From Deltaproteobacteria bacterium (GTDB lineage Bacteria; Desulfobacterota; Binatia; UBA12015): a stretch of DNA of 46,421 nt. The notes under the pieces were generated by a model that saw nothing but the letters and a program-made list of their open reading frames with translations, did not search any database and was not told the origin of the DNA. Positions 1 through 46,421 of the stretch are shown in pieces. A program made the translations under genes and the position numbers. Every line of letters starts with the position of its first letter. Position 1 is the stretch's first letter. The stretch lies in NCBI GenBank assembly GCA_016874795.1, contig VGTG01000031.1:1-46421 (forward strand), written 5' to 3'.

Positions 1-803
1 ATCTTGTAGATGTAGAACGCGACCGCGCCGTTCATCGCCGCGAGGACCAGGAAGATCTGCGGGATCGTGAGCCGCGCTTCGAGGAGGCCGACGAGCACCA
101 GCGAGGCGAGCACCATCAAGAGCCCGCCCAGGATGTTGCTCCCGGCGATGACGCGCGAGCGCTCCTTCGCGTCGGTCCGCTCCTGGATCATCGTCGTCAG
201 CGGCACGATGAAGAAGCCGCTGAAGAGAGCGAGCAGCGTCAAGTCGATTGCGATGCGCTTGCCGCCCGGCGCGGCAAGGAACGCGGAAAGGCCGTGCAGG
301 CCGGAGTCCCCGGAAGCGGCTGCAGCGGTGGGCGCGCCGGCGAGGAAGAGGTCGAACGCGAACCACGTCATGCCGATCGTGCCGAGTGGGACGAGGCCGA
401 GCTCGAGCTTCTTCCCGGAGAGCTTCTCGCAAAGGAGCGAGCCGACGCCGATCCCGATGCAGAAGAGCGCGAGGAAGAACGTGACGACGCTCTCGTTCGC
501 GAACAGCACGTCGCGCGTGTAGGTCGGCAGCACGGAGAGGATCACCGAGCCGTAGAACCAGAACCACGACACGCCGAGCACCGAGAGGAAGACCGAGCGC
601 GTCTTGCTCGTGAGGCGGAAACATTCGCGCATCGGTCCGATCGGCGAGAGCTCGACGCGCAGAGTCGGGTCCTGCGCGGGCACGCGCGGGATGAGGAAGC
701 TCGCACCGAGCCCGAGCACCGCGACGACGATCATCACGACGCCGAGCACGGCGAGGCCCGTGTCCCCGGCCGCAACGGCGGCACCGCCACCGATCGTGCC
801 GAT
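1..803 (-). CDS. MFS transporter, LplT-like, truncated at both ends
   Basis: The reverse strand is open from the left edge to about position 800 and translates into strongly hydrophobic segments typical of a major facilitator transporter. Visible pieces include VLPTYTRDVLFANES, a helix with FFLALFCIGIGVGSLLCEK, and FFIVPLTTMIQERTDAKERS. The wording is closest to lysophospholipid transporter (LplT)-type MFS domains, which are often joined to acyltransferases; that is from memory of the family. The C-terminus runs off the window. The N-terminal side stops abruptly at GTIGGGAAVAAG, which falls in the middle of the fold, with no start codon or ribosome site and roughly the first 150 or more residues missing. 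Upstream of about 800 the frame stays open but turns into low-complexity Arg/Ser sequence, and the neighbour on the other strand begins there. Confidence 0.7.
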   Translation of the reverse strand, partial: MGTIGGGAAVAAGDTGLAVLGVVMIVVAVLGLGASFLIPRVPAQDPTLRVELSPIGPMRECFRLTSKTRSVFLSVLGVSWFWFYGSVILSVLPTYTRDVLFANESVVTFFLALFCIGIGVGSLLCEKLSGKKLELGLVPLGTIGMTWFAFDLFLAGAPTAAAASGDSGLHGLSAFLAAPGGKRIAIDLTLLALFSGFFIVPLTTMIQERTDAKERSRVIAGSNILGGLLMVLASLVLVGLLEARLTIPQIFLVLAAMNGAVAFYIYK

Positions 804-806
804 ACG
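798..806. other. Junction of two N-terminally truncated genes
   Basis: Recognisable MFS sequence on the minus strand ends here, and recognisable activator sequence on the plus strand begins here, with no intergenic DNA, promoter or start codon between them. Two genes pointing away from each other should have their N-termini facing a shared promoter region; here both N-termini are absent. The simplest readings are a deletion/inversion breakpoint or an inverted chimeric join in the assembly. No transposon ends or target duplications are visible at the join. Confidence 0.6.
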
Positions 807-2089
807 AAGCGGTCGTCCACTACGTCCTCTATCACCGCTACGAGCCGACGTGGTGGCGGCTGATCGAGCGCTCGCTCGCGGGCGAGCGCTCGACCGGCAA
901 GATCGCCGCGTACGCGAGCTTCGCGCGCGACGCGGCCGACCTTCTCGGCGCGCTCCCCGACGCGGCGTCGCCGGCGAGCACCGCCGCGCATCTCTTCGCG
1001 TGGGGCTTCCAGGTGCGGCGCGCCTTCCATCACACGTTCCGCCAGATCTACGGCGGCTCGATGCCGGCGGCGCGTCTTCGCGCGAGCGTCTGGCAGTCCG
1101 CCTTCACGCACGATGGACCGCGGTATCGACGCGCGCTGTACGACCGGATGGGAGACATCCCGACGCTCGTCATCGGCGAGTCCGGCACCGGGAAGGAGCT
1201 CGTCGCGCGCGCGATCGGGCTCTCGCGCTACATGCCGTTCGACGAGAAGACCGCTTCGTTCGCGGACGACTACGCTTCGTCGTTCCAGGCGGTGAACCTC
1301 TCGGCGCTCTCGCCGACGTTGATCGAGTCGGAGCTCTTCGGGCACCGCCGCGGCGCGTTCACCGGCGCCGTCGAAGACCGAACGGGCTGGCTCGAGAGCT
1401 GCCGGCCGCTCGGCGCCGTGTTCCTCGACGAGATCGGCGAGCTCGAGCCGGGGATCCAGGTGAAGCTCCTGCGCGTCTTCCAGACGCGAACCTTCCAGCG
1501 GATCGGCGAGACGCGCGAGCGGAGCTTTTCCGGAAAGATCATCGCCGCGACGAACCGCGATCTCGCGGACGAGATGCGCGACGGACGCTTCCGCGCCGAT
1601 CTCTACTATCGCCTCGCGGCGGACGTGATCCAGATGCCGACGTTGCGCGAGCAGCTCGCCGACGCGCCCGAGGACCTCGACAACCTCGCACGGATCCTCG
1701 CGAAGCGCGTCGCGGGCGACGAGGAAGGAGAGGTGCTCGCGGAGGAGGTCTCGCGCTTCGTCCGCGAGAGCCTCCCCGCCGGCTATCCGTGGCCGGGGAA
1801 CATGCGCGAGCTCGAGCAGTGCGTGCGGAGCGTGCTCGTGCGCGGCTCGTACCAGCCCGCCGAGGCGAGACCGCGAGCGGGTGCGCCCGAAGCGCTCGCG
1901 ATGCCCGCCGGGCCGCTCGGCGGGCTCGCCGACGCTCTCCGGAACGTCTCCTGGAGCGCCGACGAGCTCGTCTCCCGCTACTGCGCGTTCGTCTACGCGC
2001 GGCTCGGGAGCTATCAGGAGACCGCGCGCCGGCTCGGGCTCGACCGGCGAACCGTCAAGGCGAAGGTCGATTCCGTATCAGGGCGCTGA
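803..2089 (+). CDS. Sigma-54-dependent AAA+ transcriptional activator, 5'-truncated
   Basis: This is an enhancer-binding protein that would remodel sigma-54 RNA polymerase by ATP hydrolysis. Walker A is GESGTGKE, the sigma-54 contact loop is an exact GAFTGA, Walker B is VFLDEIGE, and there is an ATNRDL sensor region. A C-terminal Fis-type helix-turn-helix (ETARRLGLDRRTVKAK) ends the protein. A GTG at 1013 could be called as a start, but the same frame carries good protein (HYVLYHRYEPTWWRLIERS) back to about 803, so the true start has been lost at the junction near 800. About 120 residues of N-terminal domain precede the AAA+ core and are not a recognisable receiver or GAF domain. The 3' end overlaps the convergent pspA by 12 bp. 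Confidence 0.85.
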   Translation, partial: YEAVVHYVLYHRYEPTWWRLIERSLAGERSTGKIAAYASFARDAADLLGALPDAASPASTAAHLFAWGFQVRRAFHHTFRQIYGGSMPAARLRASVWQSAFTHDGPRYRRALYDRMGDIPTLVIGESGTGKELVARAIGLSRYMPFDEKTASFADDYASSFQAVNLSALSPTLIESELFGHRRGAFTGAVEDRTGWLESCRPLGAVFLDEIGELEPGIQVKLLRVFQTRTFQRIGETRERSFSGKIIAATNRDLADEMRDGRFRADLYYRLAADVIQMPTLREQLADAPEDLDNLARILAKRVAGDEEGEVLAEEVSRFVRESLPAGYPWPGNMRELEQCVRSVLVRGSYQPAEARPRAGAPEALAMPAGPLGGLADALRNVSWSADELVSRYCAFVYARLGSYQETARRLGLDRRTVKAKVDSVSGR

Positions 2090-2803
2090 CCCCTCGGCAC
2101 CCTCGGCGCTGGACCTCGCCTCCGACTCCGCGCGCAAGCGCTCCTCGAGCCGCTGAAGAGCCATCCTCTCCATCGCGGCGCGCTCCGCGTCGTCCTCCTC
2201 GCGTCCGTCGGGATCGAGCGCCTCGCGCGCGACGCGCGCCCGGCCCATCGCGAGGTCGCGGCGCTCCTCCATGGTCTCGCGGAGCCTGTCGAGGTCCGCG
2301 TCGCCGATGCCGATCGTGCTCTGCAGGCTCGCGGCCATCTCCGTCAGGTCCGCGAGGGCCGTCTGCATCCGCGTGTGGCCGATCGTCCGCCGGAGGCCTT
2401 CGATCTTGTCGCGGGCCGCCTGCACCGCGAGGTGCCGCGCGCGGACCAGCTCGTGGTACGCGCGCTCGGCCTCGACGAGGCTCTCGCGCTCCCGCTCGAG
2501 CTCGCTGCGAAGGCGCTCCTCGCGGAGCGCGCTCTTGCCGGCGTGCTCGCGGTCGTTCGCCGCGAGCCGATCCCGTGCGCGTCGGCCGGCGTCCTCCGCT
2601 TCACGCTCGAGCGCGGCGATCCGCCGCCGCAAGCGCTCGTACGACCCGGCGTGCAGCGCGAGCCCTTCGTTGTAGCGGGCGACCTGCTGGCGCAGGTTCT
2701 CCGACTCGAGGTCGAGCATCGCCTCGGCGTTGTCCGCCTCGACCTCGGTGAGCGCGCGGCCGCTGACCGCGCGAAAGATCCGTACGATTCTCCGTCTGAT
2801 CAT
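2078..2803 (-). CDS. PspA/IM30-family membrane-stress protein
   Basis: The 241-residue product is almost entirely long charged coiled coil, as in PspA/IM30 proteins that coat and repair the inner membrane. It starts MIRRRIVRIFRAVSG, giving the short amphipathic N-terminal helix expected for membrane binding, followed by an acidic-basic heptad-rich rod and a loose C-terminal tail rich in Glu, Ala and Ser. The ATG at 2801-2803 is preceded by GGAG. It is followed 3' by a convergent overlap with the sigma-54 activator and preceded, 57 bp away in the same direction, by a small two-helix membrane protein, so those two minus-strand genes probably form an operon. PspA is classically under sigma-54 control, which makes the adjacent activator suggestive, although their convergent order is unusual. 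Confidence 0.8.
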   Translation of the reverse strand: MIRRRIVRIFRAVSGRALTEVEADNAEAMLDLESENLRQQVARYNEGLALHAGSYERLRRRIAALEREAEDAGRRARDRLAANDREHAGKSALREERLRSELERERESLVEAERAYHELVRARHLAVQAARDKIEGLRRTIGHTRMQTALADLTEMAASLQSTIGIGDADLDRLRETMEERRDLAMGRARVAREALDPDGREEDDAERAAMERMALQRLEERLRAESEARSSAEGAEGSAP

Positions 2804-2860
2804 CTCGATTCTCCGTGGACTCGTTCTTTGCTTCGTTCGCCTGGCTCGTGCGGTCCGCGT

Positions 2861-3136
2861 TCAAGCTTCCGCGTACTCGCGCAGGATCTTCTCGGTCTTC
2901 GCCTCCGAGACGCGCGCCGCGATCTTGTCGCTCTCGTGCATGTCGCGCAGGGTCTTCGCGAGACCGAACGACGAGGAGACCGTGAAGTAGAGCCCGATCA
3001 CGAGGTAGCCCTTCGCCCACAAGTCGACCGGCAAATAGAGAATTCCGATCGTCGTGAGCCCGAGGGCGACCACGAAAGCCACCATCACCTGCAGACGCCA
3101 TGCGGCCGTGTCGCTGCCATTCGCTCGTTCGAACAT
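2861..3136 (-). CDS. YiaAB-type two-helix inner-membrane protein
   Basis: A 91-residue protein starting MFERANGSDTAAWRLQ. It has two hydrophobic helices, about residues 18-38 and 45-65, separated by a short polar turn (PVDLWAKGY) and followed by TLRDMHESDK and a charged tail. This is the layout and wording of the YiaA/YiaB domain, small inner-membrane proteins of unknown biochemical role. The frame is open further upstream, but the ATG at 3134-3136 has GGAGG a few bases before it and the family starts here. It lies directly upstream of pspA on the same strand, supporting a membrane-stress operon. Confidence 0.75.
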   Translation of the reverse strand: MFERANGSDTAAWRLQVMVAFVVALGLTTIGILYLPVDLWAKGYLVIGLYFTVSSSFGLAKTLRDMHESDKIAARVSEAKTEKILREYAEA

Positions 3137-3314
3137 GCTGTCCTCCGTTTTCTGCGCGCCTCGATCGGCGCGGTCGGCGGAGGGGCAACGCAGCGAACGT
3201 GCCACGGCTCGTGGAGCGACGGGCCGCGGAAGTTCACGGATTTCGTCGAGAGAGGAGCCGGAAGGCTGTACCGCCGATGTCCCTTCGCAACCGGCCTGTG
3301 TACCTTGGCTGTCC

Positions 3315-3343
3315 AATGCGCATTCCAATTGACAATGCGCATT
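3315..3343. promoter_or_regulatory. Twin palindromic operator candidate overlapping a promoter
   Basis: Two copies of the perfect palindrome AATGCGCATT lie at 3315-3324 and 3334-3343. They are embedded in a 13-bp direct repeat CAATGCGCATTCC with a 19-bp period, and a smaller palindrome CAATTG sits between them (3326-3331). A consensus -35 hexamer TTGACA (3329-3334) overlaps the second copy. The site is 20 bp upstream of the RHH-SorC regulator gene and within the divergent region facing the YiaAB/pspA pair. Ribbon-helix-helix proteins bind short tandem dyads, so autoregulation is likely but inferred. Confidence 0.6.
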
Positions 3344-3362
3344 CCTGGGCGTAGAGGCTCGC

Positions 3363-4289
3363 ATGGCCCGCCTCAACATCTCCATCCCGAGCGACCTCTA
3401 TCCGCTCGCGGTGAAGTGGCGGCGCCGCGTGAACCTCTCGGAGATCTGCTCCCGCGCGCTCCGCGAGGAGCTCGAGGCGGCGGAGCAGCAGCGCAGCGCC
3501 AACGCGCTCTTCGAAGCGCTTCGCCCGCCGGCCGACGCGGACCGCGAGCTCGCGGAAGCACTCGGCCTCCGCGAGGCGCGCGTCCTCGACGACGTGCCGC
3601 GGCGGGAGGACCTGCGCGAGTCGCTCGGCCGCCTCGCGGCGAGCTACCTCGAGCGCACTCTCGGGGACGGCTCGCTCCTCGCGATCGCCGGGGGACGCCA
3701 GATGTGGTGCCTCGTGCGGAACCTCCGCCCGCGGCCGCTCGCGGTGACCGTGACCGCGCTCGGCGTCCACCAGAACGACCCGCGCGTCCTGCACGCGCAC
3801 GCGAACACGCTGACGACGCTTCTCTGGCTCCTCTTCAGCCCCCACGCGGAGGCACACCTCGTCGGCGCGGAAGCCGTGTCGTCGGTCTGGCGGACGGATC
3901 TCCCGAAGGCGGACTACCCGAGATACTTCGTCGTCGGCTCGTGCGCGCAGTTCGATCCGACAGGCTCGTTCGGAAGCCTGATCGGGGCGGAGCGGAGCGA
4001 CGCGCTGCGCCGGAGCGGTGCTACCGGCGACTTCCTGTATCAGTTCTTCGGCGAGTCCGGAGAGCTGCTCGACGAGGCCCCGTTCGCGGGGCGTGACCAC
4101 TCGGTCCTGCCGCGCAGCCTTCTCGCCGAGCTCTCGGCGCGCGAGGACGCGCGCGTCATCCTCGTCGGCGGTGGCAAGGAGAAGCGCGACGTCGTCCGGC
4201 ACGCCGTCGCGGCGCGGCTCTGCAACACGCTCGTGACGGATCCGGCGACGGCGGAATTTCTACGTACGGAGGCGAGGGAAGCGAAATGA
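3363..4289 (+). CDS. RHH-SorC fusion transcriptional regulator
   Basis: A 308-residue predicted regulator. Residues 1-40 (LNISIPSDLYPLAVKW, then NLSEICSRALREEL) have the strand-helix-helix pattern of a ribbon-helix-helix DNA-binding domain. From about residue 65 to the end the sequence follows the SorC/DeoR-type sugar-phosphate sensor fold: AASYLERTLGDGS, GATGDFLYQFFGESGE, VILVGGGKEKRDVV, and the closing LVTDPATAEFLRTEA. SorC sensors normally carry a helix-turn-helix instead, so the pairing is unusual. The ATG at 3363 has GAGG 5 bases upstream. The stop overlaps the guaA start in an ATGA, so the two are translationally coupled. A link to purine or ribose-phosphate status is an inference from that neighbour. 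Confidence 0.75.
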   Translation: MARLNISIPSDLYPLAVKWRRRVNLSEICSRALREELEAAEQQRSANALFEALRPPADADRELAEALGLREARVLDDVPRREDLRESLGRLAASYLERTLGDGSLLAIAGGRQMWCLVRNLRPRPLAVTVTALGVHQNDPRVLHAHANTLTTLLWLLFSPHAEAHLVGAEAVSSVWRTDLPKADYPRYFVVGSCAQFDPTGSFGSLIGAERSDALRRSGATGDFLYQFFGESGELLDEAPFAGRDHSVLPRSLLAELSAREDARVILVGGGKEKRDVVRHAVAARLCNTLVTDPATAEFLRTEAREAK

Positions 4290-6079
4290 GTCCATCCAAC
4301 GAGTCCCTGGCGATCATCGACCTCGGCGGCCAGTACTGCCACATGATCGCGCGACGCTTGCGCGACCTCGGCGTACGCTCCGACATCCGCGAACCCGAGA
4401 CGAGCGCCGGCGATCTCGCGTCGTACGCGGGCATCATCCTCTCGGGCGGTCCGCGCAGCGTCTACGAAGACGACGCGCCCTCCGTCGACGAGGAGATCCT
4501 CGATCTCGACGTTCCCGTCCTCGGGATCTGCTACGGGCATCAGCTCCTCGCGCAGATCGCCGGCGCGACGGTCGAGCGCCGCAAGGGCGAGTACGGACCG
4601 ACGACGCTGACGGTCCTCGCCGAGGACGCGCTGTTCCGCGCAACGCCGCGCCAGCAGACCGTGTGGATGAGCCACTCGGATGTCGTCACCGCCTTGCCGC
4701 GCGGCTGGGAAGCGCTCGCCGCGACGTCGGAGTGCACGACCGCCGCGATCGCGAACCTCGAAGCGCGCGTCTTCGGCGTGCAGTTCCATCCCGAGGTCGT
4801 ACACAGCGAGTACGGGCGCGCGATCCTGCGAAACTTCACGGAGAGCGTCTGCGGCGTCCCCGTTCCGGAGAGCCGCGAGAGCCGCGTTGCCGCGCTGACG
4901 CGCCACGTGCGCGAGGTCGTCGGCGATCGCTCGGTCTTCTTCCTCGTGAGCGGCGGCGTCGACTCGACCGTCGCCTTCGTCCTCTGCAGCCGTGCCGTCG
5001 GGCACGACCGCGTGCTCGGGCTCTACGTCGACACGGGGCTCATGCGGAAGGGCGAGACGGACGAGCTCCGCCAGAACCTCGCCGCGATGGGTGTCGCCGA
5101 TCGCGTGCAGGTGCGCGACGAGTCCGCCCGCTTTCTGAAGGCGCTCGACGGCGTGATCGATCCGGAGGAGAAGCGGCGCATCATCGGACGCCTCTTCGTC
5201 GAGGTGCAATCCGAAGCGCTCGGCGAGCTCGGCATCCACGAGGCGAAGTGGGTGCTCGGGCAGGGGACGATCTACCCCGACACGATCGAGTCGGGCGGCG
5301 CGCAGGGACGCGCCGCGCTGATCAAGACGCACCACAACCGCTGCGAGGAGATCCTCCAGATGCTGCGCGAGGGACGCGTCGTCGAGCCGATCGCGGAGCT
5401 CTACAAGGACGAGGTGCGCGAGGTCGGACAGGAGCTCGGCCTCGACGCGCGCTTGACGAACCGCTGGCCGTTCCCGGGCCCGGGCCTCGCGATCCGCTGT
5501 CTCGGAAGCGGCACGGAAGGACCGGCGCGGCCGCTCGCGGAGCCGCAGCTCGAGGGCCTCGAGGCGGTGACGCTCCCGCTCCGGAGCGTCGGCGTGCAGG
5601 GCGACGCACGGACGTACCGCGAAGCAGCCGCTCTGCGCTCGCCGCTCGACTACGAGCGGCTGCGCCGCATCAGCACGAGCGTGTGCAACGAGATCACGAC
5701 GGTGAACCGCGTCGTCGCCGTCGTCGCCGGCCCCGACCGCCCGCTGGAGGGACTCCGCGTGTACCGCCGCGGCATGACGGCCGAGCGTCTCGAAACCCTG
5801 CGCGAGGCGGACTTCATCGTACGCCGCGTGCTCCGCGAAACGGGTCTGACCGACGCCGTGTGGCAATTCCCCGTCGTGATCCTGCCCGTCGGGTGGGATG
5901 GCGGCGAGACGATCGTCCTGCGGCCCGTCTGCTCCGAGGACGGCATGACCGCGAGCGTCGGCGAGCTTCCCGAGGACGTGGTCCGCCGGATGGGCGAGGA
6001 GATCCTCGTCCTCCCGTCCGTCGAGCTCGTCGTGCTCGACGCGACGAGCAAGCCGCCCGGCACGATCGAGTGGGAGTGA
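4286..6079 (+). CDS. guaA: GMP synthase (glutamine-hydrolysing), long form
   Basis: Converts XMP to GMP using ATP and glutamine in the cytoplasm. The class I amidotransferase domain comes first (GICYG with catalytic Cys near residue 82, His/Glu in QFHPEV). The ATP pyrophosphatase domain follows, with the P-loop SGGVDS near residue 222, and the protein ends in the diagnostic SKPPGTIEWE. At 597 residues it is about 70 longer than the usual bacterial enzyme (about 525). After FPGPGLAIRCLG, a first segment (LPLRSVGVQGDARTY ... NEITTVNRVVAVV) looks like one copy of the dimerisation domain, and a second follows (VILPVGWDGGETIVLR to the end). The start is an ATGA overlap with the regulator gene upstream. 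Confidence 0.93.
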   Translation: MSPSNESLAIIDLGGQYCHMIARRLRDLGVRSDIREPETSAGDLASYAGIILSGGPRSVYEDDAPSVDEEILDLDVPVLGICYGHQLLAQIAGATVERRKGEYGPTTLTVLAEDALFRATPRQQTVWMSHSDVVTALPRGWEALAATSECTTAAIANLEARVFGVQFHPEVVHSEYGRAILRNFTESVCGVPVPESRESRVAALTRHVREVVGDRSVFFLVSGGVDSTVAFVLCSRAVGHDRVLGLYVDTGLMRKGETDELRQNLAAMGVADRVQVRDESARFLKALDGVIDPEEKRRIIGRLFVEVQSEALGELGIHEAKWVLGQGTIYPDTIESGGAQGRAALIKTHHNRCEEILQMLREGRVVEPIAELYKDEVREVGQELGLDARLTNRWPFPGPGLAIRCLGSGTEGPARPLAEPQLEGLEAVTLPLRSVGVQGDARTYREAAALRSPLDYERLRRISTSVCNEITTVNRVVAVVAGPDRPLEGLRVYRRGMTAERLETLREADFIVRRVLRETGLTDAVWQFPVVILPVGWDGGETIVLRPVCSEDGMTASVGELPEDVVRRMGEEILVLPSVELVVLDATSKPPGTIEWE

Positions 6080-6132
6080 CGGGCCGGCGCGGACTACGCA
6101 GGGACGCGTCTCGCTGCTAGGACGTTGCCCCG

Positions 6133-7275
6133 ATGGACCTCTCGTTCGACGCGGATCAGGAGGCGCTGCGCGATTCGGCGCGGAGCTTCCTCCGCGAGCA
6201 CTCCTCGTCCGAGCGTGTGCGCGCGGCGATGGCGACCGAGCCGGGCTTCGATCGGGAGGTGTGGCGGCGCATCGGATCCGAGCTCGGCTGGCCGGCGCTG
6301 CTCGTGCCCGAGGAGCACGGCGGGCTCGGTCTCGGCATGGTCGAGCTCGTCGCGCTGATGGAGGAGATGGGCGCGTCCCTCCTCTGTGCGCCGTTCTTCT
6401 CGAGCGTGTGCCTCGCCGGGACCACGCTTCTCGCGGGCGCGAGCCAAGCGCAGAAATCCTCGATCCTGCCGGGCCTCGCTTCGGGCGAGACGACCGCGAC
6501 CGTCGCGTACACCGAGAAGAACGGCCGCTGGGACGCGAGCGCGATCGAAGCGCTCGCGCGCAGCGAAGGCGAGTCGTGGGTTCTCTCGGGCGCGAAGACG
6601 TTCGTTCCCGACGGCGGCACCGCCGATCTCTTCGTCGTCGCCGCACGCGAGGCGGGCTCGACGGGGGAAGCGGGCGTGACGCTGTTCCTCGTTCCGGCGG
6701 ACGCCTCCGGTGTCGCGCGGCGGGGTCTGCCGACCCTCGATCAGACGCGGCGCCAGGGCGAGCTCGTGCTCCGCGACGTGCGCGTGCCGGACGCGAGCCG
6801 GATCGGCGCGGCAGGCGAGGGCTGGACGATCCTCGCGACCGCGCTGGATCGCGCCCTGATCGCGCTCGCGGCGGAGCAGCTCGGCGGCGCGCAGCGCTGC
6901 CTCGATCTCTCGGTCGCGTACGCGAAGGAGCGCGTGCAGTTCGGCCGGCCGATCGGCTCGTTCCAGGCGATCAAGCACAAGTGCGCGGACATGCTCGTGC
7001 TCGTCGAGTCGGCCCGCTCCGCCGTCTACTACGCCGCCGCGGCCGCCACGGCGGACGATCCCGAGGTTCCGGTGCTCGCTTCGCTCGCGAAAGCGTACTG
7101 CTCGGACGCGTACTTCCGCTGCGCCGCCGAGAGCATCCAGATCCACGGAGGCGTCGGCTTCACGTGGGAGTACGACGTCCATCTGTACTTCAAGCGCGCC
7201 AAGTCCTCGGAGACGCTCCTCGGCGACGCGAGCTTCCACCGCGAGCGGATCGCGCGGCGGATCGGCCTCGGCTAG
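6133..7275 (+). CDS. Acyl-CoA dehydrogenase
   Basis: A 380-residue FAD-dependent dehydrogenase of the acyl-CoA dehydrogenase superfamily. It has the N-terminal helical domain (LRDSARSFLREHSS), the middle beta domain, and the C-terminal helical bundle with RVQFGRPIGSFQAIKHKCAD and IQIHGGVGFTWEYDVHLYFKRA. It ends soon after LLGDASFHRERIARRIGL and lacks the classic YEGT catalytic-base motif, as do many divergent members that act on bulky or branched substrates. The gap to the next gene is 10 bp, and the following SDR and MaoC genes are equally tight, so all three are probably one transcript carrying out dehydrogenation, hydration and oxidation of an acyl-CoA. Confidence 0.88.
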   Translation: MDLSFDADQEALRDSARSFLREHSSSERVRAAMATEPGFDREVWRRIGSELGWPALLVPEEHGGLGLGMVELVALMEEMGASLLCAPFFSSVCLAGTTLLAGASQAQKSSILPGLASGETTATVAYTEKNGRWDASAIEALARSEGESWVLSGAKTFVPDGGTADLFVVAAREAGSTGEAGVTLFLVPADASGVARRGLPTLDQTRRQGELVLRDVRVPDASRIGAAGEGWTILATALDRALIALAAEQLGGAQRCLDLSVAYAKERVQFGRPIGSFQAIKHKCADMLVLVESARSAVYYAAAAATADDPEVPVLASLAKAYCSDAYFRCAAESIQIHGGVGFTWEYDVHLYFKRAKSSETLLGDASFHRERIARRIGLG

Positions 7276-7285
7276 GGTCCGGGAC

Positions 7286-8068
7286 GTGGCACTCCAGATC
7301 GATTTCGAGGGACGCGTCGCCGTCGTCACGGGCGGCGGCAAGGGAGTCGGACGCGGCATCACCGAGCGCTTTCTCGAGGCCGGCGCCGACGTCGTGATCT
7401 GCGGGCGGAGCGAGCCGGAGTCGATGCCCGCGGCCGGCGGGCGGACGCCGACGTTCGTCGCCGCGGACGTTCGTGACCTCGAGCACATCGATCGCGTCGT
7501 GCAAGCCGCGACCGAGCGGTTCGGGCGCCTCGACGTCCTCGTCAACAACGCCGGCGGCGCTCCCTATGCGGACGCGGCGACGGTGTCGCCGCGCTTCTCC
7601 GAGAAGATCCTCGCACTCAACCTGAACGCGGCGCTCCACTTCGCGCAGCGCGCGAACGCGGTGATGCAGGCGCAGGCCGACGGCGGATCGATCGTCAACA
7701 TCGCGAGCGTCAGCGGCATCCGTCCCTCGCCGGGCACCGCCGCGTACGGAGCCGCCAAGGCGGGGCTTCTGAGCTTGACGCAGACGCTCGCGGTCGAGTG
7801 GGCGCCGAAGGTGCGCGTGAACGCGGTCACCGCCGGGATGATCCGGACGGAGCAGGCGCATCTGCACTACGGCGATGAAGCGGCGCTCGCGCGCATCGCG
7901 GCGACGGTCCCGCTCGGCCGCTTCGGTACTCCGCAGGACGTCGGCGACGTCTGCGTGTTCCTCGCTTCACCGCTCGCGAGCTACGTCAGCGGAGCGAGCC
8001 TCCTCGTCCACGGCGGCGGCGAGCCCCCGCCGTTCCACGAAGCCGCGCGCGAACCCGACCGGAGGTAG
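7286..8068 (+). CDS. Short-chain dehydrogenase/reductase (FabG-like)
   Basis: A 260-residue Rossmann-fold NAD(P)-dependent oxidoreductase of the classical SDR type. The cofactor loop is TGGGKGVG near residue 13, NNAG follows, and the active site has the Ser in IASVSG and the YGAAK pair. The C-terminus SYVSGASLLVHGGGE is typical of this class. The start is GTG at 7286, ten bases after the acyl-CoA dehydrogenase stop. In this three-gene set it most likely oxidises a 3-hydroxyacyl-CoA or a related secondary alcohol; the exact substrate cannot be read from sequence. Confidence 0.85.
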   Translation: MALQIDFEGRVAVVTGGGKGVGRGITERFLEAGADVVICGRSEPESMPAAGGRTPTFVAADVRDLEHIDRVVQAATERFGRLDVLVNNAGGAPYADAATVSPRFSEKILALNLNAALHFAQRANAVMQAQADGGSIVNIASVSGIRPSPGTAAYGAAKAGLLSLTQTLAVEWAPKVRVNAVTAGMIRTEQAHLHYGDEAALARIAATVPLGRFGTPQDVGDVCVFLASPLASYVSGASLLVHGGGEPPPFHEAAREPDRR

Positions 8069-8071
8069 CTC

Positions 8072-8536
8072 ATGGCCGCAACCGTCTTCGATTCGCCGGC
8101 GGCGCTCCGGAGCGCGGTCGGAAAGCACCTCGGCTACAGCGACTGGCTCGAGATCACGCAGGAGCGCGTCGACCGCTTCGCGGAGGCGACGGGCGACCAT
8201 CAGTGGATCCACGTCGATCCGGTGCGCGCGAAGGACGGCCCGTTCGGGACGACGATCGCACACGGCTACTTGACGATGTCGCTCGTGAACCTCTTCCTGC
8301 CGCAGATCGTCGAGGTGCGGAACGTCTCGATGGGCGTCAACTACGGCGCGGATCGCCTTCGCTTTCCGGCGCCGGTGCCCGTCGGCTCGCGCATTCGCGC
8401 GGGCGGCGAGCTGATCGAGGCGGACGAGGTGAAGGGCGGCGCCGTGCAGGCGAAGATCCGCGTCACGGTCGAGGTCGAGGGCCAGGACCGCCCCGCCTGC
8501 GTCGTCGAGACGATCAGCCGCTTCGTCCCGGCCTGA
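8072..8536 (+). CDS. MaoC-family (R)-specific enoyl-CoA hydratase
   Basis: A 154-residue single hot-dog-fold protein. The hydratase-2 motif is clear: AEATGDHQWIHVDP with the catalytic Asp/His pair, then FGTTIAHGYLTMSL. It should add water across an enoyl-CoA double bond. It starts three bases after the SDR stop and completes the dehydrogenase-SDR-hydratase set. The next gene is convergent with only 14 bp between the stops. Confidence 0.88.
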   Translation: MAATVFDSPAALRSAVGKHLGYSDWLEITQERVDRFAEATGDHQWIHVDPVRAKDGPFGTTIAHGYLTMSLVNLFLPQIVEVRNVSMGVNYGADRLRFPAPVPVGSRIRAGGELIEADEVKGGAVQAKIRVTVEVEGQDRPACVVETISRFVPA

Positions 8537-8550
8537 GCCGCGGCGCGCCT

Positions 8551-9561
8551 TCAGGCGGACGAGGTCGCGGCGCGCGCGCTCGGGGTCGCGCCGATTTGCT
8601 CGGCCGCGGCGAGGCCCGTCAGGCTCGCGCTCTCCTCCCAGAGCTCGCGCGCGAGCTCGAGGTCGTACGACAGCTCGGAGGAGGGGATCGCTCGCATCCC
8701 CTCGAAGTACTGCCGCGTCGTGCCGTCGAGGCTCTCGTCGACGACGAGGCGTGCGAGCGCCGCGCCTGACGCCTGCGTGCTGTTCACCTTCGGCAGGACG
8801 CGCAGCGCCGGCAGGACGAAGCGCCAGAGCGCACGCTGCCAGCCGGCATAGTCGCGCGCGAGACCGGTTCCGGGCATCAAGCCGGGATCGAAGGCATTCA
8901 CCGTGATCGGCGCCTCGGGAATGCTGCGCCCGCACGCTTCGAGACGGCGCGAGAGCTCGTAGGCGCAGAGGACGTTGCAGAGCTTCGACGTCGTGTAGGC
9001 GCGCCGGCCGAAGAGCGCCTCGGAAGCGTCGCCACCGTCGTCGTCGGGATCCGCGAGCTTTCGCGCGCCGCGGTACCGCGGCGCCGGCATCCCGGTGCGC
9101 TGCGCGGGATCGTGCGTCCCGCTGCTGACGAAGACGATCCGCGCCGGAGCCGCGAGCCACGGCAGCAGGAGGTGCGCGAGAAGATAGTGGCCGAGGTGAT
9201 TGACGGCGAACGTCGCCTCGAAGCCGTCGAGGCTGCGCGTACGCCGCGTGAACTGGAGCCCGGCGTTCAGCACGAGCGCGCGGAGCGGAGGCACGTCCGC
9301 CGCGCGCAGCTCGGCGGAGAAGCGCTCCGCGAAGGCACGCACGTCGGCGAGCGACCCGAGATCGAGCGCGCGCGCTTCGATCCTCACCTCCGGGTGACGC
9401 TCGCGCAGAGCGCGTGCCGCGGCGCGAGAGCGCTCGAGGTCCCGCGAGGCGAGGACGATCGTTCGCGACGGCGCCGCCCGCACGATCGCATCCGCGCACG
9501 CGAGCCCGAGGCCGCTATTCCCGCCCGTGATCAGGACCGTTCCCCGCTCCGCATCCGCCAT
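8551..9561 (-). CDS. Short-chain dehydrogenase, protochlorophyllide-reductase-like subfamily
   Basis: A 336-residue SDR with TGGNSGLG near residue 13, VLNAGLQ, and the YTTSK active-site pair. The long insert and C-terminal part (NAFDPGLMPGTGLARDY) are characteristic of the large SDRs annotated as protochlorophyllide-reductase-like or retinol-dehydrogenase-like. No photosynthesis genes are nearby, so a role in chlorophyll synthesis is not implied. The frame is open upstream to 9822, but that extension has no SDR character and the ATG at 9559-9561 places the glycine motif at the expected distance. It stands alone on the minus strand. Confidence 0.8.
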   Translation of the reverse strand: MADAERGTVLITGGNSGLGLACADAIVRAAPSRTIVLASRDLERSRAAARALRERHPEVRIEARALDLGSLADVRAFAERFSAELRAADVPPLRALVLNAGLQFTRRTRSLDGFEATFAVNHLGHYLLAHLLLPWLAAPARIVFVSSGTHDPAQRTGMPAPRYRGARKLADPDDDGGDASEALFGRRAYTTSKLCNVLCAYELSRRLEACGRSIPEAPITVNAFDPGLMPGTGLARDYAGWQRALWRFVLPALRVLPKVNSTQASGAALARLVVDESLDGTTRQYFEGMRAIPSSELSYDLELARELWEESASLTGLAAAEQIGATPSARAATSSA

Positions 9562-9807
9562 GGCGTCGGAGTATACACGCCGAGGCGGCGGCCGTCGTAT
9601 CGGGCGCAGCGCCTTCCGCCAGGCCGGATCAGCCCCGTCGTCGTGCCTTCGGGGAAGTTCAGGATCGAGAGCCCCGCGTTCAAGGCTCGCCGCGCGACGT
9701 TCTTCATTCTTCTCGTCTTGTTCGCCGTGGAGCGTAGCGACTTTGGTGGCGACGCGAGGAAGGCCCCGAAAACTGTTCATGACGGGGGACTTGCATTCGT
9801 TACCGTC

Positions 9808-9833
9808 TTCGAGCATGTTCATTTTCGAGCATG
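9808..9833. repeat. 10-bp direct repeat at the TetR start codon
   Basis: TTCGAGCATG occurs at 9808-9817 and 9824-9833, a 16-bp period; the second copy contains the ATG of the TetR gene. It could be an autoregulatory site or a short duplication. Upstream, 9562-9807 holds no gene or strong structure that I can see; TTGCAT (9791-9796) is only a weak -35 candidate. Confidence 0.35.
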
Positions 9834-10526
9834 ATCGAAAACGCGCAGCGGAATCCCGAAAAAGCCGTGAAGAATGGGGCTCCTTCCGGCCTGCGGGAGC
9901 GGAACAAGCGCTCCAAGCGGGACCGCATCCTGACCGCGGCGCGGGAGCTCTTCTCGACGAAGGGCTTCGCCGCGACGACGACCCGGGAGATCGCCGAGCG
10001 AGCGGGCGTGGGGGCCGGAACGCTCTTCTCCTACGCTCGCGACAAGCGCGAGCTGATCTACCTGGTCCTCCGCGACGAGCTCGACCAGGTCGAAGAGACC
10101 GCCTTCGAGACCGTCCCGCGCGAGGCGCCGCTCGTCGAGCAGCTGATGCACGTCTTCGGCCGCTACTTCGACGCCTACGAGCGCGACCGCTCCCTGGCGC
10201 TCGACCTGATGCGCGAGCGCTATCACATGTTCCTCGACGCCGGATCGGCCGGCGAGGAGATGACCGGGATGACGCTCTCGTTCCTCGAGAAGCTCGCCGC
10301 GCTGGTGGACGCGGCCCGCCGGCGGGATCGCCTGCGCTCCGACTTCCCCGCGCTCACCGCCGCGACGAGCTTCTTCGCGCTCTACCTCCTCGTCGTCGAC
10401 TCGTGGGTCGGAAGCCCCTGGCAGCTTCCGCGAGCGAGCTTCGAGGGCCTTCTGCGCGACGGTCTCCTCCTGCAGGTCGAAGGGCTTCGCGATCGCTCGC
10501 CCGCACGCCCCCGGAGGTCGCGATGA
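9831..10526 (+). CDS. TetR-family transcriptional regulator
   Basis: A 231-residue regulator. After a basic N-terminal arm, residues about 29-75 form the TetR helix-turn-helix: RILTAARELFSTKGFAATTTREIAERAGVGAGTLFSY. The rest is an all-helical ligand-binding and dimerisation domain with no recognisable ligand signature. The stop overlaps the ATG of the following UbiB-type kinase gene in an ATGA, so the regulator is translationally coupled to it and probably controls it together with itself. Confidence 0.88.
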   Translation: MIENAQRNPEKAVKNGAPSGLRERNKRSKRDRILTAARELFSTKGFAATTTREIAERAGVGAGTLFSYARDKRELIYLVLRDELDQVEETAFETVPREAPLVEQLMHVFGRYFDAYERDRSLALDLMRERYHMFLDAGSAGEEMTGMTLSFLEKLAALVDAARRRDRLRSDFPALTAATSFFALYLLVVDSWVGSPWQLPRASFEGLLRDGLLLQVEGLRDRSPARPRRSR

Positions 10527-11980
10527 AGCCGCGGGAGAAAAATGCCGGACGCATCCAGGGAAGCGCCGTGCGGCGCTTCGCGCGCGTCTCCGCCATGGCC
10601 TGGGGGATGCCGATGCGGCTCGCGGCGGCGCGCTTCCGCGGGCTCTTCGCCTCGTCGCGACGCCGCCAGGCGATCCTCGACGAGTGCCACGAGCGAAACG
10701 CGGCGCGCGTCCTCGAGACGATGGGCCAGATGAAGGGCGCGCTGATGAAGCTCGCCCAGATGGTCAGCTACGTCAGCTCCGACGTCCCCGAGACGTACCG
10801 GACGCAGCTCGCGGCGCTTCAGGCGAGCGCACCGCCGATGGAGTTCGACGTGATCGCGGTCGAGCTCGAGCGCGAGCTCGGTGGTCGCCTGGACGCGCTC
10901 TTCGCCGACATCGATCCGAAGCCGATCGCCGCCGCGAGCATCGGGCAGGTGCACCGCGCGACCCTTCCGACGGGGGATCGCGTCGCCGTCAAGGTGCAGT
11001 ATCCCGGCGTCGAGGCCGCGATCCGCGCCGACCTGAAGAACGCCGGCTGGCTCTACTCGATGCTCGGCGCGATCTACCCGGCTCTGGACACGGGCCCGGT
11101 CGTCGAGGAGCTGCGCGAGCGGATCTTCGAGGAGCTCGACTACGCGCACGAGGCACGCAGCCAGCAGGCCTTCGCCGACCTGTACGAGGATCATCCGTGG
11201 GTGCACGTCCCGCGGGTGCACGAGCGCTACTGCACGCCGCTCGTCCTGACGAGCGAGCTCGTGCAGGGGCACGACTTCGCGTGGCTGACCGAGCAGTCCG
11301 ACGAGATCCGCCAGCGCGCCTCGGAGGCGCTCTACCGCTTCGTCTTCGGGTCGATGCTGCACCACCGAGCGTTCAACGGTGACCCGCATCCGGGGAACTA
11401 CCTGTTCGACGACGAAGGACGAGTCACGTTCCTCGACTTCGGCTGCGTCAAGTATTTCGAGCCGGAGACGACGAAGGGGATCCGCCGCCTCCATTGCTCC
11501 TACCTGGACGGCGACCGCCCGGCGATGCGCCGCGCCGTGGAGGACCTCGGCTTCCTCACGGCGGAGACGGACATCTCGACCGAGCTCTACCGCGAGTACA
11601 TGGGCTACTTCTACCAGCCGTTCGCGGAGGACCGCGTGTGGGAGTTCACTTCCGACTACACCGTGCGCGCGACCGCGCATGTGCTGAACCGCGGCGATCC
11701 GAAATTCGGCGAGGTGCCGCGGAAGAGCAACATGCCGCGCGAGTTCGTGTTCCTGAACCGTCTCCAGTGGGGCCTCTGGCCGGTCCTGGCTTCGATCGGC
11801 GCGCGTGCCGACTGGCATCGCATCCACCAGGAGTACGTCCGCGACGCACCGCCCGCGACGGAGATGGGACGCGACTTCGCCGCGCACCGGAGCGCGTGGC
11901 GGCGGGCGCGCGGCATCCCGGCCGAGGCGGAGTTGTGGCTCGCGCGCGATGGCGTCCGCTGGAAGCGGCGCGCGGCGTAG
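10523..11980 (+). CDS. ABC1/UbiB (ADCK)-family atypical kinase
   Basis: A 485-residue member of the family that includes UbiB and mitochondrial COQ8, membrane-linked ATPases/kinases involved in quinone or lipid handling. Visible family marks are the alanine-rich nucleotide loop IAAASIGQVHRA, the lysine in VAVKVQYPGV, FEELDYAHEA, the catalytic FNGDPHPGNYLF and the metal-binding FLDFGCVK. The family-specific KxGQ motif is present as KLAQ (MKGALMKLAQMVS), with Ala for Gly. ATG at 10523 overlaps the TetR stop. The open frame extends further upstream but has no family sequence. Downstream, 11981-12119 separates it from a convergent gene and contains no clear terminator. Confidence 0.88.
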   Translation: MKPREKNAGRIQGSAVRRFARVSAMAWGMPMRLAAARFRGLFASSRRRQAILDECHERNAARVLETMGQMKGALMKLAQMVSYVSSDVPETYRTQLAALQASAPPMEFDVIAVELERELGGRLDALFADIDPKPIAAASIGQVHRATLPTGDRVAVKVQYPGVEAAIRADLKNAGWLYSMLGAIYPALDTGPVVEELRERIFEELDYAHEARSQQAFADLYEDHPWVHVPRVHERYCTPLVLTSELVQGHDFAWLTEQSDEIRQRASEALYRFVFGSMLHHRAFNGDPHPGNYLFDDEGRVTFLDFGCVKYFEPETTKGIRRLHCSYLDGDRPAMRRAVEDLGFLTAETDISTELYREYMGYFYQPFAEDRVWEFTSDYTVRATAHVLNRGDPKFGEVPRKSNMPREFVFLNRLQWGLWPVLASIGARADWHRIHQEYVRDAPPATEMGRDFAAHRSAWRRARGIPAEAELWLARDGVRWKRRAA

Positions 11981-12119
11981 CGTTCCTTTCCTTTCCAAGG
12001 GTCGGGGCTCGTGCCAGATTCTCGCGGCGCGATTCCGCGCGTCGCGAGAGGAGGCAGCTCGCGGACCCGGCGTACCAGGCGGCGATCTGGTGGTGCGCGC
12101 TCTGGTTCGTCGACAACCC

Positions 12120-15100
12120 CTAGGGCAAGGGACCTTTCGCGCGGAACGTCCCCGGCTGGTTCGCGAGAACCGCGTCGAGCTCCGTCTGCCAGCAGCTCTG
12201 GACGCCGGTTCCGTCGTCGATGACGAGGAGCGCGGTGACGGGCGGCGTGAGCGGCGGGTTCGGCGCGGTGAAGAGCGCGCCCTTCGCGCTCACCTGCACC
12301 TGCGTCCGCCCGGCGGCACCGGCCTTCAGCTTCATCTGCGTGAGACCATTCGGCGCGCCGGTCTTGCTCTTCCGCTTGAAGCCGTCGTCGCCGAGGAGCG
12401 ACCAGCACGGCTTGCCGTCGCAGATGCCTCCGCCGGAAGCGTTCGCGACCGCGATCGGCTGCGCCTCGGCCGAGCCGTCGTAGATGCAGAAGCTGAGCAT
12501 CCGCGTCGCGACCGTCGGCTGCAGGAAGTCCGCGACCTCGGTCGCGTCTCCCTTCGAGATCTTCCAGGTGAGCTTGTCCTTCGCGCCCTCCTTGACGGTG
12601 AGAGAGGCGCCGAGCGGCGAGGCGGAGAAGCAGTCCTTCCTCGGCTCCGCGTCGCACAGAACGCCGACGACGTCGTCGCACGAGTAGAGGTGGACGTCGT
12701 CGACGTACCAGCCGACGAGCCCGTTGCAGCCGTCGAGGCCCATCTCGAAGCGGAGGCGGATCTCGTCGCCTTCCTCCGCGAACGAGCCCAGCGTGACCCG
12801 CGATTGGCCCCAGCTTCCAGTGAGCGAGCCTTCGTCCGCTCCGGTGAAGGCGGCTTCGCCCGCCAGGGGGTCGTCGCTTCCGCTGGTGCGAAGCGTGTCG
12901 TTGTAAGGATTCGCGACGAAGGCCCAGCTCGGTACGAGCGTAAACGGCCCGCCGTTCACGCTGATCTTGAGATTGCCGCCGTCCCAGCGGTCTTCGATCG
13001 CGACCCAGTGATCGAAAGCGAGGCGGAGCCCCGTCACGCCGGCGGGAATCGCGATCGGCGGGCTCTCGAGGTAGAGCACGCCCGCTTCGACGTCGCCCGC
13101 GCAGTCGCCGAGCTCCGGATCGGAAGCGACGAACGCGGCGGAGCCGGATCGGCCCGAGGGAACGTCGCCGACGATCGCCCAGTCGGGCGTGTCGAAGGTC
13201 GACGGCTTCACGACCGCGCGCGTACCGACCGTCCAGCCCGCCAGGCCGCTCTCGAAGTCCTGCAGGAGGATCGTGTCGGGCGCGGCGCTGCAGAGCGGCG
13301 GGACGTCCGGGTCGAGGAGCGGCTCGAAGCCGCACTTCGTGGGAACTTCGCGGAGCTCGACCGCGGCGATCATGTCCGCGACTTCCGCGCAGTCGGAGGC
13401 GTCGATCGGATCGCCGGTCGTTCCGCCCCACGTGCCCGGTCCGGTCGTCAGCGGCTCGTACAGCGGCGCGCCGATCAGGTCCGCGCAGCTCTGCTCGAGC
13501 GAGTCGGCGTGGTCCTCGAAGTTGCTCGCGGGCACCTGGTAGACCGAGGCTGCGCGCCAGTAGACGTGCGCCGCCTTCGCGAGGCCGAGCGCGGTGATCG
13601 TCTCGCCGTTGTAGATGCCGCCGTCGACGAGGAGCGCGAAGCCGTGGTTCGGCACGCCCGAGTTCGTGTGGACACCGCCCGAATCGCCGGAGGTGCACGT
13701 GTAGCTGGCGGATCCGACGCGGCCGGGGTCGCCGTAGCACTCGGGTCGCCACATGTCGCGGATCGCGCCGCCGAAACCGAAGTCGTCCTCGCCCGAGAGC
13801 CAGCGATACGTCGCGTCGCTCGACGGCGAGCCGCTGCCGAACGTCGAGCACGCGGTACCGCTCGCGTTGCGGAGCCCGATCGGCGCGTCCGTTCCGCGAC
13901 CGTTCAGGAAGTCGACGACCTCGCCCCAGATGTCGGAGTACGCCTCGTTCAGCGCGCCGGCTTGCCACTGGTAGATCAGGCCGTGCGTGTACTCGGTGTA
14001 GGCGTGACCCCACTCGTGCGCGACGGTGTCGTCGCCGCTGACGCCGTTGCAGTAGTTCGTCGAGACGCCGTTCCAGCTCGCGTTCGGACAAGCGATCCCG
14101 GGATCGTTGTTGATCGTCCGCATCGTCGCGTCGGCGCCGTCGTAGGAGAGGTAGGCGCCGTTCGTCAGGCTCCCGAAGAGGTTGTAGGACTCGAGCGCGC
14201 CGGCGCTCTCGTCGTTCCACGCCGCGACTTGCGAAGCGCTGCCGCCCGCCCATCCGGCGGGGATCGGCTCGGGATGTCCGAGGCCGTCGTCCCAGACGAC
14301 GTTCGCGAGGGACGTCTCGGCGACGCGACGGCGAATCGCCTCGTGGATTCCGGAGATGCGATCGAGGATCCTGCCGGTGAGCGCGTCGACGAAGAGCCAC
14401 TCGCGGACGCTGAGATCCGCGTCGGCGACCTCGACCTCCCATGCAAGCCGGGGGATGCCCGCGACGCCGCGCAGAAGTCCGGTGTCGAAGATCACGAGCC
14501 GCGTCGCGATCGCTGCGAGGTCACCCGCGCGCACTCGGCCGGCGGTCTCCTTCGCGGCGGCAATGCGCGCGACGCCCTCCGCTTCGGTCGCGGCGACCGA
14601 CGGGGTCGTCGCGAGCGGGCCAGCGATCGGCACGACGACGCCCGCGACGGACGCGAGAGCGAGATCTCGCCGCAGGTGCGCGCGGAGCTCTCCGCCGAAC
14701 ACCTCGACGCCCTGGAAGACCTGACGGTACGCGACGTGGCGCATGCCGAGCGCGTCGCTGGTCTCGCGGAGAAAGCCGAGCTCCTCTCCGGCGCGAGCGA
14801 GGCCGAAGAGCGCCCCGTGCTTCGCGAGGAATTCGGCCGCCTTGCCACGCGCGCTGCGCGCGGTGCTCTGCGGAAGGAGATCTCCGTCGCGTCCCGCGCG
14901 CACCAGGCCGGCGACGCCGGTTTCCGGCCGGGAGCGGACGAGCGCGTCCGCTCCGGCGTCCCGCGAGAGACGTGCGACGGCCGCCGGATCGAGGCCGGGA
15001 CCGCGCGTCTGCGCGGCGATCGCTCCGCTCGGCGCGGCCAGGGATCCCGCCGCGGCGAGGACGGCGAGAAGGACGCTCCAGGCGAGAGTGCGCTGCGGCG

Positions 15101-15122
15101 TCTGCGTCGGCGAGGCGAGCAC
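12120..15122 (-). CDS. Secreted M4 (thermolysin-like) metallopeptidase with C-terminal extension
   Basis: A 1000-residue exported zinc protease. A Sec signal peptide (SVLLAVLAAAGSLAAPS, cleavage near AIAA-Q) leads into an FTP/PepSY-like propeptide (YRQVFQGVEVFGGELRAHL). The catalytic domain carries VAHEWGHAYTEYTHG near residue 366, the third zinc ligand in LNEAYSDIWGE about 24 residues later, and HTNSGVPNHGF. After about residue 620 there is an extension with a jelly-roll-like module (LLQDFESGLAGW ... GWYVDDVHLYSCDD) resembling adhesion modules on other secreted proteases, then a beta-rich tail. The start is GTG at 15122, 123 bp from the divergent SPFH gene. It probably acts outside the cell on proteins. 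Confidence 0.85.
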   Translation of the reverse strand: MLASPTQTPQRTLAWSVLLAVLAAAGSLAAPSGAIAAQTRGPGLDPAAVARLSRDAGADALVRSRPETGVAGLVRAGRDGDLLPQSTARSARGKAAEFLAKHGALFGLARAGEELGFLRETSDALGMRHVAYRQVFQGVEVFGGELRAHLRRDLALASVAGVVVPIAGPLATTPSVAATEAEGVARIAAAKETAGRVRAGDLAAIATRLVIFDTGLLRGVAGIPRLAWEVEVADADLSVREWLFVDALTGRILDRISGIHEAIRRRVAETSLANVVWDDGLGHPEPIPAGWAGGSASQVAAWNDESAGALESYNLFGSLTNGAYLSYDGADATMRTINNDPGIACPNASWNGVSTNYCNGVSGDDTVAHEWGHAYTEYTHGLIYQWQAGALNEAYSDIWGEVVDFLNGRGTDAPIGLRNASGTACSTFGSGSPSSDATYRWLSGEDDFGFGGAIRDMWRPECYGDPGRVGSASYTCTSGDSGGVHTNSGVPNHGFALLVDGGIYNGETITALGLAKAAHVYWRAASVYQVPASNFEDHADSLEQSCADLIGAPLYEPLTTGPGTWGGTTGDPIDASDCAEVADMIAAVELREVPTKCGFEPLLDPDVPPLCSAAPDTILLQDFESGLAGWTVGTRAVVKPSTFDTPDWAIVGDVPSGRSGSAAFVASDPELGDCAGDVEAGVLYLESPPIAIPAGVTGLRLAFDHWVAIEDRWDGGNLKISVNGGPFTLVPSWAFVANPYNDTLRTSGSDDPLAGEAAFTGADEGSLTGSWGQSRVTLGSFAEEGDEIRLRFEMGLDGCNGLVGWYVDDVHLYSCDDVVGVLCDAEPRKDCFSASPLGASLTVKEGAKDKLTWKISKGDATEVADFLQPTVATRMLSFCIYDGSAEAQPIAVANASGGGICDGKPCWSLLGDDGFKRKSKTGAPNGLTQMKLKAGAAGRTQVQVSAKGALFTAPNPPLTPPVTALLVIDDGTGVQSCWQTELDAVLANQPGTFRAKGPLP

Positions 15123-15245
15123 GGGCTCACCATCTCGCCGTCTCGAGGCGTTTCGTCAAGCGACCTTCTTCACGAGCTGCAGCCGCTTCGGCGCGTGGCC
15201 GATAGTCCGGGCAGCGAGCAGGGCCGAACGGCCCAGGGAGACGCC

Positions 15246-16457
15246 ATGTCACAGTTCATGGAGGTCATCGAGTGGCTCGATGACACCGGCCTCGAGATCG
15301 TGCACCGCGTTCCTCCGGAGGGCTCCGGCGAGACCAAGTTCGGCGCCCAGTTGATCGTGCGCGACAGCCAGGCCGCGATCTTCTTCAAGAGCGGGCGCGG
15401 CCTCGACGTCTTCGGGCCGGGACGTCACACGCTGAGCACGCTGAACCTCCCGATCCTCACGAAGGTCCTCTCGCTGCCGTGGGGCTTCACGAGCCCGTTC
15501 CGCGCCGAGGTCTACTTCGTCAATCAGAAGGTCTTCACGAACCTGCGCTGGGGAACGAAGGATCCGGTCGTGTTCCGCGACCGCGAGTTCGGACTGATCC
15601 GCCTGCGCGCCTTCGGCGCGTTCACGATGCGCGTGCGCGAGCCGCTCCTCTTCGTGAACAGCCTCGTCGGGACGCAGGGCTCGTTCACGACGGACGCGAT
15701 CGAGGACTACCTGCGCGAGGTCATCGTCTCGCGCTTGAACGACTATCTCGGCGAGAACGTCCAGAGCCTGCTCGACCTGCCGCAGAAGTACGACGAGATG
15801 GCGCGCGAGGTGCGCGGCCGTCTCGAGACCGATTTCGGGAAGTACGGAGCGGAGCTGGTCGATCTCCTGATCAACCGCATCACGCCGCCGGAGGAGGTCC
15901 AGCGCATGATCGACGGCCGCGGTGGAATGTCCGCGGTCGGAAACCTCGACGACTTCCTGAAGTTCAAGGCGGCGAGCGCGCTCGGCGACGCGGCTTCGGG
16001 CGGCGGAAGCGGCGGGAGCGGCGGGAGCGGCGGAAGCAGCGGGAGCGGCGGAGACGGTGGGAGCTCGGCCGCGGGCTCCGGGATGGGTCTCGGGCTGGGC
16101 GCGGGCCTTGGGCTCCTGCTGCCGGGGATGCTCGTCAAGTCGCGCTGCGGCGATTCTGTCGCCGACGCGCAGATGCTCGCGCGCGGCGTCGTGCACTGTC
16201 CCGAATGCCACGGCGAGGTCACGGGCGACAGCCGGTTCTGCGCGCACTGCGGCCACCAGATGGTGACGGTGAAGCGTTGCTCGCGCTGCGCGAAGAACGT
16301 GACCGCGCAAGCGCGATTCTGCTCGTCGTGCGGTCTCGATCTGAGCGCCGTCCTGCGTTGCGCGCGCTGCGCGACGGCGCTGCCGCCCGAGACGCGCTTC
16401 TGCTTCCACTGCGGCGAGCGGGTCGCAGGCGTGGAGACGCCCGCGCCGACGACGTGA
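15246..16457 (+). CDS. SPFH-domain protein with triple zinc-ribbon tail
   Basis: A 403-residue protein. Residues 1-240 follow the bacterial SPFH/virion-core-like family: MEVIEWLDDTGLEIVHR, KFGAQLIVRDSQAAIFF, FGPGRHTLSTLNLPIL, SPFRAEVYFVNQKVF. A Gly/Ser repeat linker (about residues 252-282) and a Gly/Leu-rich hydrophobic stretch follow. The C-terminus contains three CxxC...CxxC ribbons (CPECHGE, CAHCGHQ, CSRCAKN, CSSCGLD, CARCATA, CFHCGER). Such proteins are thought to form membrane-associated scaffolds; the function is not established. ATG at 15246. The stop overlaps the GTG of the next zinc-ribbon gene, so the two products are made together. Confidence 0.82.
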   Translation: MSQFMEVIEWLDDTGLEIVHRVPPEGSGETKFGAQLIVRDSQAAIFFKSGRGLDVFGPGRHTLSTLNLPILTKVLSLPWGFTSPFRAEVYFVNQKVFTNLRWGTKDPVVFRDREFGLIRLRAFGAFTMRVREPLLFVNSLVGTQGSFTTDAIEDYLREVIVSRLNDYLGENVQSLLDLPQKYDEMAREVRGRLETDFGKYGAELVDLLINRITPPEEVQRMIDGRGGMSAVGNLDDFLKFKAASALGDAASGGGSGGSGGSGGSSGSGGDGGSSAAGSGMGLGLGAGLGLLLPGMLVKSRCGDSVADAQMLARGVVHCPECHGEVTGDSRFCAHCGHQMVTVKRCSRCAKNVTAQARFCSSCGLDLSAVLRCARCATALPPETRFCFHCGERVAGVETPAPTT

Positions 16458-17854
16458 GCGAGGGCCAGGACGGCGTCCTCGCCGTCTCCACGGAATGTCC
16501 GAGCTGCGGCGCCGGGCTCGACTTCAGGGAAGCGGCGAACGCGGTGCGCTGCGCGCACTGTCGCTCGCAGCTTCTCGTCACGGGGCGCGGGCAGCTCCTC
16601 GCCTACGGGATCGCCGCTTCGTCCACGGAGTCCGAAGCCCGGTCGCTCGTGCAGTTCGCACTGCCGGCGGATCGGCGCGGTGCGCGCGCGTGCGAGGCGA
16701 CGCTCTACCGGATTCCGTACTACCGCGTCACCGCGGAGGAGCTCCTCTGGCGCGTGGACGATCCGGAGCGCGAGCGCCGCAGGAACGTCGCCGAGGTCGC
16801 CGCGTGGCTCGGCCGCGAGACGCCGAAGTGGGCGGAAGCGGACGCGCTCGACGTCGGTTCCCCGAAGAGTGGCCGGCTCGCCTTCAAGAGCCGCTTCCTG
16901 CAGCGGAGCTTCCTCGCGCGTCCGACGCCGCTCGTGCCGCCGTCGCTCGGTGTCCGCTCCGAGGTCGTTCGCCTCGTGCTGTTCGACCGCGCGGCGGATC
17001 CGGAGGGCACCGTCGTCGTGGCGCCCGATCCCGGCGTCGCCGCGGAGCCACCTCCTCCGGGCCCGGACGTGCGCGCGCGGCAGCTCGTCCGCGTCGTGCG
17101 ACAGCTCCTCTGGTTCCCGTTCTGGATGGTGCCGATCGAATCGCCGGACGGAACGAGCATCGCCGTCGTCGACGCGGTCGCGGGTCGCATCGTCCGTCCG
17201 GACGGCGAAGCCGAGAGCCTGCGCGTGCTCGAGCACGCGCAGGTGCAGGCCGCGACGATCGGCTTTCGGCCGCTCGTCTGTCCGAACTGCGGCTGGGACT
17301 TGCCCCTCCGTCCCGACGACGCGGTCTTCGTCTGCAGGACCTGCGCGCGCGCGTGGCTCGTCGACGGGGATCGGCTCGAGCGCGTTCCCTTCCGCGTCGC
17401 GTCCGCCGCCGCGGACACGGTTCGGTACCTTCCCGTGTGGAAGCTCGGCGGCGAAGGTACGCGTGCGACGTTCGCGCCGGCGTTCCGCTGCCGCGGGTTG
17501 CGCCCGCTCGTCGAGCTCGGCGGGAGGCTCAACGCGCAGGGCGCTGCCTTCCCCTCGAATTTCGCGGGCGGGGACGAGCTCGCCGCGAACGGCGGCCCGA
17601 CAGCTCCCGCGCTGCTCGGCTGTGCGCTCGACGTGGCGGACGCGCGCGCTCTCGCGCGCTTCGTCTGCGAAGGGACCGAGTCCGCGACCGCTCCCGGCGA
17701 CGCACCCTCCGCCGAGCTCCTCTGGCTCCCGTTCTCGCACGACGGCTACTCGCTGCGGGAGCCGAGAACCGGCGCGACGATCCCGCGACGTCTTCTGGAG
17801 GAGAGCGAAGCCGACGGGATGTCCGGAGAGCGAGACCTCGTGTCCGTGACGTGA
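16454..17854 (+). CDS. Zinc-ribbon protein coupled to the SPFH gene
   Basis: A 466-residue protein of unknown function. It opens with a zinc ribbon (CPSCGAGLDF ... CAHCRSQLLV) and has a second ribbon near residue 278 (CPNCGWDLPLR ... CRTCARAWLV). Between and after these lie beta-rich segments such as WFPFWMVPIES and VRYLPVWKLGG, giving a repeated architecture around each ribbon. No enzyme motif or signal peptide is visible. GTG at 16454 overlaps the SPFH stop as GTGA, and its ribbons resemble those on the SPFH protein, so a physical partnership is likely but inferred. 129 bp with no gene follow. Confidence 0.65.
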   Translation: MSEGQDGVLAVSTECPSCGAGLDFREAANAVRCAHCRSQLLVTGRGQLLAYGIAASSTESEARSLVQFALPADRRGARACEATLYRIPYYRVTAEELLWRVDDPERERRRNVAEVAAWLGRETPKWAEADALDVGSPKSGRLAFKSRFLQRSFLARPTPLVPPSLGVRSEVVRLVLFDRAADPEGTVVVAPDPGVAAEPPPPGPDVRARQLVRVVRQLLWFPFWMVPIESPDGTSIAVVDAVAGRIVRPDGEAESLRVLEHAQVQAATIGFRPLVCPNCGWDLPLRPDDAVFVCRTCARAWLVDGDRLERVPFRVASAAADTVRYLPVWKLGGEGTRATFAPAFRCRGLRPLVELGGRLNAQGAAFPSNFAGGDELAANGGPTAPALLGCALDVADARALARFVCEGTESATAPGDAPSAELLWLPFSHDGYSLREPRTGATIPRRLLEESEADGMSGERDLVSVT

Positions 17855-17983
17855 GCCCGCGCGGTGCTACGACGGATTCGAGGGAGGGATCCGTTACAGC
17901 GGCTAGGCGAGACCACGGGGTTGCCTGTGGAAATCGGGATCTGATAGCGCGGAGAAAGCTCGTTCAGAAGCGGGGGAGAGCCC

Positions 17984-19219
17984 ATGTCCGTCGATCTGCG
18001 AACGCGAACCGATGGTGAGCCGGTCGAGCTCGAGCCGAGCTCGTTCTTCGAGGCCGACCTTCCCGCGGCGCTCGAGGCGGCGCGCGAGCACGTCGAGCCG
18101 GGAGCGACGAGCCTCGGCCTCGCGCCGTTCACGTTCGAGATCGACGGCGCGAGCTGGACGCTCGAGCATCGGCCGGGCGCGATCGTGATCGAGCGCGGCG
18201 CCGCGAGCGGCGCCGCTGCGTGCGTGCGGCTCTCCGCCGAGGACCTCGCGCGGCTCGTGCACGACCAGTGCACGCCGATGACGTTCTTCACCTCGGGCAC
18301 GCTCGACATGCCGAAGGGGCGGCTCGAGCACTTCCTCGACTGGTGGCTCGTGCTGCGGAGCGCGATCGACCGCCGGCCCCTGCACTTCCCCGGCGCGCTC
18401 TCGCTCGTGGATCGGACGGGCAAGCCACTCGACCTGCACCGCTCGTTCCGCGCCGACGACTCGCTCGAGGAGATGTCGGAGTTCCTGCACGAAGCAGGCT
18501 TCCTCCACATCCAGGGCGTGTTCGAGGAAGACGAGATGCACCGCATCTCGGCGGACATGGACGTCGCCGCGCCGACGTATTCGGACGGCGACCGGCAGAG
18601 CTGGTGGGCGACGACGGCGGACGGAACGCGGCGGCTCGTCCGCATGCAGGGCTTCGATCGCCACTCCGAGACGGCGACGGGCCTCCTCGAGGATCCGCGC
18701 TTCCTGCGTCTCGGGAAGATCCCGGGCGACGGACACGTGAACACGGGCATGGTGGGGAATCGCGTCGAGGCGCTCGTCAAGCCGATCGGCATCGTGCGCG
18801 GGATCTCCGACGTGCCGTGGCACAAGGACTGTAGCCTCGGACGACACTCGTACGAGTGCTGTAGCTTGACGGTCGGCGTCTCCGTGACCGGCGCGGACGC
18901 GACCTCGGGACAGCTTCGCGTGGTCGCCGGCTCGCATCGCGCGCTGACGCGCCCGGCGCACGTCGATCCCTCGAAGCACGGCTTGCCGGAGATCGATCTG
19001 CCGACGCGGACGGGCGACGTGACGGTGCACCTGAGCTGCGCGCTGCACATGAGCCAGCCGCCCGCCCTGCGCGAGCGCCGTGTCCTCTACACGGGCTTCC
19101 GGCTTCCGCTTCGGCCCGGGACCACGGCGGCCGTCGAAGCCGCGCGCGCGCGGATCCGTGCCGCCCGCGAGAGCGCTCCGGTCAAGGTCTCGCAGGAATC
19201 CACCGTCCCGAGGGCGTGA
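17984..19219 (+). CDS. SCP2-like/PhyH fusion dioxygenase
   Basis: A 411-residue protein. Residues about 30-130 look like a sterol-carrier (SCP2) lipid-binding domain (FEIDGASWTLEHRPGAIVIE, then MTFFTSGTLDMPKG). From about residue 150 on it is a phytanoyl-CoA dioxygenase-type Fe(II)/2-oxoglutarate oxygenase. The iron-binding HxD is in WHKDC near residue 279, a distal His is in CALHMSQPP, and a 2-oxoglutarate-binding Arg candidate follows in RRVLYTGFRLP. An attached lipid carrier suggests a hydrophobic acyl or sterol-like substrate. It has a GGGGGAGAG-type ribosome site before the ATG. It is followed by operator-like dyads and then a TetR gene. Confidence 0.75.
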   Translation: MSVDLRTRTDGEPVELEPSSFFEADLPAALEAAREHVEPGATSLGLAPFTFEIDGASWTLEHRPGAIVIERGAASGAAACVRLSAEDLARLVHDQCTPMTFFTSGTLDMPKGRLEHFLDWWLVLRSAIDRRPLHFPGALSLVDRTGKPLDLHRSFRADDSLEEMSEFLHEAGFLHIQGVFEEDEMHRISADMDVAAPTYSDGDRQSWWATTADGTRRLVRMQGFDRHSETATGLLEDPRFLRLGKIPGDGHVNTGMVGNRVEALVKPIGIVRGISDVPWHKDCSLGRHSYECCSLTVGVSVTGADATSGQLRVVAGSHRALTRPAHVDPSKHGLPEIDLPTRTGDVTVHLSCALHMSQPPALRERRVLYTGFRLPLRPGTTAAVEAARARIRAARESAPVKVSQESTVPRA

Positions 19220-19247
19220 GCGCGACCCTTCGCGCCTGAAGGAGGCG

Positions 19248-19282
19248 TGCGGATTCCGCATCCCTCGGCTGCGGAATCCGCG
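19248..19282. promoter_or_regulatory. Twin 13-bp dyads, TetR operator candidate
   Basis: TGCGGATTCCGCA (19248-19260) and TGCGGAATCCGCG (19270-19282) are each near-perfect palindromes around a central base, spaced 22 bp centre to centre, about two helical turns. Together they also form a perfect 12-bp inverted repeat with a 9-base loop. There is no T-run on either side, so an operator fits better than an intrinsic terminator. They lie 98 bp upstream of the TetR gene that heads the catabolic cluster. Confidence 0.55.
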
Positions 19283-19379
19283 CGACCGCGCGGGCTCTGG
19301 ATCGCCGACCCAGTGGAAGACCTCGACGAGCACGCCTCCGGTTGACTCCAGCACGCGGCGGGAGTAACAAATTGGCCGC

Positions 19380-20117
19380 ATGTCAAGTTCCACCGCAGCC
19401 GTTCGACGCCGGCCGCGGGGCAGTGCAGCCGCGCAGCGCGCGGGACGCCGCGGCCCCGGACGACCTGCCGGATCGGACGGCGAGGCCATGCGCCGCGCGC
19501 TGCTCGATGCGGCGCTCGGCGCGTTCGCGGCGCGCGGCTACGACGGCACGTCGGTGCGCGATCTCGCGCGTCGGGTCGGCGTGAGCCACAACCTCGTGCA
19601 TCATCACTGGGGATCGAAGCGGGCGTTGTGGGAGGCGGCGATCGGGCAGGCGCTCGCGTCCTCTCGGCGGGAGCTTCCGGCGCTCGTAGAGCCGAGCGCC
19701 CGTGGGCGGGACTGGGCAGTCGCGAACCGTGAGGGGATCGCCGGCGCGTTGCGGCTCTTTGCGCGGCAGCCGGCGATCGCGAAGATCATGGCCGACGAGT
19801 CGGCGCGCGGCGGTGAACGCCTCGACTTCCTCTACGAGCGTTACATCGCCCCGTTCGCGCTTCTCCTCGAGCGGCTGCTCGCCGGTGCGCCCGCGGACGT
19901 CAAGCGCCGCATCGATGCCCGCGCCGCGCTTCTCTTCCTCTTCGCAGGGATGACGGCGCCGTTTGCGCTCGGTGGCCTCGCGGCGAAGCTCGACGGCTCG
20001 CGAGAAATCACGGAGGACGACCTGCAGCGCTTCGCGGCGACGGTCGGGGAGATCGTCGCGCACGGCCTCTCGCCGGCCCACCGGCCACGCGACCATGCAC
20101 CGAAGGGGCGGTCCTGA
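19380..20117 (+). CDS. TetR-family regulator heading the catabolic cluster
   Basis: A 245-residue regulator with a long basic Arg/Pro/Gly-rich N-terminal arm (about residues 8-33). The TetR helix-turn-helix follows (ALLDAALGAFAARGYDGTSVRDLARRVGVSHNLVHHHWGSK), then a helical effector domain. TetR proteins of this kind commonly repress acyl-CoA or terpenoid catabolism genes and release DNA on binding a CoA ester; the ligand here is unknown. It is co-directional with the catabolic genes that follow after a 40-bp gap, and the paired dyads upstream are the obvious candidate operator. Confidence 0.85.
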   Translation: MSSSTAAVRRRPRGSAAAQRAGRRGPGRPAGSDGEAMRRALLDAALGAFAARGYDGTSVRDLARRVGVSHNLVHHHWGSKRALWEAAIGQALASSRRELPALVEPSARGRDWAVANREGIAGALRLFARQPAIAKIMADESARGGERLDFLYERYIAPFALLLERLLAGAPADVKRRIDARAALLFLFAGMTAPFALGGLAAKLDGSREITEDDLQRFAATVGEIVAHGLSPAHRPRDHAPKGRS

Positions 20118-20157
20118 TCGGGCCCAGCCGAGCAGACCCGCCAGAGGGAGGAGATCC

Positions 20158-20718
20158 ATGCCGGAAGGGACTTCGGCCGAGCGGAAGGCCTACGAGGCGA
20201 TGCAGGCGTGCATCGGCAAGCCGATCGGCCCGACCGGCACCGGCCCCGACCCCGTGAACCAGCCGATGATCCGCCACTGGGCGGCGGCGTTCGAGGACGA
20301 AAATCCCGTCTACACCGACCCCGCGTTCGCGGCGAAGACGCGCTTCGGCGGCATCGTCGCCCCGCCACTCATGCTGCAGACCTGGACGATGCCGACACCG
20401 AAGCTCACGGGCATCGGCGAGCGCGGCGGTTCCCCGACCGAGGGCTCGGTCAATGTGCTGGCGCCCCTCGACGAGGCCGGCTTCGTCGCGACGCTCGCGA
20501 CCAATTCCGAGTTCGAGGTGCTGCGCTACCTGCGCCTCGGCGAGAGCGTCTCCACCGAGACGATCCTCGAGTCCGTCTCGGAGCGGAAGCGCACGCGCCT
20601 CGGCCCCGGCCACTTCGTCACGTGGGTCACGACCTATCGCGCCGGAGACGAGGTCGTCGGCCGGCAGATGTTCCGCATGCTGAAGTTCAAGCCCGACGTG
20701 GAGGCCCTGCTGAAATGA
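20158..20718 (+). CDS. MaoC-like hydratase, larger subunit (FAS1-like dehydratase domain)
   Basis: A 186-residue hot-dog-fold protein related to the N-terminal FAS1-like dehydratase domain and to the hydratase half of ChsH2. It carries VNQPMIRHWAAAFEDENPVYTDP and GGIVAPPLMLQTWTMP, but no classic MaoC hydratase-2 motif. Such subunits work as a heteromer with a short MaoC partner, which is the next gene, overlapping by an ATGA. The ATG at 20158 has GGGAGGAG upstream. It probably hydrates a bulky enoyl-CoA. The DUF35 lipid-aldolase-docking tail found on actinobacterial ChsH2 is absent. Confidence 0.75.
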   Translation: MPEGTSAERKAYEAMQACIGKPIGPTGTGPDPVNQPMIRHWAAAFEDENPVYTDPAFAAKTRFGGIVAPPLMLQTWTMPTPKLTGIGERGGSPTEGSVNVLAPLDEAGFVATLATNSEFEVLRYLRLGESVSTETILESVSERKRTRLGPGHFVTWVTTYRAGDEVVGRQMFRMLKFKPDVEALLK

Positions 20719-21152
20719 GGAAGAACACGCTCGATTTCCGCTCGCTCCGGGTAGGCGACGCGGTCACGCCGATGGATCTCGACCTCACCGCGACCTTCGT
20801 CGTCGCCGGCGCGATCGCGACGCGTGACTTCATGCCCGTACACCACGACCGAGACTACGCGGCGACGCAGGGGTCGCCGAACATCTTCCTCAACATCCTG
20901 TCCGACACCGGGTACTGCTCTCGCTTCCTGACGGACTGGGCGGGACCCGAGGCGGCCGTGCGGAAGCTCGCGATCCGGCTCGGCGTGCCGGCGTACGCGG
21001 GCTCGAGGCTCGAGTTCACCGGCAGCGTCACTTCGTTGGCCGAAGCCGACGGCGAGGGGCTCGTCGAGATCGCTTTCCGGGCGACGAACGACCAGGGAGA
21101 TCACGTCTCCGGAACGGCGGTGATCGGCTTGCCGCTCGGGGCCGGCAGGTGA
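20715..21152 (+). CDS. MaoC hydratase, smaller subunit (ChsH1-like)
   Basis: A 145-residue MaoC-domain protein. The active-site segment is ATRDFMPVHHDRDYAATQG, followed by SPNIFLNILSDTGYCSRFLTDW. The length and the HHDRDYA wording match the small catalytic subunits of two-component steroid-type enoyl-CoA hydratases. The start is an ATGA overlap with the larger subunit gene, favouring co-translational assembly. 98 bp separate it from the first acyl-CoA dehydrogenase gene. Confidence 0.8.
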   Translation: MRKNTLDFRSLRVGDAVTPMDLDLTATFVVAGAIATRDFMPVHHDRDYAATQGSPNIFLNILSDTGYCSRFLTDWAGPEAAVRKLAIRLGVPAYAGSRLEFTGSVTSLAEADGEGLVEIAFRATNDQGDHVSGTAVIGLPLGAGR

Positions 21153-21250
21153 GCGGCCCGCGGCGTGCTCCCACCGTCGAGCTTCGGATCGTGGACGGTT
21201 GGAGCGAGGTGCAAGGCGCCTCGTTCGCGGACTGAAGAGGAACCTCGCCC

Positions 21251-22432
21251 ATGGAGATCCGGCTCACGGAAGAGCAGCGGGCATTCCGCGACTTTCTGCG
21301 CGGCTACTTCGCGGAGATGATGACCGACGAGCTCAGGAGCGAGCTCGCGACTCCCGAATGGCAAGAGGGCGGCGGCCCCGAATTCCGCAAGGCCATGCGG
21401 CAGATGGGCCGCGACGGCCTCCTCGGTCTCAGCTGGCCGAAGGAGTATGGCGGCCAGGAGCGCACGCCGGTCGAGCAGTTCATCTTCGCGGACGAGATCC
21501 AGGCGACCGGGTTTCCGCTGCCCTTCCTCACGCTGAACACGGTCGGGCCGGTCCTGCTCCAGCACGGCAGCGAGCAGCAGCGGCGCGAGATCTGCGCGAA
21601 GATCCTCGCCGGCGAGACGTTCATCTCGATCGGCTACTCGGAGCCGGGGGCCGGCACGGATCTCGCATCGCTCAAGACGGCCGCGCGTCGCGATGGCGAT
21701 GAATGGGTGATCCACGGGCAGAAGATGTGGACCAGCCTCGCGCAGTACGCGGACTACATCTGGCTCGCCGCTCGGACGGATCCGGACGCGCCGAAGCACA
21801 AGGGCCTGTCGATGTTCCTCGTGCCGACGACCGCCCCCGGCTTCGCGCGGCAGGAGATCCGCACGGTCGGCGGAGTGCGCACCAATGCGACGTTCTACGA
21901 CGACGTACGCGTCCCGGCGTCGAACCTCGTCGGCAGGGAGAACGGCGGCTGGAAGATCATCACCGGCCAGCTCAACCACGAGCGCATCTCGCTCCTCACC
22001 GTCGGCCGCCTGCAGCGGCTCCTCGAGGACGTGACGTCCTGGGCGCGCGAGACGGAGGTCGACGGCAGGCCCGTCGCCGACCTCTCGTGGGTGCAGCACA
22101 ACCTGGCGCGCGTGTACGCGAAGGCCGCGGTGCTGCGACTCATGAACTGGCAGCAGGCGTGGGCCATGCAGAAGGCGCAGCCGAGCATGGCCGAGTCCTC
22201 GGCGGTGAAGGTCTTCGGCAGCGAAGCGACGATCGAGTGCAGCCGGCTCTTGCTGGAGGTGCTCGGCGCGCGCGGCATCCTCGCGAAGGGCAGCCCGGGT
22301 GCGGTGCTTCGCGGGCAGGCCGAGTCGTCCTACCGCAACGCCCTCATCTTGACGTTCGGCGCGGGCACCAACGAGGTGCAGCGCGACATCATCGCCATGG
22401 CCGGCCTCGGCTTGCCGCATTACAAGGAGTGA
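21251..22432 (+). CDS. Acyl-CoA dehydrogenase, subunit 1 of a likely heteromer
   Basis: A 393-residue acyl-CoA dehydrogenase. Clear family segments are GLLGLSWPKEYGG, ISIGYSEPGAGTDLASLKT, KMWTSLAQYADYIWLAAR and TFGAGTNEVQRDIIA near the C-terminus. The position that carries the catalytic Glu in classical enzymes (YEGT) reads FGAGT. That is seen in steroid-type enzymes, where the base sits elsewhere or on the partner. The next gene is a second, shorter dehydrogenase three bases downstream, so the pair probably forms a mixed tetramer like the FadE28/FadE29 type. Confidence 0.85.
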   Translation: MEIRLTEEQRAFRDFLRGYFAEMMTDELRSELATPEWQEGGGPEFRKAMRQMGRDGLLGLSWPKEYGGQERTPVEQFIFADEIQATGFPLPFLTLNTVGPVLLQHGSEQQRREICAKILAGETFISIGYSEPGAGTDLASLKTAARRDGDEWVIHGQKMWTSLAQYADYIWLAARTDPDAPKHKGLSMFLVPTTAPGFARQEIRTVGGVRTNATFYDDVRVPASNLVGRENGGWKIITGQLNHERISLLTVGRLQRLLEDVTSWARETEVDGRPVADLSWVQHNLARVYAKAAVLRLMNWQQAWAMQKAQPSMAESSAVKVFGSEATIECSRLLLEVLGARGILAKGSPGAVLRGQAESSYRNALILTFGAGTNEVQRDIIAMAGLGLPHYKE

Positions 22433-22435
22433 AGC

Positions 22436-23578
22436 GTGGACTTCGGGCTTCACGAGGACGACGCCGCCGCGGCGCAGCTGGCGCGCGGCATTCTCGCCGA
22501 TCACGCGACCAACGAGCGGCAGAAGCAACTCGAGGCGTCCGGTGCCACGCACGACGAGGCCCTGTGGCGCGTGCTCGCCGACGCCAGCGTGCTCGGTGTC
22601 GCGATTCCCGAGGAGCACGGCGGCGCGGGGCTCGGCTTTCTGGCGCTCGGGCTCCTGCTCCAGGAGGTCGGACGTGCGGTCGCGAAGATCCCGGCGTATC
22701 CCGCGCTGGTGCTGGGAGCGCTGCCGCTTGTGCGCTTCGGCAGCGCGGCGCAGCAGGAGGCGCTCCTGCCGGGGCTCGCGCGTGGTGAGCAGATCGTGAC
22801 GGCGGCGCTCTGCGAGTACGCGTCGAGCGACCCCCTCGCACCCGTCACGCGGGCTGCACGCGATCGGGACGGCTACCGGCTCGACGGCGTGAAGACCCTG
22901 GTGCCCGCGGCGCAGATCGCTTCGCACGTGATCGTCCCGGCGCGCTGCGACGACGGCTCGATCGCGCTTTTCCTGATCGAATCGACGGCGAGAGGTGTGA
23001 CGCTCGCGGAGCAGGCGACCTCGGACGGCCAGCCGCACGCCGAGCTGACCTTCGACGGCGTCCGAGCCGACGACGCATGCCGTCTCGCGCACGGGCAGCC
23101 GGCAACCGGCGGTGCGGAAGCGCTTCGCTGGATCGTCGAGCGCGCCGTCGTCGCGCGCTGCATGGTGCAGCTCGGAGTGATCGAGCGCGCACTCGAGATG
23201 ACCGCGCAGTACGGTCGCGAGCGCATCCAGTTCGACCGCCCGATCGGCAGCTTCCAGGCGTTTCACCAGCGCGCGGCGGACGCGTACGTGAACGTCGCCG
23301 CGATCCGCCTCACGGCTTGGGAGGCGGCCTGGCATCTCGCCGACGAGCAGCCGGCGTCGCACCACGTCGCGGTCGCGAAGTTCTGGGCGGCGGAGGGCGG
23401 CCAGCTCGCCTCCTACGCCTGCCAGCACCTGCACGGCGGCATCGGCATCGACGTCGACTATCCGCTGCATCGCTATTTTCGGTGGGCGATTCAGATCGAG
23501 CACGAGCTCGGCTCCGCGAAGCACCACCTGGAGCGGCTCGGACGGAGCATCGCCGAGCACGGCTTGCCCGCAGCGTGA
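22436..23578 (+). CDS. Acyl-CoA dehydrogenase, subunit 2 of a likely heteromer
   Basis: A 380-residue acyl-CoA dehydrogenase paralogue with GVAIPEEHGGAGLGFLAL, RIQFDRPIGSFQAFHQRAAD and HLHGGIGIDVDYPLHRYFRW. The last of these is typical of the beta-type subunits of heteromeric steroid or branched-chain acyl-CoA dehydrogenases. It lacks YEGT. The middle domain is reduced compared with subunit 1. The start is GTG at 22436, three bases after the subunit 1 stop. Together the two should introduce a double bond that the paired MaoC subunits then hydrate. Confidence 0.83.
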   Translation: MDFGLHEDDAAAAQLARGILADHATNERQKQLEASGATHDEALWRVLADASVLGVAIPEEHGGAGLGFLALGLLLQEVGRAVAKIPAYPALVLGALPLVRFGSAAQQEALLPGLARGEQIVTAALCEYASSDPLAPVTRAARDRDGYRLDGVKTLVPAAQIASHVIVPARCDDGSIALFLIESTARGVTLAEQATSDGQPHAELTFDGVRADDACRLAHGQPATGGAEALRWIVERAVVARCMVQLGVIERALEMTAQYGRERIQFDRPIGSFQAFHQRAADAYVNVAAIRLTAWEAAWHLADEQPASHHVAVAKFWAAEGGQLASYACQHLHGGIGIDVDYPLHRYFRWAIQIEHELGSAKHHLERLGRSIAEHGLPAA

Positions 23579-23600
23579 CGCCGGTGAAAGCGAGCAGCAG

Positions 23601-24791
23601 GTGATCGAACGCAAGGGACCGCTACGGGGCATCAAGGTCCTCGAGCTGCCGAACATCGGACCGCTGCAGCACGCGGGCATGATGCTCGCGGATCTCGGCG
23701 CGGAGGTGCTCCGTCTCGACCGCAAGGCGCACGTCGAAACGGGAAGCGGTCTGCAGGGGCCGTACACGCCCTACTCGGTTCTCGACCGCGGGCGCCGCAG
23801 CGCCGGCATCGACCTGAAGCATCCGCTCGCGGCGGACCTGGTCGGACGCCTCGCGGAGCGTGCCGACGTCGTGGTCGAGGGCTTCCGTCCGGGCGTCGCG
23901 GAGCGGCTCGGCGTCGGGCCGGAGGTTCTCTGCGCGCGCAACCCGCGCCTCGTCTACGGACGCATGACGGGGTGGGGACAAGAGGGGCCGCTCGCGAAGG
24001 ACGTCGGGCACGACATCAATTACATCGCGCTCGCCGGCGTTCTCGCGCACGTCGGGCCGCCCGGCGGCGCGCCGGTGCCGCCGCTCAACCTGGTCGGCGA
24101 CTTCGGCGGCGGCTCGATGCTGCTCGTGATCGGCGTGCTCGCGGCGCTCGTCGAGCGCGGCTCGAGCGGGGAGGGTCAGGTGGTCGACGCGGCGATGGTC
24201 GACGGCAGCGCGCTCCTGATGTCGATCTTCTACGTGTTCGACCAGATCGCCCCGGGGATGTGGGGACCGCGCGGCACGAACCTGCTCGACGGCGGCGCGC
24301 ACTTCTACGGCGTCTACGAGTGCAGGGACGGGACGTACGTGAGCCTCGCCGCGTTCGAGCCGCAGTTCTACGCGGCGCTCGTGCGGCGGGTGACCGATCT
24401 CGGCATCCCGGGCCTCGGAGCCGAGGACCTGCAGCTCGAGGCGCAGCAAGAACGCGCGCAGTGGCCGGTCCTCCGCGAGCGATTCGCGGCGATGTTTCGC
24501 ACCCGCACGCGCGAGGAGTGGCTCGCGTTCTTCGCGGGCGACGAGATCTGCTTTGCTCCCGTGCTCACGATGGAGGAGGCGCGGCGTCACCTGCACAACG
24601 TGGCGCGCGGCACGTTCACGACGGTCGACGGCGTCGAGCAGAGCGCACCCGCGCCGCGGTTCTCCCGCACGCCGGGTGCGATCGCGCACGCGGCGCATGC
24701 GGCCGGAGCCGACACCGAGGCCGCGCTCGCGGATTGGGGAGTCGCGTCGAACGACCTCGCCGCGCTGCGCGCGGCGGGTGTGATCGCTTGA
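23601..24791 (+). CDS. CaiB/BaiF (type III) CoA-transferase
   Basis: A 396-residue family III CoA-transferase that would move CoA from a donor thioester to a carboxylic acid. The N-terminus [32 protein letters not shown] and the segments [26 protein letters not shown] and [22 protein letters not shown] are standard for the class. The catalytic Asp is expected in the GHDINY segment. The wording is close to alpha-methylacyl-CoA racemase, which shares the fold, so racemase activity on a 2-methylacyl-CoA is a real alternative. The start is GTG at 23601. It sits between the dehydrogenases and the alcohol dehydrogenase. Confidence 0.85.
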
Positions 24792-24802
24792 AGGAGGGAG
24801 TC

Positions 24803-25887
24803 ATGAAGGCAGCGGTCATGCGCGCGAACGACGCGCCGCTCTCGTTCGAGGACGTGCGCCACGACGAGCCGGGGCCGGGCGAGGTCCTCGTGAAGACGGT
24901 GGCATCGGGCGTGTGCCACAGCGACCTGACGGTGATCGAGGGTGGCCTGCCCGTACCGCCGCCGACCATCCTCGGCCACGAGCCGGCGGGCATCGTCGAG
25001 GCGGTGGGGGCGGGCGTCACCGACTTCCGGGCGGGCGACCACGTGATCGGCTGCATCACCAACTGGTGCGGCGTGTGCCGGTTCTGCACCGAGGGTCGAC
25101 CGTATCTCTGCCTGAAGCAGTACGCTGGCCGCCCCGGCGGCTCGAAGCCGCGGCTCTGCGACGCGCACGGCGCCGAGATCCACCAGTTCGCGAACCTCTC
25201 GTCGTTCGCGGAGCACATGCTCGTCCCCGAGCGCTCGCTGGTGAAGATTCGCGACGACATGCCGCTCGACCGCGCCTGCCTCATCGGCTGCGGCATCACG
25301 ACGGGTCTCGGTGCTGCGCTCAACACCGTGCGCATCCCGGCCGGAGCGAGCGTTGCGATCGTCGGCTGCGGCGGCGTCGGTCTCGCGGCGCTGCAGGGTG
25401 CGCGCATCGTCGGCGCGGGCAAGATCGTCGCCGTCGACGCGCAGCCCTGGAAGCTCGAGCTCGCCAGGGCGCTCGGTGCCACGCACGTCGTCGATGCTTC
25501 CGCGGTCGACCCGATCCACGGGGTGCACGAGGCGACCGGCGGCGGAGCCGACTTCGTCTTCGAGTGCATCGGCCTCGTGCCGACGGTGCAGCAGTCCGTG
25601 ATGATGACGGGCCGCGGCGGCACGACGGTCCTGGTCGGCGTCGTCCCCGTGCAGCAGATGGTGTCCCTCTCGGCCGCAGACATCACGCTGCAGGAAAAGA
25701 AGATCACCGGCTCGTACATGGGCTCGAACCGCTTCCGCTTCGACATGCCGCGCTACGTCGACTTCTACCTCGACGGTCGCCTCAAGCTCGACGAGATGAT
25801 CTCGGCGCGCATCGGGCTGAACGAGCTGAACACGGCCTTCGACCGCATGCGCAAGGGCGAGGTGGCGCGCCAGGTGGTGGTGTTCGA

Positions 25888-25891
<4 letters not shown>
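24803..25891 (+). CDS. Zinc-dependent alcohol dehydrogenase (MDR family)
   Basis: A 362-residue medium-chain dehydrogenase. The catalytic zinc ligands are in GVCHSDL and GHEPAGIVE; the structural zinc cysteines lie in CGVCRFC and the following YLC. The Rossmann loop is [16 protein letters not shown] near residue 188. The sequence is of the class III-like/NDMA-dependent style found in terpenoid and alkanol catabolism. A strong AAGGAGGGAG site precedes the ATG at 24803. The stop overlaps the GTG of the BVMO gene, which suggests that the ketone it makes is passed to the monooxygenase. Confidence 0.88.
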
Positions 25892-27696
<1,805 letters not shown>

Positions 27697-27734
27697 CGCA
27701 ACGATTCGCGATTCGCGACCCAAAGGAGACGCCG

Positions 27735-28199
27735 ATGGCACAGCAACCCTTCGACCCGTCCCGCTACCGCTGGCGTGAGGTGACCGATCCCGCGGCACCC
27801 TACAAGATCCGCCACGACTACACGATCCTCGGCCACGACGTCGGCGCGGGCACGCTCGACATGCTGGTGCGCTGGTCGAACGACGGCGGTCACTGCCCGA
27901 TCCACCGCCACGTCGGCACCACGACCATTCTCGTGCTCGCGGGCGAGCAGCATCTGTGGGATCTCGGCCCGGGCGGGGCGCGGCTGCGCCACCGCATCCG
28001 TCGCGCCGGCGACTACGGTCTCACGCGCGCCGAAGCCGAGCCGCACCTCGAGAACGGCGGGCCGACCGGCGGCCTCGTGTTCTTCGGCAACCATTCGAGC
28101 GACGGCGTGCTGTACGAGTTCTTCGACTCGGAGCTGAACCTCGTCGGCAAGGTGACGATCGCGGAGCTGGTCGACGACTGGGAGGCGAACGCCGCATGA
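27735..28199 (+). CDS. Cupin-domain protein
   Basis: A 154-residue protein with a single cupin barrel. The metal-site motif is visible as HCPIHRHVGTTTILVLAGEQHLWD (residues about 55-78), and a second beta motif includes GLVFFGNHSSDG. Related cupins are quercetinase-like or accessory proteins of ring-cleavage clusters; the activity is not predictable here. AAGGAG precedes the ATG at 27735. The stop overlaps the ATG of the long CoA-transferase. No lactone hydrolase is otherwise visible in the cluster, so a role in product handling is possible but unproven. Confidence 0.7.
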   Translation: MAQQPFDPSRYRWREVTDPAAPYKIRHDYTILGHDVGAGTLDMLVRWSNDGGHCPIHRHVGTTTILVLAGEQHLWDLGPGGARLRHRIRRAGDYGLTRAEAEPHLENGGPTGGLVFFGNHSSDGVLYEFFDSELNLVGKVTIAELVDDWEANAA

Positions 28200-30583
28200 C
28201 GCAGGGCCTCGCCGGGATCCGCGTGCTCGAGCTCGCGGACCAGATCGCCGGGCCCTACTGCGGCAAGCTCCTGGTCGACGGGGGCGCGGACGTCGTCAAG
28301 GTCGAGCCGGGCGGCGGCGACTCGCTGCGCGTGTCGGGCTCGCTCTTCGCGTATCTGAACGCGGGCAAGCGCTCGGTGACCGGGGAGATCGGCGACGCGC
28401 ACGTCGACGCACTGGTCGCGGAGGCGGACCTCGTGATCGCGGCGCACGGGCTCGAGACCGACGCGCCGCCGCGCGTCGACGTGGCCGCGCTGCGCGCGCG
28501 GCATCCGTCGCTCGTGGTCGCGACCATCACGCCGTACGGCACGAGCGGCCCGTGGCGCGGCCGCCGAGCGACCGAGTTCACGCTGCAGGCGGAGTCGGGA
28601 TCGCTCGGCATGCGCGGCGTGATGGGGCGCGAGCCGTTCCAGGCGGGTGGGCGCGTCGCAGAGTGGGGCGCCGGCGTCTATGCGGCAGCCGGATCGCTGC
28701 CTGCCGTGCTGCGTGCACGAGCGGGCGGTAGCGGAGAGCACGTCGACGTCTCGATGCTCGAGGTATCGAACTTCGTCTTCACGAACTTCTCCGAGACGAT
28801 GAACCGGCTGATGAACGGCAGCGCTGGGGAGCCGCAGCACGCGTTCCTCGCGCCGACGGTCGAGACGCCGTCGATCGAGCCGGCCGCGGACGGCTACGTC
28901 GGTTTCTGCACCAACGCGAAGCAGCAGTTCCTCGACTTCCTGCTGCTGATCGAGCGCCCCGACCTGCAGGAGGACGAGGTGCTCGGGCAGTTCGCCGGGC
29001 GGATCATGCGCTTCGACGAGTGGAACGGGATCATGCGCGCCTGGCTCGCGGACAAGGCCGCGGCCGAGGTCATCGAGCGCGCGTCGGCGCTGCGCATCCC
29101 GGTCGCCCCGGTGGGCAACGGCCGGACCGTCCTCGAGCACGAGCAGCTCGCCGCGCGCCGGGTGTTCGTCCCGGACGCGGCCGGACGCTTTCGGCAGCCG
29201 CGACGCTCGTACCGCATCGACGAAGCGGACCCGCCGCCACCCGCGCCCGTCCCCGCGCTCGGCGAGCACGCGACCGCGGCGTCGTTTCCGTCCCGGATCG
29301 CGACCGTGGAGCCGCCCGTGGCGCCGGGCGCGCTGCCGCTCGCCGGGCTCCGCGTGCTCGACCTAACCGCGTGGTGGGCCGGTCCCGCCGCTTCGCACCT
29401 GCTCGGCTGTCTCGGCGCCGAGGTGATCCATGTCGAGTCCACCGGACACCCCGACGGAGTTCGCATGATCGGCGGGATGATGGCGGCGCACTACGCCGAC
29501 TGGTGGGAAGCCGCGCCGCACTTCCTGCAGACCAACGCGAACAAGCTCGGCGTCACGATCGATCTCGCGAAGCCGCGCGGCCGGTCGCTGGTGGAGGACC
29601 TGATCCGTCGTTGCGACGCGGTGTTCGAGAACTTCACGCCGCGCGTGCTCGACGGCTTCGGCCTCGGCTGGACGCGCGTGCGCGAGCTGAACCCGCGCGC
29701 GTTTCTGGTGCGCATGCCGGCCTTCGGGCTGGACGGTCCCTGGCGGGACCACACCGGCTTCGCGCAGACCATGGAGCAGATGTCCGGGCTCGCGTGGGTG
29801 ACCGGGCACCGCGACGACCAGCCGCGCATCCCGCGCGGTCCGTGCGATCCGCTCGCCGGCATGCACGCGGCATTCGCCTTCCTCGTCGCGTGGCGCGCGG
29901 CCGCGAGCGACGGCCGCGGCCGCCACGTCGAGAGCACGATGGTCGAGAGTGCGCTCGCCGTGGCGGCGGAGCAGGTCGTCGAGTGGACCGCGCGGGGGGT
30001 GCTGCTGGAGCGCGACGGCAACCGCTCGGCGCTCGCGGCCCCGCAGGGCTTGTATCTGTGCGCGGAGGGGCAGACGGGCGAGTCGGGGCTCGACGGCTGG
30101 CTCGCGCTGTCGGTCGCGAGCGACGCAGAGTGGCGTGCGTTGCGCGCCGTGCTCGGCGATCCGGCGTGGGCGCGCTATCCCGGTCTGGACACATTGGCGG
30201 GCCGCCGGGCGTCGCACGATGCGATCGACGCGCAGCTTCGCGCGTGGACCGCGACACGCGAGCGCGCAGCGCTGGTCGCGGAGCTGCGCGCGCACGGCAT
30301 CCCCGCGTCCGAGGTCGCCAACCCGTGCCGGCTCGCGCAGTCGAACCCGCAGCTGCAGTCTCGTCGCTACTTCGAGACACCCGTACACCCGGTCGTGGGC
30401 GCGATGCCCATACCGGGTCTGCCGTTTCGCAGCGAGCACGTCGCGCGCTGGGTCCGCACACCGGCGCCGACCATCGGCGAGCACAACGCGCGCGTGCTCG
30501 GCGGACTGCTCGGGCTCGATGCGGACGAGCTACGCGCGCTCGAGGCGGAGGGCGTGATCGGAAGCCGGCCGCGCGGACTCTGA
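28196..30583 (+). CDS. Double-length CaiB/BaiF CoA-transferase (two fused domains)
   Basis: A 795-residue protein made of two successive family III CoA-transferase units. Unit 1 starts GIRVLELADQIAGPYCGKLLVDGGADVVKVEP, and unit 2 starts near residue 382 with GLRVLDLTAWWAGPAASHLLGCLGAEVIHVES. Unit 1 looks abbreviated in its usual active-site region, whereas unit 2 retains VTIDLAKPRGRSLVEDLI, VFENFTPRVLDGFG and the GPWRDHTGFAQTMEQ segment with the expected Asp. Family III enzymes are normally interlocked dimers, so the fusion may supply both halves in one chain. The start overlaps the cupin stop (ATGA). It probably activates an acid released after ring opening. Confidence 0.82.
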   Translation: MTQGLAGIRVLELADQIAGPYCGKLLVDGGADVVKVEPGGGDSLRVSGSLFAYLNAGKRSVTGEIGDAHVDALVAEADLVIAAHGLETDAPPRVDVAALRARHPSLVVATITPYGTSGPWRGRRATEFTLQAESGSLGMRGVMGREPFQAGGRVAEWGAGVYAAAGSLPAVLRARAGGSGEHVDVSMLEVSNFVFTNFSETMNRLMNGSAGEPQHAFLAPTVETPSIEPAADGYVGFCTNAKQQFLDFLLLIERPDLQEDEVLGQFAGRIMRFDEWNGIMRAWLADKAAAEVIERASALRIPVAPVGNGRTVLEHEQLAARRVFVPDAAGRFRQPRRSYRIDEADPPPPAPVPALGEHATAASFPSRIATVEPPVAPGALPLAGLRVLDLTAWWAGPAASHLLGCLGAEVIHVESTGHPDGVRMIGGMMAAHYADWWEAAPHFLQTNANKLGVTIDLAKPRGRSLVEDLIRRCDAVFENFTPRVLDGFGLGWTRVRELNPRAFLVRMPAFGLDGPWRDHTGFAQTMEQMSGLAWVTGHRDDQPRIPRGPCDPLAGMHAAFAFLVAWRAAASDGRGRHVESTMVESALAVAAEQVVEWTARGVLLERDGNRSALAAPQGLYLCAEGQTGESGLDGWLALSVASDAEWRALRAVLGDPAWARYPGLDTLAGRRASHDAIDAQLRAWTATRERAALVAELRAHGIPASEVANPCRLAQSNPQLQSRRYFETPVHPVVGAMPIPGLPFRSEHVARWVRTPAPTIGEHNARVLGGLLGLDADELRALEAEGVIGSRPRGL

Positions 30584-30590
30584 TCGGGCG

Positions 30591-30617
30591 AAGGAGAAGA
30601 AGGAGAAGAAGGAGAAG
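30591..30617 (+). repeat. Triple 9-bp repeat AAGGAGAAG before the PhyH remnant
   Basis: AAGGAGAAG is repeated exactly three times (30591, 30600, 30609), ending 5 bases before the ATG at 30623. Each unit holds a Shine-Dalgarno-like GGAG. This could have arisen by slippage; only the third copy is correctly spaced for initiation. Confidence 0.8.
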
Positions 30618-30622
30618 AATCG

Positions 30623-31149
30623 ATGTCGAGGCGCGCCTGCACGAACGAAGACGGAACCGTCCGGGCGGAGATCCTGGCGGCACGAGAGGCGTTCCGCGCC
30701 GCCGAGGTACGGGCCCGCGCCATCGACGAGGACGCGCGACGCTGGTCTACCCCAAGAGCCATCTGTGGAAAGACGTGCCCTCGGCCGAGATCGACGTCGA
30801 GAAGATGGTCCCGGCGGTGATGCCAGCCGGCTCCGCCGTGTTCTTCGTCGGAACGCTGTGGCACTGCGCCGGCGCCAATCGCACCGATCGCCCACGGCTG
30901 GCCGCGACGACGCAGTACTGCGAGCCGTGGGCGCGCCAGCAGGAGAACTACAGTCTGGCGATCTCACGAGAGCGCGCCCGGCAGTGCAGCGAGAAGATCC
31001 AGTCTCTCCTCGGCTACAGCATGCTCTTCCCGTTCATCGGCTTCGTCGATGGACGCGATCCGATCCGGGTGCTGCAAGACCGTCCCCGCGCGGCCGCCGC
31101 TCGTGAGCCCGCGCCGGCCTCCGCGGGGAAGGAAGGAACACAGACATGA
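30623..31149 (+). pseudogene. Phytanoyl-CoA dioxygenase remnant, deleted and frameshifted
   Basis: From about 30739 the frame reads ATLVYPKSHLWKDV, MPAGSAVFFVGTLWHCAGANRTDRPR, then NYSLAISRERARQCSEKIQSLLGY, a clear PhyH C-terminal half with the distal iron His and its downstream Arg. Upstream, a different frame starting at 30623 (MSRRACTNEDGTVRAEIL) runs up to ARAIDED. Restoring one base near 30731-30740 would join them as IDEDGATLVYPKSH, a normal PhyH sequence. About 130-150 residues that should carry the HxD iron ligands are missing between the short N-terminus and this point. The gene is therefore broken, yet its stop still overlaps the P450 start (ATGA). Confidence 0.7.
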
Positions 31150-32405
31150 GCACGAATCCCGAGATGTCCGAGGTCGATCTTACTCGACTCGACCTCATGG
31201 ACAGCCGGCTCGTTCGAGAGGGCTTCCCTCATGCCGTCTTCGCCCGGCTCCGGAAGGAGGCCCCCGTCTGGTGGCAGCCCATTCGGGCCGCGGACCGGCG
31301 GTGCATCGACCCCGGCTTCTGGGTCCTCTCGAAGTACGACGACGTCCAGGAAGTGAGCCGCGACGCCGAGCTCTTCTGCTCGATCGACGGCCCGACGATC
31401 GGCCACGTCCCCGGCATGGAGGGGACGATGCTCGTCACGATGGACGGCGAGCAGCACACGCGCCAGCGCAAGATCATCAGCTCGGGATTCACGCCTCGCA
31501 TGGTGGGGCGACTCGAGGATCAGGCGCGGAGATGGGCCGGCAAGATCGTCGACGACGCTCTCGCTCGCGGCCGCGTCGAGTTCGTGCAGGAGGTCGCCTA
31601 CCAGCTTCCGATGCACATGATCGCCGACATCGTCGGCATCCCGCTCGCGGACCGGAAGTCCTTGTTCGACCTCGCGACCCGTGTCCTGAATCCCGGAGAC
31701 CCCGACGATCCCGAGACGCCCGCCAGGCACGCCGCCTCGCAGGTCGAGATGTTCGACTACGCCCAGAAGCTCGTGCAGAAGAAGCGCGAGGACCCGCAGG
31801 ACGACGTCTGGACCGTCATCTCGAACGCCGAGGTCGAAACCGAGGACGGACGCACCGCCAGACTGAGCGAAACCGAGCTCAACTTCTTCTTCTTCCTGCT
31901 CACGCTGGCCGGCAGCGAGACGACCCGCAACGCCATCTCGCATGGGCTGATTGCACTCCTCGACCATCCCGATCAGCTCGAGACGCTGCGCCGCGATCCC
32001 GACGCGATGCGCCCCGCGGTCGAGGAGATCCTTCGCTGGTCTTCTCCGGTGGCGTACTTCGCCCGTCGCGCGACGCGGGACACGGAGATCCGCGGCGTGA
32101 AGATCTCCGAGGGCGACCGCGTGACGCTGTGGTACCCGTCCGCCAACCGCGACGAAGAGGTCTTCGAAGACCCGTTCCGCTTCGACATCGGCCGCGCGCC
32201 GAACCACCACGTGGCCTTCGGCGGCGGCGGGGCACACTTCTGTCTCGGCGCGAACCTCGCCCGGCGTGAGATCGCGATCTTGTTCGAGGAGCTGCTCGCG
32301 CGCGCCAAGGAGATCGAGATCCTCGAGCGGCCGAAGTTCGGCGTGCTGGGGATCCTGAATCCCATCCTCGTCATCCCGAGCGAGATCCAGGTCCGGATCG
32401 CTTGA
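31146..32405 (+). CDS. Cytochrome P450
   Basis: A 419-residue soluble bacterial P450. The I-helix oxygen-activation motif is AGSETT near residue 255, the ExxR motif is EEILRW, and the heme-thiolate loop is FGGGGAHFCLGANLAR with Cys near residue 365. HTRQRKIISSGFTPR is typical of steroid- and terpene-type bacterial families (CYP124/125/142-like in style), which is a family impression only. The start is an ATGA overlap with the PhyH remnant. No ferredoxin or ferredoxin reductase gene is present in the window, so electron donors must lie elsewhere. It likely performs the first hydroxylation in the pathway. Confidence 0.9.
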   Translation: MSTNPEMSEVDLTRLDLMDSRLVREGFPHAVFARLRKEAPVWWQPIRAADRRCIDPGFWVLSKYDDVQEVSRDAELFCSIDGPTIGHVPGMEGTMLVTMDGEQHTRQRKIISSGFTPRMVGRLEDQARRWAGKIVDDALARGRVEFVQEVAYQLPMHMIADIVGIPLADRKSLFDLATRVLNPGDPDDPETPARHAASQVEMFDYAQKLVQKKREDPQDDVWTVISNAEVETEDGRTARLSETELNFFFFLLTLAGSETTRNAISHGLIALLDHPDQLETLRRDPDAMRPAVEEILRWSSPVAYFARRATRDTEIRGVKISEGDRVTLWYPSANRDEEVFEDPFRFDIGRAPNHHVAFGGGGAHFCLGANLARREIAILFEELLARAKEIEILERPKFGVLGILNPILVIPSEIQVRIA

Positions 32406-32427
32406 TCGTCATGGCGGAGGGGGAGAG

Positions 32428-33867
32428 ATGCGTTTCGTCGTGATCGGCGCCGGCATGTCCGGCATCCTCGCCGCGATCCGGCTGCGCGAAGCCGGCTACG
32501 ACGACGTCGTCGTCTACGAGAAGGCCGATCGTCCGGGCGGGACGTGGCGCGAGAATACCTACCCGGGGCTGTCGTGCGACGTGCCCTCACACTTCTACAG
32601 CTACTCGTTCGCGCTCAATCCGGACTGGAGCCGGCGGTACTCGCCGGGTGCCGAGATCCAGGCGTACTTCACCGGCGTCGCGAAGCGCTACGGCGTGACC
32701 GATCGCACGCGCTTCGGGAAGGAGATCGTGCGCTGCGCCTTCGAGGACGGGCGCTGGCACCTCACGGCGAACGACGGTGCGACCGACGTCGCCGACGTCG
32801 TGATCGCCGCGACCGGGGTCCTGCACCACCCGAAGATGCCGGAGATCGAGGGCCTCGAGACGTTTGCCGGCGCTGCCTTCCACAGCGCGCGCTGGGACCA
32901 CTCCGTGCCGATCGACGGCCGCCGCGTCGGCGTGGTCGGCACGGGCTCGTCGGCGGTGCAGATCGTGACCGCGATCACCGATCGGGTCGGCCAGCTGGTG
33001 CTCTTCCAGCGCACCCCGCAGTGGATCATGCCGGCGCAGAATCCCGCCTACGGCGACGAGGAGAAGGCGAGCTTCCGCGCGCACCCGGAGGCGATGGAGG
33101 AGATCCGCCGCGCGACGGCGCAGCAGTTCTGCGACGGGTTCGCCAACATCGTCGGCGAAACCGACTCTCCGATCCTGCAGGCGATGCACGACATGTGCGT
33201 GGCGCACCTCGAGTCGAGCGTGCACGACCCGGAGCTCCGCGAGAAGCTCCGGCCGAGCTATCGCGCCGCGTGCAAGCGCCTGGTGATCGCGGACGGATTC
33301 TACGAGGCGATCCAGCGCCCGAACGCGCGCCTCGTGACCGACGGCGTCGCGCGCGTCGAGCCCGCAGGCGTGCGCACGAAGGACGGCACGCTGTACCCGC
33401 TCGACGTGCTGGTGCTCGCGACCGGCTTCCAGGTCGACTGGTTCGTGCGGCCCATGCAGGTCACGGGCCGGGGCGGCGTCCGGCTCGACGACCTCTGGGC
33501 GCACGGCGCGACCGCGTACCTGTCGATGACCGTGCCCGGCTTCCCGAACTTCTTCATGCTGAACGGGCCGAACGGACCGGTCGGCAACTTCTCGCTGATC
33601 GAGGTCGCCGAGCTGCAGTTCGACTACGTGCTGAAGCTCGTCGACGAGCTGCGCCGCGGCGCGTGCCGCGAGCTGGCCCCTTCGGCCGAGGCGATGGCGC
33701 GCTTCGACGCCGAGCGACGCGAGGCCGCGAAGAAGACCATCTGGAACACGGGCTGCCGGAGCTGGTACCTGGACGAGACTGGACTCCCGACGGCATGGCC
33801 GTTCACCTTCGACCGCTTTCGCAACGAGATGGCCGCGCCGCGGCTCGAGGACTACGAGCGGCGGTGA
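32428..33867 (+). CDS. Flavin monooxygenase, Baeyer-Villiger type
   Basis: A 479-residue FAD/NADPH monooxygenase. It has an N-terminal FAD motif IGAGMSGILAAIRL, PGGTWRENTYPGLSCDVPSH, the BVMO-type fingerprint FAGAAFHSARWDH near residue 150, and a second nucleotide motif VGTGSSAVQIV near 172. It lacks the N-terminal extension of the other BVMO in the cluster and is only distantly similar to it, so the two probably act at different steps or on different ketones. An AGGGGGAGAG site precedes the ATG. It is the last gene of the co-directional cluster; an 8-bp hairpin begins right after its stop. Confidence 0.87.
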   Translation: MRFVVIGAGMSGILAAIRLREAGYDDVVVYEKADRPGGTWRENTYPGLSCDVPSHFYSYSFALNPDWSRRYSPGAEIQAYFTGVAKRYGVTDRTRFGKEIVRCAFEDGRWHLTANDGATDVADVVIAATGVLHHPKMPEIEGLETFAGAAFHSARWDHSVPIDGRRVGVVGTGSSAVQIVTAITDRVGQLVLFQRTPQWIMPAQNPAYGDEEKASFRAHPEAMEEIRRATAQQFCDGFANIVGETDSPILQAMHDMCVAHLESSVHDPELREKLRPSYRAACKRLVIADGFYEAIQRPNARLVTDGVARVEPAGVRTKDGTLYPLDVLVLATGFQVDWFVRPMQVTGRGGVRLDDLWAHGATAYLSMTVPGFPNFFMLNGPNGPVGNFSLIEVAELQFDYVLKLVDELRRGACRELAPSAEAMARFDAERREAAKKTIWNTGCRSWYLDETGLPTAWPFTFDRFRNEMAAPRLEDYERR

Positions 33868-33886
33868 GCTCGGGCGGAGCCCGAGC
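33868..33886 (+). terminator. Stop-proximal hairpin at the cluster end
   Basis: GCTCGGGC-GGA-GCCCGAGC is a perfect 8-bp stem with a 3-base loop starting at the first base after the FMO stop codon. There is no T-run, so at most it is a pause or 3'-end-stabilising structure. Confidence 0.35.
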
Positions 33887-34092
33887 GGGCGCTGGCGCTC
33901 GGCGGAGAGCTCGTGGACCTCGCCGCGCCGCTCGGCTTCCCCATGTTCGCCGGTGTGGGGGAGGTTTCTCCGCGGGTGTGCACGCGCCGACGGGGGCCAT
34001 CTCGAGACGGGAATCGCCGAGATGGAGTACGCGCTCGGCGAGCTGGCAAAAGTCGCCGTCGGGATCGGAGCGCCCGGCTTCCTCGTGGTGCT
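33883..34092 (+). pseudogene. TPR-domain fragment, frameshifted relic
   Basis: One frame from 33883 reads ERALALGGELVDLAAPLGFPMFAG. After a +1 shift near 33950 another reads WGRFLRGCARADGGHLETGIAEMEYAL, continuing to GIGAPGFLVVL at about 34092. Placed end to end these match the usual C-terminal TPR wording of bacterial adenylate/guanylate cyclase-AAA-TPR proteins (GFP...WGR.LRG...GIA.M..GL...G...G.P.FL.LL) as I remember them. There is no start, and the end abuts the convergent creatininase-family gene, so this is a decayed fragment. The 223-bp gap holds nothing else. Confidence 0.45.
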
Positions 34093-35095
34093 AGGAGTAG
34101 ATCCCGTCGGGGATGCGCAGCACGCGATTGAAGAACCGCACCATCAGCGGATGCGTGAAGAGGAACCGCTTCGACCAGAGCGGCGAATGCCACTGGTCGG
34201 GCGGCAGCTTCCCGTCGAGAATCTCCGCGACCGCGGTCGCACCGTGGCGCGAGAGCGTGTCGAGAATGCGCTCACCGAGCTCGGGCGAGGCGGCGCCGGG
34301 CGCGCCCGCGTACGTCTCGGCGCGGAAGAAGCGCAGCGCCGCCTGGAACGCCTTGACCATCGCGAGCACGCCTGCGGGCTTGCCGCGCTCGATCGCGGGA
34401 GGCTTCTCGCCGCGCTCTCCGAGCCAGATGTCGACGGTGCGGCGCGGCAGCCCGGCGTAGTCGCGCTCGATCCACTCCGGGTGGAGCGCGAGGAGCTGCG
34501 AGGTCTCGACGAGGCCGCCGTGCGTGTCGCCTCGGAGGTTCTCGCGCTCGACGCCCGGCAGATCGCCCAACGTCTCGTAGAGCTCCGAGCCCCCGCCCGT
34601 GAGCCGGCTCACGAGGACCGAAAACACGCACACCATGCGGATGCCGCGCTCGCGCGTGACGCGGTCGCAGGCCTTCTCGATCGCGAGGAAGTGGCGCGGG
34701 CTTCCATGGAAGTTCGACACGAGCACGTTGCGAAAGCCCTGCGCCGCGAGCGAGCGCCCGAGATCCGTGAGGACCGCGACGGTCGTCTGCGGCTGGAAGA
34801 AGAGCGAGCCCGCGTGCGGCAGCGTGTCGGTCGCCGCGTACACGTAGGGCAGCTCGAGGAACGTTCGCTTCCGATGCCGCTCCGGAAGGTGCGGGAGCAT
34901 GCGCCGCAGGAGACCTTGTCCCTGCAGCGCGTCGGCGCCGAGCGGAAGGTGCGGGCCGTGCACCTCGAGCGGCGAGCACGTGACGAGGACGACGGTCTCC
35001 GCGCGATCGAGCTCGTCGAAGCGCCGCTTCGTCAACATCTCCCAGCGGAGGAGGGTCGGGCCGGCTTCTTCCTCGGACATCGGTCGGTCGGACAT
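34091..35095 (-). CDS. Creatininase-family amidohydrolase
   Basis: A 334-residue member of the creatininase superfamily of metal-dependent amide hydrolases (creatininase, MftE, FAPy deformylase). The metal-binding motif SPLEVHGPHLPLGAD near residue 42 keeps Glu, His and Asp; NFHGSPRHFLAIEKA and GDTHGGLVETS provide the remaining ligands, with HGS in place of the usual HGG(N). I chose the ATG at 35095 (MSDRPMSEEE); 35080 is an alternative and no strong ribosome site separates them. An intrinsic terminator lies just upstream on the same strand, so the gene needs its own promoter or is controlled by readthrough. Confidence 0.75.
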   Translation of the reverse strand: MSDRPMSEEEAGPTLLRWEMLTKRRFDELDRAETVVLVTCSPLEVHGPHLPLGADALQGQGLLRRMLPHLPERHRKRTFLELPYVYAATDTLPHAGSLFFQPQTTVAVLTDLGRSLAAQGFRNVLVSNFHGSPRHFLAIEKACDRVTRERGIRMVCVFSVLVSRLTGGGSELYETLGDLPGVERENLRGDTHGGLVETSQLLALHPEWIERDYAGLPRRTVDIWLGERGEKPPAIERGKPAGVLAMVKAFQAALRFFRAETYAGAPGAASPELGERILDTLSRHGATAVAEILDGKLPPDQWHSPLWSKRFLFTHPLMVRFFNRVLRIPDGIYS

Positions 35096-35126
35096 CGCTC
35101 GCGCTCGTACCATCCGCGCTGCGCGC

Positions 35127-35168
35127 AAAAAAGAAGCCCGAGGGACCCTAGCGGGCCTCTCGGGCTTC
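35127..35168 (-). terminator. Intrinsic terminator (minus strand)
   Basis: A 10-bp perfect stem, GAAGCCCGAG (35133-35142) with CTCGGGCTTC (35159-35168), has further GC pairing inside the loop and six A on the plus strand at 35127-35132. Read on the minus strand this is a GC-rich hairpin followed by six U. It terminates leftward transcription coming from the structured segment and the amidohydrolases, just before the creatininase-family gene. Confidence 0.88.
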
Positions 35169-35172
35169 CGGT

Positions 35173-35475
35173 GGCACGACCTACGTCGCGCCGTCCCAGC
35201 TTAGAACCGGGAACGATTCAAACTCGGCGATGGTTTCGCCGAGTCGGTTGTTCCGGCGCCGCCGTCGCATCGCCTGTCGACGGCGCCCTTACTGGCCCGG
35301 TGGCGTCTCCATTCGGTCCTCCGGTTTGCTGCTCCGGCCTTGCTGCCCGCCGACTCCACGCTGGAGCGGGCGACCAGTTCCCTGTGGGACGATTTCCGTT
35401 CTCCTTTGCTGCTTCGAGCATGCGCCTCTTCGCCGGGCTCTGTCAATGCCGGAGTACGACGCGGATCGACCGTCG
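35173..35475 (-). ncRNA. Candidate structured RNA between amidohydrolase and terminator
   Basis: This roughly 300-bp stretch has no convincing gene but contains a row of strong stems. They are 35173-35180/35185-35192; 35222-35230/35236-35244 (9 bp, loop TGGTT); 35260-35267/35278-35285; and a nested stem over 35345-35371. Around the 9-bp stem, GGAAC (35210) pairs with GTTCC (35250) and AACCG (35205) pairs with CGGTT (35245), a crossing arrangement that implies a pseudoknot or switch. The first stem has an A-C mismatch on the plus strand but G-U on the minus strand, and minus-strand loops are purine-rich, so the RNA reads leftward into the terminator. It matches no RNA family I know. Confidence 0.45.
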
Positions 35476-36606
35476 TCAGGCCATCAAGCCCCAGAACTGC
35501 GCGGCGTTCGTGCACACGATCTTGTTGCGCTCCTCCGCCGGAACGTCGGAGAGCATCTCGTCGATCGTCTTCCGCGAGTACGGCCAGTCGTTCCCGTGGT
35601 GCGGGAAGTCGGTCGACCACGCGATGTTGTCGATGCCGATCTGGTGGCGAACGCTGATGCCGCTCCGATCGACGATGAACGTCGCGAGCCAGTGGTCGCG
35701 GAAGTAGTCGCTCGGGACCTTTTTAAGCTTGACGCCTGCCCAGTGGCGATTCCGCCAGTAGCGGTCGTCCGTCATCTCGAGGAAGTGCGGGATCCAGCCG
35801 ATGCCGATCTCGACGCCGGCCATGCGAAGCTTCGGGAACCGGTCGAAGACGCCCTGGAAGATCATCTCCGTGATGAGCGGCATCGTGTAGGAGAAGGCCG
35901 TCGCGCCGATCGCGACCGCGGCCGACTTCGACGGCACGATCTTCGTCGTGCTCGCCGCGAGGAGCAGATGGATGCTCACCGGCATGTCGAGCTGCGCGGC
36001 GGTGTCCCAGAACGGATCGTCCGCGGCCGAGAGGTTGTCGCCGCCCGAAGGCCAAGCCGAGATCGCGACGCCGCGAAAGCCTTCCTTCTTCGCGCGCTGC
36101 AGCTCGGAGACGGACGTCTCGATGCCGACGTTCGGCATCTGAAAGATGCCGATCAGACGGTCGGGATCGGGCGCGCAGAAGCCGTCCTTCAGCCAGCGAT
36201 TGTACGCGCGGATGCCGGCGAGGTGCGCTTCCGTGTCCTTGTTCTTCATGAACGTCAGCATCGCGCGCTGCGGCGGGTAGAGCATCTCCGCGTCGACGCC
36301 GTCCTCGTCCATGATCTTCAGGCGCTCGGCGCCGTCGTGACACGAAGGGTGGATGTCGCGGCCGTACTTCTTGCCGGTCCACTTGAGCTCTTCCGGACGC
36401 GTGCCGACGCAGGTGACGAGGCCGAGCGGCTCGGCCGTCGCGGCGCCCATGTAGACCCACGCGTCGCCGCCTTCGCCGTCGTCGACGAGCTTCGGCGCGG
36501 TGTCGATGTACTTCTTCTCGAGCCACTTGTCCCAGAGATCGGGCGGCTCGACGGTGTGCGAGTCGGCGGAGATGATGCGGTACTCGCGTTTCGTCGTGGA
36601 CTTCAT
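35476..36606 (-). CDS. Amidohydrolase-2 family metal hydrolase/decarboxylase
   Basis: A 376-residue TIM-barrel amidohydrolase of the aminocarboxymuconate-semialdehyde decarboxylase-like type. The N-terminal metal motif is the degenerate SADSHTVEPPDLW. It is followed by DEDGVDAEMLYPP, HLLLAAST and, near the C-terminus, STDFPHHGNDWPYSRK with the conserved Asp/His. It is preceded by AGGAGTCAGC before the ATG at 36604-36606; longer open sequence upstream lacks family features. It is a paralogue of the gene 25 bp upstream and shares its operon. Substrates of this group are often aromatic-ring fragments or lactone-like acids; none can be assigned. Confidence 0.85.
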   Translation of the reverse strand: MKSTTKREYRIISADSHTVEPPDLWDKWLEKKYIDTAPKLVDDGEGGDAWVYMGAATAEPLGLVTCVGTRPEELKWTGKKYGRDIHPSCHDGAERLKIMDEDGVDAEMLYPPQRAMLTFMKNKDTEAHLAGIRAYNRWLKDGFCAPDPDRLIGIFQMPNVGIETSVSELQRAKKEGFRGVAISAWPSGGDNLSAADDPFWDTAAQLDMPVSIHLLLAASTTKIVPSKSAAVAIGATAFSYTMPLITEMIFQGVFDRFPKLRMAGVEIGIGWIPHFLEMTDDRYWRNRHWAGVKLKKVPSDYFRDHWLATFIVDRSGISVRHQIGIDNIAWSTDFPHHGNDWPYSRKTIDEMLSDVPAEERNKIVCTNAAQFWGLMA

Positions 36607-36631
36607 GCTGACTCCTTCCTGTGCGTCGCCG

Positions 36632-37753
36632 TCAGGCGAGCCCGTAGAGGCGAACCGCGTTCCCCGCGCACATCTTGCGGCGCTCGTCGGCCGGCACGCC
36701 TTCGAACATCTCGTCGACGACCGCGCGCGAGCGCGGCCAGTCGCAGCCATGGTGCGGATAGTCGGACGACCACATCAAGTTCCCGACGCCGAGAGCGTGG
36801 CGGTTCTTCACGGCGTAGTGGTCGATCATGAACGTCGAGAGCCAGTTGCGGCGGTAGTACTCGCTCGGCTTGTGGCGGAGCTTCACGGGAAGCCAGGAGC
36901 GGTTCCGCTCCCAGCGGTCGTCGAGCTGCTCGAGGAGGTACGGAAGCCATCCGGACCCGGCCTCGACCATGACCCACGCCAGATCGGGGAAGCGATCGTG
37001 GACGCCCGACTCGATGATCTCCGAGAGCTGCACGATCATGTCGGCCGCGCCGACGCTCGCGAGGCCCGTCAAGTCGCCGCCGCGTACGCCCTTCGGCTTC
37101 GGCTTCTGGATGCTCTTCATGATGCGCACGTGGAAGTGCACCGGTACGCGGTTCGCCTGCGCGGCTTCCCAGAAGCGGTCGTCCTCGGGTCGCACCCGGT
37201 CACCGACGCTCGGCAGGGTGTTCAGCCACACGCCGCGGAAGCCGAGCTTCAGGCACCGCTCCATCTCGGCGATCGCCGCTTCGACGCCGAGCGCGGGAAG
37301 GCAGGCGAGACCGACGAGGCGGGTCGGGTCGACGCTGACGATCTCCTGCGCGAGCCAGTCGTTGTACGCGCGCACGCCCGCGAGGTGGAACTCGGGATCC
37401 TCGTCCGAGTAGAAGTGGCTCATCATGCGCGCCGAGCCGAAGAGGACCTCCGCGTCGACGCCGTCCTGATCCTGCTCGTCGAGGCGGGGCTCGCCGCGAA
37501 AGTTCCCCTGGTTCGCTGCGGCGAAGGTGACGCCCGTCCAGCGGATGTCGTCGTGCGCGCGACCGGCGGAGGCGTAGATGCCGATCGGCGCGGGAGCGGT
37601 CCCGGGACCGAACTGCCAGGCCTCGCCGCCTTCGCCGTCCGGCACCACGGTCGGGACCTTGGAGTGGAACCGCTTCTCCATGTAGGTGGTCCAGATGTGC
37701 GGCGGCTCCAGAACGTGGGAGTCCGCCGAGACGAGCTGATAGTCGCGTGCCAT
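36632..37753 (-). CDS. Amidohydrolase-2 family metal hydrolase/decarboxylase (paralogue)
   Basis: A 373-residue amidohydrolase with the same layout as its downstream neighbour: SADSHVLEPPHIWTTYMEKRF at the N-terminus, DQDGVDAEVLFGSARM, VPVHFHVRI, and SSDYPHHGCDWPRSRAVVDEM near the end. The two are clearly related by an old tandem duplication, but have diverged enough to suggest different substrates or a heteromer. It is first in the operon; the ATG at 37751-37753 is preceded by AAAGGG and faces the divergent GntR gene across two operator-like dyads. Confidence 0.85.
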   Translation of the reverse strand: MARDYQLVSADSHVLEPPHIWTTYMEKRFHSKVPTVVPDGEGGEAWQFGPGTAPAPIGIYASAGRAHDDIRWTGVTFAAANQGNFRGEPRLDEQDQDGVDAEVLFGSARMMSHFYSDEDPEFHLAGVRAYNDWLAQEIVSVDPTRLVGLACLPALGVEAAIAEMERCLKLGFRGVWLNTLPSVGDRVRPEDDRFWEAAQANRVPVHFHVRIMKSIQKPKPKGVRGGDLTGLASVGAADMIVQLSEIIESGVHDRFPDLAWVMVEAGSGWLPYLLEQLDDRWERNRSWLPVKLRHKPSEYYRRNWLSTFMIDHYAVKNRHALGVGNLMWSSDYPHHGCDWPRSRAVVDEMFEGVPADERRKMCAGNAVRLYGLA

Positions 37754-37793
37754 CGATCGACCCTTTTTCCCGATCTACTTCGCAGTCGCTACT

Positions 37794-37841
37794 GGATCCG
37801 GCTCCGGATCCGAAGCCTTGACTTAATCCGTTAGCGGATTA
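37794..37841. promoter_or_regulatory. Paired ATCCG-N4-CGGAT operators in a divergent promoter
   Basis: The 18-bp palindrome GGATCCGGCTCCGGATCC (37794-37811) and TAATCCGTTAGCGGATTA (37824-37841) share the core ATCCG-N4-CGGAT, with centres 30 bp apart. A -35-like TTGACT (37818-37823) lies between them, and the second dyad occupies the spacer before a plausible -10 (TATGCG, 37840-37845). The pair lies between the amidohydrolase operon and the GntR gene and is the natural binding site for that regulator. Confidence 0.65.
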
Positions 37842-37853
37842 TGCGAATTCGCG

Positions 37854-38672
37854 ATGGCGCGCAAGCCCCTCGAGCCTCCTCCCGTCGCAGCGCTCGCTGC
37901 AGCGCCGGTACGCGTGCCGAAGGCGGCGCAGCTCATCGCGAACTCGATCCGGGAGCAAATCGCGAGCGGCGCTCTCAGCGCCGGGAGCCCGCTTCCGAAC
38001 GAGACGGACCTGATGGCGCACTTCGCGGTCGCGCGTCCCACCGCTCGCGAGGCGCTCCGCATCCTCGAAGCGGAAGGTTTGCTCGAGATCGTGCGTGGCG
38101 CCCACGGCGGCGCACGCGTCCGCACGCCGGACGTCGGTGCGGCGGCGCGTCACTGTGCCGTTCTCTTGCAGCTCCAGGGTACCACGGCGGCGGAGGTCTA
38201 CGAGGTGCGCCTGATGCTCGAGCCGACCGCCGCGCGGCTCGCCGCGGAGCGCGCGCCGCGTGAAGCGGCGGACATCCTCGATGCGTTGATCGCCGAGGAG
38301 GAGCGCGCCGTCGAGGAGACGACCTCGCTCGCTTCGCTGACGATCCGGTTCCAGGAGACTCTCGTCGACGTCGCGGGGAACCCGACGCTCGCGCTCCTCG
38401 TGCGGCTCCTGCACGACCTCGCTTCGCGTCAGACCTCGGCGCGAATTCGTCCCGACCTCGACGAGGCGACGCGCATCCGACTGCGCAGACGCCTGATCCG
38501 AGCGCAACGCGCGGTCGTCGCGGCGATCCGCGAGGGACGCGGTGAGGACGCGGAATCGGAGTGGCGCCGCTTTCTATCGGGCGTCCGCGACGAGCTTCTC
38601 GGGGGCCGGGACTCCCGCGTCGGGCTCGCGCCGCGCGAGCCACGCAGCTCCACGCGCCGCGGCGTCGGCTGA
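37854..38672 (+). CDS. GntR-family regulator with FCD domain
   Basis: A 272-residue regulator. The winged helix spans about residues 25-90: QLIANSIREQIASGALSAGSPLPNETDLMAHFAVARPTAREALRILEAEGLLEI. The helical FCD effector domain follows (YEVRLMLEPTAARLAAERA), with Arg/Glu/His positions expected for a metal-linked small-acid pocket only partly visible. FCD regulators usually sense an acid or CoA ester from the pathway they control, here most likely the adjacent divergent amidohydrolases. The start at 37854 lies 13 bp after the second dyad, consistent with autoregulation. Confidence 0.87.
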   Translation: MARKPLEPPPVAALAAAPVRVPKAAQLIANSIREQIASGALSAGSPLPNETDLMAHFAVARPTAREALRILEAEGLLEIVRGAHGGARVRTPDVGAAARHCAVLLQLQGTTAAEVYEVRLMLEPTAARLAAERAPREAADILDALIAEEERAVEETTSLASLTIRFQETLVDVAGNPTLALLVRLLHDLASRQTSARIRPDLDEATRIRLRRRLIRAQRAVVAAIREGRGEDAESEWRRFLSGVRDELLGGRDSRVGLAPREPRSSTRRGVG

Positions 38673-38698
38673 TCGCGCGTCGGCGGTGGAAGCACCTC

Positions 38699-40450
38699 TC
38701 AGCTGGTGACGGTCGTCCCGTCGAACTTCTGGAAGGTGAACCCGCCGAACGGCTCGTTGTACGCGTGCGCCATGTCCCCGAGGATCGAGATCGAGGTCGC
38801 TTCGCCGAGAGCATTCCCCTGCACGACGTCGCTCCGCCAGTGGATCCCTGCGGTGGCGCGCGCGATGCCGATGTTGAAGGCGAGCTTGTTCAGCTCTCCA
38901 CCGACGGTCAGCGGCGGGCCGGAGTAGGTCTGCAGGCCGATGCCGGACGGGCTCGGCTCGACTGCGTTCGGGAACTCGAAGTCGGGGTCGAAGAGCGCCT
39001 TCAGCATCGTCACCGTCGAGCCCGAGCCGACGGAGTGTCCCGACGGGTACGCGCCGTGCGTGGGCGAGCCGTCCGGATAGGCCTGGGCGCAGAGATAGGA
39101 GCCGTAGAGGCTGAAGGTCCTTGCGAGCGCTTCGGTGTTCAACACGTCGGGATGCAGCGGATAGTCGAACGCTCCGACGAGGTGGTTGTGCACGCGTCCG
39201 GCGAACTCCTCGGGCCGGAGCGAGCGATGGATCCGCCACTTCTGGAACCATCCGGCTTCGTGCGCGGGACGCGAAGCGCGTCCGACGAGGTCGAACCACT
39301 CGACCGGGCCGAAGGTCGTGAAGGCGTCCTGGTTCGTGATCAGGTCGACGTAGGGGCTCTCGGGATTGAGCGGGGCTCCGATCTGGAGGAGGACCGAGAG
39401 CGCGTGGTAGCCCGCCTGCAGCGGCGGATCGGTGTCGACCCACGCGGCGAGATCGCGGATGTTCCGCAGGTAGTAGAAGTTCGCGTCGTACGCGCGCGCG
39501 CCGAACGGCGCGCCGCTTTGCCGCGCGAGCCATTCGTCGTAGTTCGTCAAGTAGTCCACTCCCGGAACGAACGTGCGCACACGCTGCGTGTTGATCTGTG
39601 CGCCGAAGGCGAGGTTGTGCAGGAGGAACTGGGAGACGAACGGGCCGTCGGTGCAGCCCTCGTACGGTCCGCGGAAGATCGTTTGCGGCGTCACGGCGCC
39701 GCCCTGCTTCGGACCGCGGTAGTCGCTCAGCTTCGAGAGGTCGGCACACGCCTCCGCGATCGCCGGCTCGGTGTCGTAGTGCAGGAAGGGAACGTCGCGG
39801 AGCAGCGAGGCCCAGTAGATCTCGACCATCTCCGCCGCGCGCCAGGCGCTCGCGAACGACGGCGCCGGCGGAACGATCGTCTGGTTCGAGTCGTATCCGC
39901 AAAACTCGAGCGAGAGCGCTCCCTGCGGGTTGCGGATCTTCTGTGCTCCGCCGAGAGGAATCGCCGCGAAGTCTTCGACTCTCCCGCTCGTGCAGGCGTC
40001 GACCAGAGCGCGGAACGCGTCGGGATCCGGATGCCCGAGATCGTCGTGCGGCAGCCCCTTGCTGAAGTTTGCCCAGCCGTCGGGGTAGAGAAGCTCGTCG
40101 TCGTTCGCGAGCGGCGTCTCGATCGGGAGCTCCGACCAGTGGCGGGCGCGCTCTTCACGGAGGCGATACGCGCGCCGACGGCGCGCGCGCAGCGTCGCCT
40201 GGTCGAGCGGCGCGAAGGTTCCCTGCTCGGGCTCGACGGTCGGGATGCTCGGGCGGCGCTTCGAGATCTTGACGCGCGTAGCGGCCTCCGCCTTCGCAGA
40301 GCGGACGAGCGGCTCGATGCCGACGGCGGCGGCGGTCGTGGCCGTCGCGATCGTTCCGGCGGCCTGGAGGAAGCGCCGGCGCGAAACCCGGGAAGGCGCT
40401 TCCGTGGCCGTTTCGGCCCGAGTCGTCGACTTTTTCTGCTTGCTGGGCAT
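38699..40450 (-). CDS. Vanadium-dependent haloperoxidase (PAP2 superfamily), Tat-exported
   Basis: A 583-residue protein with a twin-arginine signal (SRRRFLQAAGTIATA, residues about 23-40), so it is exported folded. The C-terminal half carries the vanadate/phosphate site: KWRIHRSLRPEEF near residue 403, PTHGAYPSGHSVGSG near 468 and GIHWRSDVVQG near 535, giving the Lys-Arg, Ser-Gly-His and Arg/His ligands expected for haloperoxidases. It could oxidise halides with peroxide; a related acid phosphatase role cannot be excluded by motifs alone. On the minus strand the ATG is preceded by GGAGATTTCTCC. Tandem 14-bp repeats lie upstream in the divergent region. Confidence 0.85.
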   Translation of the reverse strand: MPSKQKKSTTRAETATEAPSRVSRRRFLQAAGTIATATTAAAVGIEPLVRSAKAEAATRVKISKRRPSIPTVEPEQGTFAPLDQATLRARRRRAYRLREERARHWSELPIETPLANDDELLYPDGWANFSKGLPHDDLGHPDPDAFRALVDACTSGRVEDFAAIPLGGAQKIRNPQGALSLEFCGYDSNQTIVPPAPSFASAWRAAEMVEIYWASLLRDVPFLHYDTEPAIAEACADLSKLSDYRGPKQGGAVTPQTIFRGPYEGCTDGPFVSQFLLHNLAFGAQINTQRVRTFVPGVDYLTNYDEWLARQSGAPFGARAYDANFYYLRNIRDLAAWVDTDPPLQAGYHALSVLLQIGAPLNPESPYVDLITNQDAFTTFGPVEWFDLVGRASRPAHEAGWFQKWRIHRSLRPEEFAGRVHNHLVGAFDYPLHPDVLNTEALARTFSLYGSYLCAQAYPDGSPTHGAYPSGHSVGSGSTVTMLKALFDPDFEFPNAVEPSPSGIGLQTYSGPPLTVGGELNKLAFNIGIARATAGIHWRSDVVQGNALGEATSISILGDMAHAYNEPFGGFTFQKFDGTTVTS

Positions 40451-40516
40451 GGAGAAATCTCCAGGTATCGTGCGTGGAAAGCGCCGAGTCTACTCGCGCC
40501 GTCCGATGTCCGGCAA

Positions 40517-40586
40517 GTGAACTCCCGACAGTGAACTCTCGACAGTGAACTCCCGACAGTGAACTCTCGACAGTGAACTCTCGAAG
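40517..40586. repeat. Five tandem 14-bp repeats in a divergent promoter region
   Basis: The unit GTGAACTCYCGACA starts at 40517, 40531, 40545, 40559 and 40573. The third-from-centre base alternates C/T, and the fifth unit ends AG instead of CA. There is no spacing between units. The array lies 67 bp upstream of the haloperoxidase start and about 120 bp upstream of the phosphoesterase start. It reads as a regulatory iteron block; the rest of 40451-40707 shows only a short hairpin (CCTCG...CGAGG). Confidence 0.9.
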
Positions 40587-40707
40587 ATCGAACTTCCTCG
40601 GCATTCGAGGTCTGCCGTGCGGGCGAGCATTGCACTGGCCACCCCGGCCGTGGAATTTGGCCTTTCGGATCAGGCCCGTGGCCGGGCACGGGGTCGGGGA
40701 GGGGACG

Positions 40708-42075
40708 ATGCGGAACGAGGGGAAGGTGGGCTCGTGGTACCGGAGCGGCGCTCGTGCTTCGTGGTCCGCTTTGCTCCTCGCTGTCGCCACGGCGAGCGGC
40801 TGCGGGGGCGGGACGGAAGGCTCGGGCGAGTACGCCTGGCTGCAGCTCGGCGAGGGCGGAGAGCGGATCGCTCGCGCGATCACGCACGAGGTCCTCTGTC
40901 CCGTCCTCGCGGTCGACGGCCAGACGGTGCCGATGCAGGTGCGCGCGAAGCCGTCCCCGCCGGCATTTCCTGTCTTGACGTGCGAGGCCACGATCCCGCC
41001 CGGCGCGACGAGCGCTTCGATCGCGGGCGGCGACCTTCCCCTGCCTCGCGACGTCACCGAGCGCTTCGCCGTGATCGGCGACACCGGCTGCCGCATCGAG
41101 GAGGGGCACGCGACGCAGGACTGCAACGATCCCGATGCCTGGCCGTTCGCCGGTCTCGCGCAGGTCGTCGCGGAGCTCGTGTCGTGGTTCACCGGTGAGC
41201 CGCGGCGAGGCGACTTCTCGAGCCTCGCGCAGTCGATCGCCGAGCTCGATCCGGACCTGATCGTCCACGTCGGCGACTACCTCTACCGCGAGTCGCCGTG
41301 TCCGGAGGGCGACGCCGGCTGCGCGGGGAGCCCGTACGGGTACACGTGGGACACGATCGAGGCGGACTTCTTCGCGCCCGCGGCGCCGCTCTTCAGCGCG
41401 GCACCGCTCGTCCTGACACGGGGCAATCACGAGTCGTGCTCGCGGGCGGGCGCGGTCTGGTTCCGCTTCCTCGACACGCGGCCGATCGAGCCGGAGTGCG
41501 CGGACTACACGCAGCCGTACGCGGTCGACGTCGGCGGGCTGCCGTTCGTCGTGTTCGACTCGAGCGCCGCTTCGGACACCTCCGTCGATCCGACGCAGGT
41601 GCAGCACTACTCCGAGCAGTTCGAACGGGTCCGGAACATCGCGGGATCGCGCTCGTTCCTCGTGACGCACCGTCCGATGTGGGTCTTCGGACACGCGGGC
41701 GAGCAGGACGGGCAGGAGGTCCTGTTCATCGACAACGAGACGCTGCAGGCCGCTTCGGACAACGAGCTTCCGGCGGGCATCCAGATGGTGCTCTCGGGCC
41801 ACGTCCATCTCTTCCAGCTCCTCGGCTTCGACATCGCTCGTCCGCCGCAGCTCGTCGTCGGCAACAGTGGCACGGACCTCGACCCGGCGGTCACGACACC
41901 GCTCGCGGGGCTCGAGATGGCGGGGGCGACCGTCGCGGTCGGCGACACTCTCGACGAGTTCGGCTTCGCGACGCTCGAAGCGCAGGGCGCGGGCTGGCAC
42001 CTGACCTGGCGCGACATGGAGGGTGGGTTTCTCGGGACGTGCACGGTCGCCCAGGGTCAGGTGACCTGCCCCTGA
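40708..42075 (+). CDS. Lipoprotein calcineurin-like metallophosphoesterase
   Basis: A 455-residue protein. The N-terminus (ASWSALLLAVATASGC) is a lipoprotein signal with Cys near residue 33, followed by a Gly-rich linker. The two-metal phosphoesterase motifs appear in order: VIGDTGCR, HVGDYLY, TRGNHESC, a metal-binding His in THRPMWVFGH, and SGHVHLFQ. The purple-acid-phosphatase-like order suggests extracytoplasmic phosphate ester cleavage. I chose ATG 40708 because it gives a proper signal peptide and has GGGAGGGG upstream; open sequence further 5' has no signal character and overlaps the 14-bp repeats. Confidence 0.85.
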   Translation: MRNEGKVGSWYRSGARASWSALLLAVATASGCGGGTEGSGEYAWLQLGEGGERIARAITHEVLCPVLAVDGQTVPMQVRAKPSPPAFPVLTCEATIPPGATSASIAGGDLPLPRDVTERFAVIGDTGCRIEEGHATQDCNDPDAWPFAGLAQVVAELVSWFTGEPRRGDFSSLAQSIAELDPDLIVHVGDYLYRESPCPEGDAGCAGSPYGYTWDTIEADFFAPAAPLFSAAPLVLTRGNHESCSRAGAVWFRFLDTRPIEPECADYTQPYAVDVGGLPFVVFDSSAASDTSVDPTQVQHYSEQFERVRNIAGSRSFLVTHRPMWVFGHAGEQDGQEVLFIDNETLQAASDNELPAGIQMVLSGHVHLFQLLGFDIARPPQLVVGNSGTDLDPAVTTPLAGLEMAGATVAVGDTLDEFGFATLEAQGAGWHLTWRDMEGGFLGTCTVAQGQVTCP

Positions 42076-42138
42076 TACGGGCGCGACGGTGGACACCGGG
42101 CGCGCGGTAGGAGCATCTCACTCCGGGAGGAGCCCCGG

Positions 42139-43686
42139 ATGTCCGAGCTGCCGATCGTCGAGCCGAAGGACGAGTACAACCAGAAGCTGATCGAGAACGT
42201 CCATCCCTCGACGTGGACGAATCCGACGCCCTCGGGCGCGTACAACCTCGTCGTGGTCGGTGCGGGTACCGCGGGCCTGATCACCGCGGCGATCGCGGCG
42301 GGGCTCGGCGCGAAGGTCGCGCTGATCGAGCGCCACTACTTCGGCGGCGATTGCCTGAACGTCGGCTGCGTCCCGTCGAAGGGCATGATCCGCGCCGCGC
42401 GCATGGTCGCCGAGGCGAACCGCGCCGCACACGAGATCGGCCTCCACCTCGCTCCGGACGCGAAGCCCGACTTCGGCGCGGCCATGCGGCGCATGCGCCG
42501 CGTCCGCGCGCAGATCAGCGACGACGATTCCCTGCGGCGCTACCGCGACGAGCTCGGGGTCGAGGCGTACGTCGGCGAAGCACGCTTTCTCGGACCCGAC
42601 ACGGTCGACGTCGCCGGGACGACCCTCCGGTTCAAGCGCGCGGTGATCGCGACGGGCGCGCGCGCTTCGCAGCCGCCGATCGACGGTCTCGCTGCCGCGG
42701 GATACTTGACGAACGAGACGGTGTTCAATCTCACCGAGCCTCCGCGTCGTCTCGGCGTGATCGGCGCAGGGCCGATCGGCTGCGAGCTCGCCCAGGCGTT
42801 CCGCCGCCTGGGCTCGGACGTCGTGGTGATGCACGCGGACGAGCACATCCTGCCGCGCGAGGACGCGGACGCCGCCGAGATCGTGCAGCGACGCTTCGCC
42901 GAGGAGGGGATTCTCCTGCGGCACGCCTGCGAGATCCGCCGCGTCGAGCGACGGCCCGACGGCAAGGTGCTGCACGTCGCCCGCAAGGGCGGCGGCGCCG
43001 AGACGGAGGAGGTCGTCGTCGACGAGATCCTGATCGGCGTCGGCCGCACGCCGAACGTCGAGGGGCTCGGTCTCGAGGCGGCCGGCGTCCGCTACGACGC
43101 GAGCGGTGTCGAGGTGAACGACTTCCTCCAGACCACGAACCCGAGCATCTTCGCGGCCGGCGACATCTGCATGCGCTGGAAGTTCACGCACGCGGCCGAT
43201 GCCGCGGCGAAGATCGTCGTGCAGAACGCGCTGTTCTCGATCGGCTCGGTCGGGAAGAAGAAGCTGTCCGCACTCGTGATGCCGTGGTGCACGTACACCG
43301 ATCCCGAGATCGCGCACGTCGGGATGTACGAGGCGGATGCGAAGCGGGCGGGAATCGAGGTGACGACCTACCAGGTTCCTCTCGAGCAGGTGAACCGCGC
43401 CGTCGTCGACGGCGAGGAGGACGGCTTCGTCAAGGTCCACGTCAAGAAAGGAACGGACGAGATCGTCGGGGCGACGATCGTCGCGACGAACGCCGGCGAG
43501 ATGCTCAGCGAGGTGACGCTCGCGATCGTCGGCAAGCTCGGGCTCGGCAAGCTCGGCGAAGTGATCCACCCGTATCCGACGCAGGCGGAGGGCATCAAAC
43601 GTGTCGCCGGGCTGTACACGCGGCAGCGGCTCACGCCGTCGCTGAAGCGCTGGTTCGAGCGCTGGATGGCTTTCCGCCGGCGCTGA
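42139..43686 (+). CDS. Class I pyridine nucleotide-disulfide oxidoreductase
   Basis: A 515-residue FAD flavoprotein related to dihydrolipoamide dehydrogenase and mercuric reductase. The FAD motif is VVVGAGTAGLITA near residue 38, the redox disulfide is GGDCLNVGCVPSK (Cys about 72 and 77), the NAD(P) motif is VIGAGPIGCELAQAF, and ATGARAS and FAAGDIC follow. The C-terminal His-Glu dyad region is HPYPTQAEG, as in the mercuric-reductase-like TVP38-associated branch, rather than HAHPTLSE. No vicinal C-terminal cysteines or MerR-type metal-binding domain are seen, so mercury reduction is unlikely. An approximately 40-residue N-terminal extension precedes the FAD domain. GGGAGGAG precedes the ATG. 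Confidence 0.85.
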   Translation: MSELPIVEPKDEYNQKLIENVHPSTWTNPTPSGAYNLVVVGAGTAGLITAAIAAGLGAKVALIERHYFGGDCLNVGCVPSKGMIRAARMVAEANRAAHEIGLHLAPDAKPDFGAAMRRMRRVRAQISDDDSLRRYRDELGVEAYVGEARFLGPDTVDVAGTTLRFKRAVIATGARASQPPIDGLAAAGYLTNETVFNLTEPPRRLGVIGAGPIGCELAQAFRRLGSDVVVMHADEHILPREDADAAEIVQRRFAEEGILLRHACEIRRVERRPDGKVLHVARKGGGAETEEVVVDEILIGVGRTPNVEGLGLEAAGVRYDASGVEVNDFLQTTNPSIFAAGDICMRWKFTHAADAAAKIVVQNALFSIGSVGKKKLSALVMPWCTYTDPEIAHVGMYEADAKRAGIEVTTYQVPLEQVNRAVVDGEEDGFVKVHVKKGTDEIVGATIVATNAGEMLSEVTLAIVGKLGLGKLGEVIHPYPTQAEGIKRVAGLYTRQRLTPSLKRWFERWMAFRRR

Positions 43687-43702
43687 GAGGTCCGCCGGCG
43701 CT

Positions 43703-43927
43703 TCAGCCGAAGAGAACCCGCAGGCCGAGCGAGAGCAGCAACGCGTCGAAGTTCCCGTCGAGGTCGACTCCGTCGGGAAGCTCGAGCACGTGGCCGCGCG
43801 AGATCGTGTACTTCGCCTCGACGCCCACGGCGGCGTTGCTCGCGAAGAAGTACTCGACGCCCGCCCCGAGCCCTCCGATCGCGGGCACGTCGCGGCTATC
43901 GAGGTCGAACCCGTTTTCGCTCTTGTC
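43703..43927 (-). pseudogene. C-terminal remnant of an outer-membrane beta-barrel protein
   Basis: The minus frame reads DKSENGFDLDSRDVPAIG, then GLGAGVEYFFASNAAVGVEAKYTISRG, and ends DALLLSLGLRVLFG. This alternating hydrophobic/aromatic strand pattern is the last three or four strands of an OmpA/OmpW-like eight-stranded barrel. There is no signal peptide or N-terminal strand: upstream of about 43930 the sequence becomes Arg-rich non-barrel sequence and then meets the glmS stop. GTG at 43888 could start a 61-residue peptide, but a barrel fragment of that size would not fold. Best read as a 5'-deleted gene relic. Confidence 0.55.
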
Positions 43928-43999
43928 GTGATTCCGACCGGAACGCTGCCGGTCGCGGATACGAGCGGCTCTTCGTCGGGAAGCGAATCGTCGGGCGCC

Positions 44000-45823
44000 T
44001 CACTCGACCGTGACGGACTTCGCGAGGTTGCGCGGCTGGTCGACGTCGCGGCCGAGAGCGATCGCGCATTCGTAGGCAAGGAGCTGCGTCGGCACCGTCA
44101 TCAGGATCGGGTCGAGGACCGGCTCGGAGCGTGGCACGACGATCACGTCGTCCGCGAGCGCGTGGAGGCGAGCGTCGCCGTTGTGCGCGATCGCGATCAC
44201 CGGCCCGCGGCGCGCGCGGATCTCTTCGAGCGACGAAAGCGACTTCTCGAAGAGATCATCGTTCGGGACGATCGCAACCGTCGGCGTCTCCGGCGACACG
44301 AGGGCCAGCGGGCCGTGCTTCAGCTCCGAAGCGGGGTAGGCCTCCGCGTGGATGTAGGAGATCTCCTTCAGCTTCTGCGCCCCCTCGAGAGCAACGCCGT
44401 AGCCCGCGGCGCGGCCGATGAAGAACGCGTCGTTCCGGTCCTTCAACCGCTCGGCGACGGCGCGGATCTGGTCCGTCGCTGTGAGGATGGTGCGAATCTG
44501 CTCGGGGAGGCGCTCGAGCGCGTCGAGGATGCGCTTCCCGTCCGACGGCGAGAGGTCGCGGATCCGGCCGAGGTGGAGCGCGAGAAGCGCCACGCACACG
44601 AGCGTGCAGGTGAACGCCTTCGTCGAGGCGACGGCGACCTCCGGCCCCGCGTGCATGTAGATGCCGCCGTCGCACTCGCGGGCGATCGTGCTGCCGACGA
44701 CGTTCACGATACCGAGCACGCGGCCGCCCTTGCGGCGCACCTCGCGGACCGCCGCGAGCGTGTCCGCGGTCTCGCCGGACTGGCTGATCGCGACGTAGAG
44801 GGTGTCCTTCTCGATGACCGGGCTCCGGTAGCGGAACTCGGAAGCCGCCTCTGCGTCGGTCGGGATGCGCGTCAGCCGCTCGAGCATGTGCGCGCCGACG
44901 AGGCCCGCATAGTAGGCCGAGCCGCAGCCGAGGAGCTTGATCCGCCGCACCTCGAGCAGATCGCGGGCCGAGAGGTTCAGGCCGCCGAGGTGCGCGATGC
45001 CGAAGCGCGCGTCGAGCCGGCCGCGCAGCGACCGCTCGACGGCTTCGGGCTGCTCCTCGATCTCCTTCCGCATGAAGTGCTCGTGCGCGCCGCGATCGTA
45101 GAGCTCGACCTTCCACGGGATCGGAGTGGCGCTCTTCTCGATCGGCTCGGCTTCGAGCGTCGTCGTCGAGAAGCCGCTCGCGCGGATCGAGACGACCTCG
45201 CGGTCGTCGAGGTAGACGACGCGCTCGGCGTGGCGCACGAGTGCCGCGACGTCCGAAGCGACGAGCATCTCGCGCTCGCCGATGCCGAGGACGACGGGGC
45301 TGCCGTTGCGTGCCGCGACGATTCGATCGGGGAAGCGCTCGTCGACGACGACGAGCCCGTACGTCCCTTCGATCGCACCGAGCGCGCGGCGCACCGACTC
45401 CTCGAGGTCGGCGCCGCCCGCCGAAGCGATCAGGTGCGCGAGGACTTCCGTATCGGTGTCGGAGCGAAGCTCGTGCCCCGCGGCGAGAAGGCGCGCGCGG
45501 AGCTCCGCTCCGTTTTCGATGATGCCGTTGTGCACGACGGCGATGCGGCCCGTGCAGTCGGTGTGCGGGTGCGCGTTCCGGTCGCTCGGCTCGCCGTGCG
45601 TCGCCCAGCGCGTGTGCGCGATCCCGGTCGTCGCCTTGAGACGCTTCGGAAGACGCGTCTCGAGCTGCTGGATCTTGCCCTCCGCCTTGTGGACCTTGAG
45701 ACCCCCTCGCGTGCAAACGGCGAGGCCGGACGAGTCGTAGCCGCGGTACTCGAGGCGGTGCAGGCCTTCGAGAAGGATCGGGACTGCTTCCTGGTTGCCG
45801 ACGTAGCCGACGATTCCGCACAT
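44000..45823 (-). CDS. glmS: Glutamine-fructose-6-phosphate aminotransferase
   Basis: Makes glucosamine-6-phosphate from fructose-6-phosphate and glutamine, the first step toward UDP-GlcNAc for peptidoglycan and LPS. The 607-residue protein is full length. The N-terminal nucleophile Cys2 is in MCGIVGYVG, the glutaminase domain contains RWATHGEPS and HNGIIEN, and two SIS sugar-binding domains carry CGSAYYAG, ISQSGETADTLAA, ASTKAFTCTL and the C-terminal LAKSVTVE. A small gene 18 bp upstream probably shares its transcript. I see no glmS ribozyme fold upstream (the gap is too short). Confidence 0.95.
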   Translation of the reverse strand: MCGIVGYVGNQEAVPILLEGLHRLEYRGYDSSGLAVCTRGGLKVHKAEGKIQQLETRLPKRLKATTGIAHTRWATHGEPSDRNAHPHTDCTGRIAVVHNGIIENGAELRARLLAAGHELRSDTDTEVLAHLIASAGGADLEESVRRALGAIEGTYGLVVVDERFPDRIVAARNGSPVVLGIGEREMLVASDVAALVRHAERVVYLDDREVVSIRASGFSTTTLEAEPIEKSATPIPWKVELYDRGAHEHFMRKEIEEQPEAVERSLRGRLDARFGIAHLGGLNLSARDLLEVRRIKLLGCGSAYYAGLVGAHMLERLTRIPTDAEAASEFRYRSPVIEKDTLYVAISQSGETADTLAAVREVRRKGGRVLGIVNVVGSTIARECDGGIYMHAGPEVAVASTKAFTCTLVCVALLALHLGRIRDLSPSDGKRILDALERLPEQIRTILTATDQIRAVAERLKDRNDAFFIGRAAGYGVALEGAQKLKEISYIHAEAYPASELKHGPLALVSPETPTVAIVPNDDLFEKSLSSLEEIRARRGPVIAIAHNGDARLHALADDVIVVPRSEPVLDPILMTVPTQLLAYECAIALGRDVDQPRNLAKSVTVE

Positions 45824-45841
45824 GGGTGGAGTCTCCTTCGT

Positions 45842-46138
45842 TCAGCCGTAGATGAGGCGGCGGACCTGCCGCTCCGAGAGCTTCCCGACCGCGAAGCGGC
45901 GCTCCTCGGCCTCCTCCGCGATGCGGCGATAGATCGCCTCGTTCCGGAGGCTCTCCGCCTGCAGCTCGCGATGGCGACGGGCGACGAACTCCGGCAGCGA
46001 CTCGCCGAAGTACGCGACGACCTCGTCGACGAGGCGCCGTGCCTCGGCGCGCTCCAGGCGGGTCGTCCGCTCGAGGTGCCGGAGGAGGGGCTCGAGGGAG
46101 CCGCGGGCCTGCTCTCGGCCCTGATCCTGGTCCGCCAC
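45842..46138 (-). CDS. Small helical protein of unknown function, upstream of glmS
   Basis: A 98-residue protein rich in Arg, Glu and Leu, predicted all helical: LEPLLRHLERTTRLERAEARRLVDEVV, then ESLPEFVARRHRELQAE and the closing LSERQVRRLIYG. I do not recognise a family. I chose GTG 46138 because the open frame further upstream runs into the repeat cluster and loses protein character; the exact start is uncertain. It ends 18 bp before glmS, so the two are likely co-transcribed. Confidence 0.5.
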   Translation of the reverse strand: MADQDQGREQARGSLEPLLRHLERTTRLERAEARRLVDEVVAYFGESLPEFVARRHRELQAESLRNEAIYRRIAEEAEERRFAVGKLSERQVRRLIYG

Positions 46139-46234
46139 GCCGGCCAGAGAACCAGACCGGGGGCGTAGATGCCACGAATCTGCCTGACTTCGGGCAAGAT
46201 TCCGTCCGTCGGAGACGTTTTGGGCCCTCCGAAA

Positions 46235-46299
46235 GGGGGTCCGGTTCGTTGTAGGGGTATCGAACCGGACCCCCTTACGGGATATCGAACCGGACCCCC
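46235..46299. repeat. Three-copy 14-bp inverted/direct repeat cluster
   Basis: GGGGGTCCGGTTCG (46235-46248) is the exact reverse complement of CGAACCGGACCCCC at 46261-46274 and again at 46286-46299. The first two form a 14-bp stem with a 12-base loop; the last two are direct repeats at a 25-bp period, each preceded by a TAT or ATAT. The cluster could be a REP-like element, terminal repeats of a small mobile element, or a strong bidirectional terminator/attenuator. Confidence 0.85.
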
Positions 46300-46421
46300 T
46301 AGCCTGCATTTCTCACCAGATCCCTACTGCGGCGGCCGATAGCACCGAATCTTCGCGAGCTTCTCCCTCCGGGCTCCTCGACGTACTGTTCAAGTACGCC
46401 TGCGTCGCCCTCCGGTCCGAG
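46299..46421 (-). CDS. Partial open frame leaving the right edge
   Basis: The minus strand is open from the right edge to a TAG at 46299-46301 that falls in the last base of the repeat cluster. It reads GDAGVLEQYVEEPGGRSS and ends RDLVRNAG. I do not recognise it, and with only 40 codons it may not be a gene. A 6-bp stem (CGTACT...AGTACG) lies inside. If it is real, the repeats sit exactly at its 3' end, as expected for a mobile-element or terminator arrangement. Confidence 0.2.
   Translation of the reverse strand, partial: LGPEGDAGVLEQYVEEPGGRSSRRFGAIGRRSRDLVRNAG

Follow-up and report, generated by a model that had tools for sequence, protein, structure and literature searches.

Among the described systems closest to the locus analyzed here is SgrS/SgrT, a dual-function small RNA. 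According to the account in PMC8672173, trans base-pairing is established for dual-function small RNAs, and VcdP, the protein of the dual-function VcdRP, is 29 aa long. The MgtL leader of mgtA represents a second type of system; as described in PMC11282234, early acidic residues and proline in MgtL-type ORFs destabilize or pause ribosomes, an effect which EttA counters, and the progress of the ribosome decides the fold of the RNA. PMC5021804 further describes how EF-P relieves PPG stalls and how polyproline stalls affect intrinsic termination in reporters, in which the loss of EF-P alters termination downstream of polyproline motifs.

From our analysis of the window (the whole stretch of DNA examined, 46,421 nt), we found a unit on the minus strand running from a TTGACA element at 35446 down to 35127 which we hold, with high confidence, to be an independent structured RNA. 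Like the dual-function small RNAs it would be an independent small transcript holding a small ORF, but the peptides here are of 6-14 aa in 12 of the 13 copies found and structure covers most of the RNA. With MgtL it shares a tiny ORF whose start codon is directly followed by an acidic residue and prolines; however, MgtL lies ahead of mgtA and acts on Rho-dependent termination, whereas this RNA is closed by an intrinsic terminator, carries the motif M[DE]xPP instead of EPDP, and shows the MgtL layout, with a co-directional gene downstream, in 5/13 copies, the next called downstream gene being convergent in another 5/13. Its likeness to EF-P/Pro-Pro stalling lies in a PPG motif that comes early in the ORF and ahead of a terminator hairpin, although the EF-P cases are reporters and ordinary genes and here we deal with a dedicated small RNA which has structured RNA between the ORF and the terminator. 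Comparison of sequences across genomes establishes the structure, the conserved Shine-Dalgarno sequence and mini-ORF, the -35 element, and the varied gene neighbors, while the mechanism and the target of the RNA are what we infer.

The RNA is absent from Rfam 15 and from the literature searched, three mini-ORF peptide strings included. The Rfam scan suggested by an earlier sequence-only reading of this DNA returned no family at gathering score anywhere in the window, nor did the 12 other loci. Four sub-threshold Rfam matches around the RNA in the window were chance-like. At E ≤ 1, three relatives (L010, L011, L042) had no match and the nine other loci had four sub-threshold matches, none of them a riboswitch; the best covered only parts of the RNA (ar14, 24.8 bits against a threshold of 58.8, in G068; ctRNA_p42d, 24.2 against 50, in G061). 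The features of the unit and its flanks are as follows.

34091-35095, minus strand: creatininase-family gene, downstream neighbor (PF02633, E 6.4e-34 for 34091-35092)
35127-35409, minus strand: predicted transcript of ~283 nt, its start placed from promoter spacing
35127-35168, minus strand: intrinsic terminator, hairpin and T-run (helix 8; 97.7% of cells paired, two-sided change at 8/10 pairs)
35173-35192, minus strand: hairpin H4 (helix 7; 90.9% paired, two-sided change at 6/7 pairs)
35194-35212, minus strand: hairpin H3 (helix 6; 96.1% paired, two-sided change at 7/8 pairs)
35222-35244, minus strand: hairpin H2 (helix 5; 89.6% paired, two-sided change at 6/6 pairs, five rows letterless)
35255-35288, minus strand: hairpin H1 (helix 4; 94.4% paired, two-sided change at 6/10 pairs)
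35289-35312, minus strand: mini-ORF METPPGQ, stop codon included in the coordinates
35318-35322, minus strand: Shine-Dalgarno sequence GGAGG, 5 nt upstream of the start codon
35343-35377, minus strand: predicted 5' leader hairpin of the minimum-energy fold, outside the covariance model
35417-35422, minus strand: putative -10 element CATGCT, 18-nt spacer, weak sigma-70 match
35441-35446, minus strand: -35 element TTGACA (TTGACA in 10/13 members, TTGACT in two, TTGCAC in one)
35476-36603, minus strand: amidohydrolase gene, upstream neighbor (PF04909, E 7.2e-29; start chosen by hand)

Distribution and structure of the RNA family

The sequence of the RNA is single-copy in its own genome (G000), short weak matches aside. 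The corresponding intergenic regions of the three same-genus relatives (G001, G002, and G003, which together with G000 make up genus g1) were recovered via a DNA search over 118 relatives (19 listed, mostly short chance matches) and via protein searches for the creatininase over 14 family genomes and named genome records; a plasmid search gave four short matches. The TTGACA element, the hairpins, and the terminator are common to all four genomes, and a block shared by G001-G003 (AGGAGGATTTCTAGGATGGA) is altered in the window around a retained GGAGG and ATGGA. A first covariance model, built from these four copies, recovered full-length copies outside the genus, in further genera and families (G051, E 1.8e-13; G010, 2.0e-11; G006, 2.5e-11; G011, 1.4e-6; G073, 7.2e-6; G068, 8.7e-6; G061, 2.0e-4; G055, 3.6e-4). 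A second, refined model from ten sequences scored the known copies better and added G031, with E values of 1.1e-12 to 2.9e-45 for 11/13 copies and of 7.5e-8 and 3.5e-7 for the two most distant. The accepted copies are found in 13 of the 148 genomes of the class, one per genome (4/4 in genus g1, 2/2 in g4, 1/2 in g5, 4/4 in g23, and 2/2 in g35).

The refined model matched 16/148 genomes at E ≤ 0.05, and G092, G093, and G018 (E 0.0026-0.03) were excluded because they are without the mini-ORF and the promoter. A further model search gave extra hits in G004 and G008, along with second hits for G073 (C1) and G031 (C84), all of which were inspected and excluded; its other, uninspected short partial hits are also outside the accepted set. 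The first model matched 56/148 genomes at E ≤ 1, mostly by uninspected partial hairpin matches, and its weak hits in G118, G137, G024, and G027 were excluded upon inspection. In a phylum sample of 395 genomes, searched with stricter filters, the second model at E ≤ 0.01 matched none beyond G000 and the first model at E ≤ 0.1 gave weak, uninspected matches in seven genomes beyond G000.

In the alignment of the 13 copies, 90.4% of 653 cells are paired and two-sided changes occur at 41/54 pairs. Compensatory cells number 117 compared to 33.9 (sd 4.7) in shuffled alignments, with 0/500 reaching the observed count, and to 9-31 with partners slid, although the covariance alignment was made to fit the structure, which biases these numbers in its favor, and the model spans the start of the mini-ORF. 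The ten-sequence alignment had 34 pairs with two-sided change and 71 compensatory cells against 19.9. Covariation is far above both the shuffled and the slid controls, as in a structured RNA family, and this conservation across genomes makes the structured RNA more than a chance occurrence. The covariance search, which the sequence-only reading had named as a check, thus brought up relatives with compensatory changes beyond the controls, and its proposal of a new structured RNA that ends in an intrinsic terminator is borne out on the minus strand.

The folding energies agree with this. The minus strand of 35100-35500 folds to -198.2 kcal/mol compared to -173.5 (sd 5.3) in 100 shuffles (z -4.71, 0/100 as good), far better than the shuffles, and contains the several strong stems that had been pointed out. 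The preference for the minus strand was likewise right; the plus strand reached a z of -3.32 (0/100 as good), and the presumed textbook terminator is a GC-rich hairpin with a T-run ending at 35127. The originally proposed extent (35125-35475) is corrected to a unit of 35446-35127 with a predicted transcript of about 35409-35127. By eye, a hairpin near the 5' end folds in several relatives also.

Minimum-energy folds of the 13 predicted transcripts served as an alignment-free check. The terminator retained at least 8/10 pairs in 13/13 folds, H3 at least six pairs in 11/13 (not in G003 and G055), and H4 at least four pairs in 12/13 (not in G055; one fold with 4/7 pairs). H1 retained at least seven pairs in 9/13 folds, missing in G006, G010, G011, and G031, and H2 at least four pairs in 6/13, being absent or different in some relatives. 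Since they are held in nearly all of these folds, H3, H4, and the terminator are firm predicted elements; the case for H1 leans more heavily on the covariation, and H2 is not found in all members.

A pseudoknot or two-state switch had been proposed from two crossing helices, GGAAC/GTTCC and AACCG/CGGTT, whose words lie between H1 and H3 in the window. Among the 12 other members all four words occur in G001 alone, where GGAACCG is in the 5' leader, and the longest complement between the leader and H3 (linker-H3 complements were measured as well) was beyond shuffles in 0/13 members, the best being G003 with 38/300 shuffles as long. The crossing helices are not conserved, and neither a conserved pseudoknot nor a conserved switch is supported.

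Several further candidates were tried and set aside. A T-arm or tRNA-like reading of H3 was dropped as distant members have other loops, and ARAGORN predicted no tmRNA or tRNA genes in the window. A CsrB-like sponge was rejected as the hairpin loops hold no conserved GGA (by eye, in alignment A5). The hairpin of genus g1 that would sequester the Shine-Dalgarno sequence (helix 1) is 75% paired over the 13 copies and absent from most single folds; neither it nor a small hairpin that helices 2 and 3 form around the start codon is claimed.

Promoter and gene neighbors

Each of the 13 copies has the same layout over ~230-310 nt, viz., TTGAC[AT] or TTGCAC, leader, start codon, mini-ORF, hairpins, and terminator. 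The -35 element, which is outside the covariance model, lies 82-158 nt upstream of the start codon across the 13 members (230 nt scanned); in G068, G031, and G061, which have several TTGAC/TTGCA words, the word at this spacing was chosen. Over both strands of the window (2 x 46421 nt) there are three TTGACA words, a rate at which ~0.007 would be expected in 230 nt; in this comparison the related genomes are not independent draws. CATCAT is found at the putative -10 position in the three same-genus relatives; the -10 elements are weak, and a promoter scan of the window listed no sigma-70-type promoter at the RNA. In G003 the RNA would need a promoter of its own because the upstream gene (Pyr_redox_2) is divergent; for the same reason, the RNA there is not readable from an upstream operon.

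The genes around the RNA were called as ORFs by length and third-position GC, not with a gene finder. We discounted as spurious the ORFs that overlap the RNA antisense in G006 and G010, together with those in G061 and G055 that coincide with it or directly follow it; the four tested among them, two from G061 and G055, gave no Pfam match. In the window, the start of the creatininase gene is not settled among in-frame ATG candidates at 35113, 35095, and 35080. The gene upstream of the RNA is an amidohydrolase in G001 and G002, as in the window. In G003 (L042:1-1371) a divergent pyridine nucleotide-disulphide oxidoreductase replaces the amidohydrolase, and the RNA and the creatininase stay together. 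The window also carries a cytochrome P450 (31146-32405) and a GntR/FCD regulator (37854-38672), both from Pfam, and genes which resemble a CoA-transferase (27956-30583) and a flavin monooxygenase (32428-33867), named from the translations alone.

With promoter, leader peptide, hairpins, terminator, and gene in succession, the locus has the classical layout of a cis-acting leader or attenuator, in which transcription from TTGACA would usually end at the terminator unless the translated mini-ORF, or some different signal, allowed read-through, which in genus g1 would lead into the creatininase. In the window, the end of the terminator is 31 nt from the ATG at 35095 and 13 nt from that at 35113. 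A co-directional and close downstream gene is present in 5/13 copies, namely the creatininase just downstream of the RNA in all four g1 genomes (G000-G003) and an amidohydrolase in G068. However, the next called downstream gene is convergent in 5/13, i.e., in G006 and G010 (Abhydrolase_10), G051 and G073 (cupin), and G031 (histidine kinase), and three more copies are without a close family-supported gene (a sigma-54-type regulator ~350 nt downstream in G011; small or doubtful ORFs alone close by in G061 and G055). The direction of the RNA also varies with respect to the same neighbor. In genus g23 an Amidohydro_2 gene adjoins the RNA in 4/4 genomes, being divergent in G051, G073, and G031 and co-directional in G068, and a cis leader could not keep its role intact through such a reversal. 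A non-systematic look turned up no conserved antiterminator opposing the terminator stem of 10 bp. We regard a cis-acting leader or attenuator as unlikely. As the downstream gene is convergent in 5/13 copies and the direction relative to the same neighbor varies within a genus, the comparisons argue that the RNA is probably independent and not a creatininase leader in general, although read-through may occur in genus g1. Both options had been raised in the sequence-only reading. Its independent small RNA is favored by the presence of the RNA in other genera beside other genes, by the convergent neighbors, and by the differing directions in g23, and its ligand-responsive attenuator for the creatininase is disfavored as a general role.

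The g23 loci, from different species, differ as if the RNA had been inverted in place, its direction relative to the amidohydrolase in L098, L102, and L125 being opposite to that in L103. Across the RNA from the amidohydrolase, G051, G073, and G068 carry a Suc_Fer-like gene, with the cupin in between in G051 and G073. As a functional hint, the linkage to amidohydrolases is weak: Amidohydro_2 (PF04909) has 35 matches in G000 and 12-44 in each of the eight genomes searched, and adjacency to genes so common in these genomes means little.

The conserved mini-ORF

The region had been described as without coding character, which is wrong in one respect, since a conserved Shine-Dalgarno sequence and a mini-ORF (35312-35289) were missed. 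The start codon is ATG in 12/13 copies and GTG in G011; counting the latter, M[DE]xPP is found in 13/13, with the consensus M[DE][DTE]PP[GRE]. A Shine-Dalgarno-like 4-mer precedes the start in 12/13 members compared to 10% of random positions, the remaining member (G051) having GGGGA. The peptides are METPPGQ (window), MDDPPGQSGRR, MEDPPGTSGRR, MDDPPGQTGRR, MDTPPRSMGRR, MDTPPRSAGRC, (V/M)DDPPGRLRRRS, MDTPPGQLERLSHR, MDDPPGQSQRQPLA, MDTPPEQFQRLLLATTAAGALLPDAFSNRK, MEEPPR, METPPGQIRCRRA, and MDTPPGQNRRRPA, ranging from 6 to 30 aa. The longest belongs to G073 (L102, RNA at oriented 2265-2469), in which the mini-ORF runs through H1.

On alignment columns holding at least nine letters, no 18-column window is as conserved as codons 1-6, whose mean pairwise identity is 0.784 compared to 0.521 for the median window. 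In codons 2-6, the fraction of differing pairs is 0.454 at third positions, 0.185 at first, and 0.138 at second positions (0.388, 0.167, and 0.139 excluding G031); this periodicity has a column-shuffling p of 0.024 in a test that rests on just five codons. Single-step codon differences comprise seven synonymous and seven non-synonymous ones. The pattern of codons 1-7 occurs in 7/148 genomes, always at the RNA loci, and six of the 13 members differ from it; read backwards as a control, it had no match in the 148 genomes. The conserved Shine-Dalgarno sequence, start codon, peptide, and periodicity are good but not final evidence of translation, and on these grounds the mini-ORF is very likely translated. 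Because the mini-ORF is the best-conserved part of the RNA, the alignment suggests that the job of the RNA depends on its being translated.

Conceivably, the unit could be simply a short mRNA whose product is the peptide, with the stems merely protecting and terminating the transcript. Such a reading would suit the start codon and first residues as the best-conserved primary sequence and the third codon positions as the most variable. Against it, the peptides go down to 6-7 aa (MEEPPR, METPPGQ), conservation lies mainly in the first five or six residues with variable C-termini, and H1, H3, and H4 covary strongly, beyond the needs of a passive 3' UTR, all of which makes a mere peptide messenger improbable. 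A metabolite riboswitch, or a control element that binds some other ligand, would account for a compact multi-stem structure that in genus g1 precedes a terminator and then a gene, but it is highly improbable, given that the Rfam scans gave no riboswitch at gathering scores (Guanidine-I in the window, 17.6 bits against a threshold of 63, is chance-like) or among the sub-threshold matches of relatives, that conservation is poor (0.38) at unpaired positions outside the mini-ORF, and that there is no consistent regulated gene.

Ribosome passage as a possible control of the RNA

The reading that we prefer as a whole is a free-standing, translated small RNA in which H1 is gated by ribosomes on the acidic/Pro-Pro mini-ORF, and we give it an even chance of being correct. 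A translated free-standing RNA that answers to the passage of ribosomes is favored because of the MgtL/EttA and PPG/EF-P precedents, which such control of H1 would resemble. The product of a small RNA gene with its own promoter and terminator would take on a fold of H1-H4 and the terminator hairpin. Ribosomes slowed by the early acidic and Pro-Pro codons (Pro-Pro being positions 4-5) would halt short of H1, whereas a ribosome reaching the stop codon, which is inside H1 in 10/13 copies, would open it, and the passage of the ribosome would thereby set the active form or the stability of the RNA. The geometry of ribosome and H1 in this scheme is estimated from ribosome footprints, by which a ribosome paused at Pro-Pro would extend to about the start of H1. 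In three members the stop codon is elsewhere, ahead of H1 in G000 and G031 and beyond it in G073, so the link between ribosome and H1 does not hold for every copy, the window's own being among the exceptions. Gating of H1 by translation is accordingly a tentative proposal, somewhat short of an even chance. That the RNA acts in trans is somewhat more likely than not; no conserved free seed or target was identified for it.

An extended form of the proposal, which we consider speculative and rather unlikely, is that the RNA is a stand-alone sensor of translation, i.e., a leader peptide freed from any gene with the result passed on in trans. The Met-acidic-x-Pro-Pro mini-ORF of such a sensor would read EF-P/EttA-type factors, Mg2+, or the supply of ribosomes through H1.

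The RNA adds a well-supported family from an under-studied bacterial class. It pairs features that are usually separate, namely a leader-peptide-like mini-ORF with an early Pro-Pro and an apparently free-standing, terminated structured RNA. If translation does gate the RNA, these bacteria would have leader-peptide sensing without a downstream gene.
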